Source of the DNA: Sulfurospirillum oryzae
GTDB lineage: Bacteria > Campylobacterota > Campylobacteria > Campylobacterales > Sulfurospirillaceae
Direction: 5' to 3'
DNA: 64,000 nt
Assembly: GCF_025770725.1 (NCBI RefSeq)
Contig: NZ_JANZKZ010000001.1
Coordinates: forward strand, 806,001-870,000
Both the position numbers and the translations under genes were made by a program. Numbering within the stretch: the stretch's first letter is position 1; the number at the start of each line of letters is the position of its first letter. The notes beneath the pieces are model-generated. The model saw only the letters and a program-made list of their open reading frames with translations, was not told the DNA's origin and ran no database searches. Positions 1 to 64,000 of this stretch are shown one piece after another.

Positions 1-104
1 ACCATTTTTTGTGCTTCACCCATACTAATCTCAAATGTATCCATTAAGAAACGAAAGGCAAGTGTAGGTTTTTCAAGAACAAACTTTTTCAAAGTATACG
101 CCAA
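1..104 (-). CDS. Unidentified protein, N-terminal fragment cut by window edge
   Basis: An open frame reads leftwards off the window edge. It starts at a TTG (positions 104-102) with an AAGGG-type ribosome site about 6 nt upstream and gives at least 34 residues, beginning MAYTLKKFVLEKPTLAF. I recognise no family from this fragment. The rest of the gene lies outside the window. It is divergent from purB, so the ~118 bp between the two starts should hold both promoters. Coding status is inferred from the ribosome site and absence of stops only. Confidence 0.45.
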   Translation of the reverse strand, partial: MAYTLKKFVLEKPTLAFRFLMDTFEISMGEAQKM

Positions 105-222
105 AATTCAACCCTTTTTTAGTCCGAAATTGTTAAAATAAAAAATTACATAAAACACGAATTTACAGATAAATTCAACGTATTTTATCACAGAAAAATC
201 ACAAAACAGACAAGGAATGAAA

Positions 223-1551
223 ATGGTAGAGCGCTATGCACGAGAAGAGATGAAAAAGCATTGGACAATTGAAGCAAAATACGACGCATGGCTCAAAGTC
301 GAAAAAGCTGCGACCAAAGCATGGAATAAACTAGGACTCATTCCTGATGCCGATTGTGAAAAGATTGTTAAGAATGCCAAGTTTAATATTGAGAGAATTG
401 ATGAAATTGAAAAAGTAACGCGTCATGATGTTATTGCCTTTTTAACCAGCGTAGCCGACAGTCTTGGAGAAGAGAGTAGATGGGTACACTACGGTATGAC
501 CAGCTCTGATTGTATTGATACGGCTGTTGCACTTCAAATGCGTGATTCATTACATGTAATTATCGAAGATGTCAAAACATTGATGGAATCTTTAAAAACC
601 AGAGCAATGGAACACAAGATGACATTGATGGTTGGACGAAGTCACGGAATTCATGGTGAGCCTATTACTTTTGGTTTGGTTCTTGCCATTTGGTATGAAG
701 AGATCAAACGAAACCTGAAAAATCTTGAAAATGTGATGGAAGTAATTTCAGTGGGACAAATCAGTGGAGCAATGGGTAACATGGCACACTCTCCAATTGA
801 GTTAGAAGAATATGTATGTGCTGACCTTGGACTTACACCCGCTCCCGTTTCAAACCAAGTCATTCAACGTGATCGTTATGCGGCACTTATGAATGCGCTT
901 GCTCTTTTAGCTTCAAGTTGTGAAAAAATTGCTGTAGCCATTCGTCACTATCAACGTACTGAAGTCTATGAATGTGAAGAGTTCTTTGAAAAAGGGCAAA
1001 AAGGCAGCTCTGCAATGCCTCACAAACGCAATCCTGTCCTTAGTGAGAATATTACAGGGCTCTGCCGTATGATAAGATCTTATGCGATTCCAGCTATGGA
1101 AAACGTTGCTTTATGGCACGAGCGAGATATTAGTCATAGTTCCGTTGAGCGCTTTATATTGCCAGATGGCTTTATAACGACTGACTTCATGCTCAACCGC
1201 CTTAACAGTGTCATCTCCAAACTGGTTGTTTACCCAGAAAACATGATGCGCAATCTTAACCTTACAGGCGGTCTTGTTTTCTCACAACGCATCCTTCTTG
1301 AGCTTCCACTTAAAAATGTATCTCGCGAAGACGCCTATAAAATCGTTCAACGCAATGCCATGAAAGTCTGGGAAGATCTTCAACAAGGAAAACCTGCCCT
1401 TAATGCTGAGGGTGAGAGCTTGTACCTTCAAAACTTACTCAGTGATGAAGACCTTCGCGCAAAACTGAGCGAAACAGAAATCAGAGAGTGTTTTGACTAC
1501 GCTTACTATACAAAAAATATTGATAAAATTTTTCAAAGGGTGTTTAAATAA
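223..1551 (+). CDS. purB: Adenylosuccinate lyase
   Basis: Cleaves succinyl-AICAR and adenylosuccinate to release fumarate in de novo purine and AMP synthesis; cytoplasmic homotetramer. The fumarase/aspartase-superfamily signature GSSAMPHKRNP lies near residue 260, and the catalytic-His segment GRSHGIHGEP near residue 140. The 442-residue length is normal for the family. The start at 223 is preferred over an in-frame ATG at 217, because AAGGA (212-216) abuts 217 but sits 6 nt before 223. The stop overlaps the nrdA start by one base (TAATG), so purB and nrdA are translationally coupled in a nucleotide-synthesis operon. One TTACATGTAA copy (550-559) encodes Leu-His-Val. Confidence 0.96.
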   Translation: MVERYAREEMKKHWTIEAKYDAWLKVEKAATKAWNKLGLIPDADCEKIVKNAKFNIERIDEIEKVTRHDVIAFLTSVADSLGEESRWVHYGMTSSDCIDTAVALQMRDSLHVIIEDVKTLMESLKTRAMEHKMTLMVGRSHGIHGEPITFGLVLAIWYEEIKRNLKNLENVMEVISVGQISGAMGNMAHSPIELEEYVCADLGLTPAPVSNQVIQRDRYAALMNALALLASSCEKIAVAIRHYQRTEVYECEEFFEKGQKGSSAMPHKRNPVLSENITGLCRMIRSYAIPAMENVALWHERDISHSSVERFILPDGFITTDFMLNRLNSVISKLVVYPENMMRNLNLTGGLVFSQRILLELPLKNVSREDAYKIVQRNAMKVWEDLQQGKPALNAEGESLYLQNLLSDEDLRAKLSETEIRECFDYAYYTKNIDKIFQRVFK

Positions 1552-3917
1552 TGTTAACTGTCCAAAAGCGTAATGGTCGCATAGAGCCACTAGACATCTC
1601 TAAAATTCAAAAATATACCAGCTCTGCCATCAAAGGTTTGGACAACGTTTCCCAGAGTGAACTTGAAGTTGATGCAAAAATTCAGTTTCGTGATCAAATC
1701 ACCACTGAAGAAATTCAAAAAACATTGATCAAAACGGCGGTTGATAAAATTGATATTGATCGTCCAAACTGGACCTATGTTGCAGCACGCCTTTTTCTCT
1801 ATGACCTCTATCATAAAGTCAATGGCTTTACAGGGTATGGAAGCTTTGCTGAGTATTTGGAGCGCGGAGAGAAAGAGGGAAGAATTGCACTAGGTCTTAA
1901 AGAAAAATATAACCTTAAAGACTTAGAATCTCATCTCAAACCTGAACGTGATCTTCAATTTACTTACCTTGGCATCAAGACACTTCATGATCGTTATTTG
2001 ATCAAAAACCGACAAGGTAAACCCATCGAGTTGCCACAGCACATGTTTATGGCAATTGCTATGTTTTTGGCGCAAAATGAGCTTAATTCACAAGACTGGG
2101 CAAAGAAGTTTTACGATGTCATCAGTAAATTTGAAGTGATGTTGGCAACACCTACACTCTCAAACGCACGAACAACACGCCATCAACTCAGCTCATGCTA
2201 CATCGGAAGTACGCCTGATAATATCGAAGGTATTTTCGACTCCTACAAAGAGATGTCACTACTCAGTAAATTTGGTGGAGGCATTGGTTGGGATTGGAAC
2301 TTGGTACGCTCGATGGGTGGCATGATCGATGGTCATAAAAATGCCGCAGGTGGCGTTATACCGTTTCTTAAAATCACCAATGACATTGCCGTTGCCGTTG
2401 ATCAACTGGGTACCCGTAAAGGTGCTATTGCCGTTTATCTAGAGCCTTGGCACATGGACATCTCTGACTTCTTAGACTTGAAGAAAAATTCAGGTGAAGA
2501 GAGGCGTCGTGCACACGAACTTTTCCCAGCATTATGGATTAACGATCTCTTTATGAAAAGAGTCGAAGAAAATGCTATTTGGACGCTTTTTGACCCAGCA
2601 GAGACAGGTGATTTGTGTGAAGTTTTTGGCGAAGAGTTTGAGCGACGTTACATCGCGTATGAGCAAAGTGACAAGGTTGCCAAAGAGTATGTGCCCGCAA
2701 AAGAGTTGTGGAAGAAAATTCTGACGAGTTACTTTGAAAGCGGTAGTCCTTTTTTATGCTTTAAAGACAATGCCAATAAAGCCAATCCAAACGACCATTC
2801 GGGAATTATTAGAAGCTCTAACTTGTGTACAGAGATTTTTCAAAATACTCAGCCGAACCACTATAAAATTAAAATTGTTTTTAACGATCAAACTTTCATT
2901 ACCTATGAAGAGAGTGATTTAGTCAAAGTAGACAGTGGTATTACCAAAGAGGCTAAGAAAGTAACAGCACTTGATAGCATCGATGGTAAAGATATTTTTA
3001 TTGTTGAAAAAGAGATGGTAGAGGGCAAAACAGCTGTGTGTAACTTAGCGAGTGTTAACCTCTCCATTATCAATACAAAAGAAGATATTGAGCGAACGAT
3101 CCCAATTGCCATACGAATGCTAGACAATGTTATCGACCTTAACTTCTACCCACATGCAAAAGTAAAACATACTAACCTCAAATCACGTGCGATTGGTTTG
3201 GGTGTTATGGGTGAAGCTCAAATGCTTGCAGAACAACACATTGCATGGGGAAGTTATGAGCACTTTAGTAAAATTGATGAAGTGATGGAAGCAATCAGCT
3301 ACAACGTTATTCTCGCCTCTTCGAACTTGGCCATTGAAAAAGGTGCTTATCCAGAATTTGCGGGTTCTAAATGGAGCAGAGGTATTTTCCCTATCGATAC
3401 AGCCAATGAGGAAGCTAAAAAACTGGTCGATCGTGGTGGTCTTTTTGGCTATATGTATGACTGGGATAGTTTAAAAGAGAAAGTGAAACAAAATGGTATG
3501 CGTAATGGTTATTTGATGGCAATTGCACCAACCAGTTCTATCTCTATTCTTGTAGGAACAACCCAAACCATTGAACCTGTTTATAAACGTAAATGGTTTG
3601 AAGAGAATCTCTCAGGCATGATCCCCGTTGTTGCTCCAAATCTTAATCCAGATACGTGGGGATTTTATACGCCTGCGTATGAACTCGATCAAAGAGTGCT
3701 TATCAAAGCGGGTGCGATTAGACAAAAATGGATTGATCAAGGACAGAGTCTTAATATCTTTATCACACTTGATAAAGCCAGCGGAAAGTACCTTAATGAC
3801 ATCTATATGCTAGGATGGAAATTGGGTATTAAATCAACCTACTATCTACGCTCACAATCACCTGAAAATAAACTCGAAGTAGCAGATCGCAGCATTGAGT
3901 GTGAGGGTTGCCAATAA
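1551..3917 (+). CDS. nrdA: Ribonucleoside-diphosphate reductase, class I large subunit
   Basis: Reduces ribonucleotides to deoxyribonucleotides together with NrdB. An N-terminal ATP-cone-like domain (residues ~1-90, VQKRNGRIEPLDISKIQ) is followed by the catalytic barrel with the expected cysteines: SSCYIGS (~213), NLCTEIF (~424) and AVCNLAS (~496). The C-terminal redox pair is CEGCQ. Between the second and third cysteine there are ~60 extra residues compared with the compact E. coli-type arrangement, containing a beta-rich segment (YKIKIVFNDQTF...DIFIVEKE). The gene overlaps purB by one base. Its partner nrdB is not adjacent but 4 kb downstream, beyond the class III genes. A hairpin terminator follows the stop. 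Confidence 0.95.
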   Translation: MLTVQKRNGRIEPLDISKIQKYTSSAIKGLDNVSQSELEVDAKIQFRDQITTEEIQKTLIKTAVDKIDIDRPNWTYVAARLFLYDLYHKVNGFTGYGSFAEYLERGEKEGRIALGLKEKYNLKDLESHLKPERDLQFTYLGIKTLHDRYLIKNRQGKPIELPQHMFMAIAMFLAQNELNSQDWAKKFYDVISKFEVMLATPTLSNARTTRHQLSSCYIGSTPDNIEGIFDSYKEMSLLSKFGGGIGWDWNLVRSMGGMIDGHKNAAGGVIPFLKITNDIAVAVDQLGTRKGAIAVYLEPWHMDISDFLDLKKNSGEERRRAHELFPALWINDLFMKRVEENAIWTLFDPAETGDLCEVFGEEFERRYIAYEQSDKVAKEYVPAKELWKKILTSYFESGSPFLCFKDNANKANPNDHSGIIRSSNLCTEIFQNTQPNHYKIKIVFNDQTFITYEESDLVKVDSGITKEAKKVTALDSIDGKDIFIVEKEMVEGKTAVCNLASVNLSIINTKEDIERTIPIAIRMLDNVIDLNFYPHAKVKHTNLKSRAIGLGVMGEAQMLAEQHIAWGSYEHFSKIDEVMEAISYNVILASSNLAIEKGAYPEFAGSKWSRGIFPIDTANEEAKKLVDRGGLFGYMYDWDSLKEKVKQNGMRNGYLMAIAPTSSISILVGTTQTIEPVYKRKWFEENLSGMIPVVAPNLNPDTWGFYTPAYELDQRVLIKAGAIRQKWIDQGQSLNIFITLDKASGKYLNDIYMLGWKLGIKSTYYLRSQSPENKLEVADRSIECEGCQ

Positions 3918-3929
3918 ACATTCTCTAAA

Positions 3930-3954
3930 GTCTCTTGGCAAAAATCCAAGAGAC
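3930..3954 (+). terminator. Intrinsic terminator after nrdA
   Basis: Perfect 9-bp inverted repeat GTCTCTTGG / CCAAGAGAC with a 7-nt loop, followed by CCTTCTTT. The tail runs directly into a TTACATGTAA copy (3961-3970), whose leading T's extend the weak T-tract. It separates the purB-nrdA operon from the racemase gene. Confidence 0.8.
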
Positions 3955-3979
3955 CCTTCTTTACATGTAAAGGTTACAA

Positions 3980-4678
3980 ATGAAAACAATAGGACTCATC
4001 GGCGGTATGAGTTGGGAGTCAACACTGAGTTATTACAAGCTTCTCAACGAAGGCGTAAAAGCAAAACGTGGTGGGCTACATAGTGCAAAGATCATCTTAC
4101 ATTCCGTTGATTTCGCTCCCATTGCTCGCTTGCAAAGTGAAGGTAAATGGGAAGAGGCGGCTGTTATTATCAAAGAAGCGGCACTTTCGTTAGAACGCGC
4201 AGGAGTGGATTTTATACTTTTATGCACCAATACTATGCACAAAATTCTTCCATTAGTCAGTCCTCATGTTAAAACACCTTTTTTACATATTGCAGAAGCG
4301 ACTGCAAAAACACTCAATACTCATGGTGCACATAAAGCTATCTTGTTAGGGACAAAATTTACCATGCAAGAGTCTTTTTACAAAGAGGTTTTAAATGCAC
4401 ATCACATTGAAGTTGTTACTCCCGATGTAAAGTCAATAGAAATCATCAATCAGGTTATCTTTCAAGAACTCTGTGTTGGTAAAATTGAAACAACCTCAAA
4501 AGAAATGTTTTTGAAAATTATTCATGATCTAAAAACACAAGATGAAAGTATTGATGCTGTCATTTTAGGATGTACTGAGATTGGTCTTTTATTGGATCAG
4601 AAAAGCTCCAATCTTCCGTTGTTTGACACCACTGTTTTACATGTAAATGAAGCCATCAACCATGCACTAAATCAATAA
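3980..4678 (+). CDS. Aspartate/glutamate racemase family protein
   Basis: Cofactor-independent amino-acid racemase of the aspartate/glutamate racemase superfamily, closest in layout to YgeA-type broad-specificity racemases (232 residues). Both catalytic cysteines of the two-base mechanism are visible: LLCTNTMHK (~83) and ILGCTEIGLLL (~197). The N-terminal MKTIGLIGGMSWEST is characteristic of the aspartate racemase branch rather than MurI, which usually starts with a DSG motif. Start ATG has AAAGG ~6 nt upstream. The gene stands alone after the nrdA terminator. A D-amino acid product for cell wall or signalling is plausible; the substrate cannot be read from sequence. Copy 4637 of TTACATGTAA lies near its 3' end. 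Confidence 0.85.
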   Translation: MKTIGLIGGMSWESTLSYYKLLNEGVKAKRGGLHSAKIILHSVDFAPIARLQSEGKWEEAAVIIKEAALSLERAGVDFILLCTNTMHKILPLVSPHVKTPFLHIAEATAKTLNTHGAHKAILLGTKFTMQESFYKEVLNAHHIEVVTPDVKSIEIINQVIFQELCVGKIETTSKEMFLKIIHDLKTQDESIDAVILGCTEIGLLLDQKSSNLPLFDTTVLHVNEAINHALNQ

Positions 4679-4755
4679 AATTTCTTTTAATATTTAAAAA
4701 TTGTTATTAACTATAAATTTTAATACTTAATAACTAACTTTTGGTTTAAAATACC

Positions 4756-4767
4756 TATCTATAGATA
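4756..4767. promoter_or_regulatory. Perfect 12-bp palindrome upstream of nrdD, possible operator
   Basis: TATCTATAGATA is a perfect palindrome about 100 bp upstream of the nrdD -10 element, in the 222-bp gap between the racemase and nrdD genes. It is a candidate regulator site for the anaerobic RNR operon. It does not match the usual NrdR box well, and AT-rich palindromes of this size can arise by chance. Confidence 0.3.
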
Positions 4768-4866
4768 CTATATCGATTAAGCTAACGATACAAAATTAAC
4801 ACTTTTCTAGCTTGTGACATATTTGTTTCAGCTTAATTATTAAGTTTCTTTAAATTTTACACTTAC

Positions 4867-4872
4867 TATAAT
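4867..4872 (+). promoter_or_regulatory. Probable nrdD promoter (-10 TATAAT)
   Basis: TATAAT lies 28 bp before the nrdD ATG, with a T-rich upstream stretch and no clear -35, as is normal for Campylobacterota sigma-70 promoters. The AGGAT ribosome site follows at ~4892. Confidence 0.6.
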
Positions 4873-4900
4873 CTTCTCTACTTTTAAATCTAGGATAACC

Positions 4901-7006
4901 ATGCTAACCAAAGTACTCAAACGCGACGGCACTACAGAAGAATTTCAACCTTACAAGATCGAAGATGCCATTAAAAAAGCATTCAAAAGCGAAGGTGTAA
5001 CGTACGACGAAAGTATCTTTAAAGAGATTCTCAAACGTATTGAGAAAAAGCGGGTAGCAGCGGTCGAAGACTTCCAAGATATGATCGAACAAGAGCTTTA
5101 TAAAACACGTTATTTTGACGTTATGCGCTCATTTATTCTCTATCGTCATACGCATAAAATGCAGCGTGAGCACATCTACGGGCTTAATGAAGATACAACC
5201 TACGTCAATTCAAGCCAAACGATTGAAGAGTATATTGGTAAAAGTGACTGGAGAATTAAAGCAAACTCCAACACGGGTTATTCCAATGCAGGTCTTGTTA
5301 ACAACACCGCTGGAAAAGTGATCGCCAACTACTGGCTCGATAAAATTTACTCCAAAGAAGAGGGTTTAGCGCACAGAAATGGCGACTATCATATCCATGA
5401 TTTGGACTGTTTAACCGCTTATTGTGCTGGCTGGAGTCTTCGAGTACTTTTGGATGAAGGTTTTAATGGTGTAAGGGGTCGCGTTGAAAGCCGTCCTCCA
5501 ATGCATTTTAGAGAAGCACTCGGACAAATGGCAAATTTTTTAGGAATTTTACAAAGCGAGTGGGCAGGTGCACAAGCGTTTAGCTCTTTCGATACCTACT
5601 TAGCACCGTATGCATTTAAAGATAAAATCTCCTACAAAGAGATTAAAAAAGCAATCCGTAGCTTTATTTACAACTTAAATGTGCCCGCACGTTGGGGACA
5701 AAGCCCGTTTACCAACATTACCATTGACTGGACTGTGCCTAAAGACTTAGCCGATCAGATTCCAACGTCAAGCCAACGTCACCTCTTCAAAGAGATCAAT
5801 GATGCTGAACTTCTTGATGAGGCAAAAAAACGTGGTGTCAATTCTCTTGAAGCTATGACCTATAAGCATTTCCAAAAAGAGATGAATCTCATCAATAAAG
5901 CTTACTACGAGGTGATGACCGAAGGTGATAAAACGGGGCAACCCTTTACATTTCCAATTCCTACGGTTAACATCACCGAAGATTTTGATTGGGATGGTGA
6001 AAATACCGAATTACTCTTTGAAAATACGGCAAAAATTGGCTCTTCTTATTTCCAAAACTTTATCGGAAGCCAATATGTCAGAGATGCCGATGGCAAGCTT
6101 ATCGAAAACCCAAAGGCCTATAAACCAGGTCATGTTCGCTCAATGTGCTGTCGTTTACAACTCGATCTTAGAGAGCTTTTAAAACGTGGTGGTGGACTTT
6201 TCGGAAGCGCAGAGATGACAGGAAGCATTGGTGTTGTCACCCTCAATATGGCACGTCTTGGCTATCTTTATAAAGGTAATAAAAAAGAGTTGATGGCGCG
6301 TTTTGAATACTTGATGGATCTTGCAAAATCAACGCTAGAGAAAAAACGTGTTTTTGTTCAAGAGATGTATAACCGTGGACTTTACCCTTATACGGCTCGT
6401 TATTTACCAGGATTTAACAGCCATTTCTCCACTATCGGAGTCAACGGTATCAATGAAATGATCCGCAATTTTACAGAAGACAAGCACAATATTGCCGATG
6501 ATTATGGAATGGAATTTGCTCACGAAATATTAGAATTTATGCGCAATAAAATGGTCGCTTATCAAGAAGAGACAGGCAATCTCTACAACCTTGAAGCAAC
6601 CCCAGCAGAGGGTACAACATACCGTTTTGCGAAAGAAGATAAAAAACGCTACCCTGAGATCATCCAAGCAGGATCAGGAAAAAATGTTTATTACACCAAT
6701 TCCTCTCAACTTCCTGCGAATTTTACCGATGATCCTTTTGAAGCATTAGATCTTCAAGATGATCTTCAATGCTCCTATACAGGTGGAACCGTACTGCATC
6801 TTTACATGAAAGAACGCATTAGTTCAAGTGAAGCGTGTAAAAAGTTGGTCAAAAATGTGATTACCAACTACCGTATGCCATACCTTACGATCACACCAGT
6901 CTTTTCGGTGTGTGAGAAACATGGCTACATTAGTGGTGAGCATGAATTTTGCCCAAAATGTGACGAAGAACTAGTCGAACAATACAAAAAAGGAGAAGCA
7001 TCATGA
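4901..7006 (+). CDS. nrdD: Anaerobic ribonucleotide reductase catalytic chain, lacking the glycyl-radical tail
   Basis: Class III reductase that makes deoxynucleotides without oxygen. It has an N-terminal ATP cone (residues ~1-95), then the glycyl-radical-enzyme barrel with NGDYHIHDLDCLTAYC (~165-180), the MCCRLQLDL segment (~412) and FGSAEMTGSIG. The C-terminal zinc site is C671xxH and C684xxC687 in VCEKHGYISGEHEFCPKC. In usual NrdD proteins the glycyl-radical motif RVxGY follows this site almost directly. Here the chain stops 14 residues later. The missing segment is encoded by the next ORF, which overlaps by ATGA. This is not a simple sequencing break: the junction has a GGAG ribosome site and an extended linker. 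Confidence 0.93.
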   Translation: MLTKVLKRDGTTEEFQPYKIEDAIKKAFKSEGVTYDESIFKEILKRIEKKRVAAVEDFQDMIEQELYKTRYFDVMRSFILYRHTHKMQREHIYGLNEDTTYVNSSQTIEEYIGKSDWRIKANSNTGYSNAGLVNNTAGKVIANYWLDKIYSKEEGLAHRNGDYHIHDLDCLTAYCAGWSLRVLLDEGFNGVRGRVESRPPMHFREALGQMANFLGILQSEWAGAQAFSSFDTYLAPYAFKDKISYKEIKKAIRSFIYNLNVPARWGQSPFTNITIDWTVPKDLADQIPTSSQRHLFKEINDAELLDEAKKRGVNSLEAMTYKHFQKEMNLINKAYYEVMTEGDKTGQPFTFPIPTVNITEDFDWDGENTELLFENTAKIGSSYFQNFIGSQYVRDADGKLIENPKAYKPGHVRSMCCRLQLDLRELLKRGGGLFGSAEMTGSIGVVTLNMARLGYLYKGNKKELMARFEYLMDLAKSTLEKKRVFVQEMYNRGLYPYTARYLPGFNSHFSTIGVNGINEMIRNFTEDKHNIADDYGMEFAHEILEFMRNKMVAYQEETGNLYNLEATPAEGTTYRFAKEDKKRYPEIIQAGSGKNVYYTNSSQLPANFTDDPFEALDLQDDLQCSYTGGTVLHLYMKERISSSEACKKLVKNVITNYRMPYLTITPVFSVCEKHGYISGEHEFCPKCDEELVEQYKKGEAS

Positions 7007-7167
7007 GTAAAACGGAGATTTTAGAGAAATTAAGAGAAAAACGTACCAAATGTATCGTTTACACCCGTGTTATGGGTTACCATAGACCTGTAGAAAGTTT
7101 TAATGTTGGAAAAACAGGTGAACACAAAGAACGAACTCAATTTGTTGAGAGATGCTGCCATAAATAA
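7003..7167 (+). CDS. Separate glycyl-radical domain of NrdD (54 aa)
   Basis: Overlaps the nrdD stop by 4 nt (ATGA), with GGAG at 6992-6995, 7 nt before the ATG. The product has a charged helix-like start (MSKTEILEKLREKRTK), then CIVYTRVMGYHRPVESFNVG. This matches the C-terminal radical loop of NrdD, with Gly25 in RVMGY as the predicted radical glycine. A basic tail follows (GKTGEHKERTQFVE) and ends in CCHK. It likely docks into the 701-residue NrdD chain and is activated by NrdG, comparable in logic to GrcA/YfiD supplying a spare glycyl-radical domain to pyruvate formate-lyase. A rare -1 slip on A6 (6986-6991) could also fuse the two chains. Confidence 0.88.
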   Translation: MSKTEILEKLREKRTKCIVYTRVMGYHRPVESFNVGKTGEHKERTQFVERCCHK

Positions 7168-7837
7168 ACCAATCCATAGCATTACCAAATTTACGACGCT
7201 AGATTATCCGCATCATCTAGCGTCTATTTTTTGGTTTGCTAAGTGCAATATGACATGCCCTTATTGCTATAATCCTCAAATCGTACGAGATAATGGAACC
7301 ATTAGCCTCGAAGCTGCCCTTCAATTTTTACAAAGCCGCAAAGGCCTTCTTGATAGTGTTGTTTTAAGCGGTGGAGAGTGTACACTTTACCCTCATCTTG
7401 AAACATTCTGTGAAACTATTAAAGCCTTAGACTATAAAATCAAAATTGACACCAATGGCTCTAATCCAACACTACTCGCTACTTTGATTGAAAAAGGGCT
7501 TGTGGATTACATTGCACTTGATTATAAAGCCCCTAAACAGAAGTATGAAAGCATGACACATTACCGCCATTTTGAACGCTTTGAGCAAAGCTTAAAGATG
7601 CTGATTCAAAGCCATTTTCCTTTTGAAGCTCGCACCACACTGCACAGTGATTTACTCACGCCAAATGACATCAATACTATCATTGAAGATTTACATGTAA
7701 AGGGCTATCAAGGTACCTATTACCTCCAAAATTATTTACATGTAGAACCCACCCTTGGCGCAACAAAAATGCAACAAAATCAGTTTGATTTGAGCCAACT
7801 AACCCCTCTTGTGCCCATAGAATTAAGAAATTTTTGA
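7103..7837 (+). CDS. nrdG: Anaerobic RNR activating protein, radical SAM
   Basis: Radical SAM activase expected to generate the glycyl radical on the NrdD tail using S-adenosylmethionine and a 4Fe-4S cluster. The cluster motif is CNMTCPYC (Cys48, 52, 55 if ATG 7103 is used). LSGGECTLYP (~95) is the SAM-binding GGE motif. Start is uncertain: ATG 7103 lies inside the radical-domain ORF and has a poor ribosome site. A TTG at 7142 or 7145 would leave the usual start close to the SITKFTTLDYP segment. Overlap with the preceding ORF points to coupling of all three class III genes. It carries one exact (7691) and one near-exact (7736) TTACATGTAA copy, both read as Leu-His-Val. Confidence 0.88.
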   Translation: MLEKQVNTKNELNLLRDAAINKPIHSITKFTTLDYPHHLASIFWFAKCNMTCPYCYNPQIVRDNGTISLEAALQFLQSRKGLLDSVVLSGGECTLYPHLETFCETIKALDYKIKIDTNGSNPTLLATLIEKGLVDYIALDYKAPKQKYESMTHYRHFERFEQSLKMLIQSHFPFEARTTLHSDLLTPNDINTIIEDLHVKGYQGTYYLQNYLHVEPTLGATKMQQNQFDLSQLTPLVPIELRNF

Positions 7838-7952
7838 TACAATAATCCCTTATACATCAAACCAACAAAACTATTTTGACTACGCAAGAGCACTAAAGCT
7901 TGCCAACTTTGTTAGTAGTCAATTTTAAAATAAAATGATACAAGGAATATTA

Positions 7953-8975
7953 GTGGAGCGCAAAAAAATCTATAACCCAAACTCAGATGAGAGCTTAAAT
8001 GATCGCAGAGTCTTTGGCGGAAATCCACATGGAATTTTAAATTTTACCAAAGCAAAATACACTTGGGCACTCAAACTTTGGGATATGATGGAAGCCAATA
8101 CATGGTTTCCAAAAGAGGTCGATACCACCAAAGATGTCATCGACTACAACCGTAATCTGACGGATGCTGAAAAGCGCATGTATGACCTTGTTTGGTCACA
8201 GCTTATTAGTATGGACAGCTTCCAAACCAACAACTTGACCGATAACATCAACCCTTATATCACAGCCCCAGAGATTAACGCGTGCCTTTCACGTCAATCG
8301 TATGAAGAGGCAAACCATTCTAAATCGTATGCCGTTATGGTCGAAGCGATTTGTGACAATACCGACCTCATTTATGAAATGGAAAAACACGATGAGGTTT
8401 TGCGTCGTAAAAATGACTATATTTCAAGCGTATACGAAGAGCTTGCAGGCGATGTTACCGATGAAAAACTTGTCCTTGCTATGTTTGCAAACCAAATTTT
8501 AGAAGGTATCTATTTTTACTCAGGCTTCACCGCGATTTACGCTCTTGCAAGAGCGGGAAGAATGCTTGGTAGTGCTCAGATGATCCGCTTTATTCAGCGC
8601 GATGAAATCACGCACCTTCTCATCTTTCAAAACATGATCAATTCTGTTCAAAAAGAGCGCCCAGATCTTTTCACACCTGAGCTTAAAGCCAAAGTGTATG
8701 ATATGTTTCAAAAAGCCGGTGACCTTGAAATAGAGTGGGGTAAATACATCACGCAAAATCAAATTATGGGCTTTACCGATGACATCATTGAGACGTACAT
8801 TCATTACCTCATTGACGACCGATTAAGCGCTGTAGGATTTGAAAAACTCTACAATGCCAAACATCCAATCAAATGGGTTGATGACTTTTCAAAATTTAAC
8901 GATCAAAAAACAAACTTCTTTGAAGGCAATGTCTCAAATTACAGTAAAGGAAGTCTCTCATTCGATGACTTCTAA
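7953..8975 (+). CDS. nrdB: Ribonucleoside-diphosphate reductase, class I small subunit
   Basis: Radical-generating small subunit partner of NrdA; holds the di-iron (or metal) site and tyrosyl radical. Helices with the metal ligands are recognisable: [29 protein letters not shown] (E and H) and [13 protein letters not shown] (E and H). The frame opens at ATG 7935, but GTG 7953 is preferred because AAGGA (7942-7946) sits 6 nt before it and the product then starts [10 protein letters not shown] as is typical of the family. That gives 340 residues. Its 3' end overlaps the nitrilase-family gene by 11 nt. It is separated from nrdA by the racemase and class III genes. Confidence 0.94.
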
Positions 8976-9720
8976 ACCGATGCTCTGTGCTTTACAATTT
9001 CCCTATGAAGGGCGATGCTTTGAGGAGAATTTTGCAACCTTGCAAGCTTTGCTTGAGCAAACACCTCCAAATAGCATTGTTTTAGCACCAGAGCTCTGTT
9101 TAAGCGCTTACAGTTACGATAAAATGGAAGAGGCCGCAGAATTTTCTTCCATGATACTCCCCGACCTTGCAAAACTTTCTACATGTAAAACATTTGGGCT
9201 TACTTTAATCGAAAAAACAGATACAGGATATGTGAATAACTTCAAACTTTTTCATCATGGTGAACTTATCTATACACGTGCCAAATCAAAACTGTTCACT
9301 TTAGGCGAAGAAGAAAACTACTTTAGCTCAGGAAATACGGAAGAAATCAGTATCATTGATGTTGATGGAATAAAAATTGCTGTACTTATCTGCTTTGAAC
9401 TTCGCTTTCCAAGCCTTTGGGAGCAAATCAAAGGAGCCGATCTGATTTTAGTACCTGCATACTGGGGCAAACTTCGCAAAAAACACTTTGAAGTGCTTAC
9501 GACGGCATTGGCAATCGCCAATCAAGCGTATGTACTGTGTGCGAATGGCGCCGATGAAAGTATGGCTAAAGGTAGTGCGATTATTTCTCCTTTTGGTGAC
9601 GTTACCATCGATGACAGTAGCAGACTTATAATGCACGCTTTTGATCTTCATGAGATCAAAAAAATGCGACGATATCTTGACATAGGATTAAACCATAATG
9701 CCGCAAACGGCTCACTTTAA
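8965..9720 (+). CDS. Carbon-nitrogen hydrolase (nitrilase superfamily)
   Basis: Amidase-type hydrolase. The Glu-Lys-Cys triad is visible: Glu in [10 protein letters not shown], Lys in [11 protein letters not shown] and Cys in [14 protein letters not shown] 8965 overlaps nrdB by 11 nt; a second ATG at 8980 is also possible. About 251 residues, normal for a single-domain member, with no signal peptide, so cytoplasmic. The substrate is not evident; relatives include omega-amidases and deaminated-glutathione amidases. It overlaps pcm by 23 nt, so nrdB, this gene and pcm form one transcription unit; a damage-repair role alongside Pcm is plausible but inferred. Confidence 0.85.
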
Positions 9721-10353
9721 CACCAAAATACGTTTCCAAAAACATAAAAAAATGGCAGATGAAATTGCCAAAATATGTCCTATTAGTCCCAATGTCTATG
9801 ATGCTTTTTGCCAGAGTGAGCGTGAGCTCTTTGTGCCACAAGGCATGAGTATGCATGCTTATAAACTCGATGCTCTCCCACTTGTTGCCAACCAATGGAT
9901 CAGCTCACCGTTAACCGTAGCCAAAATGACCGAAGCGCTTACATGTAAAGGTGCGGACAGTGTTTTAGAGATCGGTTGTGGAAGTGGTTACCAAGCGCTT
10001 ATTTTAAGTAAAATTATCCGCAGAGTCTTTACTATTGAACGCATTGAACGCCTTCTGAAAGAAGCACGTGAGCGCTTTAAAACGTTAGGCATTACCAACA
10101 TACACACGCGCTTTGACGATGGTCAAAATGGCTGGAGAGAGTTTGCTCCCTATGATCGCATCCTTTTTTCAGCTTCAACGCCGGAAGTGCCTCAAAAACT
10201 CTTTGAACAGTTAAAAGTAGGGGGAATTTTGGTAGCACCCATTGAAAAGGGCGATAAACAGATTATTACCCGTTTTATTAAAACAGAAGAGGGGATACGC
10301 AAAGAGACAATCGGTGATTGCCTCTTTGTACCTGTTAAAGACGGAAGAGAGTT

Positions 10354-10357
<4 letters not shown>
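9698..10357 (+). CDS. pcm: Protein-L-isoaspartate O-methyltransferase
   Basis: Methylates isoaspartyl residues in aged proteins so they can revert to aspartate. The SAM-binding glycine motif VLEIGCGSGYQ lies near residue 88, preceded by the family segment QWISSPLTVAKMTEAL (usually ISqPy-vA-Mt). FVPVKDG near the C-terminus is also typical. 219 residues, normal length. The start lies within the preceding hydrolase gene (23-nt overlap) and the 3' end overlaps the convergent recJ by 4 nt. TTACATGTAA at 9939 is read as Thr-Cys. Confidence 0.9.
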
Positions 10358-13582
<3,225 letters not shown>

Positions 13583-13669
13583 TCATTATTATTTAATGCC
13601 TTGATTATATCAAACGTAAGCTAATAAAGGGTTTATCTTATCTGTTTTAACGCAGTCAAAAAAGGGGAG

Positions 13670-13700
13670 AAAGCCTCATAAAAAACGCTTATGAGGCTTT
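13670..13700 (-). terminator. Intrinsic terminator after galU
   Basis: Perfect 12-bp arms AAAGCCTCATAA / TTATGAGGCTTT with a 7-nt loop. Read on the minus strand, galU ends at 13711, TTACATGTAA (13708-13699) follows directly, then the hairpin, then a CTCCCCTTTTTT tail. The palindrome overlaps the first base pairs of the hairpin. Confidence 0.8.
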
Positions 13701-13710
13701 ACATGTAAAA

Positions 13711-14580
13711 CTATTTTACTTTATCGTGGAAGTAATTGGTTGCTTCAACAAAGCCCTCAATAGAGCCACAGTCAAAACGTCTTCCGGTAAATTTATACGC
13801 AATAACTTTACCTTGGCGCGCGAGTTCTAAAAGCGCATCGGTAATCTGAATTTCACCACCTTTGCCAGGTTTTGTATTTTCAATCACTTCAAAAATCTCA
13901 GGCGTTAAAATATAACGACCGATGATGGCTAAATTGGTTGGCGCATCTTTTGGATCTGGTTTTTCAACCATGTTTGAAACACGAAGAACTGACTCATTGC
14001 CATCAACAATTTTGCCATCAATGACACCATATTTGTTTGTATCTTCTTTAGGAACTTCTTCAATGGCAACAACACAACAGCGGTATTTTTCATACACTTC
14101 GACCATCTGTTTAAGTACGGGATCGTCATCGTTATTGTCACATAAGTCATCTGCCAAAATAACGGCAAATGGTTCATCACCAATCAATGTTTTACCGGTA
14201 AGAATCGCATGTCCCAAGCCCTTCATCTCAACTTGTCTGGTATAACTAAAAGTACAATTATCGATAAGATTACGAATTTCTGTAAGGTAACTCTCTTTTG
14301 AAGTTCCTTTGATTTGGTGCTCTAGCTCATAACTGACATCGAAGTGATCCTCAATGGCACGTTTACCGCGACCTGTGACGATTGCCATCGTATCAATACC
14401 AGCACTTACGGCTTCTTCAACACCATATTGGATCAATGGTTTAGTAAGAACAGGTAACATCTCTTTAGGCATCGCTTTGGTTGCTGGTAAAAATCTTGTA
14501 CCGTACCCAGCCGCAGGGAAAAGACATTTTTTAACAGATTTTAGACTATTGATTTTGCTATATTTTGAGATACTTGACAA
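13711..14580 (-). CDS. galU: UTP--glucose-1-phosphate uridylyltransferase
   Basis: Makes UDP-glucose from glucose-1-phosphate and UTP for envelope polysaccharide synthesis. The nucleotidyltransferase signature FPAAGYGTRFLPATKAMPKE is at residues ~21-40. MVEKP and GEIQITDAL segments follow. 289 residues. The start is a TTG at 14580 with AGGAG 7 nt upstream; the ~16 residues before KKCLFPAAG make it slightly longer than average. It is monocistronic: pyrG begins ~100 bp beyond its terminator. Confidence 0.93.
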   Translation of the reverse strand: MSSISKYSKINSLKSVKKCLFPAAGYGTRFLPATKAMPKEMLPVLTKPLIQYGVEEAVSAGIDTMAIVTGRGKRAIEDHFDVSYELEHQIKGTSKESYLTEIRNLIDNCTFSYTRQVEMKGLGHAILTGKTLIGDEPFAVILADDLCDNNDDDPVLKQMVEVYEKYRCCVVAIEEVPKEDTNKYGVIDGKIVDGNESVLRVSNMVEKPDPKDAPTNLAIIGRYILTPEIFEVIENTKPGKGGEIQITDALLELARQGKVIAYKFTGRRFDCGSIEGFVEATNYFHDKVK

Positions 14581-14759
14581 TGTATCGCTCCTGAAAATTT
14601 TAAATGTGAAATTTTATCTTAATTTTGCTCTTTTTTCTATGAGTAACAAATTTAAACATCTCACATTCTTTTTTTTCAACCATCTTTTTTTTTCATATAA
14701 TTGTCATCTAAATGTGCTACCCTAATACTTTTATCTTAAAATTATATTTGAGGGATACG

Positions 14760-16436
14760 ATGCTTCAACGTCATTTTTTAAAAATTAGTGCCTTTTTTGT
14801 TATTTTAGGAGCAGGTCTTTTTGTATCCTCACTGTTTATCCCACAGCCTTTTGTCATTGGACTGGCAACTATTATACTTTTGGTAGTATTGTTATTTAGC
14901 GTGTATCAAACGATCATTCGCCCACTTGCAAACGCTTTGGAACTTTTAGCGACTTTTGACGCTAGAGATAAAACGATTCGAGAAGCACACCAAAAAGAGT
15001 TTTTACATGTAACGGAAAAGAATAGCTTATTGCAAGCACTTTTTCCAAAAATTTATCGCCTTGTCACACTCTTAACCTATTTGAGCGAAAATTACTCACA
15101 AAGTGCTGGTAAAAATTCTATTGCCACAGCACAACTCATGTATTCGATTGATATGATGTCAAAAAAACTGGAAGAAAAAGCTGCTTCAATTTCAGACATC
15201 TCCGCTTCAGCACAAAATATTTTTGATCATGTCAACCGTGTTAGTTCCAATTCGCAAGAGGCTTCTTCCTTTGCAAAACTTTCCATGAGTGAGAGCCGTA
15301 AAAGTATCAATGAACTCAATGAAATTATTCAGAGAATGAACACGATTAACATCCAAACAGCCGATGCGTCTTCCAAAGTCAATGAGCTGAAAGAAAAATC
15401 TATCACCATCCAAAACGTTACGACCGTCATTGATGATATTGCTGATCAAACCAATCTTTTAGCCTTGAATGCCGCGATTGAAGCAGCACGTGCTGGAGAA
15501 CATGGACGTGGGTTTGCCGTTGTTGCAGATGAGGTTAGAAATTTAGCTGAACGAACCTCCAAATCAACAGGTGAAGTCAACATCGTCATTAAGCAGATTC
15601 AACAAGATACAACCGATGTTTTTTCCAGTATTGAGTCATTAAGAGAAGAAGTTGATCACGCCACTCAAAAAGTACAACATGTCGGAGAGGAGATTAAACT
15701 CTTTATCGCCAATGCTGAAAAAATCGAACAGCAAATTGCCAATATTGCTCAAAGTTCTGACTATAACAGTGAACAGCTCCTCAGTATCAAAGAAGCCATC
15801 TCAAAAATTAGTGACCAACTTGAATCGGGCACAAAAGAGATGAAGTCTATTTCGGGACAAACACAAGCGATTATTTCTGGAGCTGAGGAAGCACATGAAA
15901 ATCTCAGCGCTTTTGCGATGGATGAGTATCATGAAAAAATGTACCAAATGTGCTTGCACGCAAAAAAACAAGTAGAGCAAGTTTTTGAGATGGCTATTCA
16001 AAGTGGAAAACTCAGTGTTGAAGATATTTTCGACACAAACTTTAAACCTATCCCAAATACCAACCCTCAAAAATTCACCAATCGATACGATCATTTTACG
16101 GATCAAGCGTTTCCTGAGATTATTGATTCTATTTTAAAAGAAAATGCACAAACACTTTATTATTCAATCGCCATGGATAAAGCGGGTTACATTTCAACGC
16201 ACAACTACAATGCTCGCGCACCGCTCACGGGTGACTACCAAAAAGATCTTTTTGGTAACCGTAGCAAACGCATCTTTACGGATACGGGAGTAAGAGGTGC
16301 AAACCACGAAAAACGCGTTCTACTTCAAACCTACCGCAGGGAAAATGGCGACATTATGCACGACATCTCCATTCCTATTTATGTAAAAGGTCGTCATTGG
16401 GGCGGATTTAGAATAGGGTATAAACCTAAAAATTGA
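14760..16436 (+). CDS. Membrane-bound methyl-accepting chemotaxis protein
   Basis: Chemoreceptor that signals through CheA/CheW to the flagellar motor. Two hydrophobic segments lie at residues ~9-27 and ~31-50, with no sizeable periplasmic loop. Helical signalling domain follows, with the hairpin tip [32 protein letters not shown] (split: [18 protein letters not shown] then [14 protein letters not shown], ~225-260). After it comes a C-terminal cytoplasmic sensor-like domain (~400-558) ending [14 protein letters not shown], a domain typical of some delta/epsilon receptors. GAGGGA is 4 nt before ATG 14760; the frame opens earlier at 14712 but lacks a ribosome site there. Ligand unknown. One palindrome copy (15003). 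Confidence 0.9.
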
Positions 16437-16445
16437 TCACCTTCT

Positions 16446-16475
16446 ACAAGAAGGGTAACAAAAGACTCTTCTTGT
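16446..16475 (+). terminator. Probable terminator after the chemoreceptor
   Basis: 8-bp arms ACAAGAAG / CTTCTTGT with a 14-nt loop, followed by CACTTTTA. It begins 10 nt after the stop codon. Confidence 0.6.
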
Positions 16476-16626
16476 CACTTTTACACATTTCTGCTTAAAA
16501 AACCCTCATTTTACTTAAATTTAACTTATTTTATATATTTAATACTATTATTTTCATTAAATTTAAAGTGTAAAAAAGTTACCAAAAAGAAGTTAATAAA
16601 AATAATTTTATATGTTTTATTGTATT

Positions 16627-16648
16627 TTAAGTTTTAAGTGCATATAAT
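16627..16648 (+). promoter_or_regulatory. Strong sigma-70 type promoter for the 34-aa peptide gene
   Basis: TTTTAAGTG followed by CATATAAT matches the Campylobacterota promoter layout of a T-rich and TAAGTG-like -16 region with TATAAT at 16643-16648. It is 29 bp before the start codon of the small gene, and is the clearest promoter in this 426-bp stretch between large genes. Confidence 0.75.
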
Positions 16649-16676
16649 TCCGAAAATCTAAAAAGGAGCCGTCAAG

Positions 16677-16781
16677 ATGAAAAAGTTAAATGTAGTAAAA
16701 GCTGGAATAGCTATGACGCTTATCAATGCTGTTTTATTTGCTGTGGGCTTTGTATACTTAGCACAAACACAATCGTTGTAA
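16677..16781 (+). CDS. Small single-span membrane protein (34 aa)
   Basis: ATG 16677 has AAGGAG at 16662-16667. The product MKKLNVVKAGIAMTLINAVL... has one hydrophobic stretch (residues ~9-28) between a basic N-terminus and a short polar tail ending QTQSL, so it should sit as a single helix in the inner membrane, with the N-terminus inside. A good promoter upstream and a hairpin downstream mark it as a free-standing gene. I do not recognise the family. Peptides of this size are often accessory subunits of respiratory oxidases, but no oxidase gene is nearby, so the partner is unknown. Confidence 0.75.
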   Translation: MKKLNVVKAGIAMTLINAVLFAVGFVYLAQTQSL

Positions 16782-16810
16782 TAATAGATAATAACCGAAA
16801 AGTATTCAGA

Positions 16811-16851
16811 AAGAGTGTAATTTTAGGATAGCATTCTAAAGTCACACTCTT
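16811..16851. terminator. Terminator after the 34-aa peptide gene
   Basis: Arms AAGAGTGT / ACACTCTT, with inner pairing of TTTTAGGA against TTCTAAA, then CTTTTAAAT. It lies between the peptide gene and the convergent Cys-rich protein gene and could serve both strands. Confidence 0.65.
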
Positions 16852-16862
16852 CTTTTAAATAG

Positions 16863-17069
16863 TTATTCTTCTATATTCTCTTCGCCGAGCATCTCGCGCA
16901 TTTTGCGCTCCATTCGTTTTTCAAATGCTTCATTTGAAGGTGAATCTTCACAAGAAAATTTAGCTTTCCCGTAAAGTACACATCCTTTATCACCCGGATC
17001 ACACTCTTTTTTAATGATGTCGCAAGTCCCTTCTACATCATGAGGGCAAGTCCAACCACCTTTATTCAT
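16863..17069 (-). CDS. Conserved-type small cysteine-rich protein
   Basis: 68 residues with six cysteines in the first 40 (CPHDVEGTC, KKEC, GCVLYG, FSC), then a charged helical tail (EAFEKRMERKMREML). The cysteine spacing suggests metal or Fe-S binding, or disulphides; no signal peptide, so cytoplasmic. AAGGAT is 5 nt before the ATG. It starts 8 nt after marC and is read in the same direction, so it is the last gene of an ilvD-marC-small operon. Function unknown. Confidence 0.75.
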   Translation of the reverse strand: MNKGGWTCPHDVEGTCDIIKKECDPGDKGCVLYGKAKFSCEDSPSNEAFEKRMERKMREMLGEENIEE

Positions 17070-17077
17070 ATAAATCC

Positions 17078-17716
17078 TTACATGTAATGTTTAACAAGCG
17101 TGCTAATACCACCTACAACAAACTGTACGGCAATAGCACCAACAATTAAACCCATCAAACGACTCACAATCTTTTGCCCCGTAATCCCTAAATAGTGTCG
17201 AATGTAAATACTGTTTTTAAAAGAGAGGTAAACACTTAATGCCACAATCAAATAAGCGATAATGAGTGCAGCAACAGAGATAATACCTTCACTATGTCCT
17301 CGCAAAATAATAATCGTAGCAAAAATACCTGGTCCAAAAGTGATGGGAATACCCAAAGGAATCACCGAAAACTCATCATTTTTGATCGCTTCTTCGCGTT
17401 CTTCTTCTGTTTGGTTTTTGGATTCCATAGAACCTTGCACCATTTTGATTGCCGTTAACAACAGTACGATTCCACCCATTACTTTAAGCGAATCAATCTC
17501 GATGCCAAAAAGATTGAGCAAAAAATTACCCGTCAATAAAACAACAAAGAAAGCCACAATGATTGTCATCGTAGCCTTCCAAGCAATTTGATTAATATGT
17601 TCTTTCGTTGTACTCTGAGGCAGAAGTGAGAGCATAATAGCACTCACTCCTAAAGGATCGACAATCGCCATCATCGTGATAGTATGTTGTAGTAAAAGAT
17701 TTAGAAATTCAACCAT
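17078..17716 (-). CDS. MarC family integral membrane protein
   Basis: 212 residues with about six hydrophobic spans and the MarC/UPF0056 layout: IVDPLGVSAIML near the N-terminus and PLGIPITFGPG in the middle. The family's function is unsettled; the old link to multidrug resistance is not supported. The ATG overlaps the ilvD stop by one base (TAATG). Its last codons, TAC ATG TAA, are the window-wide palindrome (17078-17087), so the protein ends Tyr-Met and the palindrome supplies the stop. Confidence 0.9.
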   Translation of the reverse strand: MVEFLNLLLQHTITMMAIVDPLGVSAIMLSLLPQSTTKEHINQIAWKATMTIIVAFFVVLLTGNFLLNLFGIEIDSLKVMGGIVLLLTAIKMVQGSMESKNQTEEEREEAIKNDEFSVIPLGIPITFGPGIFATIIILRGHSEGIISVAALIIAYLIVALSVYLSFKNSIYIRHYLGITGQKIVSRLMGLIVGAIAVQFVVGGISTLVKHYM

Positions 17717-19395
17717 TATGCATCAGTCTTTAAAACAGCGCCGCTGCTTGCGTTCGTAACGAGTTGGCGGTATTGCTTCAACCAGCTTCCTTGAATGGTT
17801 TTCACTTTTGGTTTGAATGCAGCTTTACGACGTGCCAATTCTGATTCATCAATCAACGCTTCAATGGTATAAGCATCGACATCGATCTGTATGGTGTCAC
17901 CATCATGCAAAAGACCGATTAACCCACCCTCAGCTGCTTCTGGACTTACGTGACCAATACTAAGACCTCTGGTTGCGCCAGAGAAACGTCCATCCGTAAT
18001 AAGCGCAACATCAGCACCAAGCCCCATACCCATAATTAAACTCGTAGGAGAGAGCATCTCTTGCATACCTGGACCTCCGCGCGGTCCTTCGTAGCGAATG
18101 ACAACAACATCACCTTTTTTCACTTTTCCACCCACAATACCCGCAAGCGCTTCTTGTTGAGAATCAAAACAGACCGCTTTACCGATAAATTGACGACCAC
18201 CTACAATGCCTGCTGTTTTGATAACGCAGCCCTCAAGTGCCAAGTTACCAAATAAAATAGCCAACCCGCCCACTTTTGAATAAGGATTTTCAAGTGTATG
18301 AATGATAGCGGTATCTTTGATCTCAGCGTTTGCGATGCGCTCACCAACACTCTCGCCCGTAACGGTTAGATTATCTAAGTGTAAAATCCCATTATCACGT
18401 CTGCTTACTTCTTTCATCACTGCACTCACGCCACCCGCACGGTTGATGTCTTCCATGTGAACGGTTGAAAGCGAAGGAGCAATTTTAGCGATATGCGAAA
18501 CATTTTTGCTGATCTCATTAATGTCTTTGATCGCAAAGTTAACGCCCGCTTCTTTAGCAATCGCTAACATGTGAAGAACAGTGTTTGAACTTCCACCCAT
18601 TGCCATGTCGACGGCAAAAGCATTGCGTACGGCTTTTTCATTAAGAATATTACGGATTTTAAAGCGATCGTCAATGGCGATCTCGCAGATACGTTTTGCT
18701 GCAGCTCGCAAAAGTACTTCACGCTCAGGGGTTAGGGCTGGAATGGTGCCATTACCTGGAAGAGCAATGCCCATCGCTTCCATAAGGGTATTCATACTAT
18801 TGGCAGTAAACATTCCCGAACAAGAACCTCCGCTTGGACAAGCATTGCATTCAATGTCTTTAAGCTCTGCTTCGTTAATGTCACCCTTTTCAAATTTTCC
18901 AACCGCTTCAAAAGCCGTCGTTAAGTCAATCGGTGTTCCCTCTTTGGTATAACCTTTTTTCATTGGTCCACCGCTGACAAAAACCGTCGGAACATTGACA
19001 CGAAGCGCACCCATAATCATACCTGGAACGATTTTATCGCAGTTAGGTATACAAATCATCGCATCAAGCATGTGTGCGTTCATCATCGTCTCAATCGAAT
19101 TGGCTATAAGCTCACGACTTGGAAGCGAATAAAGCATACCATCATGCCCCATCGCAATACCATCATCAACACCTATCGTATTGAACTCAAATGGCACACA
19201 GCCGTTCTTGCGAATCTCATCTTTGATGATAACAGCATACTCATGCAAGAAGAAGTGACCAGGAATAATATCGATATAAGAGTTGGCTACTCCAATAAAT
19301 GGTTTATTAAAATCTTCATCTTTTAAACCTGTTGCTCTAAACAAACTTCGATGTGGCGCTCTGTTGTACCCTTTTTTGACTTGATCACTACGCAT
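17716..19395 (-). CDS. ilvD: Dihydroxy-acid dehydratase
   Basis: Fe-S dehydratase of valine, leucine and isoleucine synthesis, forming 2-keto acids from dihydroxy acids. Cluster-ligand cysteines are in NCDKIVPGM (~122) and [16 protein letters not shown] (~195). 559 residues, full length. ATG 19395 has AAGGA 7 nt upstream; the in-frame TTG at 19398 is rejected. It is followed by the overlapping marC. The leucine-branch genes leuC/leuD are elsewhere in this window (43-45 kb). Confidence 0.96.
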
Positions 19396-19523
19396 CAATT
19401 ATTCCTTAAAAATTTTTTTAATTATAGCAAAACCACTCTAAAAAAGCTTACATGTAAAGAAATTTGCACGAATGACTTTACATTTGAAAAAAAAACTGCT
19501 ATACTCTCATCTCTTTTTTAGAC

Positions 19524-19598
19524 GCGGGAATAGCTCAGTGGTAGAGCACAACCTTGCCAAGGTTGGGGTCGCGAGTTCGAACCTCGTTTCCCGCTCCA
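19524..19598 (+). tRNA. tRNA-Gly (GCC)
   Basis: Acceptor stem GCGGGAA / TTCCCGC, T-loop GTTCGAA, anticodon GCC in the TTGCCAA loop, CCA encoded at 19596-19598. First gene of a four-tRNA cluster; a TATACT -10 element lies at 19500-19505. Confidence 0.97.
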
Positions 19599-19627
19599 TT
19601 TAGTTTTGTTTAGAGAAGAAATGCGTT

Positions 19628-19715
19628 GCCCGGATGGCGAAATTGGTAGACGCAAGGGACTTAAAATCCCTCGGGAGTTTTTCCTGTGCCGGTTCAAATC
19701 CGGCTCCGGGCACCA
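19628..19715 (+). tRNA. tRNA-Leu (TAA)
   Basis: Type II tRNA with a long variable arm. Acceptor GCCCGGA / TCCGGGC, anticodon TAA in CTTAAAA, CCA encoded at 19713-19715. Confidence 0.97.
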
Positions 19716-19731
19716 CCTGATAAGATTTGGT

Positions 19732-19805
19732 GGCGATATAGCCAAGCGGTAAGGCATGGGCCTGCAAAGCCTTGATCCCCGGTTCAAATCCGGGTGTCGC
19801 CTCCA
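19732..19805 (+). tRNA. tRNA-Cys (GCA)
   Basis: Acceptor GGCGATA / TGTCGCC with one G-T pair, anticodon GCA in CTGCAAA, T-loop GTTCAAATC, CCA encoded at 19803-19805. Confidence 0.97.
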
Positions 19806-19839
19806 CCTTTATAATTATTATCATTTATAAAACTTCTGT

Positions 19840-19927
19840 CGGGAGATGGCAGAGCGGCTTAATGCGGCGGTCTTGAAAACCGTTGAGGGTAATACCTCCG
19901 GGGGTTCAAATCCCTCTCTCCCGGCCA
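19840..19927 (+). tRNA. tRNA-Ser (TGA)
   Basis: Type II tRNA. Acceptor CGGGAGA / TCTCCCG (starting at C 19840), anticodon TGA in CTTGAAA, long variable arm, discriminator G, CCA encoded at 19925-19927. Confidence 0.96.
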
Positions 19928-19964
19928 CTTCATACTAAAATCCTAAAATACCAACTTTATTGAA

Positions 19965-20001
19965 CTACTTTTTTTAAAGTAGCTAACGAGTAGCTACTTT
20001 A
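19965..20001. terminator. Inverted-repeat cluster between tRNA-Ser and the formate dehydrogenase gene
   Basis: Two mutually exclusive stems can form: CTACTTT / AAAGTAG, and AAAGTAGCTA / TAGCTACTTT. It probably ends transcription of the tRNA cluster and/or the convergent dehydrogenase gene. No clean T-tract follows on either strand, so the assignment is tentative. Confidence 0.45.
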
Positions 20002-20008
20002 ATTTAAC

Positions 20009-22072
20009 TCAAACGTTTACAATTTCCACTTTTATCGACTTAAATGCCGCTGTTAAAATCAACTCATCACATCTATCGCCAAAAAGATTGTTGATTTTTG
20101 ATTTGGCGTGGTGAAAGGTGCAAAACAGTGTTTTGGGTTGGACTTTGTCGGTAAATTTAACCGTTAGTGGAGCACTTTGTCCAAATTCTGTTTTTAATAT
20201 CACTTTTTCACTGGTAAAATCTGCCGCATCGTCTTCGTGTACCAGTAAAATTGTTTCATCATAACGCTTATTGAGCCTCTCACTGCGACTGGTTTGCGAA
20301 GCATTGTTATACTGCGCCAGTGTTCGCCCCGTGGTAAGATGGTAGCCTGTGAGTCTTTTTTCATGGATTTCTTGCACCATGCCACGAAACTCATACTGGT
20401 GGTAATGAAACTCACCGTAGCCATCTTCGGTTCGAAAGTCGAGTTGATGTAAAATCGGTGTATCTTCGGTGTGTACAGGCCATTGAAGCCCGCGAACGCG
20501 GTGGCGTTCGAGTCTGTTGTAACTTGCACCCGAAAAACGTCTGTATGCCACTTCTCGCACTTCATCCCAAATCTGTTTAGAATCTTCATAGGCGTAATGT
20601 CCGCCCATTTTATTTTCAAGGTGTTGAATCACTTCCCAGTCATCGGGTAGATCAGACTTCACAAGCGGTTGCGAGAGGTGAAGACGGCGCATCGCGTTGA
20701 CATAAACACCTGTTTTTTCATAAGCAGATTTCACACCGATGACAATGTCCGCCCGATTGGCGATTTCGGTCATAAAAAGCTCTTGAACCATAATAAATTC
20801 GACGTTATCGAGTGCACGGTTCACTTTGTTACTGTTGGGGTGAACATGCGTGAGATCTTCACCCATATTGATCACCGCTTTAATGCGACCCTCTAACATC
20901 TCATTGACAAGTTCAGGCGTCATCAGTCCTATCTCTTTGGGTGTTTGATAATCGGGGTCGTAGTAAGGAAGCATACCCATATCGCAAGCGCCTTGGACGT
21001 TGTTTTGCCCACGAAGTGGCATCAGTCCTGCACCTTGCTTACCGATGTTTCCTGTCATAAGGGCTAAATGCGTTATCGCCATTACCGCATACGAGCCATC
21101 AATGTGTTCGGTAATGCCAAGACCCCAGAAAATCATCGACTTTTTGAGTGCGTATTCTCGCGCCACTTTTGGGATGAGTTTACTTAAACTTTCATAGCCT
21201 TCAATCTGCTCAAAATACTTTGGATTTGCATACGGGTCATTTAAAATTTTCTCTTTAAACGCTTCAAACCCTTTGGTGCGATCGGCTAGAAAATGCTCAT
21301 TGTAAAGCTCTTCGGTAATGATGACATACGCCATCATATTTAAAACAAGCAGATTCGCTTCATGCGGAATGATGCCTTTGTATTTGGCAAAACGGTGTAG
21401 CGTGATTTCTCGCACATCAAAAACGGCTAAATTGTCATGCTTTCCCGCCACATCCACAATGCGGTTGGAGATAATCGGGTGCGCTTCTGTGGTATTGGAG
21501 CCAAAAACAATCATAAATTCGGCATTGTAGATGTCATTGTAAGGATTGGTCGCAGCACCCTCGCCGATGGTCGTACGCATGCCTTTAAGGCTTGGGGAGT
21601 GACAGATGCGCGCGCAGTTATCGACATGCGGAGAATTGAGGGTATTGCGGGTGAATTTTTGCAGCAGGTACGAACTCTCGCACGATGTCCTTGCCCCTCC
21701 GATGGAGCAGACACTTGTGCGTCCGTACTTTGCTTGGATCTCTTGAAGTTTCATCGCCGCTGCAGTGGTGGCAGCATCGAGCGTTGTCTCAACCCACGTC
21801 TCATCCAACTCTTTTACATGTAAAGATATTGCCTCAAAAATTGCGGGGTTTTTTGCTAAAAAGCTTTTGCGAATGCGTGGGATTCTAAGACGATCGGGAG
21901 CATTCACAAACTCAAAACCGTATTTGCCTTTGACGCAAAGATTTCCCTCTGAGACCACACCTTCAGGATGAGCGAAAATGCTTTGAATTTTATTGTCTTT
22001 GACATTGGCGGCAATGTCACACCCAACGCCACAGTACGTACAAACGCTGTCGATTACTTCAACATGTTCCAT
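20009..22072 (-). CDS. Formate dehydrogenase-type molybdopterin oxidoreductase (Cys form)
   Basis: Molybdenum or tungsten bis-MGD enzyme of the FdhF group, predicted to oxidise formate to CO2. The N-terminal 4Fe-4S site is Cys11, 14, 18 and 46 (VCTYCGVGC, NLCVKG). The active-site loop is NCARICHSPS: Cys157 stands where E. coli FdhF has selenocysteine. C-terminal MopB-type domain ~570-687 (LTGYHLTTGRTLAQYNN). No Tat signal, so cytoplasmic. Neither an Fe-S beta subunit nor a membrane subunit is adjacent; the only partner is a 94-residue protein 2 nt upstream. Substrate is inferred from family resemblance; the electron acceptor is unknown. It carries palindrome copy 21814. Confidence 0.85.
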   Translation of the reverse strand: MEHVEVIDSVCTYCGVGCDIAANVKDNKIQSIFAHPEGVVSEGNLCVKGKYGFEFVNAPDRLRIPRIRKSFLAKNPAIFEAISLHVKELDETWVETTLDAATTAAAMKLQEIQAKYGRTSVCSIGGARTSCESSYLLQKFTRNTLNSPHVDNCARICHSPSLKGMRTTIGEGAATNPYNDIYNAEFMIVFGSNTTEAHPIISNRIVDVAGKHDNLAVFDVREITLHRFAKYKGIIPHEANLLVLNMMAYVIITEELYNEHFLADRTKGFEAFKEKILNDPYANPKYFEQIEGYESLSKLIPKVAREYALKKSMIFWGLGITEHIDGSYAVMAITHLALMTGNIGKQGAGLMPLRGQNNVQGACDMGMLPYYDPDYQTPKEIGLMTPELVNEMLEGRIKAVINMGEDLTHVHPNSNKVNRALDNVEFIMVQELFMTEIANRADIVIGVKSAYEKTGVYVNAMRRLHLSQPLVKSDLPDDWEVIQHLENKMGGHYAYEDSKQIWDEVREVAYRRFSGASYNRLERHRVRGLQWPVHTEDTPILHQLDFRTEDGYGEFHYHQYEFRGMVQEIHEKRLTGYHLTTGRTLAQYNNASQTSRSERLNKRYDETILLVHEDDAADFTSEKVILKTEFGQSAPLTVKFTDKVQPKTLFCTFHHAKSKINNLFGDRCDELILTAAFKSIKVEIVNV

Positions 22073-22074
22073 GT

Positions 22075-22359
22075 TTATTCACCTTTGGTATAGAAAAAAT
22101 CTCCATGAACAGACTCATTTTTGATTTTTTTAGTCGCACTCGCTTTGAGCGCATCGTAACGTGCAACATCTATTTTTTGCTCGCCCATTGTTGCGTTTTT
22201 ATCTTTGCCAGAAACTTCCGCATTGAGCACTTCACACTCTTTTTTAGTCAATCTCTTTTTGAGAAGTAGTGCCAACTCTTCATCGCTTTTGGTCAGTGGA
22301 CGCTTGTCGCCCATGACCATTAAAATGATTTTTCTAGCTTCCAATTCGTTTAATTTCAT
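22075..22359 (-). CDS. Small protein coupled to the formate dehydrogenase gene
   Basis: 94 residues, charged and helical (MKLNELEARKIILMVMGD...), no cysteine pairs, no signal peptide. It ends 2 nt before the dehydrogenase ATG, so the two are translationally coupled, which suggests a subunit, maturation or chaperone role for that enzyme. AGAGGG precedes the ATG. I do not recognise the family. Confidence 0.75.
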   Translation of the reverse strand: MKLNELEARKIILMVMGDKRPLTKSDEELALLLKKRLTKKECEVLNAEVSGKDKNATMGEQKIDVARYDALKASATKKIKNESVHGDFFYTKGE

Positions 22360-22444
22360 GTTGCCCTCTTCAAGTTATTGCGCGTATTATAGCCTAACGA
22401 AACTTTTGCTATACTCACCTTTATTTGTTACATAAAGGTTAACC

Positions 22445-23017
22445 ATGATTATCTACATTCACGGATTTGGCTCGAGCGGAGAGGCGAGTAAAGCAAAAAT
22501 GCTTCGTGCTTATTGCCAAGAAAATAAAATTCGCTTTATTGCACCATCACTGCCTACAATTCCAGATCTTGCGATTAAAACGCTGAGTGAGCTTATCGAA
22601 TCTTATCAGGACAATGAACCTGTATACCTCATGGGTTCATCACTTGGTGGCTATTATTCGCTTTATCTCAGCGATAAATACAATCTTAAAGCGGTACTGA
22701 TTAATCCTGCGGTGAATGCACCTGAAACACTACAGCGAGCAATTGGACATGGGGTGAATTACTATGACAACTCTGCATACGAATGGAATGAGTCACATCT
22801 TGAGATGCTTGAAAGCTATGAGATTGAAGAGCCAAATCTTGAAAACCTATTCGTTCTGCTTCAACAAGGCGATGAGGTGCTAGACTACGAAGAGGCGCTT
22901 GACTTTTTAGAGGGCGCTAAAATGGTTGTCGAAGAGGGTGGCAATCACAGCTTTGAAGGTCTGGATCGCCACTTAGAAGGGATTAAACGCTTTTTCGGCG
23001 TCGCTTTAAAATTGTAA
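22445..23017 (+). CDS. YqiA/YcfP-family alpha/beta-fold esterase
   Basis: 190 residues of a small alpha/beta hydrolase. HGFGSSGEASKA near residue 6, nucleophile elbow GSSLGGYYS (Ser ~70), acid in QQGDEVLDYEEA (~143) and catalytic His in GGNHSFEG (~172). Most like the UPF0227/YqiA esterase family, cytoplasmic. Natural substrate unknown. AAAGG is 6-7 nt before the ATG. Its end overlaps the convergent transporter gene by 35 nt. Confidence 0.85.
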   Translation: MIIYIHGFGSSGEASKAKMLRAYCQENKIRFIAPSLPTIPDLAIKTLSELIESYQDNEPVYLMGSSLGGYYSLYLSDKYNLKAVLINPAVNAPETLQRAIGHGVNYYDNSAYEWNESHLEMLESYEIEEPNLENLFVLLQQGDEVLDYEEALDFLEGAKMVVEEGGNHSFEGLDRHLEGIKRFFGVALKL

Positions 23018-23879
23018 TATTGTTGAGCCGTTTTACCGCCCACAATGAAAGCAGTGTACCTAAAATAATAAAGAGGTCGATTTTCTCGTCCAAAAAGAGC
23101 ACACTAAGTATAATTGCTGAAAACGGCACCAAAAAGACAAACGAACTTACCTCTGCCGCGCCTAGTTTTTCAATGCCTAAAAAATAGATGGTATTGGCAA
23201 ATGTCGTTGCGGCAAAGGCGATAAGGGCGAGATTGAGCCAAAAGATGCTATCGAGCGTATCATAAGCGATGGTGCTAGGTTCGACAAAAAAGAGCCACAC
23301 TAACGCAACCGTGACAACGTACATGTAAAACGTAAAGACAATAGGCGAGATTTTGGTTGATTTGGAGCTTAAGATAGTCAAACCCGCCCACGAAATCGCC
23401 GCTAAAATAAAGTAGAGATTTTGAATAACCAGTATGTGCTCTTTATCAAACGTCCAGACATGAAGCATTGTTAAAACGCCTGCCGCTCCGAGTGCGAGTG
23501 AAAAAGTGTCTTTGCGTGTCATCTTTTTACTTCCCATAAGCGCTAATATCAAAAACGTCATCACGGGAATCATCGGCGTGACCATCGCACTTCCAAGCGA
23601 AGCTGTGCCATATTTGGTACCAAAATAAAAAAAGTTCATATACGCAATGAGTGTTATTGAGGTCAAAACGACCAAACCAAAGCTTTTGAGGTCGATTTTA
23701 AAGGAACGTTTTAGTCCGATGATGATGGGCACCATCGTCACCGCTGTAATGCCAAAACGCAAGAAAATCATCTCGTACGCACCGATGTAATGTCCTATGA
23801 TTTTGACATTGACCCACGAGCCACCCCATGCGACCATTGAGAGAAAAAGTAAAAAGAAAAAAAGATTTTTATTTGCCAT
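22983..23879 (-). CDS. EamA/DMT-family membrane transporter
   Basis: 298 residues with ten hydrophobic spans in two EamA repeats, starting MANKNLFFFLLFLSMVAWGG, with the family's WG(G)SW segment. Drug/metabolite transporter superfamily, usually exporting amino acids, nucleobases or drugs; substrate unknown. AAGGAG precedes the ATG. It lies 36 nt downstream of the AraC regulator gene in the same direction, so they may be cotranscribed and the regulator may control the exporter. Confidence 0.85.
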   Translation of the reverse strand: MANKNLFFFLLFLSMVAWGGSWVNVKIIGHYIGAYEMIFLRFGITAVTMVPIIIGLKRSFKIDLKSFGLVVLTSITLIAYMNFFYFGTKYGTASLGSAMVTPMIPVMTFLILALMGSKKMTRKDTFSLALGAAGVLTMLHVWTFDKEHILVIQNLYFILAAISWAGLTILSSKSTKISPIVFTFYMYVVTVALVWLFFVEPSTIAYDTLDSIFWLNLALIAFAATTFANTIYFLGIEKLGAAEVSSFVFLVPFSAIILSVLFLDEKIDLFIILGTLLSLWAVKRLNNITILKRRRKSV

Positions 23880-23915
23880 GGTAACTCCTTGGCGCGAAGT
23901 GTACTCTTTTTGGTT

Positions 23916-24716
23916 TTATTTATATAGAATAAAATTGCTTTTTTGAAGCAGAGTTTTGGGCGAATAACCGTAAATTTTACGAAAAGAGCGGATAAAATGC
24001 GACTGGTCGCTAAAGCCCGCATGAAGCCCTGCGAGAGCAAGTGATTCACCCTCTAAAACAAGCTCTTTTGCTCTATGGATGCGCTCTGCAATGATGTATT
24101 GATGCGGCGTTAGACCCGTATGATTCTTAAAAAGCCTTAGAAAATGGTACTTGCTCACCATTGCTGCTTCGGAGAGGTTTTCTAGTGAAATCTCCGTATC
24201 CAAATATTCATGGATATATTCAACCGCCATTGACATGGTGTTTTTTTCTTTACATGCAAAAGGATAAGGCGTGGCTAAACGTGTATAGTTGGCTATGAGA
24301 TATGAAAGTGCATTGATAAGTTTAGACTCCGTAACCATCGCCTCTTCATGCGTATAAACACTGCGAAAAAAAGAGACTAACCGCCTGTAAAGTTCATCAT
24401 CTTGGATGATGTGCTTCTCAAAAACAGGCATCTTTTTTTCTCCATACATCTGTTCATAAAGATTGCTCAAAAGTTCAACATTGGGGTAAAAGTTGGTGTA
24501 TTGCCATGCGTGAGAGTCACCACAATGCACCTCCCCTGGGTTAATCACGCGTGTGGAGTATTGATACGCGAGGGTCGTTTTGTGCTCATGTATGGACTTA
24601 AAAATGCCATCGTGCGTCAGTCCAATAGTGTAAGTGTCGTGAAAATGGTTGGTAAATTTACCATTGGAGTTGGTGATATTCTCAAAAATAGTATCACTGA
24701 GAAGAGATGCTTTCAT
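23916..24716 (-). CDS. AraC-family transcriptional regulator
   Basis: N-terminal cupin-like AraC ligand domain (FHDTYTIGLTHDG, ~16-30) followed by two helix-turn-helices at the C-terminus (ENLSEAAMVSKYHFLRLFK and AGLHAGFSDQSHFIRSFRK). ATG 24716 gives 266 residues; the frame also opens at TTG 24734. A TATACT lies only ~10 nt before the ATG, so a leaderless transcript is possible. It is the upstream neighbour of the EamA exporter, its likely target. Confidence 0.88.
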   Translation of the reverse strand: MKASLLSDTIFENITNSNGKFTNHFHDTYTIGLTHDGIFKSIHEHKTTLAYQYSTRVINPGEVHCGDSHAWQYTNFYPNVELLSNLYEQMYGEKKMPVFEKHIIQDDELYRRLVSFFRSVYTHEEAMVTESKLINALSYLIANYTRLATPYPFACKEKNTMSMAVEYIHEYLDTEISLENLSEAAMVSKYHFLRLFKNHTGLTPHQYIIAERIHRAKELVLEGESLALAGLHAGFSDQSHFIRSFRKIYGYSPKTLLQKSNFILYK

Positions 24717-24767
24717 GGCAAAAGTATAACGCAATTTTACATGTAAAAATAGTACAAAATTGCGCGC

Positions 24768-25166
24768 TTAGTACCGTGTAAATTTAACTGCTTGTGCTTT
24801 GCCCTCAATGCCACTTAAGCGATTCCATGAAGCACCAAGTTTTGTATAGCGTACATAGATGAGCGCATCAGCACCTTTTTTGAGCGCTTCTTCTTTCAGT
24901 TTGGCTTCAACGGCTTCTTGTTTTGGCTCTTCGCCCCACGGGTTGATTTTGGTCACACTTGCACTCACTTCACCAAGACTGGCATAAGGTCGATCGGTGA
25001 TGTCAAGCTCGTACATCAAGATATTATTTGGAAGTGCTATCTTTACTTCAGAAACAACCGGAGCAGGTGTAGTTGGTGCTTTTTGACTCCAAAAATCATA
25101 GTTGAAACTCATGCTACATCCTGAGAAAAAGCCTAAACACATTAGCATTGCTACCCACTGTTTCAT
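24768..25166 (-). CDS. Predicted lipoprotein, unknown function
   Basis: 132 residues. Signal peptide MKQWVAMLMCLGFFSGC ends in a lipobox (FSGC), so it should be lipidated at Cys17 and anchored in an outer or inner membrane leaflet. The mature part is a small alpha/beta domain (PNNILMYELDITDRPY ... KKGADALIYVRY) resembling heavy-metal-binding YbjQ-like or DUF4156-type modules, but I cannot assign it firmly. AAGGAG is 6 nt before ATG 25166. Confidence 0.75.
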   Translation of the reverse strand: MKQWVAMLMCLGFFSGCSMSFNYDFWSQKAPTTPAPVVSEVKIALPNNILMYELDITDRPYASLGEVSASVTKINPWGEEPKQEAVEAKLKEEALKKGADALIYVRYTKLGASWNRLSGIEGKAQAVKFTRY

Positions 25167-25229
25167 CACACACTCCTTAAAAGATAGGCAAAGTTTACCA
25201 TTTTTAGCGTTACATGTAAAATTTTGATC

Positions 25230-25240
25230 TATAATATAAT
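25230..25240 (+). promoter_or_regulatory. Probable promoter of the AmmeMemoRadiSam operon
   Basis: Two overlapping TATAAT hexamers (25230-25235 and 25235-25240) lie 18-23 bp before the first ATG, followed by AAAGGAGG (25246-25253). A palindrome copy (25210-25219) sits just upstream of the -10. Confidence 0.6.
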
Positions 25241-25257
25241 TTTACAAAGGAGGCACC

Positions 25258-25800
25258 ATGCAAAATGTGATCCTAGATATTGCTAAACAAGCTATCCATG
25301 ATAGTTTTAACCACACTTCCACAATCGATACGAAGGCACTATTGGAGTGCTATCCCGAACTCTCTAAGCCTAAAGCGACCTTTGTCACCCTTACGCTTGA
25401 TCATCAACTGCGTGGGTGTATTGGCTCGCTCATTGCGCACCGACCACTTTTAGATGACCTCATTCACAACGCCCAAGCTGCAGCTTTTGAAGACCCACGT
25501 TTTTATCCGCTGAGTCCTGAAGAGTTTTCGCGCGTACATATCGAAGTTTCACTTTTGAGTGAACCAGAAGTCGTCGTATACTCTGACATTGAAGACCTTA
25601 AAAGCAAGGTTACCGTGGGCGTTGATGGTATTATCCTCCAAAGAGGGTCTCGTAAAGCGACATTTTTACCGCAAGTTTGGGAGCAACTGCCAACATTTGA
25701 GCTTTTCTTTTCACATCTATGCCAAAAAGCAGGATTAGAGTCTGGTTGTCTAGAAAGTCATCCTGACATCTGGCACTATAGAGTTGAAAAGGTGAAATAA
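25258..25800 (+). CDS. AmmeMemoRadiSam system protein A (AMMECR1 family)
   Basis: 180-residue AMMECR1-domain protein with the invariant LRGCIGSL motif (~57-64), the family's conserved nucleophile-like cysteine loop. First gene of the three-gene AmmeMemoRadiSam set. AAAGGAGG precedes the ATG. Its stop overlaps the radical SAM ATG by one base (TAATG). The AMMECR1 domain has no established reaction in bacteria; the fixed gene trio implies it acts with the radical SAM and Memo-type proteins, perhaps in modifying a metabolite, protein or RNA. Confidence 0.93.
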   Translation: MQNVILDIAKQAIHDSFNHTSTIDTKALLECYPELSKPKATFVTLTLDHQLRGCIGSLIAHRPLLDDLIHNAQAAAFEDPRFYPLSPEEFSRVHIEVSLLSEPEVVVYSDIEDLKSKVTVGVDGIILQRGSRKATFLPQVWEQLPTFELFFSHLCQKAGLESGCLESHPDIWHYRVEKVK

Positions 25801-26789
25801 TGCACTATTTTAAGGCTGAAGGAGCACGACTTGTTTGCCTTTTATGTGCGCATTATTGCCATCTTAAAGAAGGGCAAGTGGGCATTTGTGGTGTCAACAA
25901 AAATGTTGATGGCGCCATTCAAAACCTTGTTTACGGCTATCCTGTAGCCATGCACGTTGATCCTGTGGAAAAGAAACCACTGTATCATTTTTTACCCGAT
26001 TCTAGAGCTTTTTCTCTTGGAACGATCGGGTGTAATTTTAAATGCCCTTTCTGTCAAAACTGGAGTATTTCGCAAGAAAAATCTTTACATGTAACAGAGT
26101 ATTTTGCCCCTTTGCAAATTGTTGAAATGGCACTCAAATACGAATGTGCTTCCATCGCTTACACCTACAATGAGCCCACTATTTTCTACCCCTATGCCAA
26201 AGATATTGCTCTTTTAGCCCATGAAAAAGGCATCAAAAACATCTTCGTTACCAATGGATTTGAATCTAGCGAAGTGATTGATGATATGGTAGGCATTATT
26301 GATGCTGCCAATGTTGACCTCAAATCCTTTAACCACGACTACTACAAAAAAGAGCTTGGAGGAGGGCTAGAAGCCATCTTGGAAAACCTCAAACACTTCA
26401 AGCGTAACGGCATTTGGATCGAAGTCACTACACTTATTGTTCCTACGAAAAATGACTCGGATGCTGAACTCACCTCCATCGCATCGTTTATTGCCAAAGA
26501 GCTTGGAGAGCAAACACCTTGGCACATCAGTGCCTTTCATCCTGATTATCACGAGCAGGGACTTCCAGCAACTTCTATCGAAACACTTAAACGCGCCGAA
26601 GCCATTGGACAAAGTGCTGGATTAAAACACATCTACATCGGCAATGTCGGACTTGAAAACCCAACAAGATGTGTTACATGTAACACTGTTTTGATAGAGC
26701 GCAAACGCTTTGAAGTCATAGAAAACCATTTAGTAGAAGGATGCTGCCCAAAATGCAAAACCAAACTCGCAGGAGTTTTTGATGAATAA
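25800..26789 (+). CDS. AmmeMemoRadiSam system radical SAM enzyme
   Basis: 329-residue radical SAM protein. The canonical cluster motif is CNFKCPFC (~78-85, preceded by GTIG). There are extra cysteines at the N-terminus (CLLCAHYCHLKEGQVGICG), as in PFL-activase-like relatives, and a C-terminal zinc-type motif (RCVTCNTVLIE...GCCPKCKTKL). Overlaps both neighbours, so the trio is tightly coupled. Two palindrome copies lie inside (26085 read Leu-His-Val, 26674 read Thr-Cys); the second encodes one cysteine of the C-terminal metal motif. Confidence 0.95.
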   Translation: MHYFKAEGARLVCLLCAHYCHLKEGQVGICGVNKNVDGAIQNLVYGYPVAMHVDPVEKKPLYHFLPDSRAFSLGTIGCNFKCPFCQNWSISQEKSLHVTEYFAPLQIVEMALKYECASIAYTYNEPTIFYPYAKDIALLAHEKGIKNIFVTNGFESSEVIDDMVGIIDAANVDLKSFNHDYYKKELGGGLEAILENLKHFKRNGIWIEVTTLIVPTKNDSDAELTSIASFIAKELGEQTPWHISAFHPDYHEQGLPATSIETLKRAEAIGQSAGLKHIYIGNVGLENPTRCVTCNTVLIERKRFEVIENHLVEGCCPKCKTKLAGVFDE

Positions 26790-27576
26790 ATATCGCAAGT
26801 CTGCCGTTGCTGGCATGTTTTATCCCGATAGTTGCAGTGACATCAAACACTACATCGCGCACTTTACCAAAGAGATGCCCGAGTTAACCCTTGATGTTTT
26901 ACCACGTTCCCTCATCGTACCCCATGCGGGCTATGTTTACAGTGGCTATACCGCCAATCTTGCCTTCCATTACGCCGCTTCAAAACGCCCTGACATTGAA
27001 CGGGTGGTCGTCCTTGGTCCAAGCCATCGTGTTTACGTCGCAGGCGCTTCCATCGCTCTTTTTGAGGCATACCATACGCCTTGTGGTGAGCTTGAAATCG
27101 ACTTAACGTATAGTCATGCGCTTGCGAAGAAATTTGCCTTTTTAGACTTTCTACCCAGTGCGCACGAAGAACACTCCACCGAAGTGCAAATGCCCTTCAT
27201 TTACCACTATTTCAGACATGCAAAAGTCGTTGAAATCGTCTATGGCGACATCACTCACACTGAACTTTCACAGCTCATCGACGATGTGCTTCAAGATGAA
27301 AAAACGCTTCTGGTTATCAGCACCGATCTTAGCCATTTTTACACACAAGTGCAAGCCAATAAGCTCGATAATCTCTGCATAAATGCCATCTCACACCTTG
27401 ACCTTCACGCCCTTTCTCATGGTTGTGAAGCGTGTGGAATTACAGGCGTCAAAGCAATGATACAAAGTGCGCTCAATCATAATTTCCAAGCCCATTTTTT
27501 AGACTATCGCACCAGCTTTGCACGCACAGGCGATGATAGCCGAGTCGTTGGTTACACGTCGTTTGCACTGGGATGA
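26782..27576 (+). CDS. AmmeMemoRadiSam system protein B (Memo family)
   Basis: 264 residues. Memo/LigB-like metal-binding fold with conserved positions visible: His in VPHAGYVYSG, His in GPSHRVYV, Asp and His in STDLSHFY, and Cys in GCEACGITG. ATG 26782 has AGGAG 6 nt upstream and overlaps the radical SAM stop by 8 nt; the TTG at 26779 is less likely. Relatives include human MEMO1 and extradiol dioxygenase-type enzymes. Reaction unknown. Confidence 0.93.
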   Translation: MNKYRKSAVAGMFYPDSCSDIKHYIAHFTKEMPELTLDVLPRSLIVPHAGYVYSGYTANLAFHYAASKRPDIERVVVLGPSHRVYVAGASIALFEAYHTPCGELEIDLTYSHALAKKFAFLDFLPSAHEEHSTEVQMPFIYHYFRHAKVVEIVYGDITHTELSQLIDDVLQDEKTLLVISTDLSHFYTQVQANKLDNLCINAISHLDLHALSHGCEACGITGVKAMIQSALNHNFQAHFLDYRTSFARTGDDSRVVGYTSFALG

Positions 27577-27676
27577 TATCACATCCTTTCTTCTTCACAT
27601 TTTCTCACTTTAGCAATTTAGGAAAAGAAATAAAAACCTAAAAAAAGTATGATTGTGCCAACAAAAGGATAATAAT

Positions 27677-28534
27677 ATGAGTCTTGAAAATACGACAATA
27701 CATCAAATCAAAAAAGTAATTTGTTTTGTGGAAAAACACCTTAACGATGATTTAGATGTCGCTACTTTGTCACAAATTGCTGGATACAGCCATTTTCACT
27801 TTTGTCGGCTTTTTAAACTTTATACAGGTGAATCCATAGGAGTATTTATAAGACGCCTAAAGCTTGAAAAAGCAGCCTTTGCAATGGTCGATAAAAACAA
27901 ATCTATCACCGACATAGCAATAGCAGCAGGATACGATACCCCGAGTGGTTTTTATAAAGCATTCAATGAGTTTTTTGGTTATGCACCTAGCGAGCATAAA
28001 AGACAAAAACATATAGCATTGAAAAAAATAAAAGGAGCTACAATGCTAGAACCAAAAATCGTTACACGTGAAGCGATCAACACTATTAGATGTCGAAGAA
28101 TAGGAGCTTACAATACCAGTACGAAAGAAGCATGGGGAACACTCTGCACACTCTTACAAGAGTATGCCATTAAAAATAATCTACCTAACATGCTGAGTGA
28201 TGATAAACAAGAAGCTATAGGAATAGGGTATGATGACCCAACCATCACCGCACCTGAAAAGATAAGATATGAAGCATGTCTCAGTTTTGAAAAGACGTAT
28301 GAAAATCTTCCTGAAGGACTTAGTCAGAACCTCATTGAAGGTGGAAGATTTGCCTCTTTGCTTCACAAAGGAAGTTACAATAATATGTATGATTCTTGGA
28401 TGAAGCTCTATTCGTGGGTCACCGAGCAAGGCTTAGAACTCAGGGAGAACAACCTGTTTGAGAAATATCTCAATGATCCAACCTACACATCTGAAGCATT
28501 ACTTGAGACAGAGTTGTTTCTTCCCATCCGATAA
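27677..28534 (+). CDS. AraC-family regulator with GyrI-like ligand domain (copy 1)
   Basis: N-terminal pair of AraC helix-turn-helices (residues ~10-110: LDVATLSQIAGYSHFHFCRL, ITDIAIAAGYDTPSGFYKAF) joined to a C-terminal GyrI/effector-binding domain (~125-285), the Rob/SoxS-like-plus-GyrI layout. ATG 27677 has AAGGA 7 nt upstream. It resembles the regulator at 28995-29840 along its full length, so the two are paralogues, converging on an NTF2-like gene. Effector unknown; such proteins often sense amphipathic toxins. Confidence 0.88.
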   Translation: MSLENTTIHQIKKVICFVEKHLNDDLDVATLSQIAGYSHFHFCRLFKLYTGESIGVFIRRLKLEKAAFAMVDKNKSITDIAIAAGYDTPSGFYKAFNEFFGYAPSEHKRQKHIALKKIKGATMLEPKIVTREAINTIRCRRIGAYNTSTKEAWGTLCTLLQEYAIKNNLPNMLSDDKQEAIGIGYDDPTITAPEKIRYEACLSFEKTYENLPEGLSQNLIEGGRFASLLHKGSYNNMYDSWMKLYSWVTEQGLELRENNLFEKYLNDPTYTSEALLETELFLPIR

Positions 28535-28556
28535 GCCACTATCTTTAGCGGCTTAT
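28531..28556. terminator. Terminator between the AraC/GyrI gene and the NTF2-like gene
   Basis: ATAAGCC / GGCTTAT arms; the left arm contains the stop codon of the regulator. It sits exactly between two convergent stop codons and probably serves both. Confidence 0.55.
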
Positions 28557-28961
28557 CTAGCAAGGATAAGCTGAATACTGATCAGCGACAGCCCACCATT
28601 GACCATTTTCTTTGACAAAAAAGAACATATCGCGTCCGCCAAGATCAACCTTGTGTCCGCCCATATCAAATGACATATCAAAATTATAGGCAACCACCGC
28701 AGAATCACCATAGACGTGAATCACAGGGTCAATCTCTTCCCACCGATGTATCGTGGCAGCTTGCGCAAAGCCTTTCCAACCTTCTAAGCACATCGCCCGA
28801 CCTTCACGGCGGTATCGATCTGTTGCGGTAATAGCGATCATATCGCGATGAAAATAGTTGACCAAATCATCGGGATTGCCTTTCGTCCACGCATCATTCA
28901 AAGCGCGTACCGTTGTCCAAATCTCTTGTTTTATCGGATCATCAAATGCTACTATTGCCAC
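28557..28961 (-). CDS. NTF2-like (SnoaL/DUF4440-type) protein
   Basis: 134 residues of the NTF2-like fold: LNDAWTKGNPDDLVNYFHRDMIAI near the start and HVYGDSAVVAYNFDMSF in the middle. GTG 28961 has AAGGAG 7 nt upstream; the frame opens at ATG 28979, but that lies before the ribosome site. The fold is used for small-molecule binding or catalysis; no catalytic residues can be assigned. It is 33 nt downstream of the AraC/GyrI regulator and probably controlled by it. Confidence 0.78.
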   Translation of the reverse strand: MAIVAFDDPIKQEIWTTVRALNDAWTKGNPDDLVNYFHRDMIAITATDRYRREGRAMCLEGWKGFAQAATIHRWEEIDPVIHVYGDSAVVAYNFDMSFDMGGHKVDLGGRDMFFFVKENGQWWAVADQYSAYPC

Positions 28962-28994
28962 CTTCTCGCTCCTTAACATTTTTTATCCATTATT

Positions 28995-29840
28995 TTACTC
29001 TATCGGCACATAAATCTCCGTACGCAAATTCTCAGGCTTGGTGCGCCTTGGATCTCGGTTGAGGTACTTTTCAAAAAGAGGCTTGTCGCGTAGTTTCACG
29101 CCACTTTGAACCATCCACTGACCTATCTCATCATAGGTGGCTTTCAGATTTTCATACGCACCTTTATGCAAGAACACCGCAAACTTTCCACCCTCCATCA
29201 CCTTGCGAAAAACCTCGCCTTTTGGCTCAATACTCGCATCATCACAGCTAATACACGCATCGTAGCGAAGTAGGTCTGGCTCTATAAGGTTCGGATTGTC
29301 GTGCCCGATGCCAAAATGCATCGTCTCTTTGTCCATAATTTTTTTATGAAACTTCATTCTTTGCTCGTACACAAAAGGCATCAATACATTCCACGCTTCA
29401 CACGCTGAGGTTGCATACAAACCTGTTTTTCGCACATACAAAACCGTTATCGGCTCTAAATTCACCACTTTTGGCGACACCATCACAACTCCTTGTTTCG
29501 CTTTGAGCTGATCCGAAAAAGCCCTCGGACTCATCCCAAAATGTTTTTTAAACGCTTTGGTAAAGGAGGCATTGGTTTCATAGCCACTATCAAGGGCAAT
29601 CTGGGTAATTTTTGGTTCAATTTTAAGCTTCCACGTCGTTCTTTGAAGCCTGATGCGACGTATATAATCCCCAATATTTTCACCGCTCACAGCCTTAAAA
29701 ATTCTATGAAAATGATACTTCGAAAACCCCGCTACTTTGGCTAACTCTTCAAGACTCAGCTCTTGTGCGTAGTTGGCTTCAATGTAAAAGATAACCTTAT
29801 ACACACTGTGAATATAGTCCTCTTTGGTGATCTCTTTCAT
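28995..29840 (-). CDS. AraC-family regulator with GyrI-like ligand domain (copy 2)
   Basis: 281 residues, same architecture as the gene at 27677: AraC helix-turn-helices (LSLEELAKVAGFSKYHFHR, ITQIALDSGYETNASFTKAF) then GyrI-like domain ending RTEIYVPIE. The shared C-terminal phrase 'GG+FA.xLHKG.Y' and FEKYLN mark the two as paralogues, though clearly diverged. Ribosome site AGAGGGG precedes the ATG. Likely cotranscribed with the NTF2-like gene downstream. Confidence 0.88.
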   Translation of the reverse strand: MKEITKEDYIHSVYKVIFYIEANYAQELSLEELAKVAGFSKYHFHRIFKAVSGENIGDYIRRIRLQRTTWKLKIEPKITQIALDSGYETNASFTKAFKKHFGMSPRAFSDQLKAKQGVVMVSPKVVNLEPITVLYVRKTGLYATSACEAWNVLMPFVYEQRMKFHKKIMDKETMHFGIGHDNPNLIEPDLLRYDACISCDDASIEPKGEVFRKVMEGGKFAVFLHKGAYENLKATYDEIGQWMVQSGVKLRDKPLFEKYLNRDPRRTKPENLRTEIYVPIE

Positions 29841-29893
29841 AGCCCCTCTTTAAAACGTTTATGTGAAAGTGTAGAGTAATGGCGAAGTTAAAA

Positions 29894-30421
29894 CTACTCC
29901 GTGGTTGCTAAATTTGAAAATGCGTATAATCTTCCATTTTGAGGTGTTATCGTGTGATTGCCATAAAATCCACGTTTTTTCAGCACTTTGATGATCGTTT
30001 TCATCACAAAGCCATGTGAGATAATACACATATTTTTAGTTAAATCACATGTTTTGAAAAACTCATTTATTCTCTGAACAGTATCAATTCTATTTTCACC
30101 TTCTGACATATTAAAATACCACTGTATTCTAGCTATAACTAACCAAAGCCACGTGGGAAGGAGCAAAGAAGTTTTTATAAATACTTTTGCATCAACTTCT
30201 CTTACTAAATCACTTATCTGATACTTATGGCAAACAAAATCTGCTGTTTTTAGAGCTCTCATCTGGGATGAAACATAAACAATTTCAATATTAGGAAAAT
30301 CTACCTGTGTATAATGAAGATCAAAAGTATCATAATCTTTGACCCATTGTTCAAATTGGGCACTATTCATCCACGTTGTTGATGTATCTTTCACTTTAAA
30401 GTGACGCATCAGATAAATCAT
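29894..30421 (-). CDS. Histidine phosphatase family protein
   Basis: 175 residues. The catalytic motif MRHFKV replaces the usual RHG with RHF, and the second His is in ISHGFVMKTI. The proton-donor segment is less clear. Possibly a small-molecule or SixA-like phosphatase; substrate unknown. It starts 6 nt after the TetR gene in the same direction, so the two are cotranscribed. Codon use looks more AT-rich than its neighbours. Confidence 0.75.
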   Translation of the reverse strand: MIYLMRHFKVKDTSTTWMNSAQFEQWVKDYDTFDLHYTQVDFPNIEIVYVSSQMRALKTADFVCHKYQISDLVREVDAKVFIKTSLLLPTWLWLVIARIQWYFNMSEGENRIDTVQRINEFFKTCDLTKNMCIISHGFVMKTIIKVLKKRGFYGNHTITPQNGRLYAFSNLATTE

Positions 30422-30427
30422 GTAAAA

Positions 30428-30994
30428 CTATCTCTTCCCCTCAATATGCTCTATCAACTCCTCTATTACATCAACATAATCCTGCGCATTTCCACTCGCT
30501 TTAGCGGCGAGGATAGCGCCCTCAATCGTTGAAGTAATGAAAAGTGCTAGTTTGGTTGTATCGCACGGTTTCATCTCTTTTACTTCAATGGCTTTGTCTA
30601 AAATGGCTTTGATATTAGCACGAAAAGCCCCATAGATAGACTTCATCAGCGTATTAAAATCTTCATCGATGTTGGACATCTCTTGGACGATGTTGGCGAT
30701 AGGACAGCCACGCTTAAAGTCTCTTACGGAAGTGTCGCGCAAACGCGTGTAAAACTCTTCAAGAAAGCCGCTGGTGTAGGTCTCGACATAACGATATTTC
30801 TCAGCATTTTTTTGCAAGATAGTCTCTTCGATGGAAGCGAGTGCCATCTCTTTTTTATTGGCAAAGAAGTGGTACATGGAGCCTTTGTGTACGCCCGCTT
30901 TGGCTAAGATGTCTGAGAGTGATGCACCTTGGTAGCCGTGTGAAAAGACCTCGTCAAAAGTAGCGTTTATAAGTTTGTCGCGTGTATTTTCCAT
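30428..30994 (-). CDS. TetR-family transcriptional repressor
   Basis: 188 residues. N-terminal helix-turn-helix (SHGYQGASLSDILAKAGVHKGSMYHFF, residues ~17-45, given here as SHGYQGASLSDI and KAGVHKGSMYHFF) and a C-terminal ligand domain. It is divergent from the isochorismatase-like gene. Two near-identical 16-bp palindromes lie in the 117-bp gap between them, and the same operator pair occurs before the AhpD-like gene at 37777. It is therefore the probable repressor of both loci and of itself. Confidence 0.9.
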   Translation of the reverse strand: MENTRDKLINATFDEVFSHGYQGASLSDILAKAGVHKGSMYHFFANKKEMALASIEETILQKNAEKYRYVETYTSGFLEEFYTRLRDTSVRDFKRGCPIANIVQEMSNIDEDFNTLMKSIYGAFRANIKAILDKAIEVKEMKPCDTTKLALFITSTIEGAILAAKASGNAQDYVDVIEELIEHIEGKR

Positions 30995-31044
30995 TGTATA
31001 TTCCTTATATTTCTAACGTTTATTATAGCACAGTTTTTCGACAC

Positions 31045-31060
31045 TTGACTAAGCGGTCAA
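31045..31060. promoter_or_regulatory. TetR operator O1 (isochorismatase promoter)
   Basis: TTGACTAAGCGGTCAA, imperfect palindrome with TTGAC / GTCAA half-sites. It starts 34 bp before O2. A TTAAAAT -10-like element lies between the two operators (31067-31073), so binding would block the promoter. Confidence 0.8.
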
Positions 31061-31078
31061 TTTTAGTTAAAATACCGC

Positions 31079-31094
31079 TTGACCAAACAGTCAA
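31079..31094. promoter_or_regulatory. TetR operator O2 (isochorismatase promoter)
   Basis: TTGACCAAACAGTCAA, flanked by C and G to give an 18-bp palindrome. Identical in all 18 positions to the second operator at 37743-37758. Confidence 0.8.
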
Positions 31095-31111
31095 GTTCTA
31101 AAGGAGATTTT

Positions 31112-31663
31112 ATGAAACGAGCTCTTATCGTTGTTGATGTTCAAAATGAATATTTTGATGGTGGTGCATTGCCCATCAGCTATCCGCCTCATAGTTTTGA
31201 GCGCATTAAAACGGCTATTGCCCAAGCGCAAAAAGCGGGAATTCTTATCGTTTTTGTGCAACACACCAGCCTCAAAGAAAATGCAGGAGCGTTTGTGCGA
31301 GGAAGCCAACTATGGGAATTTCACGATGAGATTAAGACAATAAAACCTGATCTTTACATCGAAAAGAATCATGCGAGTTCATTCATAGGAACTGACCTAA
31401 ACTGGAGACTAAGAAATCTTGGTATCGACACTGTTTCTATCATAGGTTACATGACTCAAAACTGTTGCGATGCAACCGCAAGAGACGCTTCACAACTTGG
31501 ATTTAACGTCGAGTTTTTAAGCGATGCCAATGGTACATTGGCTTTTTCTAATGAAGCAGGTGAGGTAAGTGCCGAAGAATTACACCGAGCTTTTTTAGTC
31601 GCTCAGGCATTTGGATTTAGTCGCGTTTTAACACTTAATGAATGGATACCATTACTTCATTGA
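31112..31663 (+). CDS. Isochorismatase-family cysteine hydrolase
   Basis: 183 residues. Catalytic Asp in VVDVQNEYF (~9), Lys in IEKNHASSF (~92) and Cys in YMTQNCCDATARDA (~125) give the Asp-Lys-Cys triad of the nicotinamidase/isochorismatase group. AAAGGAG is 4-5 nt before ATG 31112. Probably an amidase acting on a small amide; the substrate is unknown. Controlled by the divergent TetR repressor through the double operator. Confidence 0.88.
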   Translation: MKRALIVVDVQNEYFDGGALPISYPPHSFERIKTAIAQAQKAGILIVFVQHTSLKENAGAFVRGSQLWEFHDEIKTIKPDLYIEKNHASSFIGTDLNWRLRNLGIDTVSIIGYMTQNCCDATARDASQLGFNVEFLSDANGTLAFSNEAGEVSAEELHRAFLVAQAFGFSRVLTLNEWIPLLH

Positions 31664-31668
31664 CAAAA

Positions 31669-31698
31669 ACCTTGGAATAACATCTGTTTTTCCAAGGT
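31669..31698 (-). terminator. Intrinsic terminator of the mdh-aclB-aclA operon
   Basis: Perfect 9-bp arms ACCTTGGAA / TTCCAAGGT, followed on the minus strand by TTTTTG. It lies 23 bp after the aclA stop; on the plus strand no T-tract follows, so it mainly serves the minus strand. Confidence 0.85.
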
Positions 31699-31721
31699 CA
31701 TTAGCTTACATACAGATACGT

Positions 31722-33539
31722 TTAAATCTCATCCGCCATGGCAACATTGTACAAAATGTCATCCGTTGGGTGACGGTACATTGGCATACCAAGGCGTTTT
31801 TCATCTAAAATATGCCCGATAAAGCCGATGGAGCGCCCCACAACAAAGAGCGCATTGAGCGTTCCTGTCTCTATAAAGCCATCAATTTCATCTTCACTAT
31901 AGCCTAAAGAACGCCACATATCGACCATCAAAACACCGATGGTGCCATCGACATTTAAGATGAGGTTGTCTTTTTTAGACGTGGTTATCTTCTCAACTTC
32001 TAACGCAAACTCTAGCAAAGGAGTCTTTGGAAAATGCGCTTTGGCGTACTGCTTTAACCCCGACACACGAAGATCTGGATTGCGTACCGACTTCACACGA
32101 TGTCCAATGCCAGAGATGGTTTTTCCCTCTTTTTTCATGTACTCCAAAAATTCATCAGGACTCATACCGTTATCGTTGGCGTATTTAAAATAGCGCGCCG
32201 CATCGTCTATCGCTCCACCAAAACGAGGTCCAATGGTAACAAGTCCGCTGACCAGTGCGCTGATGACGTCTTTGCCCGCACGTGCGGTGACTTTGGCATT
32301 GTGCGCTCCCGAAACAGCAGGACCATGGTCTGCAACGGTTTTGATGACAGTCTCAAGATAATCCGTCGCCCATTTAGGATAACGTTTTTTAAACCACAAC
32401 AAGGAGATAACATCACCAATGCCAAAACCTGTTTCAGGTGTTGCCACCGAACTGATAGGATACCCCGCATACGTCGCTTCATCGCCTCTATCGTCTGAAA
32501 TCGTACAGATAAACTCTTTGCTACGACGTACTTTGGGGATACTTCTCACCTCAGGCTCAACAATTTTTCCGATAATCCCCTTATCGCAAAGCTCGCTGTA
32601 AACCTTAGCAATGGTGTTTGGCAGTTCATTGAAACTTGAGGGCACGTAAATGCCAACTTCTGCCATGGCTTTGTTTTTGGCTCCTGCTGTTTCAGCGTTT
32701 GCATTGGCAGATGCGCCTGCATGACCAAACTGAACACCTGAGCTAAAGTACTTCGCAATCGTCCCTATACACCACGCGATGATGGGCTTTTTGATACGAC
32801 CTGAACGTACCGCTTCAATGACTTTGTACTCTTCAAGTCCGCCCACTTCACCAAGTAATACCATGTATTTGACATCGGGATTATGCTCCATGCGAAGTAA
32901 GTTGTCGATAAATACAGAACCTACAAAACGGTCACCGCCTATGGCAATGCCCTCAGCGATACCGTCGGCGTTAATTGCGATAATATTGGCAAGTTCGTTA
33001 AAAAGCCCGCCTGAACGTGTCACAAGCCCGCACGAACCCGCACGGTGAAGCTTGGAAGCGATGATATTTTCTATCGTGCCACCAATATTGGCGATTTTAA
33101 ATCCGCCAGGTGCAATGCCTCCCACCGTCGCGGGACCTACGATAAGAACACCCGCATCACGCCCTGTTTGGTTCATCTTGCGTGCAAGTCGCTCAGGGAT
33201 TCCCTCCGCGGTTACCATCACCATTTTGAACTGTCCCGTGATGTCTATCGCTTCCATCGTGACATCATAGGCGGTACGAAACGAGGCAAAATTGAGCAGA
33301 ACATCTGCTTTGGGAAAAGCAAGAGCCGCATCTTTGGTGTTTCTAAAAATGGGCACCATAATCTCATCGGCGCCGTAAAAAAACTTTTCAAATTTGTTGC
33401 TTGATGTTGGTGCGACGATGGCAGCAACGGAAGGTTTGAGACGATTGATGGTATAGTCATAATCAAGCATACGCTGAATGGCACTGGTGTTGTTGTTCCA
33501 AAAAATGGCTTGCGTCTCTTTGGTAAATAAAGCGCTCAT
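31722..33539 (-). CDS. aclA: ATP-citrate lyase, large (citrate synthase-containing) subunit
   Basis: Cleaves citrate to acetyl-CoA and oxaloacetate with ATP and CoA, the key step of the reductive TCA cycle. The N-terminal succinyl-CoA-ligase-alpha-like part has the phospho-histidine loop FGHAGASANANAETAG (~273). The C-terminal citrate synthase-like part has GPAVSGAHN and SGIGHRVKS. ATG 33539 has AAGGAGAAG upstream and gives 605 residues; the frame is open further upstream without a ribosome site. It begins 10 nt after aclB. Gene names follow Chlorobium usage (A large, B small); plants use the opposite convention. Confidence 0.93.
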   Translation of the reverse strand: MSALFTKETQAIFWNNNTSAIQRMLDYDYTINRLKPSVAAIVAPTSSNKFEKFFYGADEIMVPIFRNTKDAALAFPKADVLLNFASFRTAYDVTMEAIDITGQFKMVMVTAEGIPERLARKMNQTGRDAGVLIVGPATVGGIAPGGFKIANIGGTIENIIASKLHRAGSCGLVTRSGGLFNELANIIAINADGIAEGIAIGGDRFVGSVFIDNLLRMEHNPDVKYMVLLGEVGGLEEYKVIEAVRSGRIKKPIIAWCIGTIAKYFSSGVQFGHAGASANANAETAGAKNKAMAEVGIYVPSSFNELPNTIAKVYSELCDKGIIGKIVEPEVRSIPKVRRSKEFICTISDDRGDEATYAGYPISSVATPETGFGIGDVISLLWFKKRYPKWATDYLETVIKTVADHGPAVSGAHNAKVTARAGKDVISALVSGLVTIGPRFGGAIDDAARYFKYANDNGMSPDEFLEYMKKEGKTISGIGHRVKSVRNPDLRVSGLKQYAKAHFPKTPLLEFALEVEKITTSKKDNLILNVDGTIGVLMVDMWRSLGYSEDEIDGFIETGTLNALFVVGRSIGFIGHILDEKRLGMPMYRHPTDDILYNVAMADEI

Positions 33540-33549
33540 CTTCTTCTCC

Positions 33550-34866
33550 TTATTTTTCAAGTGCCATACGCACGATGTCGGTGACATGTGTTTGCGGGCC
33601 ATACACTTCGATGTAAAGACCAAGACGATCGGCTGCTTCTTTAATATCTTTGAGACCTTTTTCATAGTTAGGTCCACCCCGACGCACATAAATGCGCGTT
33701 CCTACCGCTTTCATTTTGTCGGCGTACATTTCAAACGCTTGAATGATGCCCGTAAACGTTTTCGCCACATCCGTAAAGTTGGCAATCGCCCCTCCGATAA
33801 TCAAAATCTTATCGCGTCCTTTCGGGTCTTTATGGCGTGTCATCAGGTCTAAAACGGTTTGCGCATAAAAGCGGGTTTCATCGGTGGTTGGACCTCCAGA
33901 GTACTCGCCGTAATTCGCCAAATCACTCACATTGCCGCTTAAATCGGCGATGGTGTCGGCATACACCACCGAAGCACCACCCCCTGCGACCATCGTCCAG
34001 ATACGTCCCATCGGATTGAGAAGGGTCAGTTTCAAAGAAGCCCCCGACTTAGCGTCCGCTTCGGCGATGGCTTTCTCTTCTGCGGATTGGTCTTCCATGC
34101 CAAACGCTGTGGGAAACTCTGCCCCACACCACGCATCTTTCATCATAAAACCTGCCGTGTCATCAAGGCGTGCTACAAGATCTAAAATGTGCATATCATT
34201 TCCCGTCATAACAATAGGATTTATCTCAAGATAGGCAAAATTCATATCTCTGTAAAAGGCATAAAATTGCTCTGCAAAAGTGATAAAACGCTCTTTATTT
34301 TCAGCAGGAATTCCTAAAGGCACATTGGCACGAATGAGATGCGAAATGCTCACGTCATCCATCATAATAGGAATAACGACCTCATTAACCTTTTTCTCCC
34401 AACCTTCTTCCACCTCCATGCCACCCTCAGCGGAGAGATACAACACATCGTCTTCTCCCACTGTTGTCGCGCTGATGTAGTACTCTTGGTCTTCTCGATG
34501 CGGGGTAAAAGGCTCAACGATAAAACGGTTCAACGTCCCTTTTTCACCGGAGAGCAAAATCGTTTTATACGAACTCTTCTCATCGATCCATTTTATTGCA
34601 TCTTCCAAAGTCACATCGCCAGCTTGTTTTGTTTTGTATAAAACGAGATTGTTTTTACCCCGTTTACCAAAAAGCATGTCGGGCTTTGCCACGAGCGCCC
34701 TTTGCTTGAGCCATTCAAAACCGTGCTCATTTGCCTTAGCGCGCAACTCATCGCCACTGCTTACCGTTACTGATCTAAATCCATAGTGAAATCCGCTGAA
34801 ATATTTTTCCCAATGTTTTGAAAAAATGGCTTTTCCATCGTACTCACGAATTGCTCTTTGTGCCAT
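33550..34866 (-). CDS. aclB: ATP-citrate lyase, small (ATP-grasp) subunit
   Basis: 438 residues of the succinyl-CoA-ligase-beta-like half: N-terminal MAQRAIREYDGKAIFSKHW is typical of the family, followed by ATP-grasp elements (KPDMLFGKRGKNNL, YLEINPIVM) and the C-terminal CoA-ligase flavodoxin-like part (VAGGGASVVYADTIADL). AAGGAAG precedes the ATG. Forms the heteromeric enzyme with AclA, 10 nt downstream. The upstream mdh gives oxaloacetate-malate conversion, so the operon encodes two successive steps of the reductive cycle. Confidence 0.93.
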   Translation of the reverse strand: MAQRAIREYDGKAIFSKHWEKYFSGFHYGFRSVTVSSGDELRAKANEHGFEWLKQRALVAKPDMLFGKRGKNNLVLYKTKQAGDVTLEDAIKWIDEKSSYKTILLSGEKGTLNRFIVEPFTPHREDQEYYISATTVGEDDVLYLSAEGGMEVEEGWEKKVNEVVIPIMMDDVSISHLIRANVPLGIPAENKERFITFAEQFYAFYRDMNFAYLEINPIVMTGNDMHILDLVARLDDTAGFMMKDAWCGAEFPTAFGMEDQSAEEKAIAEADAKSGASLKLTLLNPMGRIWTMVAGGGASVVYADTIADLSGNVSDLANYGEYSGGPTTDETRFYAQTVLDLMTRHKDPKGRDKILIIGGAIANFTDVAKTFTGIIQAFEMYADKMKAVGTRIYVRRGGPNYEKGLKDIKEAADRLGLYIEVYGPQTHVTDIVRMALEK

Positions 34867-34926
34867 CTGTTACTTCCTTGTTTTACATGTATTAAAGTGT
34901 TTACAAAACTTTGGTGCTTTTACTTT

Positions 34927-35898
34927 TTATTTGGTGTCAAAAAAGTTATTTTTATTCAGTACGTCTATCAACTCTCGCACCGACCTGATAGATTCGGCAA
35001 AAAGTCTATCTTGCTCGGCGTCAAGGCTAGGGGCAAATACCTGCTCAACACCGCGAGCACCTAGCATGACAGGAACGCCACTGACAACATCATCGTACGC
35101 ATATTCACCCTCTAGCATCACCGCGCACGGATAGACAAGCTTTTTATCTTGCAAAATAGACTCCACCATCAGCGATGTTGCTTTGGCAGGTGCGTAGTAG
35201 GCAGAACCTGTTTGGAGGTAACGCACGATTTCAGCGCCACCATTTTTAGTTTTGGCAACAATTTCATTGATCTCATTCCAATCTAAAAAATCCGTTAAAG
35301 GAAGACCCGCTACGGTGGTAAAACGAGGTAGTGGTACCATCGTGTCACCATGCCCTCCAATCACCTGCGCTCTTACTTGTCCACCAAATTCTATTTTGTG
35401 TTTATTGTAAATGGCTTCTTGAATGTAATGCGCCATTCTGGCACTATCTAAAATACCTGACATCCCAACAATGCGACTTCTATCCCAGCCTGTCTCTTTG
35501 AGTGCCACATAGACCATAACATCTAAGGGATTTGAAACAGGGATGATAATAGCGTTTGGCGAATACGTCTTTACATCTCTGACAACTTCTTTCATAATCT
35601 GCGCATTTTTCAAGAGCAAATCATTTCTATTCATCCCCGGAAGTCTTGGACTTCCCGCTGTAATGACGACCAAATCACAATCCGCTAATTGCTCAGGTGT
35701 TTGCGCAACCTTTACCAAAGTACTCATTCTTGCAGCTTGTGCTGATTGGCTCATATCTAAAGCCATTCCTTTCGCTCGCTCAACCTTGTGATCGCTAAGA
35801 ATCACTTCGTGCGCCAATCCGCGCATAGCGATTGAGTAGCCAACGGTTGAACCCACTTGTCCTACCCCAACGATGCCAACTCTTTTACTCTTTCCCAT
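34927..35898 (-). CDS. mdh: Malate dehydrogenase (LDH-like type)
   Basis: 323 residues, NAD-dependent. GVGQVGSTVG is the nucleotide-binding loop (~10); catalytic GGHGDTMVPL (His ~178) and substrate-loop segment SGILDSARM (~146). Converts oxaloacetate and malate in the reductive TCA direction or the oxidative one. AAAGGG precedes the ATG. First gene of the mdh-aclB-aclA unit (60 nt to aclB). A minus-strand -10 element TATAAT is at 35973-35968. Confidence 0.92.
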   Translation of the reverse strand: MGKSKRVGIVGVGQVGSTVGYSIAMRGLAHEVILSDHKVERAKGMALDMSQSAQAARMSTLVKVAQTPEQLADCDLVVITAGSPRLPGMNRNDLLLKNAQIMKEVVRDVKTYSPNAIIIPVSNPLDVMVYVALKETGWDRSRIVGMSGILDSARMAHYIQEAIYNKHKIEFGGQVRAQVIGGHGDTMVPLPRFTTVAGLPLTDFLDWNEINEIVAKTKNGGAEIVRYLQTGSAYYAPAKATSLMVESILQDKKLVYPCAVMLEGEYAYDDVVSGVPVMLGARGVEQVFAPSLDAEQDRLFAESIRSVRELIDVLNKNNFFDTK

Positions 35899-35929
35899 GC
35901 TATGCCCTTTTGGTTTGATGTTTAATTTA

Positions 35930-36007
35930 AGAAGAATTTACACACTTAAATTCTTTCAAATTTTGTAATTATAGCATAATAGAAAATAAACGAGAAGAAT
36001 TTACACA
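35930..36007. promoter_or_regulatory. 15-bp direct repeats flanking the mdh promoter
   Basis: AGAAGAATTTACACA occurs at 35930-35944 and again at 35993-36007, 63 bp apart (six helical turns), in the 230-bp gap between the divergent mdh operon and the flavoprotein gene. The mdh -10 lies between them. Candidate binding sites for a regulator of both units; otherwise the gap holds only promoter elements. Confidence 0.5.
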
Positions 36008-36084
36008 TATTAAGATACTAAATGTAACTTATTAGCCTTTTATGACGAATTTATTTTAAACTTTACAAATTTTGTCCTATTTGT

Positions 36085-36090
36085 TATAAT
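36085..36090 (+). promoter_or_regulatory. Probable promoter of the flavoprotein gene (-10 TATAAT)
   Basis: TTGTTATAAT with a T-rich upstream region, 39 bp before the start codon. Confidence 0.6.
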
Positions 36091-36128
36091 AACATTGTGA
36101 GTATTTTTGAAACATAAAGGTGGAAGTC

Positions 36129-37697
36129 ATGAAATACGATGTTATTATCATTGGAAGTGGCATTGCTGGTATGAGAGCAGCGATCGAGGCGAAAGAGCTT
36201 GGTGCCAATGTGGTGATTATAACAAAATCTTCACCTTCGGCGAATAATTCTTTCATGGCAAAAGGTGGCATCAATGCTGCTTTTGGAAACATGGGAGATG
36301 CGGACAATATTTTTCAACATATTGCAGAAACACTCAAAAGCTCTGTTGATATTGGAAATGAAGAGTCCATTAGAATCTTTTGTGAACAAGCCCCTACTGC
36401 GGTGAGAGAACTCATAGGGTACGGTGTCGAATTTACGAGACTTCCCAATGGCAAAATCGCACAGCGACCTTTTGGTGGTTCAAAATTTAAACGAACGGTT
36501 TACGCCGCCGATGAAACGGGACCTGCGATTATGAAAGCCTTGTATGAGGTGATTAAAAATTATGAGATTGACATCATCAAAAATCACATGGCTATCAATT
36601 TAATGACGAAAAATAACATTATCTCAGGCGTTACACTTTTTGACGAAGAGACACAAAAAGTTGTTGTCTGCGAGGGCAAAAGCATCATTTTAGCGAGTGG
36701 TGGGTTTGGCTCTTTGTATAAAAACTACACATCTAACGTCAAAGATGCCACGGGAGATGCCATCGCCATGGGACTTCGAGCAGGGCTTAAAGCGATGAAC
36801 TTGGAGTTTGTCCAATTTCACCCTACAGGCTTAGAGGGTACCAACTTTCTTTTAAGTGAAGCCGCGCGTGCGGAGGGAGGAAAATTGGTGGATGAAAAGG
36901 GCGAATCGTTTGTCGATGAACTCAATACGAGAGATTTCGTAACACGCGCTATTTTTAAAGAGATGCAAAAAGGAAATAAAGTCTATTTGGATTTAAGAGA
37001 CGTGCCCCAAGAGGTGATCGATACTAAGTTAATTGGGATTAAAAAAAGGGTGCATACCTTGAAAAAATTAGACCCTAGCCATGATCTTATTCCTGTAACA
37101 CCTGTTGCGCACTACACGATGGGTGGCATTGAGACTGATGTCATTGGTCGAACCAGCATTAAAGGTCTTTTTATTGTAGGGGAAGCTGGAGACAATGGAG
37201 TTAATGGCGCGAATCGTTTAGGAGGGAATTCGCTTAGTCAAGGTGCGGTATTTGGCAAAATTTCAGCCTATGAAGCCATTAAATTTGCCAATAAAATGAA
37301 AAAGTTTAATGGCGTGGACTATTATGACATCACCAACGATATTGAGCTGGTTAACCGTTTAAAAAAATTAGCTGAACATATTGATACCAATGCCTTGCGA
37401 AATGAGATCGGGCAGATTATGTTTGAAAAAATCGGCATTATACGCACAGAGTCTGACATGCAAGAGGCGTTAGAAAAATTTGAGGCTATGGAAAGGACAT
37501 TGGAGAGCATTCAAAACGATAAATCTTCAACGGTTAAAAGCATGTTAGAGCTTATCAATTCTCTTTTAGTCGCTAAAGCCGTCGCCAAATCTGCTTTGCT
37601 CAGAGAAGAGAGTAGGGGTTCTCACTTTAGGATAGATTTTCCTGAAAAAGATAGAAAATTTAAGATTAACACGCTTATAGGTATAAAAGACTTGTAA
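36129..37697 (+). CDS. FAD-dependent fumarate reductase/succinate dehydrogenase-type flavoprotein
   Basis: 522 residues. FAD-binding GSGIAGMRAA near the N-terminus, AKGGINAAFGN (~45), HYTMGGIETD (~330), GANRLGGNSLSQGA (~360) and catalytic NTRDFVTRAI (~265). The residue that would be the FAD-linking His in membrane fumarate reductases is absent (SFMAKGG), so FAD is probably non-covalent, as in L-aspartate oxidase and soluble fumarate reductases. No signal peptide, no Fe-S or membrane subunit nearby. GTG 36120 also opens the frame, but ATG 36129 has AAGGTGG at the right distance. Substrate likely fumarate, by inference. Confidence 0.85.
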   Translation: MKYDVIIIGSGIAGMRAAIEAKELGANVVIITKSSPSANNSFMAKGGINAAFGNMGDADNIFQHIAETLKSSVDIGNEESIRIFCEQAPTAVRELIGYGVEFTRLPNGKIAQRPFGGSKFKRTVYAADETGPAIMKALYEVIKNYEIDIIKNHMAINLMTKNNIISGVTLFDEETQKVVVCEGKSIILASGGFGSLYKNYTSNVKDATGDAIAMGLRAGLKAMNLEFVQFHPTGLEGTNFLLSEAARAEGGKLVDEKGESFVDELNTRDFVTRAIFKEMQKGNKVYLDLRDVPQEVIDTKLIGIKKRVHTLKKLDPSHDLIPVTPVAHYTMGGIETDVIGRTSIKGLFIVGEAGDNGVNGANRLGGNSLSQGAVFGKISAYEAIKFANKMKKFNGVDYYDITNDIELVNRLKKLAEHIDTNALRNEIGQIMFEKIGIIRTESDMQEALEKFEAMERTLESIQNDKSSTVKSMLELINSLLVAKAVAKSALLREESRGSHFRIDFPEKDRKFKINTLIGIKDL

Positions 37698-37708
37698 AAT
37701 ATTTTGGC

Positions 37709-37724
37709 TTGACTAATCGGTCAA
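37709..37724. promoter_or_regulatory. TetR operator O1 (AhpD-like gene promoter)
   Basis: TTGACTAATCGGTCAA differs from the operator at 31045 by one base. It starts 34 bp before the second operator here, exactly as at the 31-kb locus, with a TTAGAAT -10-like element in between (37731-37737). Confidence 0.8.
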
Positions 37725-37742
37725 ATTTTGTTAGAATGTCAC

Positions 37743-37758
37743 TTGACCAAACAGTCAA
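37743..37758. promoter_or_regulatory. TetR operator O2 (AhpD-like gene promoter)
   Basis: TTGACCAAACAGTCAA, identical to the site at 31079-31094 including the flanking C and G. Confidence 0.8.
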
Positions 37759-37776
37759 GCCATTAAGGAGGTTTTT

Positions 37777-38313
37777 ATGCCACTCATTAACACGATTAAA
37801 CCAGAAGATGCAACAGGTGAGCTCGCCGAGCTTTATGGGAAAATACAAGCCATGAGAGGACGTGTCAGCAACTCTGCACAAATCTTTAGTGCTAGCCCTG
37901 AACTCATTAAACAGCAAATGGCGTTTATCGAATACTACATGTTAAAGCAAAAAAGCCTTTCTATGGCACTTCTTGCCTGTATTCGTACACTCGTCTCCGA
38001 TAAAAACGGTTGCCAATACTGTGTTGATTTTAACGCTTCTATGCTCATCAACATGATGCATTGGACACCCAAAGAGGTTGAAGCCATGCGTGCTAATCCA
38101 AACAATGCCAAACTGGATGCCAAAGAAAAAGCGATGCTTCTCTTTGTGCTTAAAGCTGTTCGCACCCCTCATGATGTAAACGCTTCAGACGTTCAAGCCT
38201 TGCGTGATCTTGGGTATGAAGATGGTGATATTTTGGATGCAACAAACCACGGTGCGCGTATGTCTGCCATTGACATTATCTTTGACGCATTTAAAATCGA
38301 GAAAGATTTTTAG
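37777..38313 (+). CDS. Carboxymuconolactone decarboxylase / AhpD-like protein
   Basis: 178 residues, all-helical AhpD-type fold with the redox motif CQYC (NGCQYCVDFNASM, ~74-77). Members act as thiol peroxidase partners or peroxidases, or simply bind small molecules. AAGGAGG is 8 nt before the ATG. The promoter has two TetR operators nearly identical to those of the TetR-isochorismatase divergon at 31 kb, so this is a distant member of the same regulon. It suggests a response to a reactive or toxic small molecule. Confidence 0.88.
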   Translation: MPLINTIKPEDATGELAELYGKIQAMRGRVSNSAQIFSASPELIKQQMAFIEYYMLKQKSLSMALLACIRTLVSDKNGCQYCVDFNASMLINMMHWTPKEVEAMRANPNNAKLDAKEKAMLLFVLKAVRTPHDVNASDVQALRDLGYEDGDILDATNHGARMSAIDIIFDAFKIEKDF

Positions 38314-38320
38314 CCACCGC

Positions 38321-38374
38321 TGCCTTAAAAGTAAATAGGAAATTAGTGTATAATTTCTTAATTCTTTTAAGGCA
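38321..38374 (+). promoter_or_regulatory. Inverted repeat enclosing the AspT-type gene promoter
   Basis: Perfect 11-bp arms TGCCTTAAAAG / CTTTTAAGGCA separated by 32 bp. The loop contains TATAAT (38349-38354). The right arm includes the AAGG ribosome site of the transporter gene and is followed by CTATTTTTT. In a read-through transcript from the AhpD-like gene the hairpin would end transcription or hide the ribosome site. A transcript begun at the internal promoter would lack the left arm and stay open. Confidence 0.5.
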
Positions 38375-38383
38375 CTATTTTTT

Positions 38384-39967
38384 ATGATAAATAACGAAAT
38401 TTTTTACCTCTTTGCCATCATCTCCGTTGGCTATATCCTAGGCAATATCAAAATCAGAGGCTTTTCACTTGATGTGACAGCAATGCTCATTGTAGCGTTG
38501 ATTGCAGGGCATTTTGGTATGGTTATTTCTGACGCATTTCAATACTTTGGACTGGCGATTTTTATCTATGCTGTTGGGCTACAATCAGGTCCAGGTTTCT
38601 TTGACACCATTAAGCATGAAGGACTTAAACTCAATCTCATTGCCACAGCACTTTTGGTACTCCTTTTTATCATCATCTTTGGCTTTGGTTACTTTTTTGA
38701 TCTTCCTAAGACTATTATCGATGGTATCTTTACAGGAGCCCTTACTTCTGTCCCAGCCCTTGCGGCAGCATTGGAAATCAAGCATACCCCAACCACTTCG
38801 GTTATCTTCGGTCTTGTGTACCCTTTTGGCATTGTGGCAACCGTTCTTTTTATTCGCGTACTTCCGGTACTTTTTCGTGTCGACTTGCAAAAAGAGGTTG
38901 AAGAGTATGAATCAAGCCAAAAAGTACGTTTTCCAGACATTCATACACGAAATTTTCGCATTACCAATGAAAACTTTAGAAATACCGAGATCAAAAAATC
39001 CAAAATCGAAAGTATGACCTCTACGGTCATTGAGCGTATGACCTCTGATGGTGCGGTTGATCACACAACAGAAGACGTTTCTCTAAGCTTTGGCGATGTC
39101 ATCAGGGTTGCAGGAACCGATGAACAACTTGCCAATCTTAGCATTGTATTAGGTCAAGAGATTGGTGAAGATCACGAGTTCCAAGACAATATGATCGTCC
39201 TACGACTACTCACAACATCTAAAGAGATTGTGGGTAAAAAGATCGGTATGATTAAAGAACTCAAATCCCTTCGTGCCGTTATTACCAAAGTACGACGTGC
39301 GGGTATCGATATTCCAGCGTATCCAAGCCTTACATTGCGACTGGGCGATAAACTCTATGTTGTTGCGCCCGATGCGTATGGTGAAAAAGTAACGAAACTC
39401 ATTGGTAATGACCTTTTAAAATACCCAGCCGCAGACTTCTTGCCGATCTCCTTAGGTGTTGTTTTTGGTATTTTATTGGGAAGTATCCCTTTTTATATCC
39501 CTGGTGTTGGAGCTATCAAACTAAGCTTCGTTGGCGGTATTTTGATTACCGCGTTGGTGCTTGGACGACTTGGACGTGTTGGACCCATCGTTTGGAACCT
39601 TTCACCGCACTCAACTACGCTTTTAAAAACACTTGGTCAGCTCATCTTTATTGCAACGCTTGGAACGAATGCAGGCAAATATCTTGTCGAATCGTTAGAG
39701 AACAACGGCTTCTTACCCATCATTTTAGCACTGGGTGCGCTTATCGTTTCATTGGGCATTATTACCTTTACATGTAGAAAAATTTTGAAGATGAATTTCC
39801 TCGATATTTTAGGTCTCCTTTCAGGCGCTATGACCTCTACGCCTTCTCTTACGATGGCAAACAACATGACCAAAACTGACTACCCTTCCATTGCGTATGC
39901 AGCAGTTTATCCATTGGGATTGGTACTTGTCATCGTTCTAGCACAACTGGGTATGAAGATCATGTAA
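38384..39967 (+). CDS. AspT/YidE-type transporter with two RCK_C domains
   Basis: 527 residues. Two AspT-like membrane halves (~10-165 and ~360-527, each about five spans) flank a cytosolic middle with two TrkA-C/RCK_C regulatory domains (~205-345). FTGALTSVPALAAALE and SGAMTSTPSLTMANN are the repeated signature loops in the two halves. Relatives exchange aspartate with alanine or other organic acids; here the substrate is unknown. No signal peptide. It lies 70 bp after the AhpD-like gene with its own promoter. Confidence 0.88.
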   Translation: MINNEIFYLFAIISVGYILGNIKIRGFSLDVTAMLIVALIAGHFGMVISDAFQYFGLAIFIYAVGLQSGPGFFDTIKHEGLKLNLIATALLVLLFIIIFGFGYFFDLPKTIIDGIFTGALTSVPALAAALEIKHTPTTSVIFGLVYPFGIVATVLFIRVLPVLFRVDLQKEVEEYESSQKVRFPDIHTRNFRITNENFRNTEIKKSKIESMTSTVIERMTSDGAVDHTTEDVSLSFGDVIRVAGTDEQLANLSIVLGQEIGEDHEFQDNMIVLRLLTTSKEIVGKKIGMIKELKSLRAVITKVRRAGIDIPAYPSLTLRLGDKLYVVAPDAYGEKVTKLIGNDLLKYPAADFLPISLGVVFGILLGSIPFYIPGVGAIKLSFVGGILITALVLGRLGRVGPIVWNLSPHSTTLLKTLGQLIFIATLGTNAGKYLVESLENNGFLPIILALGALIVSLGIITFTCRKILKMNFLDILGLLSGAMTSTPSLTMANNMTKTDYPSIAYAAVYPLGLVLVIVLAQLGMKIM

Positions 39968-39968
39968 C

Positions 39969-40445
39969 ATGCAGATGAACATCCTGACGCACAATCATTG
40001 GCTGAACAATTATGTTTTAAACAAAGAATTTAGCTTACTTGCGGGGATTTCATCTAACGCTTACCGCTACTGGAAAAGTGTTGAAGCTGCAAAATTTGAT
40101 GATGCCCGCGTTGTTTTTTTACGCAAAGAGAGCATACTTCCCAAGTACAAAGAGATCATCAAGCAATGCACTGACCTTACGGGGATGGTGCAGTCACAAG
40201 CCTTTTGCAAATATACGGGTCTTGCCCCTTCACATCTTATAGAACACAATAACTCCTGCATCTACAAAGCATTAGAAATCATCGATGTTTGCGATGTCAA
40301 ATTAGTCAACCTCAAAAGATTTTATGATGATTTAAAACTAGACTATAACTATCACATTTACATCGAAAAATGCAAGTACTTCGGCCCTTCACCGTTTGAA
40401 AGAAAGATCAATCTTTCCAATGGTATTTGCGTAGGCTACTACTAA
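39969..40445 (+). CDS. Unidentified 158-residue protein
   Basis: Starts 1 nt after the transporter stop, in the same direction, so it is translationally coupled to it. No signal peptide or membrane span. Residues ~10-40 (NYVLNKEFSLLAGISSNAYRYW) could form a helix-turn-helix. Moderately basic, with several cysteines (CTDLTG, FCKYTG, NSCIY, DVCDV, EKCKYF) not in a zinc pattern. I do not recognise the family; a DNA-binding role linked to the transporter is possible but unproven. Confidence 0.7.
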   Translation: MQMNILTHNHWLNNYVLNKEFSLLAGISSNAYRYWKSVEAAKFDDARVVFLRKESILPKYKEIIKQCTDLTGMVQSQAFCKYTGLAPSHLIEHNNSCIYKALEIIDVCDVKLVNLKRFYDDLKLDYNYHIYIEKCKYFGPSPFERKINLSNGICVGYY

Positions 40446-40526
40446 ATCTTATAGTCCTCATAAATGCAACACAAATGTCACGTTTCGTCTGATATAATCA
40501 TTCGTATAAAATTTTAGGAGGACCGC

Positions 40527-41603
40527 ATGTTTGGAGGACGACGTATCGCAGAGTTAGAGAGCGAAAAACAAACGCTCAAAGCAGAGCTTCAAAAGAAGCA
40601 ACAAGAAATTGATGAACTTCGTTATGCACAACAAAATGCAGCGCAAATATCACAAGAAACATCAAATGATTCTACTAAAGAAGAACTTCTCACCATCCTT
40701 TTAGGAAGTTATGAAGATGGCATGAGCTTTTTACAAAACACCATTGAAGAAAGTTTAACCATGCTCAATGAGATCAATACACTCAATGATGCTTCCACAC
40801 AAGGTGGTCAAAACGTTGAAAAACAAACCAAAGAGATCTCCACTTCTTTGGAAAAAATTCAAGGACTAACCCAAAATTTTGCACGTGATGTTGAAAACCT
40901 CTCGAGCAGCGTTTCAGCCATCAGCGACATTATCAATCTTATTAAAGATATTTCCGATCAAACCAACCTTTTAGCCCTCAATGCTGCCATCGAAGCGGCA
41001 CGCGCTGGTGAACATGGACGTGGGTTTGCGGTTGTTGCGGATGAAGTTAGAAAGCTTGCTGAACGTACTCAAAAAGCAACACTGGAAGTCGAATCAAATA
41101 TTAGTATTCTCAAACAGAATACCAACTCTATGGCAGATACCAGTGAAACATTCCAGAGTGAATCGCGAACTTCTATGAAAATTTTGGAAGACTTTTATGG
41201 GCAAATTAATGCCATGCTTAAAAATTCTATTAGTATCACCAATAAATGTGAAAACGTTACCAATGAAATTTCCGTTAGCAATGGAAAAATTGACCATATT
41301 ATGCTCAAACTCAAAGGCTACAACGCCGCTCTTGGTCGCACAAGAGCCGATATTTTAGGTCACACCGCGTGCCGCTTTGGTAAATGGTTCTCAAGCATTA
41401 ACCAACGTTTAACACCTACGATTGTCAATGAAGTTAACAACCAACATATTAATGTCCACGAAGGGCTCAAAAAAGCAATCGACATTTTTGCCAATAACGG
41501 CAACCTTCATGAGGGTATTGAGACTTTCCGTTCTGTAGAGAACTCTAGTAAAGTAGGTTTTGAAAAACTGATAGAAGGATTTAAAGCCATTCGCAAATCG
41601 TAA
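40527..41603 (+). CDS. Cytoplasmic chemoreceptor with CZB zinc-binding domain
   Basis: 358 residues, no membrane span. N-terminal coiled coil (residues ~5-40, [20 protein letters not shown]), signalling domain with tip [18 protein letters not shown] and [14 protein letters not shown] (~138-172), and a C-terminal CZB domain with [11 protein letters not shown] (~279) and [10 protein letters not shown] (~310) supplying His/Cys zinc ligands. This is the TlpD-like layout used in Campylobacterota to sense oxidants or metals inside the cell. AGGAGG precedes the ATG. A terminator with a palindrome copy in its loop follows. Confidence 0.9.
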
Positions 41604-41611
41604 AGTTAGGT

Positions 41612-41645
41612 GGATTAATGGTTTTACATGTAAGACCATTAATCC
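41612..41645 (+). terminator. Hairpin after the CZB chemoreceptor, palindrome in its loop
   Basis: Perfect 11-bp arms GGATTAATGGT / ACCATTAATCC. The 12-nt loop is T + TTACATGTAA + G. No strong T-tract follows. The nested palindrome can itself form an inner stem. Confidence 0.65.
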
Positions 41646-41689
41646 CCAAATAAGCACAAAATCGTTATACTTCCAATCCTATCCAAAAT

Positions 41690-41777
41690 GGGCAGATGGG
41701 AGAGTGGTTTAATCCAGTCGCCTGGAACGCGGCCGTGGGGCAACTCACCGGGGGTTCGAATCCCCCTCTGCCCGCCA
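41690..41777 (+). tRNA. tRNA-Ser (GGA)
   Basis: Type II tRNA. Acceptor GGGCAGA / TCTGCCC, anticodon GGA in CTGGAAC, long variable arm, T-loop GTTCGAA, discriminator G, CCA encoded at 41775-41777. A TATACT -10 lies at 41666-41671. Confidence 0.97.
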
Positions 41778-41788
41778 CTTTTCAACGT

Positions 41789-42418
41789 TTACTTCATCTC
41801 ACTTTTAAGCTTCTCATAGTTTTTACAACCAAGTAACACATTTCCTTCACAGGCTTTCTTAAAGAGTTCGAGTGCCATTTGTTTATTTTGCATGACACCT
41901 TGCCCATCACGGTACATAACGCCTAGATTGAAACATCCTTTTTCATAGCTTTCATCACACGCTTTCTTAAAAAGCTCGGCTGCTTTGATATAGTCTTTTT
42001 GTACACCTTGCGCTTTGTAGTACATGATTCCTAGATTGTAACAACCTCTTGTATGCCCCGCGTCACATGATTTGTTGAAAAGAATGAAAGATTTTGCATA
42101 GTCTTGTTGAACGCCTTCGCCCTTGTCATACATCATGCCAAGGTTGTAACAACCATCTGAAAAACCGCCATCACATGACTTTGTAAAAAGTGCAACAGCT
42201 TTTTGATCATTCTTAGGAACACCCAAGCCTGTATCGTACATATTGGCAAGATTATAGCAAGCTTCTACATTGCCACTTTCGCATGCGCTTTGAAAAGACA
42301 AAGCCGCGTTATTATAGTCACCCTTTTCATACGCAGACAATCCATTCATAAGGTCATCCGCATACGATATTTGAGTGCCTAGTGCTAAAATAAATAAGAG
42401 TTGTAAAAATTTTTTCAT
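41789..42418 (-). CDS. Secreted Sel1-repeat (Hcp-like) protein
   Basis: 209 residues. Signal peptide (MKKFLQLLFILALGTQISYA, cut near residue 20), then about five 36-residue Sel1/TPR-like repeats, each with ACYNLGxMYxxGxGVxxD and a cysteine pair spaced to form intra-repeat disulphides, as in Helicobacter cysteine-rich Hcp proteins. Periplasmic. These proteins act as scaffolds or bind peptidoglycan fragments; partner unknown. AAGGAG precedes the ATG. Its promoter lies in the 39-nt gap after the lipoprotein gene or further upstream. Confidence 0.88.
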   Translation of the reverse strand: MKKFLQLLFILALGTQISYADDLMNGLSAYEKGDYNNAALSFQSACESGNVEACYNLANMYDTGLGVPKNDQKAVALFTKSCDGGFSDGCYNLGMMYDKGEGVQQDYAKSFILFNKSCDAGHTRGCYNLGIMYYKAQGVQKDYIKAAELFKKACDESYEKGCFNLGVMYRDGQGVMQNKQMALELFKKACEGNVLLGCKNYEKLKSEMK

Positions 42419-42457
42419 GTAAAACTCCTTGTTAGAATTTACATAAAGTACAAATGG

Positions 42458-43135
42458 TTATTTATACTTTCCATTGTAGGTGATTTCATTGAATATCAAT
42501 TCTTCAATCAATTCAGGAAACAATCGAATGGATAAAAAAAGTGCTACATTTTTGGCAATAGAAAGAGGGGTATTGGCATTTGAAATAGAATCTGTTAAAA
42601 ACTCTTGATCACTCTTGCTAAAACGCTTAATCGAGTAGATAAAATCTTTAACGTTCTCTTTAGCACTTGGATCTGTTGCACTTTTTCTAAAATCTGCCTG
42701 TAATGTTTCAAGATTCCATATTGTTGTTGAAAATAGAGTTCCAATACTTTTATTGGAAAGAAAATCTCCAAATGCTAATTTTGTATCAAAATCGATGATA
42801 AGCTTAGGCTTTCCATCGCCGATAAAATAGATATTTTCTCTTATGATCGTTCCACCATAATTATTCTTTCCTTCGAAAGAGTGGGCTATAAAAATAACTT
42901 TTTTATTGATACGTTCCGACACACGATCGCCACTTTGCAGTTTTTTCCATGAAACTTCTTGATAAGACTTAGGATCATTGATATTCTTTAAAACATCTTC
43001 CTTGATAGCATTTTTAATCCCAGTATCAATGTTTGGTGTCTCAAGTCCTGAGGCATTTTTTTTCTCTTCATCTCTGCTTGTACAGCCAGTGAGAATGAGT
43101 AAAGCCATCATGAACATCATCATATTTCGTAGCAT
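42458..43135 (-). CDS. Predicted lipoprotein, unknown function
   Basis: 225 residues. Signal peptide MLRNMMMFMMALLILTGC with lipobox LTGC and likely lipidation at Cys18. The mature domain is mixed alpha/beta (KKVIFIAHSFEGKNNYGG, FIGDGKPKLIIDFDTKL); no family recognised. AAAGGAG precedes the ATG. The Sel1 protein gene follows 39 nt downstream in the same direction, so the two envelope proteins may form an operon. Confidence 0.72.
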   Translation of the reverse strand: MLRNMMMFMMALLILTGCTSRDEEKKNASGLETPNIDTGIKNAIKEDVLKNINDPKSYQEVSWKKLQSGDRVSERINKKVIFIAHSFEGKNNYGGTIIRENIYFIGDGKPKLIIDFDTKLAFGDFLSNKSIGTLFSTTIWNLETLQADFRKSATDPSAKENVKDFIYSIKRFSKSDQEFLTDSISNANTPLSIAKNVALFLSIRLFPELIEELIFNEITYNGKYK

Positions 43136-43245
43136 ATCAACACTCCTTTTTTAGGCATAGCTTCATTGATAGACTCATTGTATAACGGTAAAACTTAAAC
43201 CATTAAAAACTTAAATGTTTAGGTGAAGGAAATCTTTACATGTAA

Positions 43246-43269
43246 AAGTGACAGAAAACTCTGCCACTT
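43246..43269 (-). terminator. Terminator of the leuC-leuD operon
   Basis: Arms AAGTG(G)CAGA / TCTG(T)CACTT on the minus strand with one mismatch, 4-nt loop, then TTTTACATG. The T-tract is the start of palindrome copy 43236-43245. Confidence 0.7.
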
Positions 43270-43273
43270 CGTA

Positions 43274-43783
43274 TTAGACGTTATTCTCAGCTTCCAGCTG
43301 GTGTCTGATGAGAGATTTTATACCACCATTTTCTAAGATGTTTAGTACATACTCAGACATAGGCTCAACCGTTGCTATCAGTTCTCTTTCGCGACGAATG
43401 GTGCCACTTTGAAGATCAAGGCTTAGAGTATCATTCGCTTGAATCAGCTTTGAGATGTTAGGACAGATGATAAGAGGAAGCCCTAGATTGATCGCATTGC
43501 GGTAGAAGATGCGCGCAAAGGACTCTGCGATGATAGCACCCACGCCCACAGCTTTTAGGGTAATAGCGGCATGTTCGCGACTGCTACCACACCCAAAGTT
43601 TGTTCCTGCAACGATAAAATCACCTTTTTTAACTTTTTTAGTAAAGTCAGGATCAGACCCAAACATCGCGTATTTGGCAACATCTTCCACATCAGTAAAC
43701 TCCACAAAACGCCCCGGATAAATCTGGTCAGTATCGACATTATTGCCAAACACAAAAGCATTTCCACTTAACAATTTTTGCAT
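43274..43783 (-). CDS. leuD: 3-isopropylmalate dehydratase small subunit (short type)
   Basis: 169 residues, swivel domain of the aconitase superfamily with GTNFGCGSSREHAA (~58-71). It forms the isomerase with LeuC, converting 2-isopropylmalate to 3-isopropylmalate in leucine synthesis. The short size, together with a ~416-residue large subunit, is the archaeal-like LeuC2/LeuD2 type, which overlaps with homoaconitase and dimethylmalate dehydratase; leucine synthesis is the default. AAAGGAT precedes the ATG. It begins 10 nt after leuC. Confidence 0.85.
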   Translation of the reverse strand: MQKLLSGNAFVFGNNVDTDQIYPGRFVEFTDVEDVAKYAMFGSDPDFTKKVKKGDFIVAGTNFGCGSSREHAAITLKAVGVGAIIAESFARIFYRNAINLGLPLIICPNISKLIQANDTLSLDLQSGTIRRERELIATVEPMSEYVLNILENGGIKSLIRHQLEAENNV

Positions 43784-43793
43784 CTTTTATCCT

Positions 43794-45044
43794 TTACATG
43801 TAAAGAGTAGAATCAACGATCTCACCCATCAAAGCCGCGGCTGCAACGGCGGCAGGTGAGCCTAGAAAAATCTCCGCTTTGGTATCGCCCATGCGCCCAG
43901 GGAAATTGCGGTTAGTCGTCGTGATGCACGTCTCACCCGAGGCGATCATCCCCTCATGCGTTCCCAAACAAGCGGCACATCCAGGGGTTACAAAGGTTGC
44001 ACCTGCTTCTACCAGTGTTTTTACATATCCTTTTTCCATTGCTTCGAGTAAAACGCCTTTAGAAGCGGGAACGATGACAAACCGTGTGCGAGATGCCACT
44101 TTTTTGCCGTGAAGAATATGTGCGGCAATACCAATGTCTTCAGCCCGCCCACCCGTACACGAACCCAAATAGGCTTGGTCGATGTGACGACCGATAAATT
44201 GGCTTAGATCGTAGACATTATCCACACTTGATGGAGCGGCAAGTTGTGGTTTGAGTTTGCTCACATCAAACGTGACTTCATCGGCATATTCAAAGTCAGC
44301 ATCGGTATGGTATATTTCATAAGGACGCGTCACTTTCTCTTTCAAAAATGCCATCGTAATCTCATCAGGCTGAATGTAACTGGCTTTTGCACCCATTTCG
44401 GTACTCATATTGCACAGCGCCATACGCTCGGAAATGCTTAAATGAGGAAGCATAGAGCCGCCAAATTCAACTGCTTTATACACGGCATAATCCGCTCCAA
44501 GTGCGCCAATCGCATGCAAGATAGCATCTTTGGCATACACACCTTTGGGTAGTTTGCCCTCAAAGTTGATTTTGATAATAGGAGGAACCCTAAACCAAAG
44601 CTTTCCTGTCGCTAAAATAATCGCCAGATCCGTCGCACCCACACCTGTTCCAAACGCACCAAAAGCGCCATGCGTCGTCGTATGTGAGTCGGTGATAACC
44701 ACGATTTCACCCGGATACGCCAAACCTTTGTCGGCTAAAACTTGATGGCACACCCCTTGGTCAATATCCATCAAAAGATCAATGCCTTGATCCCAGCAAA
44801 ACTCTCTAAATTGCTTTTGATTTGAAGCCTGAGTGATGGTGGAAGCTGGGGCATAATGATCTAAAAACATAATCACACGGCTTGGATCATGCACCCTTTT
44901 GCCACCCATCTCAAAAAAAGAGCGCAAGGTTTGGAGATAAAGATCGTTAATTCCCGCCATATCGACTTCACAGTTGATAATCTCGCCTGTTTTGACGCTT
45001 GCTTTGCCTGCTTTTTTCGCTAATAATTTTTCAATCGCATGCAT
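43794..45044 (-). CDS. leuC: 3-isopropylmalate dehydratase large subunit (short type)
   Basis: 416 residues, aconitase-fold with 4Fe-4S ligand cysteines in GSCTGGRAEDI (~297) and PGCAACLG (~355-358). DSHTTTHGAFGAFGTGVG (~112) is the substrate-loop signature. The protein ends STLYM, with TAC ATG TAA supplied by palindrome copy 43794-43803, so the palindrome contains the stop codon. Divergent from a GntR regulator across a 138-bp gap that holds two further palindrome copies 23 bp apart. Confidence 0.87.
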   Translation of the reverse strand: MHAIEKLLAKKAGKASVKTGEIINCEVDMAGINDLYLQTLRSFFEMGGKRVHDPSRVIMFLDHYAPASTITQASNQKQFREFCWDQGIDLLMDIDQGVCHQVLADKGLAYPGEIVVITDSHTTTHGAFGAFGTGVGATDLAIILATGKLWFRVPPIIKINFEGKLPKGVYAKDAILHAIGALGADYAVYKAVEFGGSMLPHLSISERMALCNMSTEMGAKASYIQPDEITMAFLKEKVTRPYEIYHTDADFEYADEVTFDVSKLKPQLAAPSSVDNVYDLSQFIGRHIDQAYLGSCTGGRAEDIGIAAHILHGKKVASRTRFVIVPASKGVLLEAMEKGYVKTLVEAGATFVTPGCAACLGTHEGMIASGETCITTTNRNFPGRMGDTKAEIFLGSPAAVAAAALMGEIVDSTLYM

Positions 45045-45122
45045 ATTAAATCCTTTTAGCCTTTATCTTTTTACATGTAATTCCCAAAAAGCTTTACATG
45101 TAAAAAGAAAATCTCACTTTTC

Positions 45123-45151
45123 TTGAAAAGATAGCCTTGTCATGCTATACT
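45123..45151 (+). promoter_or_regulatory. Sigma-70 promoter of the GntR regulator gene
   Basis: TTGAAA (45123-45128), 17-bp spacer, TATACT (45146-45151), an unusually complete -35/-10 pair for this genome. It is 31 bp before the ATG. The two palindromes at 45071 and 45094 lie just upstream, between this promoter and leuC. Confidence 0.7.
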
Positions 45152-45182
45152 TAAATAAATATAGAATTATAAAGAGCATTTT

Positions 45183-45836
45183 ATGATCAATCTTAAAAAA
45201 ATACAAATGTTACCCGCGCGTGAACAGGTAGCCTCTATACTACGCTCTTCGATCCTTTCTGGAGGCATCAGTAAAGGTCAGTCCATCACGCTTGATAGCG
45301 TTGGCGAACAAGTCGGTATGTCTCGCACACCCGTACGTGAAGCATTCCAAATCCTTGCCAACGAAGGACTTTTAGAGCTTCGTCAAAACCGTTGCGCCAT
45401 CGTTAAAGGCATTTCTGTTGAAGCGATCAAAGACCACTACGAAATACGTGTCTTACTCGAAACCGAAGCACTTCGTAGAGCATGTAAAAACATGACCGAC
45501 GAAACACTCAAAGCAATCCAAAATGTCAACAAACAAGGTCAGCGAGCAAAAGATGCCGGCGACACCGAAGCCTATAACCTTGCCAACCAAGCGTTTCACA
45601 TGACTATTTGGGAAGCCGCCGATAGCGAAAAACTCAAATCATTCCTCTCTTTGCTTTGGAATGGTTTGTCAATGAACCGCTTAGTAACAGCGCAAGAGTA
45701 CGCAGGCATTTCACTTGCAGATCATAATAAAATTGTTGAGCAACTAACTCAAAAAGACTATGAAGGTGCATGTGAAACGATGCGTGAACACATCATTTAC
45801 AGTATGAACAGTACACTTTCCAACTTCAAAGATTAA
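45183..45836 (+). CDS. GntR-family (FadR/FCD subgroup) transcriptional regulator
   Basis: 217 residues. N-terminal winged helix (QVGMSRTPVREAFQILANEG, ~38-57) and a C-terminal all-helical FCD ligand domain (~75-215). FCD-type GntR proteins bind carboxylic acids through a metal site. It is divergent from leuC-leuD, so it may control those genes in response to a pathway acid; that is inferred from position. A strong terminator follows. Confidence 0.88.
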   Translation: MINLKKIQMLPAREQVASILRSSILSGGISKGQSITLDSVGEQVGMSRTPVREAFQILANEGLLELRQNRCAIVKGISVEAIKDHYEIRVLLETEALRRACKNMTDETLKAIQNVNKQGQRAKDAGDTEAYNLANQAFHMTIWEAADSEKLKSFLSLLWNGLSMNRLVTAQEYAGISLADHNKIVEQLTQKDYEGACETMREHIIYSMNSTLSNFKD

Positions 45837-45842
45837 TCTTCC

Positions 45843-45864
45843 AAGGCGCCTTTAAAAGCGCCTT
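45843..45864 (+). terminator. Intrinsic terminator after the GntR gene
   Basis: AAGGCGC / GCGCCTT arms with an 8-nt loop, then TTCACTTTTT. Confidence 0.8.
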
Positions 45865-45943
45865 TTCACTTTTTCTAACTCTTTTCAATCGTCGTAAACA
45901 AAATGATTCATTACCTTAAAGAGGTACTTTGTTTATCCAAATG

Positions 45944-45970
45944 TGATATGTGATAAAATATCACATATCA
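45944..45970. promoter_or_regulatory. Perfect 27-bp inverted repeat, likely operator
   Basis: TGATATGTGATA / TATCACATATCA, 12-bp perfect arms around AAA. The core TGTGATAAAATATCACA resembles CRP/FNR-family half-sites (TGTGA / TCACA) but with a 7-bp spacer. It lies in the 281-bp gap between the GntR terminator and the MFS promoter, ~115 bp upstream of that promoter's -10. The rest of this gap holds one palindrome copy (46038) and no other gene. Confidence 0.6.
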
Positions 45971-46082
45971 ATTGTAGGCTATGGTGGCTTAAAAAGTTCT
46001 AAGAAATAAAACTACTCAAATACTCTGCCAAATTTCTTTACATGTAACGCTTGGCATTAACATAAAATTTAAACTTTTGCCC

Positions 46083-46088
46083 TATAAT
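46083..46088 (+). promoter_or_regulatory. Probable promoter of the MFS transporter gene (-10 TATAAT)
   Basis: TATAAT 30 bp before the ATG, preceded by a TTTAAACTTTTGCCC stretch. Confidence 0.6.
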
Positions 46089-46117
46089 TGCGCCACACTA
46101 TATTAAAGAGAATTTTT

Positions 46118-47302
46118 ATGTCCCAAGCACTAACTGAGCGACAAATCGTCTTAACGCTCGCATCTTTATCAGCGATTACTCCTTTGGCAATCGATATGTA
46201 TCTACCCTCATTTCCCGCCATCTCAACGGATCTTCAAACCTCCATTCCCAATGTTGAATTTAGCCTCAGCCTCTACTTTTTTGGTATGGCAATGGGTCAA
46301 CTCTTCGGAGGTCCCATTTCGGATGCGTATGGCAGACGCCCGATGGTTATTATTGGACTTACTGTCTTTGGGTTGAGTAGTTTTTTACTCTCTATCACCA
46401 ACCAAATTGAAATGTTTTGGCTTTTGCGCGCACTTCAATCATTTGGAGGAGGCATCGCCACGGTCAATGTTTCGGCCACTGTTCGCGATATGTTTGAAGG
46501 CAAAGAGAGTGCGCGCATTTTTTCACTCATCGGTATGGTCATGCTTATGGCTCCTCTTTTGGCACCAACGCTTGGCTCTTTGGTACTTAAATTTTTTGAG
46601 TGGGAAGTTATCTTTATCATTCTAGGACTCTACACTTTTTTTGCAATGGGCTTTTATCTTTTTCGTTTTCCATCCGTCAAGCAAAAGCGCGCAAAAATAA
46701 CGCCGATTCAAAACTATAAAATGGTTCTTTCGCACAAACAAGCAATGGTTTTTATCGTTTCTCAGATTTTATGCACTTCGGGAATGTACACGTACATCAC
46801 CTCGTCTTCGTTTATATACATGGAACACTTTCATTTGAGCGCTGGCAAATTTGCACTCTTTTTTGGAGCAAGTGTTTTAATGCTGATGGCATTTGGACGT
46901 CTCAATGCGTGGCTTGTAAAACACAAAGAGCCTTTGAGTCTGCTTCGTTTTGGTCTTAATGCTCAAGCGATTATTGGTATTTTACTTTTTCTCTGCCAAG
47001 AGAGTTCGGTTTATGTTATTTTTCCGCTTATTGGACTTTACATTGGCTCGCTTGGTTTTGTATTTTCTAATTCAGTTTCACTCACGCTTGAATTTTTCCC
47101 TACCATTAGTGCCTCAGCCAATGCAATCATCGGCGTCTTACAATACAGCGTTGGTGCATTTATGGGCTTTATCGCGAGCTCGCTTCACGATGGTACTCTT
47201 TTCCCCATTACAGGTGTTATGATGGGGGTAAGTCTCTGCGGAACAATACTTTTGATGTTAGGAAGTAGGGGGTATATTCCCCATCATGGAAGGCAAAGCT
47301 AA
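46118..47302 (+). CDS. MFS drug-efflux transporter (Bcr/CflA type)
   Basis: 394 residues with 12 hydrophobic spans. The N-terminal ITPLAIDMYLPSFPAI and loop 2-3 motif GGPISDAYGRRPMVIIG are typical of the Bcr/CflA proton-drug antiporter group. ATG 46118 has AAAGAG upstream; the frame opens at 46088 without a ribosome site. Its 3' end overlaps the convergent mutY by 45 nt. A perfect palindromic operator upstream suggests regulated expression. Substrates not predictable. Confidence 0.87.
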   Translation: MSQALTERQIVLTLASLSAITPLAIDMYLPSFPAISTDLQTSIPNVEFSLSLYFFGMAMGQLFGGPISDAYGRRPMVIIGLTVFGLSSFLLSITNQIEMFWLLRALQSFGGGIATVNVSATVRDMFEGKESARIFSLIGMVMLMAPLLAPTLGSLVLKFFEWEVIFIILGLYTFFAMGFYLFRFPSVKQKRAKITPIQNYKMVLSHKQAMVFIVSQILCTSGMYTYITSSSFIYMEHFHLSAGKFALFFGASVLMLMAFGRLNAWLVKHKEPLSLLRFGLNAQAIIGILLFLCQESSVYVIFPLIGLYIGSLGFVFSNSVSLTLEFFPTISASANAIIGVLQYSVGAFMGFIASSLHDGTLFPITGVMMGVSLCGTILLMLGSRGYIPHHGRQS

Positions 47303-48229
47303 AATCTTTTTATCGACACTTGAAAGTGCTAACGTCTCAATTTGCTCACGCGTAAAGTAGCCATCTACTTTTACATGTAATGATTCACACCTAAAAGCTT
47401 CTAGTTCCAATTTAAAATGGCTATAGGTGTGAGTGACACTCCCTAGACTTTTAGCATCTTTGGGAAGTTCACCCGCTTGTACAAAACCCCAAAGTCCATG
47501 AAGAAGTCTCTCTTTTCGTTGAACAAGCCCCAGCTTTCCCTCGTTATAAACAACCAAAGCAAACCGTTTTTTCGTTGGGACTTTGGCTTTTTTAAGAGCC
47601 TTTGGGTAGTTTTCAGGCGCAGTTTTACCTTTACATGTAAGAGACAACGGACACTCTTTACATATAGGATTTTTTGGCGTACAGATGAGTGAGCCTATGT
47701 CCATCATCGCTTGATTGTGCTCGTAAGGATGCTTTACATGTAAGAATTCCCATGCCTTTGCCCAAAGCATCTTTTCATCTTTGACACTAAGAGCAAAGTA
47801 GCGACACAACACGCGCTTTACATTGGCATCCAAAATGGGAAGAGCGTGTCTGTAAGCAAAGACACAAATAGCGTGCGCTGTGCTCTTTCCAATGCCTTTA
47901 AGCCCGCCTAACTCTTCAGGACTACGTGGCAAAACACCTTTACATGTAAAAGCGGTATGGTGAAGATTTTTAGCTCTTGTGTAGTATCCAAGCCCTTCCC
48001 ACATTTTTAAAACATCATCTAAGGACGCATCAGCCACACTTTGAAGTGTGGGAAATCGCTCTAAAAAAGGAAAGTAAAAACGCTCCAAAACGGTTTTAAC
48101 TTGAGTTTGTTGTAGCATTATTTCGCTGAGGTATATTTTGTACGCATCATCCGTTTGCCGCCAAGGAAGATCATGCCGACCGTTTTTTTGATACCAATCT
48201 AAAAGTGATTTATGAGCTTCATTGTGCAT
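47258..48229 (-). CDS. mutY: A/G-specific adenine DNA glycosylase
   Basis: Removes adenine mispaired with 8-oxoguanine. Catalytic Glu in LSEIMLQQTQV (~33), helix-hairpin-helix GLKGIGKSTAHAI (~108), catalytic Asp in ILDANVKRVL (~133), and the 4Fe-4S loop CTPKNPICKECPLSLTC (~182-198). A C-terminal NUDIX-like 8-oxoG recognition domain follows. 323 residues, normal. It carries four exact TTACATGTAA copies (47371, 47631, 47734, 47940), the highest density in the window. One of them encodes the last cluster cysteine. Confidence 0.94.
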   Translation of the reverse strand: MHNEAHKSLLDWYQKNGRHDLPWRQTDDAYKIYLSEIMLQQTQVKTVLERFYFPFLERFPTLQSVADASLDDVLKMWEGLGYYTRAKNLHHTAFTCKGVLPRSPEELGGLKGIGKSTAHAICVFAYRHALPILDANVKRVLCRYFALSVKDEKMLWAKAWEFLHVKHPYEHNQAMMDIGSLICTPKNPICKECPLSLTCKGKTAPENYPKALKKAKVPTKKRFALVVYNEGKLGLVQRKERLLHGLWGFVQAGELPKDAKSLGSVTHTYSHFKLELEAFRCESLHVKVDGYFTREQIETLALSSVDKKILALPSMMGNIPPTS

Positions 48230-48328
48230 AAGATATTGTATCCAAACCTCATTTTATAAAATAAAAGTAGTAATATAATTGGCAAAAAATTTCCGCTATA
48301 ATTTTACAATTTTTATTAGGACATAATT

Positions 48329-49651
48329 ATGTTTAAGAGTTTACATTCTGAATTTGAAAAAAAAGATACTGATTTATACAAGTTTCAACAAAGAAAAGGC
48401 TTTTCTAAATATATTCTTATTAGATCGCTCGATATAAACACTTTGAAAGAGATAATTAAAGATCAAACAGGAAATGATGCTAAATCTTCAAAGCAGGACG
48501 AACTATATAAAGAATTATTTGATACAGATATTACTATCGACAAATTAATTGAACATATATTAAAAAAATATCCAGAAGAAAGAGAGTATCGACTAGAACA
48601 AGAAAAGCATCTTCCAGCTATAATTGAAAATTTTGGAGATGTAAAATGTGGAATTAGAAATGACAATATGAATGATGTTGCAAAAGCATTGGTAAGAGAC
48701 AAATCTATTCTAAGTAAAAAAGAATTGGATAGACGAGTTAATGAGTTACTACAAGGAACTATAAAAGGCTACCTTTTATGGCAATACTATAATCAAGTCA
48801 CAAATGACTTGATAGAACATATAGTAAATGATCATCCAAGTGTCATTCCAACGATAAGAAAAATTCATGATGTAGATTTTTTTCTCAAAATAAATGATGA
48901 AATTGTCCCTTTTGATCTCAAAATAACACATATATCAAATGATTTTTTTGATAAATATACAAAAGGAATAGAGCTCAATATTGATAATAAATGTAATATA
49001 ACAGATGACTATTGCATTAATGACCGTTCCCATGGTGAGCTAGAACAAATAAAAAATCTATATAAAGTTACAAAAGAAAAACGACTACCTAAAATGACAG
49101 GGCAATCAAAAGAAGATTTAAAAAACAACCTAACTTCTCTGGGAATTGAAGAGATCAATCAAGAGTTAAGTGCATTAGAAGAATTAAAAGAAATTAAAAC
49201 TTATTACAGTCAGATTAAACTCAAATATGATTTACCTAATATGAGTAAATTAAGCCAACAGGGAATGGTTGATATCTTATTGAAATATAATCAAACTGAA
49301 ACAGAAAAACTATTAGAGCAATTAATTGCAAAAAGACGAACCTGTATCAAACAATTAGAAACTGATAGGAAAATTCTAGAATGGTGGAATTATAAAAATC
49401 AAGGAGAACGTTTATTCAAAAACAATAATCGTTTTTTTGTTTTTTTGGCTTACCGTAACTCATTTGAGGATGCAAGACCATTAAAAGGAAACGTAGATTC
49501 TTTAAAAAACTTAATTAGTCGGCAACTTGATGCCATCTCAAATGGTCAAGAATTGAATACAATTAATTATTATTACGATAAAGATAAAAATTTAAAAGGA
49601 TCATATACTATAAATGCCACTTCTGTAATTTATGCAAGTGAAATTATATGA
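48329..49651 (+). CDS. Putative type II restriction endonuclease, PD-(D/E)xK type
   Basis: 440 residues without clear family match. A nuclease-like core is visible near residues 185-202: HDVDFFLKINDEIVPFDLKI, i.e. Asp, then DLK as the (D/E)xK pair after two beta strands. Much of the rest is lysine- and asparagine-rich helix. AGGAC precedes the ATG. It runs tail to tail with a DNA methyltransferase (8-nt overlap of 3' ends), which is the main reason to call it the cognate nuclease. Composition is more AT-rich than flanking mutY and ung, and no TTACATGTAA is present, consistent with recent transfer. Specificity unknown. Confidence 0.65.
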   Translation: MFKSLHSEFEKKDTDLYKFQQRKGFSKYILIRSLDINTLKEIIKDQTGNDAKSSKQDELYKELFDTDITIDKLIEHILKKYPEEREYRLEQEKHLPAIIENFGDVKCGIRNDNMNDVAKALVRDKSILSKKELDRRVNELLQGTIKGYLLWQYYNQVTNDLIEHIVNDHPSVIPTIRKIHDVDFFLKINDEIVPFDLKITHISNDFFDKYTKGIELNIDNKCNITDDYCINDRSHGELEQIKNLYKVTKEKRLPKMTGQSKEDLKNNLTSLGIEEINQELSALEELKEIKTYYSQIKLKYDLPNMSKLSQQGMVDILLKYNQTETEKLLEQLIAKRRTCIKQLETDRKILEWWNYKNQGERLFKNNNRFFVFLAYRNSFEDARPLKGNVDSLKNLISRQLDAISNGQELNTINYYYDKDKNLKGSYTINATSVIYASEII

Positions 49652-51233
49652 ACCACAGTCCTTCCTCATTTATAGAAAAATATTTACTAAGAATTTCTAG
49701 AATATTAACCTTAGCGATGATGATATGCTTTGAAAAAAATTCTTGAAGTAAAACCATATAAATATTATTTGTATCTACATACGTTATTTTAGACATCAGC
49801 TGCTTAGTAGTATTAACAATTAAAGCCACAGTTTCATTAAAAGATAATATTTGATGTTGATTAGATGATGTACTTTTTAAGAAAGTAATCATCATATCAC
49901 CCTTGACTGTTTTGGTTCTATTCAATTGTCTAGGTGTAAATGTTTTTTGCGTCAACCATTCAATTTTATGAAGTTGAAAATTATTTTTTAAACAACCATT
50001 CAAAATTGCATACCATTCCTCTCCTGAAATCGAGTGAAACGTTAATGTAAAATACTTCTGAGGTTTTAATACTCGATGTATCTCATATAAGCATTGCTCA
50101 ATATCACTTCCAAATTCTTTAATAGTCTTAACTCTTTTTTTACTATCGCTTACAACAACTTCATTATTGTAGTCAACAGAAAATCCTAACCAAGTATTCC
50201 AAATGATACTTTGTTCAAAATAAGGAACAGAATCTCCATAAGGAGGATCTGCAAAAATATAGTCAATTGAATTATCCGGATATGGTAATTTTTTTGTATC
50301 TAACGAGTCAATAATATAACTTGTATTTTCAATTGTCATTTCATTAATTGATGCAACTTCTCCATTATACTGATGTAATGATATATTCTTTTTCAATGCT
50401 TTTATAAAATCTTTCTTTCCAGATACTAACTTTTGAACTCGATTTTTGAAATAATGAAATACGTTGTTTTCAATATATGTTTCACCTATATAAAATCCTG
50501 TCATCCAAGCGCCAGATGCCATTTCACCTCTGCTTTTAATTGGAGGAACTAAACGTGAGCAATTTGCTAAATTAGATGTAAAAGCTAACAATAACAAGTC
50601 TTTATATACTTTATCAGATACCTGATTTATAGCATCGAATAATGCTATATGAGATGATAAAGCTCTAACAGTAAATAAATCATCTGTTGTAAGACCTTTG
50701 TATGCACTGATTCTGCTATTTGGAATAATTTTGGAAACTGGATGATCCATCAAAGATACATTATGTTCTTGATTTAAAATATAATCTATTTGTGTTTGAG
50801 ATAAAGTAAATTCAATTGAAGCTTTTGTGCATTTACATTGTATTTTTGCTTTTACTGGTATATCTTGTTTTGTTCGCAAGGTTGCAATAACTCGTGCATC
50901 ATGTCCACATTTTGGACATTTTATTATGTTCCAAAAGATATTCTCACTCAAGGTTTGAACAATAATATCATCACTTAAATTTTCTAATCTACTAATATTA
51001 AATTCATGGGTTAAAAGCTGTTTTTGAATAAATGAAGCAATAGGATTCAAATCATTCGATATGACATTTCTTTTATTGATATAAGCCTCAGCAGTAAAAA
51101 CACCATATCCAGAAAAAGGGTCTAAAACTATATCCCCTTCTTTTGTAAATTCATCTAAAAGACTTCTTAATTGTTCAGGAGGTTTTTTCCCCCAATATTT
51201 GTGCATTCCATAACGCGGCAGTTTTTGAGACAA
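49644..51233 (-). CDS. Type II DNA methyltransferase with zinc-ribbon insert
   Basis: 529 residues. SAM-binding motif I is LDPFSGYGVFTAEA (~36), with catalytic motif IV ADPPYGDSVPYFEQS (~311). Between them is a cysteine cluster (CPKCGH ... CKC, ~107-135), probably a zinc ribbon. DPPY makes it an N6-adenine or N4-cytosine amino-methyltransferase. N-terminal GMHKYWGKKPPEQ is common in this group. It starts at TTG 51233 with AAGGC upstream. Tail-to-tail with the putative nuclease and divergent from an XRE regulator. Recognition site unknown. Confidence 0.85.
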   Translation of the reverse strand: MSQKLPRYGMHKYWGKKPPEQLRSLLDEFTKEGDIVLDPFSGYGVFTAEAYINKRNVISNDLNPIASFIQKQLLTHEFNISRLENLSDDIIVQTLSENIFWNIIKCPKCGHDARVIATLRTKQDIPVKAKIQCKCTKASIEFTLSQTQIDYILNQEHNVSLMDHPVSKIIPNSRISAYKGLTTDDLFTVRALSSHIALFDAINQVSDKVYKDLLLLAFTSNLANCSRLVPPIKSRGEMASGAWMTGFYIGETYIENNVFHYFKNRVQKLVSGKKDFIKALKKNISLHQYNGEVASINEMTIENTSYIIDSLDTKKLPYPDNSIDYIFADPPYGDSVPYFEQSIIWNTWLGFSVDYNNEVVVSDSKKRVKTIKEFGSDIEQCLYEIHRVLKPQKYFTLTFHSISGEEWYAILNGCLKNNFQLHKIEWLTQKTFTPRQLNRTKTVKGDMMITFLKSTSSNQHQILSFNETVALIVNTTKQLMSKITYVDTNNIYMVLLQEFFSKHIIIAKVNILEILSKYFSINEEGLWFI

Positions 51234-51328
51234 TGTATAGCCTTATTTTATGTTTATATAGTATAATTCTATTCTTAATAAGATTAATAAATACTTAATA
51301 TGAATATATTATACGTTAAAGGTATATA

Positions 51329-51694
51329 ATGAGCTTTATTTCAAATTCACAAATCATTGGCACTATTTTTTCCTGGTTAAGAGCACAAAAGAATATAGAT
51401 CAAATCACGTTTGCAAAAAAGATGAAACTTACACAAGCTTCTTTATCTAGAATCGAGAATGGGAAAGCAATAATGAATATAGAACAAGTTCTGTTTGCAT
51501 CCAACATATTGGAAATTGAAAGTTCCTATGTTTTAATTTTATTTACTAAATTAAAAGAACTTTTAGAAAATCAAGGTTTTGTTATAGTGAATAGTAGAGA
51601 TACTATTAATGGACGCAATATTAGTTTTGAGCCAATAACAATTGTACGAGGAGTTTTAACCCAACACGTTTTATCTATAATGAATAAAATCTAA
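51329..51694 (+). CDS. XRE-family regulator of the restriction-modification locus
   Basis: 121 residues. N-terminal Cro/C1 helix-turn-helix (TFAKKMKLTQASLSRIENGK, ~31-50), then a short C-terminal extension unlike typical ~80-residue C proteins. It is divergent from the methyltransferase gene across a 95-bp AT-rich gap with TATAAT (51264-51269), so it most likely times methyltransferase expression and its own. Unlike classic controller proteins it is not upstream of the nuclease gene. AAAGG precedes the ATG. Confidence 0.8.
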   Translation: MSFISNSQIIGTIFSWLRAQKNIDQITFAKKMKLTQASLSRIENGKAIMNIEQVLFASNILEIESSYVLILFTKLKELLENQGFVIVNSRDTINGRNISFEPITIVRGVLTQHVLSIMNKI

Positions 51695-51781
51695 TTCCTA
51701 CTATAGAATATAATAAGGATTAGAATGACAGTTCATATTTTCTATTCTTTTCGTACCACTCAAAAATAGCCTCTTTTACAT

Positions 51782-52456
51782 TCAAGCCAAGCACCACTGA
51801 ATAGGTTTTTTACCGTTACATGTAAGGTATTCGTTACTTTTTGAAAAAGGCTTTGATCCAAAAAATCCGCGGTATGATGAGAGAGGAGAAGGGTGAGGAG
51901 CGCGTAATATGAGATGTTTTTTGCTGTCAATAAGGCTTGCTTTTGCCCCTGCTGGACTTCCCCAAAGAATGAAAACCAAATGCTCTTTTTGCGTGCTTAA
52001 AAGTTTAATAACAGCATCAGTGAAGTTTTCCCAACCTTGCCCACGATGTGAATTGGCTTCGCTTGCACGCACCGTTAAAACTGTGTTTAGTAAAAAAACA
52101 CCTTGCTTTGCCCATGCTGTTAGATTTCCGTTGCGAGGAATAGCACAGCCAAGATCATCACGTAGCTCTTTGAAAATATTTTGAAGGGATGGCGGATGCT
52201 GGATGCCGTCTTGCACTGAAAAAGAGAGCCCATGCGCCTGATTAGCTCCATGATAAGGGTCTTGCCCTAAAATGACCACTTCGACTTTATCAAAAGGGGT
52301 ATTATCGAAGGCTGCAAAGATATTGGCGCTTTTAGGATAAATGGTATGGCTTTTTTTTTCTTCCACCAAGAAGTTTTTTAAGACTTCAAAATAAGGTTTT
52401 TGAAACTCATCCAACAAAACAACTTTCCAGCTCTCTTCAATTTTTGGATCAACCAT
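51782..52456 (-). CDS. ung: Uracil-DNA glycosylase, family 1
   Basis: Removes uracil from DNA. Catalytic water-activating loop LGQDPYHGANQAHGLSFSV (~62-80), GVFLLNTVLTV, and the His loop RAPHPSPLSSYRG (~187). 224 residues, normal length; cytoplasmic. It is preceded on the same strand by the restriction-modification island and mutY, so mutY and ung were probably near neighbours before the island entered. One palindrome copy (51816) near the C-terminus encodes Thr-Cys. Confidence 0.95.
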   Translation of the reverse strand: MVDPKIEESWKVVLLDEFQKPYFEVLKNFLVEEKKSHTIYPKSANIFAAFDNTPFDKVEVVILGQDPYHGANQAHGLSFSVQDGIQHPPSLQNIFKELRDDLGCAIPRNGNLTAWAKQGVFLLNTVLTVRASEANSHRGQGWENFTDAVIKLLSTQKEHLVFILWGSPAGAKASLIDSKKHLILRAPHPSPLSSYRGFFGSKPFSKSNEYLTCNGKKPIQWCLA

Positions 52457-52502
52457 TTTTATCCTTTAATTAATTGCAGTCTATTTTTTAAGAATTTTTG
52501 GG

Positions 52503-52508
52503 TAAAAT
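52503..52508 (+). promoter_or_regulatory. Promoter of the SRP RNA gene (-10 TAAAAT)
   Basis: TAAAAT just upstream of the predicted RNA 5' end, inside the divergent gap next to ung. Confidence 0.5.
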
Positions 52509-52514
52509 ACGCTT

Positions 52515-52625
52515 CGCCTTCTTCTAGACCTGTGCAATGTCTTCTAAGAGCATCGCTTCAGGGTGGGAACACAGCAGAGCACTTTTTTTAGGTGTGTGCC
52601 GCAGTCATCTGGGAGAGGGTTTTTA
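52515..52625 (+). ncRNA. ffs: Signal recognition particle RNA (4.5S type)
   Basis: The SRP domain IV apical hairpin is clear: TTCAGGGTGGGAACACAGCAG, with a GGAA tetraloop (52566-52569) closed by GTG/CAC, and the asymmetric-loop strands TCAGG and CAGCAG that bind Ffh. Outer arms (CCTTCTTCTAGAC and GTCATCTGGGAGAGG) pair roughly, and a TTTTT end follows. Size ~110 nt fits the bacterial small SRP RNA. Exact ends are approximate (within ~5 nt). Confidence 0.9.
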
Positions 52626-52634
52626 CACCACTAC

Positions 52635-53846
52635 TTACACTCCCAAATAATTTTCAATCTCCATCGCCAATTCGTAAAAATCAGCCTTACCCATTTTGCC
52701 TTTTTCTTTAAGCTTATGACGGATATGCTCTTTACCTTGAATTAGCTCTTTAGACTTCACTCCGTGTGAAATAGAAAGTGTTGCCTCAATAAATGCAGCA
52801 ATTCGATCACAATTTTTCAGCGCTTCGCCATCAATGGCATTGTATTTATCTTCATTGTAACGTGATAAATCATGCACCATTTCAATGCCATTTTCATTGA
52901 TACGGTTCATAAACTCATCTTTTTGATTGTCTCCATACAAACCCAAAAGGTATTTAAAGGTCGAAACCATTCCTTCTGGCAAATACGGTAAAATCTCTTC
53001 CTCAATCATTTTAATTTCAAACTCACTAATGATGTCATCAAGCCCGCTTACCGAATACTTCACAGGACTGATAATATCGCGTGTTAATGCTTCGGGAAAG
53101 TCATGAAAGAGCGCACAAAAAAAGTTGTTTTCCATGCGTTTATCGCATGCTTTAATGGAAAGAGAATAAAAATAACCCATAATAGCAACAATGAGCATGT
53201 GTCCAAGCACTGAGGTTTCAGGTATTCGTGGCGTTTGCGCCCAACGTTTTTGAAAACGAAGACGTCCACTAAGATCAATAATCTTAGAAATCTTTTTATT
53301 CATCTCCATTTTACGAACGCCAATAAGCTCGTAATAATCTTCAATTTCCTCTTCCACCGCCTCTTTTACTCGGTCAATATTGTTCAGAAATTGGCTGGTT
53401 TGATAGACAATAGAAAATTCCCAGCGTGTTGCCATGTACGAAGCCGCTTTGAGAATAAAACGCTCCTTTTTATACATAGAACTATCGCTCAAATACTTTT
53501 TAAAACGCTCATAAAAAGCGCCATTTTCAATATCACTCAGTGAATCATAGAGTTGTGCCAATACCCACGCATTGATCTCTTTCTCTTTTTTTTGAAGTGC
53601 TTTGCGAAAAACGTCAGGGCGAATATCAGTTACAACGACTCGACGCAAAAATTCAAAGATACCCGCTTCAATCATATTGACCATATTAATGCTATCTTTG
53701 GCTTCCATTTGTGCTAAAAAATAAGCAATAATGAACTTATGAGCTTGTTTGTCAAGCTCCACCAATTCGACCATACGAGGGTAATCATTCCAGCGTTGGA
53801 TCGAAGCAGCTCCGAAGAACTGTTCTATCAGTCTAGGGTTTAACAT
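52635..53846 (-). CDS. HD-domain metal-dependent phosphohydrolase
   Basis: 403 residues. HD-superfamily residues: H in VLGHMLIVA (~216), HD in ALFHDFPEALTRD (~247), D in NCDRIAAF (~346). Similar in that region to YfbR/HDDC2-type 5'-nucleotidases, but with a ~190-residue helical N-terminal extension of unknown role. Cytoplasmic. Overlaps queF by 7 nt and is the last gene of the gyrB operon. Substrate is probably a nucleotide, by family. Confidence 0.82.
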   Translation of the reverse strand: MLNPRLIEQFFGAASIQRWNDYPRMVELVELDKQAHKFIIAYFLAQMEAKDSINMVNMIEAGIFEFLRRVVVTDIRPDVFRKALQKKEKEINAWVLAQLYDSLSDIENGAFYERFKKYLSDSSMYKKERFILKAASYMATRWEFSIVYQTSQFLNNIDRVKEAVEEEIEDYYELIGVRKMEMNKKISKIIDLSGRLRFQKRWAQTPRIPETSVLGHMLIVAIMGYFYSLSIKACDKRMENNFFCALFHDFPEALTRDIISPVKYSVSGLDDIISEFEIKMIEEEILPYLPEGMVSTFKYLLGLYGDNQKDEFMNRINENGIEMVHDLSRYNEDKYNAIDGEALKNCDRIAAFIEATLSISHGVKSKELIQGKEHIRHKLKEKGKMGKADFYELAMEIENYLGV

Positions 53847-54235
53847 GAACTCTCATTTCGTACCTGTTTCGAGTCAATTTCAATCACCGTATGAACATTC
53901 CCTCTTGGGTTAAAATCAGCAACGACTTTGAGCCATTTTGGTTTGAGCTTAGAATCGAGAAGGTCATAAATTTCATTCGCACTGTTTTCGTGGCTGATGT
54001 TGCGATTCATAAAGCTGTTGATGTAAAGTTTGATTGCTTTAAGCTCCACAACCAGTTCATTGGGAATATAATCAATATAAATCGTTGCAAAATCTGGATA
54101 CCCACTACGTGGACATAGACAACAAAACTCTGGTAATGTAAGCTTAATAACGTAGTTTTTTTTATGCTGATTTGGCCAAATTTCTAAGTCTTTTTCAACA
54201 TCAAATTCTGTAATTATTTTTTCACCGTATTTCAT
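53840..54235 (-). CDS. queF: 7-cyano-7-deazaguanine (preQ0) reductase
   Basis: NADPH-dependent reductase that turns preQ0 into preQ1 for tRNA queuosine. 131-residue unimodular type, T-fold. Catalytic Cys in FCCLCPRSGYPDFA (~38-40) and the QueF motif ELKAIKLYINSF followed by SHENSANEI. It overlaps the upstream GGDEF/EAL gene by ATGA and the HD gene by 7 nt, so it is in the middle of a tightly coupled operon. Confidence 0.93.
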   Translation of the reverse strand: MKYGEKIITEFDVEKDLEIWPNQHKKNYVIKLTLPEFCCLCPRSGYPDFATIYIDYIPNELVVELKAIKLYINSFMNRNISHENSANEIYDLLDSKLKPKWLKVVADFNPRGNVHTVIEIDSKQVRNESSC

Positions 54236-55646
54236 AAATTATCTCCTATTATTTGTTCTATTGATTTTGGTTTTGAGATACAAAACCCTTGTATAAAATC
54301 AGGTTTAATCTCTTTCATTTTTTCAAAAAGAGCCTCTTTATCTACGAATTTTACCATACTTTGAATGTGAAGCGTTTGGATAAGTTCAACGTAGTGTGAA
54401 AGAAGTTGTTGGTATTTTGGATCATCAATTTTTTTGGTAAATTCAATATCAAATTTCACCAAATCAATCGGTAAATATTTAAGGTATTCAAAACCACAAT
54501 TATTACCACCAAAATTACCCAATGCTATTTTAAATCCAACCTCTTGATAACTCTCAATAATCTCTCTAAAACGGTGCATGTTTTCATAGCTTTTTTGCTC
54601 GATAATCTCAAGTATAAAACGATGCGGATCAATACCATTTTTTTCAAAAAGCGTTACAAGATAGCGTTTAAAACTAAGATTTCGAAGTGTTACAGGTGAA
54701 ACTTCAATGCAAAAAAGTACCTCTTTTTCCATTAAAGGTTTAATCTCTTCCAATAAAAGCTCAAAAACCTTTTCATCAAACTCTCTCTCATGTCCTGTAT
54801 GGTTAATGATACGTTGAATCTGCTGTTTTGAAAGTGTTCCATAGAGTTTAGATTCCATACGTGTCAAAATTTCTAAAATATTGATTTGATTTGATTTTTG
54901 TGCTAAAGAAGGTTGGTATTTGAAAAAAAGCTGTCGATGATTAATTGCTTCCTCGATAATCATTTGAAATTGATCAAGTTTAATGTTTGGAGTGATTTCT
55001 TCACTCTTTTTTTGTTCTTCCAACAACATTAAAAGTCGTTCTATAATATTGTTTACATCGCTATCATACGCAGCACTTAAAAGTGAAAAGGCCACTTTAA
55101 CTTCAATATTTAAAATTCCTATATTTTGAACACTTTTAGTAAAAATTGTTAAAAGATGTCTAAGCTCTCTGCTTGGATGGTTGAGTAAAAGTATAAAACC
55201 ATCATTGCTATATCTTCCAATGGCAATCTTTTTAAAACGATGCTCACGTAAAAAAAATTGTAATTTTTGAATAAAATGATAAAGAACTAAATCTCCATTA
55301 TTGATACCATAACGTTCATTGATGTCATTTAAATTATTGATATGTAAAAAGATAATGGTGGTGGTTTCACGCTTTTTGATTTTAACGATTTTACTGATAA
55401 TCTCTGCTCTGGTAAATGTTTTGGTTATTGGATCAATCAAACTTGTTTGAAATCCATGATAGATCAAATAAACCGTATAATAAACATAAATAGGAATCAA
55501 TAAAATAAGGAGAATATAATTAATTGACGTGTGCGAAAAAAGCTGAAAGGTATAGAAAAAAACGCTTATGAGAAGTAAGAGAGGAAAAGCGATTTTAAGA
55601 GCTGTAATAAATCGATTTTCTCTCTCCTTGATCTCAGAATAGAGCA

Positions 55647-55647
<1 letters not shown>
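54232..55647 (-). CDS. Membrane GGDEF-EAL protein with both catalytic motifs degenerate
   Basis: 471 residues. Two membrane spans (~17-35, ~42-62), then a GGDEF-type domain in which the signature is GRYSNDGF (~144-151) instead of GG(D/E)EF. An EAL-type domain follows in which EAL reads EIL (ILEILTRM, ~255) and the metal-binding DDFG reads GNFGG (~382). Neither cyclic-di-GMP synthesis nor hydrolysis is expected; a binding or scaffold role is more likely. Its ATG overlaps the gyrB stop by one base and its stop overlaps queF, so it is expressed with DNA gyrase. Confidence 0.85.
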
Positions 55648-58073
<2,426 letters not shown>

Positions 58074-59141
58074 TTAAATCATAATTGGCATAACAATGGT
58101 TGTAAAGTTATCACTCTCTAAAGTGAAAGGAAGACCACTGTCATTGAAACCTAGGGTAAAGTTACTATTTTCGATATTAGATAAAAAATCTAAAATATAA
58201 CGACTGTTAACGGCAAGGTAAATATCACTATCAAGTCCTGTTTTAAAATCAATTTCTGTTTTTGCTTCAATGTTATCGTCATTCAAACTTTCAAAGACAA
58301 TTTTTTCAGGTTTAAAAGTGATTTTAATTTCAGGGGAAATAATAGAAATTTGTTTAATAGATTCAACCATAGATTCACGGTTAAGTAAAATTCTGTAATT
58401 TTTATTTTTAGGAATGATACGCTGATAATCAGGAAATTTTCCATTGATAAGTTTTGTATAAAATGTAAAATGAGCAGAACTTGCAATGAGTGTGTTTTCA
58501 TCGTAAAAAATTTCAATGTTATCAAAAAAGAGTTTTTGAATTTCACTGATTGCTTTTTTAGGAATGATAAGTGAAAAATTATGTTCAGTTGGTTGTTCTA
58601 TTTGCATAATAGCAAGGCGCTTTGTATCGGTAGCAACTAAATTAATGCTGTTGTCCTTAATGTCAATTAAAGAACCATTGAGTTCGAATTTTGGATTATT
58701 GCTATCGATAGCTGGAGCTATTTTTTTAATGGAGCGAACAAGTGTGTTGCTATTGATGTCAAATTTAGGTTTAGAATCAATTTGTGGAAATGGAGGGAAA
58801 TCAGTTGGGTTAAGCATTGGAAGCTTAAATTTGGAGCTATTCTGTTTGATATAGAGGTAATCATTGATTGTTTCTAAAACAACTTCGTCATCTTTTAAAC
58901 CTTTAATAATATCTAAAAGCTTTTTTCCATTAGCGGTTGCATTGCCTGAAGTGATTATTTTGATCTCAGGTGTATGGTAAGAAAGACCAATTTCATAATC
59001 AGTTGCTTTAATGACAAATTGACTCTCTTCAGTGATTAATAAAACATGGGATGTAATTTGACTCAAATCTTTTTTTTCTAAATAGGGTTGAATGTTTAAC
59101 AACATGTTTTCTAAAATGCTTTTTTTAATCGAAACTTTCAT
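58074..59141 (-). CDS. dnaN: DNA polymerase III beta sliding clamp
   Basis: 355-residue processivity clamp, three repeated clamp domains, beginning MKVSIKKSILENMLLNIQPYL and ending with the usual ...TIVMPIMI tail. AAGGAG precedes the ATG. Follows dnaA on the same strand as in most origin regions; low identity is normal in this phylum, so recognition rests on length, position and the ends. Confidence 0.94.
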   Translation of the reverse strand: MKVSIKKSILENMLLNIQPYLEKKDLSQITSHVLLITEESQFVIKATDYEIGLSYHTPEIKIITSGNATANGKKLLDIIKGLKDDEVVLETINDYLYIKQNSSKFKLPMLNPTDFPPFPQIDSKPKFDINSNTLVRSIKKIAPAIDSNNPKFELNGSLIDIKDNSINLVATDTKRLAIMQIEQPTEHNFSLIIPKKAISEIQKLFFDNIEIFYDENTLIASSAHFTFYTKLINGKFPDYQRIIPKNKNYRILLNRESMVESIKQISIISPEIKITFKPEKIVFESLNDDNIEAKTEIDFKTGLDSDIYLAVNSRYILDFLSNIENSNFTLGFNDSGLPFTLESDNFTTIVMPIMI

Positions 59142-59297
59142 AGAGTCTCCTTTTTATTATTTAATTTAAAATAGATGAAGTAGTAGATTGGGATGAATTT
59201 GTGAAAACATCAACATTATACCTCAAACTAGGGATTATTCGCGTGAAAGATTTGTTGTGAGTTTTTCACATCTCATCACGTTTGTTATCAAAACTTT
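59142..59297. other. dnaA-dnaN gap with TTCAC-core DnaA boxes (possible second origin part)
   Basis: TTCAC-core 9-mers lie at 59200-59208 (minus, TGTGAAAAC), 59242-59250 (minus, CGTGAAAGA) and 59262-59270 (plus, TTTTTCACA). Some Campylobacterota have a bipartite oriC flanking dnaA. These boxes match less well than those upstream of dnaA. Confidence 0.45.
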
Positions 59298-60623
59298 TTA
59301 TACCTGCTTTGTTAAAATTTTATTTTTTAGATCTTCAACTTTAAGTTTAAAAGACTCATTGGTGTCAATAAGTTCGTTAATTTTTTTAATATTGTGTGAA
59401 ACAGCTGTATGATCTTTCATTCCAAAGTAGGTTGCTAAAGATGGCATTGAGTTTGGTGTAAGTGTTCGTGCCAAATAGATACCAATACGTCTAGCTTCTA
59501 CAATGTTTTTACTTCTTTTAGTCGATTTAATCTCGCTTGGTTTAATATTGAGATCTTTTGCAATGATTTGAATAATATCTTCAAGGCTAATATTTTCGCG
59601 ACGCTCTTTAATCTGCTCACGCATAACATTCTTTGCAAAATCAAGGGTTATTTCTTGACGCATAAGTGATGCATAGGCATTGAGGTTAATAATTGCACTC
59701 TCAATTTCACGGATATTATCGCCCATGTTGGCAGCAATATAATTGACAATATCGCTGTTAAGGTTAATACCATCGAGTTCACATTTCTTTTTAATGATGG
59801 CAATTTTTGTTTCTAATTCTGGTAAGCCAATATCGGCAATTAAACCCCATTCAAAGCGACTTTTTAAACGATCTTCAAGTCCATTAATCATCTTTGGTGG
59901 CTTATCTGAGGTCAAAACAATTTGTTTACCTGCAGAATGAAGCTCATTAAATGTATGAAAAAATTCTTCTTGTGTTTGAATTTTATTGGATAAAAATTGA
60001 GTATCATCAATAAGTAAAACATCGCAATTACGGTATTTTTCACGGAATCTGTCCATAGATTGGTTGCGAAGATTATAGGTAAAGTCATTCATAAATTGTT
60101 CAATTGTTGCATAAATAACAATTTTACCTTTACTTTGAACATAATTTCCAATGGCATGAATAAGGTGAGTCTTACCAAGTCCCGTAGGACCATAAATAAA
60201 GACAGGATTGTACATAACGCCTGGTTTTTCAGCAATAGATTTAGCAGCTGTATAAGCGTATTGATTTGAACTTCCTACAACAAAACTGCTAAAGGTATAA
60301 GATGGGTTTAAAATAGTATTTTTAGTGCTTTTAATAGAATCTATCATTTCAACAGGAGTTGATTTAGTTTTTGTGGTTTTAAGATGCTCTTTTAGGACGA
60401 TTTTGATTTCAGGCTTTTTGCCTGTTTTGAGTTCAAACAGATGAGCGATTTTGTCGGCGTATTTAGTTCTTACCCAATTAGCGATGAGAATATTAGGGGC
60501 AAGAAAGACCATTTGATCCGAATTAGACGCCTTTTCATGGAATTTTAGTTGTTTAATATAGCGATCATATTCTAAAGAAGCAATCTCTCCTTTTAAAAGT
60601 TCTATGACGGTATCTGCTAACAA
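59298..60623 (-). CDS. dnaA: Chromosomal replication initiator protein DnaA
   Basis: Binds DnaA boxes and opens oriC. Walker A GPTGLGKTHL (~149), Walker B VLLIDDTQF (~209), and C-terminal DNA-binding signature DHTAVSHNIKKI (~410). TTG 60623 is chosen because AAGGAG lies 5 nt upstream; GTG 60629 would sit one base after it. 441 residues, normal. The upstream gap holds the DnaA-box array, which also spans its own promoter, so autoregulation is expected. Confidence 0.97.
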   Translation of the reverse strand: MLADTVIELLKGEIASLEYDRYIKQLKFHEKASNSDQMVFLAPNILIANWVRTKYADKIAHLFELKTGKKPEIKIVLKEHLKTTKTKSTPVEMIDSIKSTKNTILNPSYTFSSFVVGSSNQYAYTAAKSIAEKPGVMYNPVFIYGPTGLGKTHLIHAIGNYVQSKGKIVIYATIEQFMNDFTYNLRNQSMDRFREKYRNCDVLLIDDTQFLSNKIQTQEEFFHTFNELHSAGKQIVLTSDKPPKMINGLEDRLKSRFEWGLIADIGLPELETKIAIIKKKCELDGINLNSDIVNYIAANMGDNIREIESAIINLNAYASLMRQEITLDFAKNVMREQIKERRENISLEDIIQIIAKDLNIKPSEIKSTKRSKNIVEARRIGIYLARTLTPNSMPSLATYFGMKDHTAVSHNIKKINELIDTNESFKLKVEDLKNKILTKQV

Positions 60624-60782
60624 AAACACTCCTTAAAAAAGTCTTCACCCTGTGAATATCATGTGAATAAGTTTGTTTTATTTTATCTAAACTATTATTA
60701 GTTATATGTTAAAGCGTGTATGTGTATAATGTGAAAAAAGTTATTCACCCTGTGAACAAAGCTGTGAATAAAGGACAAAAAA
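60624..60782. other. oriC: Replication origin (oriC) between dnaA and ruvC
   Basis: Seven TTCAC-core boxes in 131 bp: plus strand at 60641-60649 and 60741-60749; minus strand at 60651-60659, 60662-60670, 60730-60738, 60751-60759 and 60763-60771. TGTGAATAA (60662, 60763) and TTATTCACC (60741) fit the Campylobacterota box. The set TTCACCCTGTGAA + TGTGAATAA occurs twice, 100 bp apart, with an AT-rich stretch (60671-60729) between that could be the unwinding element. The last box overlaps the ruvC ribosome site (AAGGA, 60771-60775). Confidence 0.8.
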
Positions 60783-61256
60783 TTGGTTATTTTAGGGATC
60801 GATCCAGGAACGCGTAACTGTGGATATTCTATTTTAAAAAAAGAAAAAAACACGCTTATTTTGATCGAAGCTGGGCTTATAAAAATTAAAGAAAAAATAC
60901 TCCAACATCAGATTATGGAGTTGGTTGAAGGGCTTGATACCATCTTTAAACAGCACACCATTGATGAAGTTGCGATTGAAGATATTTTTTATGCGTATAA
61001 CCCTCAAACAGTGCTTAAATTAGCACAATTCAGGGGTGCTCTTAGTTTAAAAATTTTACAAGTTATAGGCAACTTTAGTGAGTACACACCACTGCAAGTC
61101 AAAAAAGCCGTTACAGGCAATGGAAAAGCGGCAAAAGAGCAAGTAGCCTTTATGGTAAAGAAGATTTTAGGCATTAAACAAGAGATCAAACCTCTGGACA
61201 TTACAGATGCTATTGCTATAGCCATCACACATGCCCAAAGGGTGAAAGTGAGTTAA
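60783..61256 (+). CDS. ruvC: Holliday junction endodeoxyribonuclease RuvC
   Basis: 157 residues. Acidic catalytic residues: Asp in [12 protein letters not shown] (~6), Glu in [11 protein letters not shown] (~63), Asp pair in [13 protein letters not shown] (~142). TTG start at 60783 with AAGGA 7 nt upstream, overlapping the last DnaA box, so DnaA binding may also lower ruvC expression. Converges on thyX with a 4-nt overlap. Confidence 0.95.
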
Positions 61257-61867
61257 GAAGGCTCTTTGATATTAAAGAGATATTTGTGCTCTTCTGGTAG
61301 AGCATCATAAAGTGCATGAGAAAGATCTTGAATTTCCCAAAGCGCACTTTTATCGCTGCGCAGTGTTAAAAAGTTTTGAAGACTTCTAGCGTTAATAGTC
61401 CATGTAAGTTCGGTTTTGTAACTCTCCGGAAGACAGTATTTTGCCTTATCGTTGCTAATTCCTTCCACGAGTACTAAACGAAGGTTTTCAAGTGCTTTGA
61501 TGCTCATCTCATCTACCATTTCTACACCCGTTAAAACGAGGTACTTAGAAGCACGTTCTACATCTTTACATGTAAAGCTCTCTTCGTTCTTTAACTCTTT
61601 AAGTGTGTAGCGTGTTGACTTAACGGAGAGTGACGCCATACGATGCCTTGCAAGCTCTTGAAGAAGGGCACGGGAAATGCCTTCAATGTAAAAGTTATAG
61701 ACAAGATGCTCTAAGGTTGAAGCGTGTTTAAATTTATTGCCAACGCGATCAATAAGTTCTCTGTCTTTTTCGCCGCCTTCATCGCTTTTGTCAAAACTTT
61801 GCCAACACGTACGAATGGCATCGGCACAAATGAGTAGGGGAGTGTAGTGGTTGAGTGTGATTTTCAT
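61253..61867 (-). CDS. thyX: Flavin-dependent thymidylate synthase
   Basis: Makes dTMP from dUMP using methylene-tetrahydrofolate and FAD. ThyX motif [11 protein letters not shown] (RHRx7S, ~76-86). 204 residues, normal. The ATG at 61867 lies only 3 nt after a perfect 10-bp hairpin whose arm holds the only possible ribosome site (GGGA). It supplies the thymidylate the RNR systems feed into, together with dUMP. Palindrome copy 61566 encodes Thr-Cys-Lys. Confidence 0.94.
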
Positions 61868-61870
61868 GAG

Positions 61871-61898
61871 TGAGTCCCAAGTTGTTTTTTGGGACTCA
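61871..61898 (-). promoter_or_regulatory. Perfect hairpin abutting the thyX start
   Basis: TGAGTCCCAA / TTGGGACTCA, 10-bp perfect arms, 8-nt loop. On the minus strand it ends 3 nt before the thyX ATG and includes its only GGGA ribosome-like site. It also lies 26 bp after the flgE stop, so it might be flgE's terminator, but no T-tract follows. A palindrome copy (61904) sits between flgE and the hairpin. Confidence 0.65.
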
Positions 61899-61924
61899 TT
61901 GTATTACATGTAAGCTAAAAAAAT

Positions 61925-64000
61925 CTATTTGAGTTGGAGTAAAGTGTTGAGCATTTCATCCGCTGTTGTGATTGTTTTTGAGTTAGCTTGGTAACCTCTT
62001 TGAATAACAATCAACTGTGTAAGGGAGCGTGAAAGGTCAACGTTACTCATCTCGAGTGAACTTGCTTGAATCGTACCTTTACCACCTGTTGAAGCTTGTC
62101 CAACGATAGGATCGCCTGAGTTTGAAGTTTGAACAAAACAGTTACCACCATCACTCTCAAGACCTTGGTTGTTGGTAAAGGTTGCCATAGCCACTTGTGC
62201 GAGCGCAAAACTACGTCCATTGGTAAAACTACCGATAACCGTACCTGTTTCATCAACACTTAGACCATTAAGATCACCACCCGCATAACCATCTTGGCTA
62301 ATACCTGAAGTGTTGGAGTCTTTATCAAAACTGGTCATACCATCAAATTGTCCGAGTGTTCCAAACTTGAGTTCAATGTTTTGGCTACCCGTTGATCCGT
62401 TGTTGGCTGTATAGGTAAGACTTCTTGGAGAATAGGTTGCTAAAGAACCATCAGAGTTAAAGCTAACCGTACCTGTTACAATGTTTTCAGGGTAGTTTCC
62501 AAGGTTAATATCACCTGGTTCTGGAACAGAAATAAGGACTGACCATTCAGTACCACCCTCAGATGTAAAGCCTGTTTTTGTATATTCAAGTCTTACGGTA
62601 TGTTTTGAACCAAGTGAATCGTAAACATCGATACTGGAAGCGTGGCTTGCTGCATAAACGGACTGAGAGGTTCTCACAGATGTACCTGATGTGAGTGTTC
62701 CTTGAAGTGCATTGATCGTTGTGCTAAAGTTATTGTTGGCTGCAACGTTATTGGTTCCATTGGTAAGATTGGTGATTGTTAAGTAAAGATCATGATCATT
62801 GGCATTTTTAAAGTTTGTTCCAGCGGGAAGTGTTGTAATAGCTCCCGTAGCTACTGAAGCAACGCTTACATTTATTCCACCTGCTGGTATAACAGTTCCA
62901 ATTGGAATAGTAGGGCCATTTGCACCTGTTGGTCCATAGGTATTAGCACCTATGGTAACGTTTATGGTAGGAGTAATAAGTCCAATTGTTGTGAATCCTG
63001 CTGGTAAATTATTAACTACTGGCCCTTGTGGAATTGTTACAGCAGTTGTGAGTACGGTTCCAGCAGGAATGGTGCTACCGCCAGCACCCGTTGGTCCATA
63101 AACTGTGCCATTAACTGTAACGTTGGTTGAAGGTGTAATGGCTGCAGCTAAAATTGCTCCAACTGGAAATGAAATAGCTTCAGTAGCTAATGCTGTTGTA
63201 AGAGCAGCAGCAGTCATTGTAACAGGTGTAACTAAAGTACTATCAACAACGTCACCATCATCGGCATTAAAAGCATCTCCTTTAGGGTTTGCGATTTCAA
63301 ATTGACCGGTTTTATTAACAGAAACGGTTACACCATCATTTTTATTGAAAGCTTGTGAGCCTGAAGTTACCCATTCATTTCTAACATTTGAATCAGGATC
63401 AGCAATGGTATCAGCAACGGCTTGTCCTGTATAATTAACAAATAATCTAGCATCTTTTTGAAGTGCTTCTCTTAAATCTTCCGTTGTTGTAAAGGTTCTT
63501 TCTGCAGTATCATCATAGAAGTGTGTTGTATTGAGTGGACTTGCAGAATAGGTATATTGATAGGCCGTAATAACATTTGTTGATACTAATGTAGTGGTAT
63601 CTGTGCCATTCTTAAGTAATTTAATATTTTTCATTGCGGCTTCAGTGCCAGATTGATTATTATTGGTTAAGTAGAGCCCTGTACCACCTGTGATGTTGGC
63701 TTCAACACCTGTTTTACCTGTTTTGGCGTTGATCAAACTTGTAATATACGATGCGACTGTTGCATCATCGGTTGATACGATGCTACCCGTAATGGTTTCA
63801 CCATTTAATGTAAGATCAATGGTTGTTGTGCCTGAAGGATCATGGGCAATGGTAATAGTATTGGTTTTTGCTTGCGCGAAACTTGTCCAAATACCTTGAC
63901 CTGTTGTAAGGCTAAAGGCTTTTCCATCGGAGTTGAAAAGTGCGCCAAAGTCTTGCCCGCGTTCATAAAGTTTTTTACTGGTATCAAACATATTGCTGCC
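61925..64000 (-). CDS. flgE: Flagellar hook protein FlgE, 5' part beyond window
   Basis: At least 691 residues are in the window and the frame stays open to its edge (Gly-Ser-Asn before the first internal Met), so the N-terminal start lies outside. The C-terminal end LIVIQRGYQANSKTITTADEMLNTLLQLK-type helix (positions 61925-62010) and DLSRSLTQL are typical of hook and rod proteins, and SLEMSNVDLS is shared by FlgE. Middle segment FDTSKKLYERGQDFGALFN also matches epsilon hook proteins. A Gly/Pro/Thr-rich insert with an internal repeat occupies ~62820-63230. Forms the universal joint outside the cell; exported by the flagellar type III system. Confidence 0.92.
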   Translation of the reverse strand, partial: GSNMFDTSKKLYERGQDFGALFNSDGKAFSLTTGQGIWTSFAQAKTNTITIAHDPSGTTTIDLTLNGETITGSIVSTDDATVASYITSLINAKTGKTGVEANITGGTGLYLTNNNQSGTEAAMKNIKLLKNGTDTTTLVSTNVITAYQYTYSASPLNTTHFYDDTAERTFTTTEDLREALQKDARLFVNYTGQAVADTIADPDSNVRNEWVTSGSQAFNKNDGVTVSVNKTGQFEIANPKGDAFNADDGDVVDSTLVTPVTMTAAALTTALATEAISFPVGAILAAAITPSTNVTVNGTVYGPTGAGGSTIPAGTVLTTAVTIPQGPVVNNLPAGFTTIGLITPTINVTIGANTYGPTGANGPTIPIGTVIPAGGINVSVASVATGAITTLPAGTNFKNANDHDLYLTITNLTNGTNNVAANNNFSTTINALQGTLTSGTSVRTSQSVYAASHASSIDVYDSLGSKHTVRLEYTKTGFTSEGGTEWSVLISVPEPGDINLGNYPENIVTGTVSFNSDGSLATYSPRSLTYTANNGSTGSQNIELKFGTLGQFDGMTSFDKDSNTSGISQDGYAGGDLNGLSVDETGTVIGSFTNGRSFALAQVAMATFTNNQGLESDGGNCFVQTSNSGDPIVGQASTGGKGTIQASSLEMSNVDLSRSLTQLIVIQRGYQANSKTITTADEMLNTLLQLK
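62892..63143 (-). repeat. Internal repeat in the FlgE variable domain
   Basis: Two related ~29-residue units, TPSTNVTVNGTVYGPTGAGG... and TPTINVTIGANTYGPTGANG..., about 56 residues apart, both with GPTGAxG and TIPxGT. Their DNA is similar but not identical. Probably a surface-exposed hook domain that grew by duplication. Confidence 0.75.

Follow-up and report, generated by a model that had tools for sequence, protein, structure and literature searches.

An intact AmmeMemoRadiSam operon in Sulfurospirillum oryzae, accompanied by a second, unlinked amrS gene

Proteins of the Memo and AMMECR1 families range from archaea to humans, and in bacteria they are catalogued together with a radical SAM enzyme as the widespread AmmeMemoRadiSam system (amrA, amrB and amrS; NCBIfam TIGR04335, TIGR04336 and TIGR04337, respectively). 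An earlier note on the DNA studied here had stated that the chemistry of this trio is not established, and no paper establishing a chemistry or activity for it was found in the open-access literature. For human MEMO1, binding of both iron and copper has been described (PMC11081632, PMC9477392), the iron ligands being H49, H81 and C244, and the protein showed no dioxygenase activity on the substrates tried (PMC11081632). Archaeal AMMECR1 figures among the uncharacterised archaeal families given top priority (PMC6393860).

The window, that is, the whole stretch of 64,000 nucleotides of S. oryzae DNA that was analysed, carries three overlapping genes in one operon on the forward strand (25258–27576). 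The first gene, amrA (25258–25800), encodes an AMMECR1-domain protein of 180 residues (TIGR04335, 199 bits against a curated cut-off of 99; PF01871, 155 bits). It is followed by amrS (25800–26789), encoding a radical SAM enzyme of 329 residues (TIGR04337, 351 bits against 220), and by amrB (26782–27576), encoding a Memo-family protein of 264 residues when counted from its ATG (TIGR04336, 244 bits against 26). The Pfam models PF01871, PF04055 and PF01875 all score above their gathering thresholds in the trio. The amrA stop codon and the amrS ATG have one base in common (TAATG), and the amrB ATG gives an overlap of 8 nt with the end of amrS; a TTG at 26779 lies in the same frame as the ATG at 26782. 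The reading-frame coordinates and the curated family scores thus bear out the earlier note, which had described a complete AMMECR1-type, radical SAM and Memo-type trio in one operon with overlaps of 1 and 8 nt. The trio is a fully intact bacterial representative of a catalogued system and not a new kind of system. Nothing in the trio itself departs from the family; what is extra here is a second, unlinked AmrS that belongs to a separate clade.

AmrA contains an LRGCIG motif that is invariant in 37 of 37 relatives. It has the same domain as the archaeal AMMECR1 proteins PH0010 (1VAJ), ST0229 (1WSC) and MM0484 (1ZQ7), with E values of 5e-17 to 7e-20, but those proteins belong to TIGR00296/PRK00801, whereas AmrA is the bacterial form. 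In AmrS the motif that holds the SAM cluster, C78xxxC82xxC85, is intact in all 78 Campylobacterota sequences compared, and both the N-terminal cysteines (C13, C16, C20 and C30) and a C-terminal CxxC...CxxC (C291, C294, C316 and C319) are kept in 77–78 of the 78; an AmrS copy from a Segatella plasmid is without the C-terminal part. The predicted model of AmrS was too poor (pLDDT 60) and was left out of the structural comparison. By sequence, the nearest solved protein is PflA (3c8f), and AmrS shares the radical SAM core and CxxxCxxC motif of the glycyl-radical enzyme activases. It differs from PflA-type activases by its four-cysteine N-terminus and its C-terminal CxxC...CxxC, and its gene adjoins amrA and amrB and no gene for a glycyl radical enzyme. 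The scores of AmrS with the activase models lie well below the cut-offs (PFLA, 51 against 231.75 bits; PFLE_PFLC, 58.5 against 174.35 bits).

The AlphaFold2 model of AmrB (pLDDT 88.9) has the Memo fold, and structures of human MEMO1 (3BCZ, 7KQ8) are the best of its PDB matches (Foldseek E value 2e-22, TM-score 0.84). Three metal-site residues, H48, H82 and C218 (AmrB numbers are counted from the ATG at 26782), are invariant in 64 of 64 sequences and correspond to the two histidines and one cysteine of the MEMO1 site. The PDB alignment places H48 and H82 on H49 and H81 of MEMO1, and D182 and H185 correspond to D189 and H192. C218 we take to be the equivalent of C244; this match, like the rest of the C-terminal alignment, lies outside residues 38–215, the part over which the human MEMO1 sequence used agrees with the PDB alignment. 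That sequence has H, H, D, H and C at positions 49, 81, 189, 192 and 244, as published. Further conserved positions of AmrB are H128, H131, D182 and H185, together with C199 and C215; MEMO1 is without C199, C215 and H128, and in the same C-terminal alignment it has VSY in place of the VVGY motif of AmrB. The two extra cysteines are near-invariant in Campylobacterota AmrB (62 of 64 and 61 of 64), but they are absent from the Ideonella and Segatella proteins and so are no family trait, and AmrB was therefore rejected as an Fe-S protein. AmrB also shares the general fold of the LigB-type extradiol dioxygenases (aminophenol dioxygenase 3VSH and others; TM-scores of about 0.55–0.60), but homologues of AmrB occur in strict anaerobes and AmrB does not have the 2-His-1-Glu/Asp iron site of that family, a cysteine replacing the acidic (glutamate) ligand (cf. 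PMC11081632).

We surveyed 249 Campylobacterota genomes, each at least 90% complete, with amrS counted only above its cut-off; other phyla were represented by a few plasmid records. In this sample amrA is present in 71 genomes, amrB in 70, amrS in 63 and all three in 62. None of the 63 amrS genomes is without amrB (Fisher p 1e-51, shared ancestry ignored), and seven of the 249 keep amrA and amrB without amrS. The earlier note had called the three genes strictly coupled, and this is nearly true within Sulfurospirillum, where nine of the ten other members sampled have them together and the tenth, G123, no longer has amrS in the operon, having lost it. At the level of the phylum the description does not stand: separation of the genes is frequent in other families, amrA and amrB may remain together with AmrS elsewhere, and seven genomes have the pair without any AmrS. 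The trio is functionally tied, yet it is not strictly a single operon. A replacement radical SAM enzyme next to amrA and amrB in species without AmrS was ruled out at the three loci checked (L056, L057 and L061), none of which encodes a CxxxCxxC protein beside the pair.

Natural fusions point to a physical or metabolic partnership. In two Arcobacter-like genomes (L064, L065) a single reading frame encodes both AmrS and AmrB, and AmrB and AmrA form one protein on an Ideonella plasmid, on a Segatella plasmid and in the Campylobacterota genome G009. The B-A fusions of Segatella (L117:5947-7422) and G009 (L062:4718-6166) begin with a hydrophobic stretch which, read by eye, resembles a signal peptide, hinting at an exported form. 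A stand-alone AMMECR1 gene (L141:7995-8543) was also seen in the genome of a huge uncultured phage (LR756501.1, 735 kb); its product shares 52% identity with the AMMECR1 portion of the fusion protein from Segatella. That phage record has no Memo gene, and nothing was found in a search of viral contigs for AmrS.

In a tree of 75 AmrS proteins there are two clades separated by long, fully supported branches. Genes of the first (S1) nearly always adjoin amrA or amrB, and those of the second (S2) are not adjacent to them. The AmrS of the operon (25800–26789) is S1, and the same genome has a second amrS gene of type S2 (G000:C1:196597-197604), convergent with metK, a point that had escaped the earlier reading. 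Among the 70 genomes with amrB, 40 have S1 only, 16 have S2 only, seven have both and seven have neither; S. oryzae is thus one of just seven with both. This partial mutual exclusion (p 9e-6, shared ancestry ignored) suggests that S1 and S2 are able to replace each other. A strain of S. oryzae from which only the operon had been deleted would therefore still have the S2 gene, whose radical SAM enzyme might stand in for the lost one and so mask the effect. In three genomes (G013, G036 and G029; loci L086, L087 and L088) a flavin reductase gene precedes a tandem pair of S2-type genes, at a great distance from amrA and amrB. Several species of the genus also encode a distant AmrS-like radical SAM protein of about 600 residues (L053, L054 and L055; also G206, G234 and G247), which scores 114–131 bits, below the cut-off, and was not found in the S. 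oryzae genome.

The reading we prefer, and hold tentatively at a little under an even chance, places AmrS, AmrB and AmrA in one pathway with a radical step, a metal-dependent step and AmrA as partner or substrate binder. AmrS would cleave S-adenosylmethionine and generate a radical on the substrate; AmrB, which has the MEMO1/LigB fold and a metal site of two histidines and a cysteine, would act on that substrate in a second step, a redox reaction or bond cleavage that needs no oxygen; and AmrA would bind AmrB, the substrate, or both. Proteins and isoprenoids as well as nucleobases or RNA are candidate substrates. We infer the passage of a single substrate from AmrS to AmrB, the role of AmrA and the independence from oxygen, the last because trio genes are present in strict anaerobes, for example Methanocaldococcus jannaschii and Thermotoga maritima among the control genomes. 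Near-perfect co-occurrence, the operon, both kinds of fusion, the metal ligands and the behaviour of H128 described below all speak for one pathway, and mutual exclusion of S1 and S2 would be expected if either serves the same AmrA and AmrB. Against it, amrA and amrB persist without amrS in the seven genomes mentioned above and also in eukaryotes, so the pair must have a use of its own.

The co-occurrence and the S-B fusions would also suit an arrangement in which AmrS acts as a maturase of AmrB, in the manner of the glycyl-radical activases, and modified AmrB is the working enzyme. AmrS is nearest to those activases (PFLE/PFLC and PflA models; PflA structure 3c8f), and S never occurs without B whereas B occurs without S. 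The C-terminal RVVGY of AmrB is similar to the loop of a glycyl radical enzyme. However, its glycine, the obvious candidate for the target, is conserved in six of six AmrBs from AmrS-less genomes, so that a glycyl radical at this position was rejected and no activase partner with an AmrS-dependent radical glycine is apparent; C199, C215 and C218 are likewise independent of AmrS. H128 alone tracks AmrS. Situated three positions ahead of the conserved H131, this residue is found in 56 of the 57 AmrBs whose genomes were not scored as AmrS-less, occurs in the Ideonella and Segatella proteins too, and is lost in five of the six AmrBs of AmrS-less genomes; because five of these six belong to one genus, the pattern may reflect a single event, which also weakens it as a point for the one-pathway reading. 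D241 and R243 track AmrS less well and were rejected as markers, being also lost in the AmrS-containing fusion L064. A maturase role for AmrS is unlikely.

The gene neighbourhoods vary by family outside the genus and disagree on the substrate of the proposed pathway; a single substrate does not follow from them. A dihydroorotase-like gene (matching model NF006268 below its cut-off) lies directly 5' of amrS (f5, f11) or amrB (G165), in the same orientation, at 16 loci, and in f9 truA neighbours amrB and a flavin reductase gene is also found. The dihydroorotase-like gene and truA, together with the place of the archaeal Memo gene in the mevalonate operon (PMC3857490), are in keeping with modification of a nucleobase, RNA or an isoprenoid, a reading that concerns the substrate and overlaps with the one-pathway reading; an analysis of the PCAD-Memo superfamily by Burroughs et al. 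in 2019 reportedly proposed modifications of this kind. Attempts to show mevalonate-phosphate decarboxylation by the archaeal Memo protein MJ0403 failed, however (PMC3857490), and truA is on the opposite strand and may merely share gene order with amrB. We regard this choice of substrate as possible but rather doubtful.

Other neighbours would suggest a role in protein repair or modification, the module acting on damaged or new proteins with the isoaspartate repair methyltransferase Pcm. In four f8 genomes the pcm gene either overlaps S2 or lies directly against it, both genes being on one strand (gaps of -9, -3, 23 and 13, in both gene orders); in three f4 genomes it lies 3' of amrB (gaps of -22, 5 and 5), and in S. 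oryzae it is one gene away from S2, beyond metK, which is found beside S2 at five loci. Such a role is improbable, pcm being near at just eight examined loci that represent few independent events, and other families having the dihydroorotase-like gene, truA or flavin reductase instead. In the Arcobacter-like relatives (f7) a DUF218 gene and zinc-type ABC transporter genes adjoin the operon, and this, like the iron and copper bound by human MEMO1, would fit a function in metal handling, with AmrB (together with AmrA) buffering or delivering iron or copper and AmrS as client or redox helper. The transporter link is confined to one family, however, and metal handling gives no account of a radical SAM enzyme nearly always kept with AmrB; we consider it quite unlikely. 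A long shot that joins several of these observations is an AmrA-AmrB core served by interchangeable S1 and S2 enzymes, with radical-dependent protein modification beside Pcm, in which H128 would mark the AmrS-dependent chemistry and the AmrS-less pairs of Arcobacter-like species and eukaryotes would keep a residual function. What the comparison of 249 genomes provides is which of the trio genes depend on which, and with it sharper tests of function: a genome with both forms of AmrS, relatives without AmrS, natural fusions, and H128 as a residue for mutation.

Upstream of amrA, a perfect TATAAT -10 box (25230–25235) and an AAGGAGG ribosome-binding site (25247–25253), both on the forward strand, are supported as parts of the operon promoter region by their near-constant position in all 11 genus members compared, which have the box and an AAGGAG-type site in 11 of 11. 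The promoter that the earlier note had called clear is so in this respect, but a good -35 box is not seen upstream of amrA and a generic sigma-70 scan gives no excess (8 sites against 5.9 ± 2.9 in shuffled sequences). A possible terminator hairpin 3' of amrB (27570–27587, forward strand) is likewise no more than chance by the scan. The lipoprotein gene on the reverse strand (24768-25169) is divergent from amrA, as had been noted; it had also been taken as probably unrelated, yet homologues lie near amrA at nine other loci of the genus, sometimes with one gene between. Among the loci fetched from outside the genus none has it adjoining the trio, and a functional link is unproven.

Just 5' of the -10 box is a copy of the palindrome TTACATGTAA (25210–25219, no strand assigned), which is genome-wide and not specific to the trio. 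Its abundance is a bigger surprise than the trio and separate from it. The window has 27 copies against 0.07 expected (for example at 25210, 26085 and 26674), and the 2.63 Mb genome has 1056, where the letters in reversed order occur 3 times. Across the genus the number ranges from 49 to 1496, and genomes of the related genus g2 have few copies (6–97). The palindrome is reminiscent of HIP1 in cyanobacteria (PMC4390886); no paper naming the sequence seen here was found. The genome also has a gene for a D12-type adenine methyltransferase (L142:1495-2472; G000:C3:196220-197194), with no restriction gene seen beside it in this short locus. Homologues of at least 62% identity are present in 13 genus members, all with at least 869 copies of the palindrome, and the eight members without one have 49–934 (p 1e-4, shared ancestry ignored). 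The exceptions are G239, with 934 copies and no homologue found, and g2, with homologues of 51–54% identity and few copies. Two copies lie inside amrS (26085–26094 and 26674–26683) and are intact in seven of seven copy-rich relatives, among which the flanks are only about 70–80% identical. In the copy-poor G146 and G182 these sites differ at several bases and the protein is changed (CVTCNT versus CAKCHT, for example), so that, judging from these alignments, it seems to be the palindrome itself that is preserved, even at a cost in codons.
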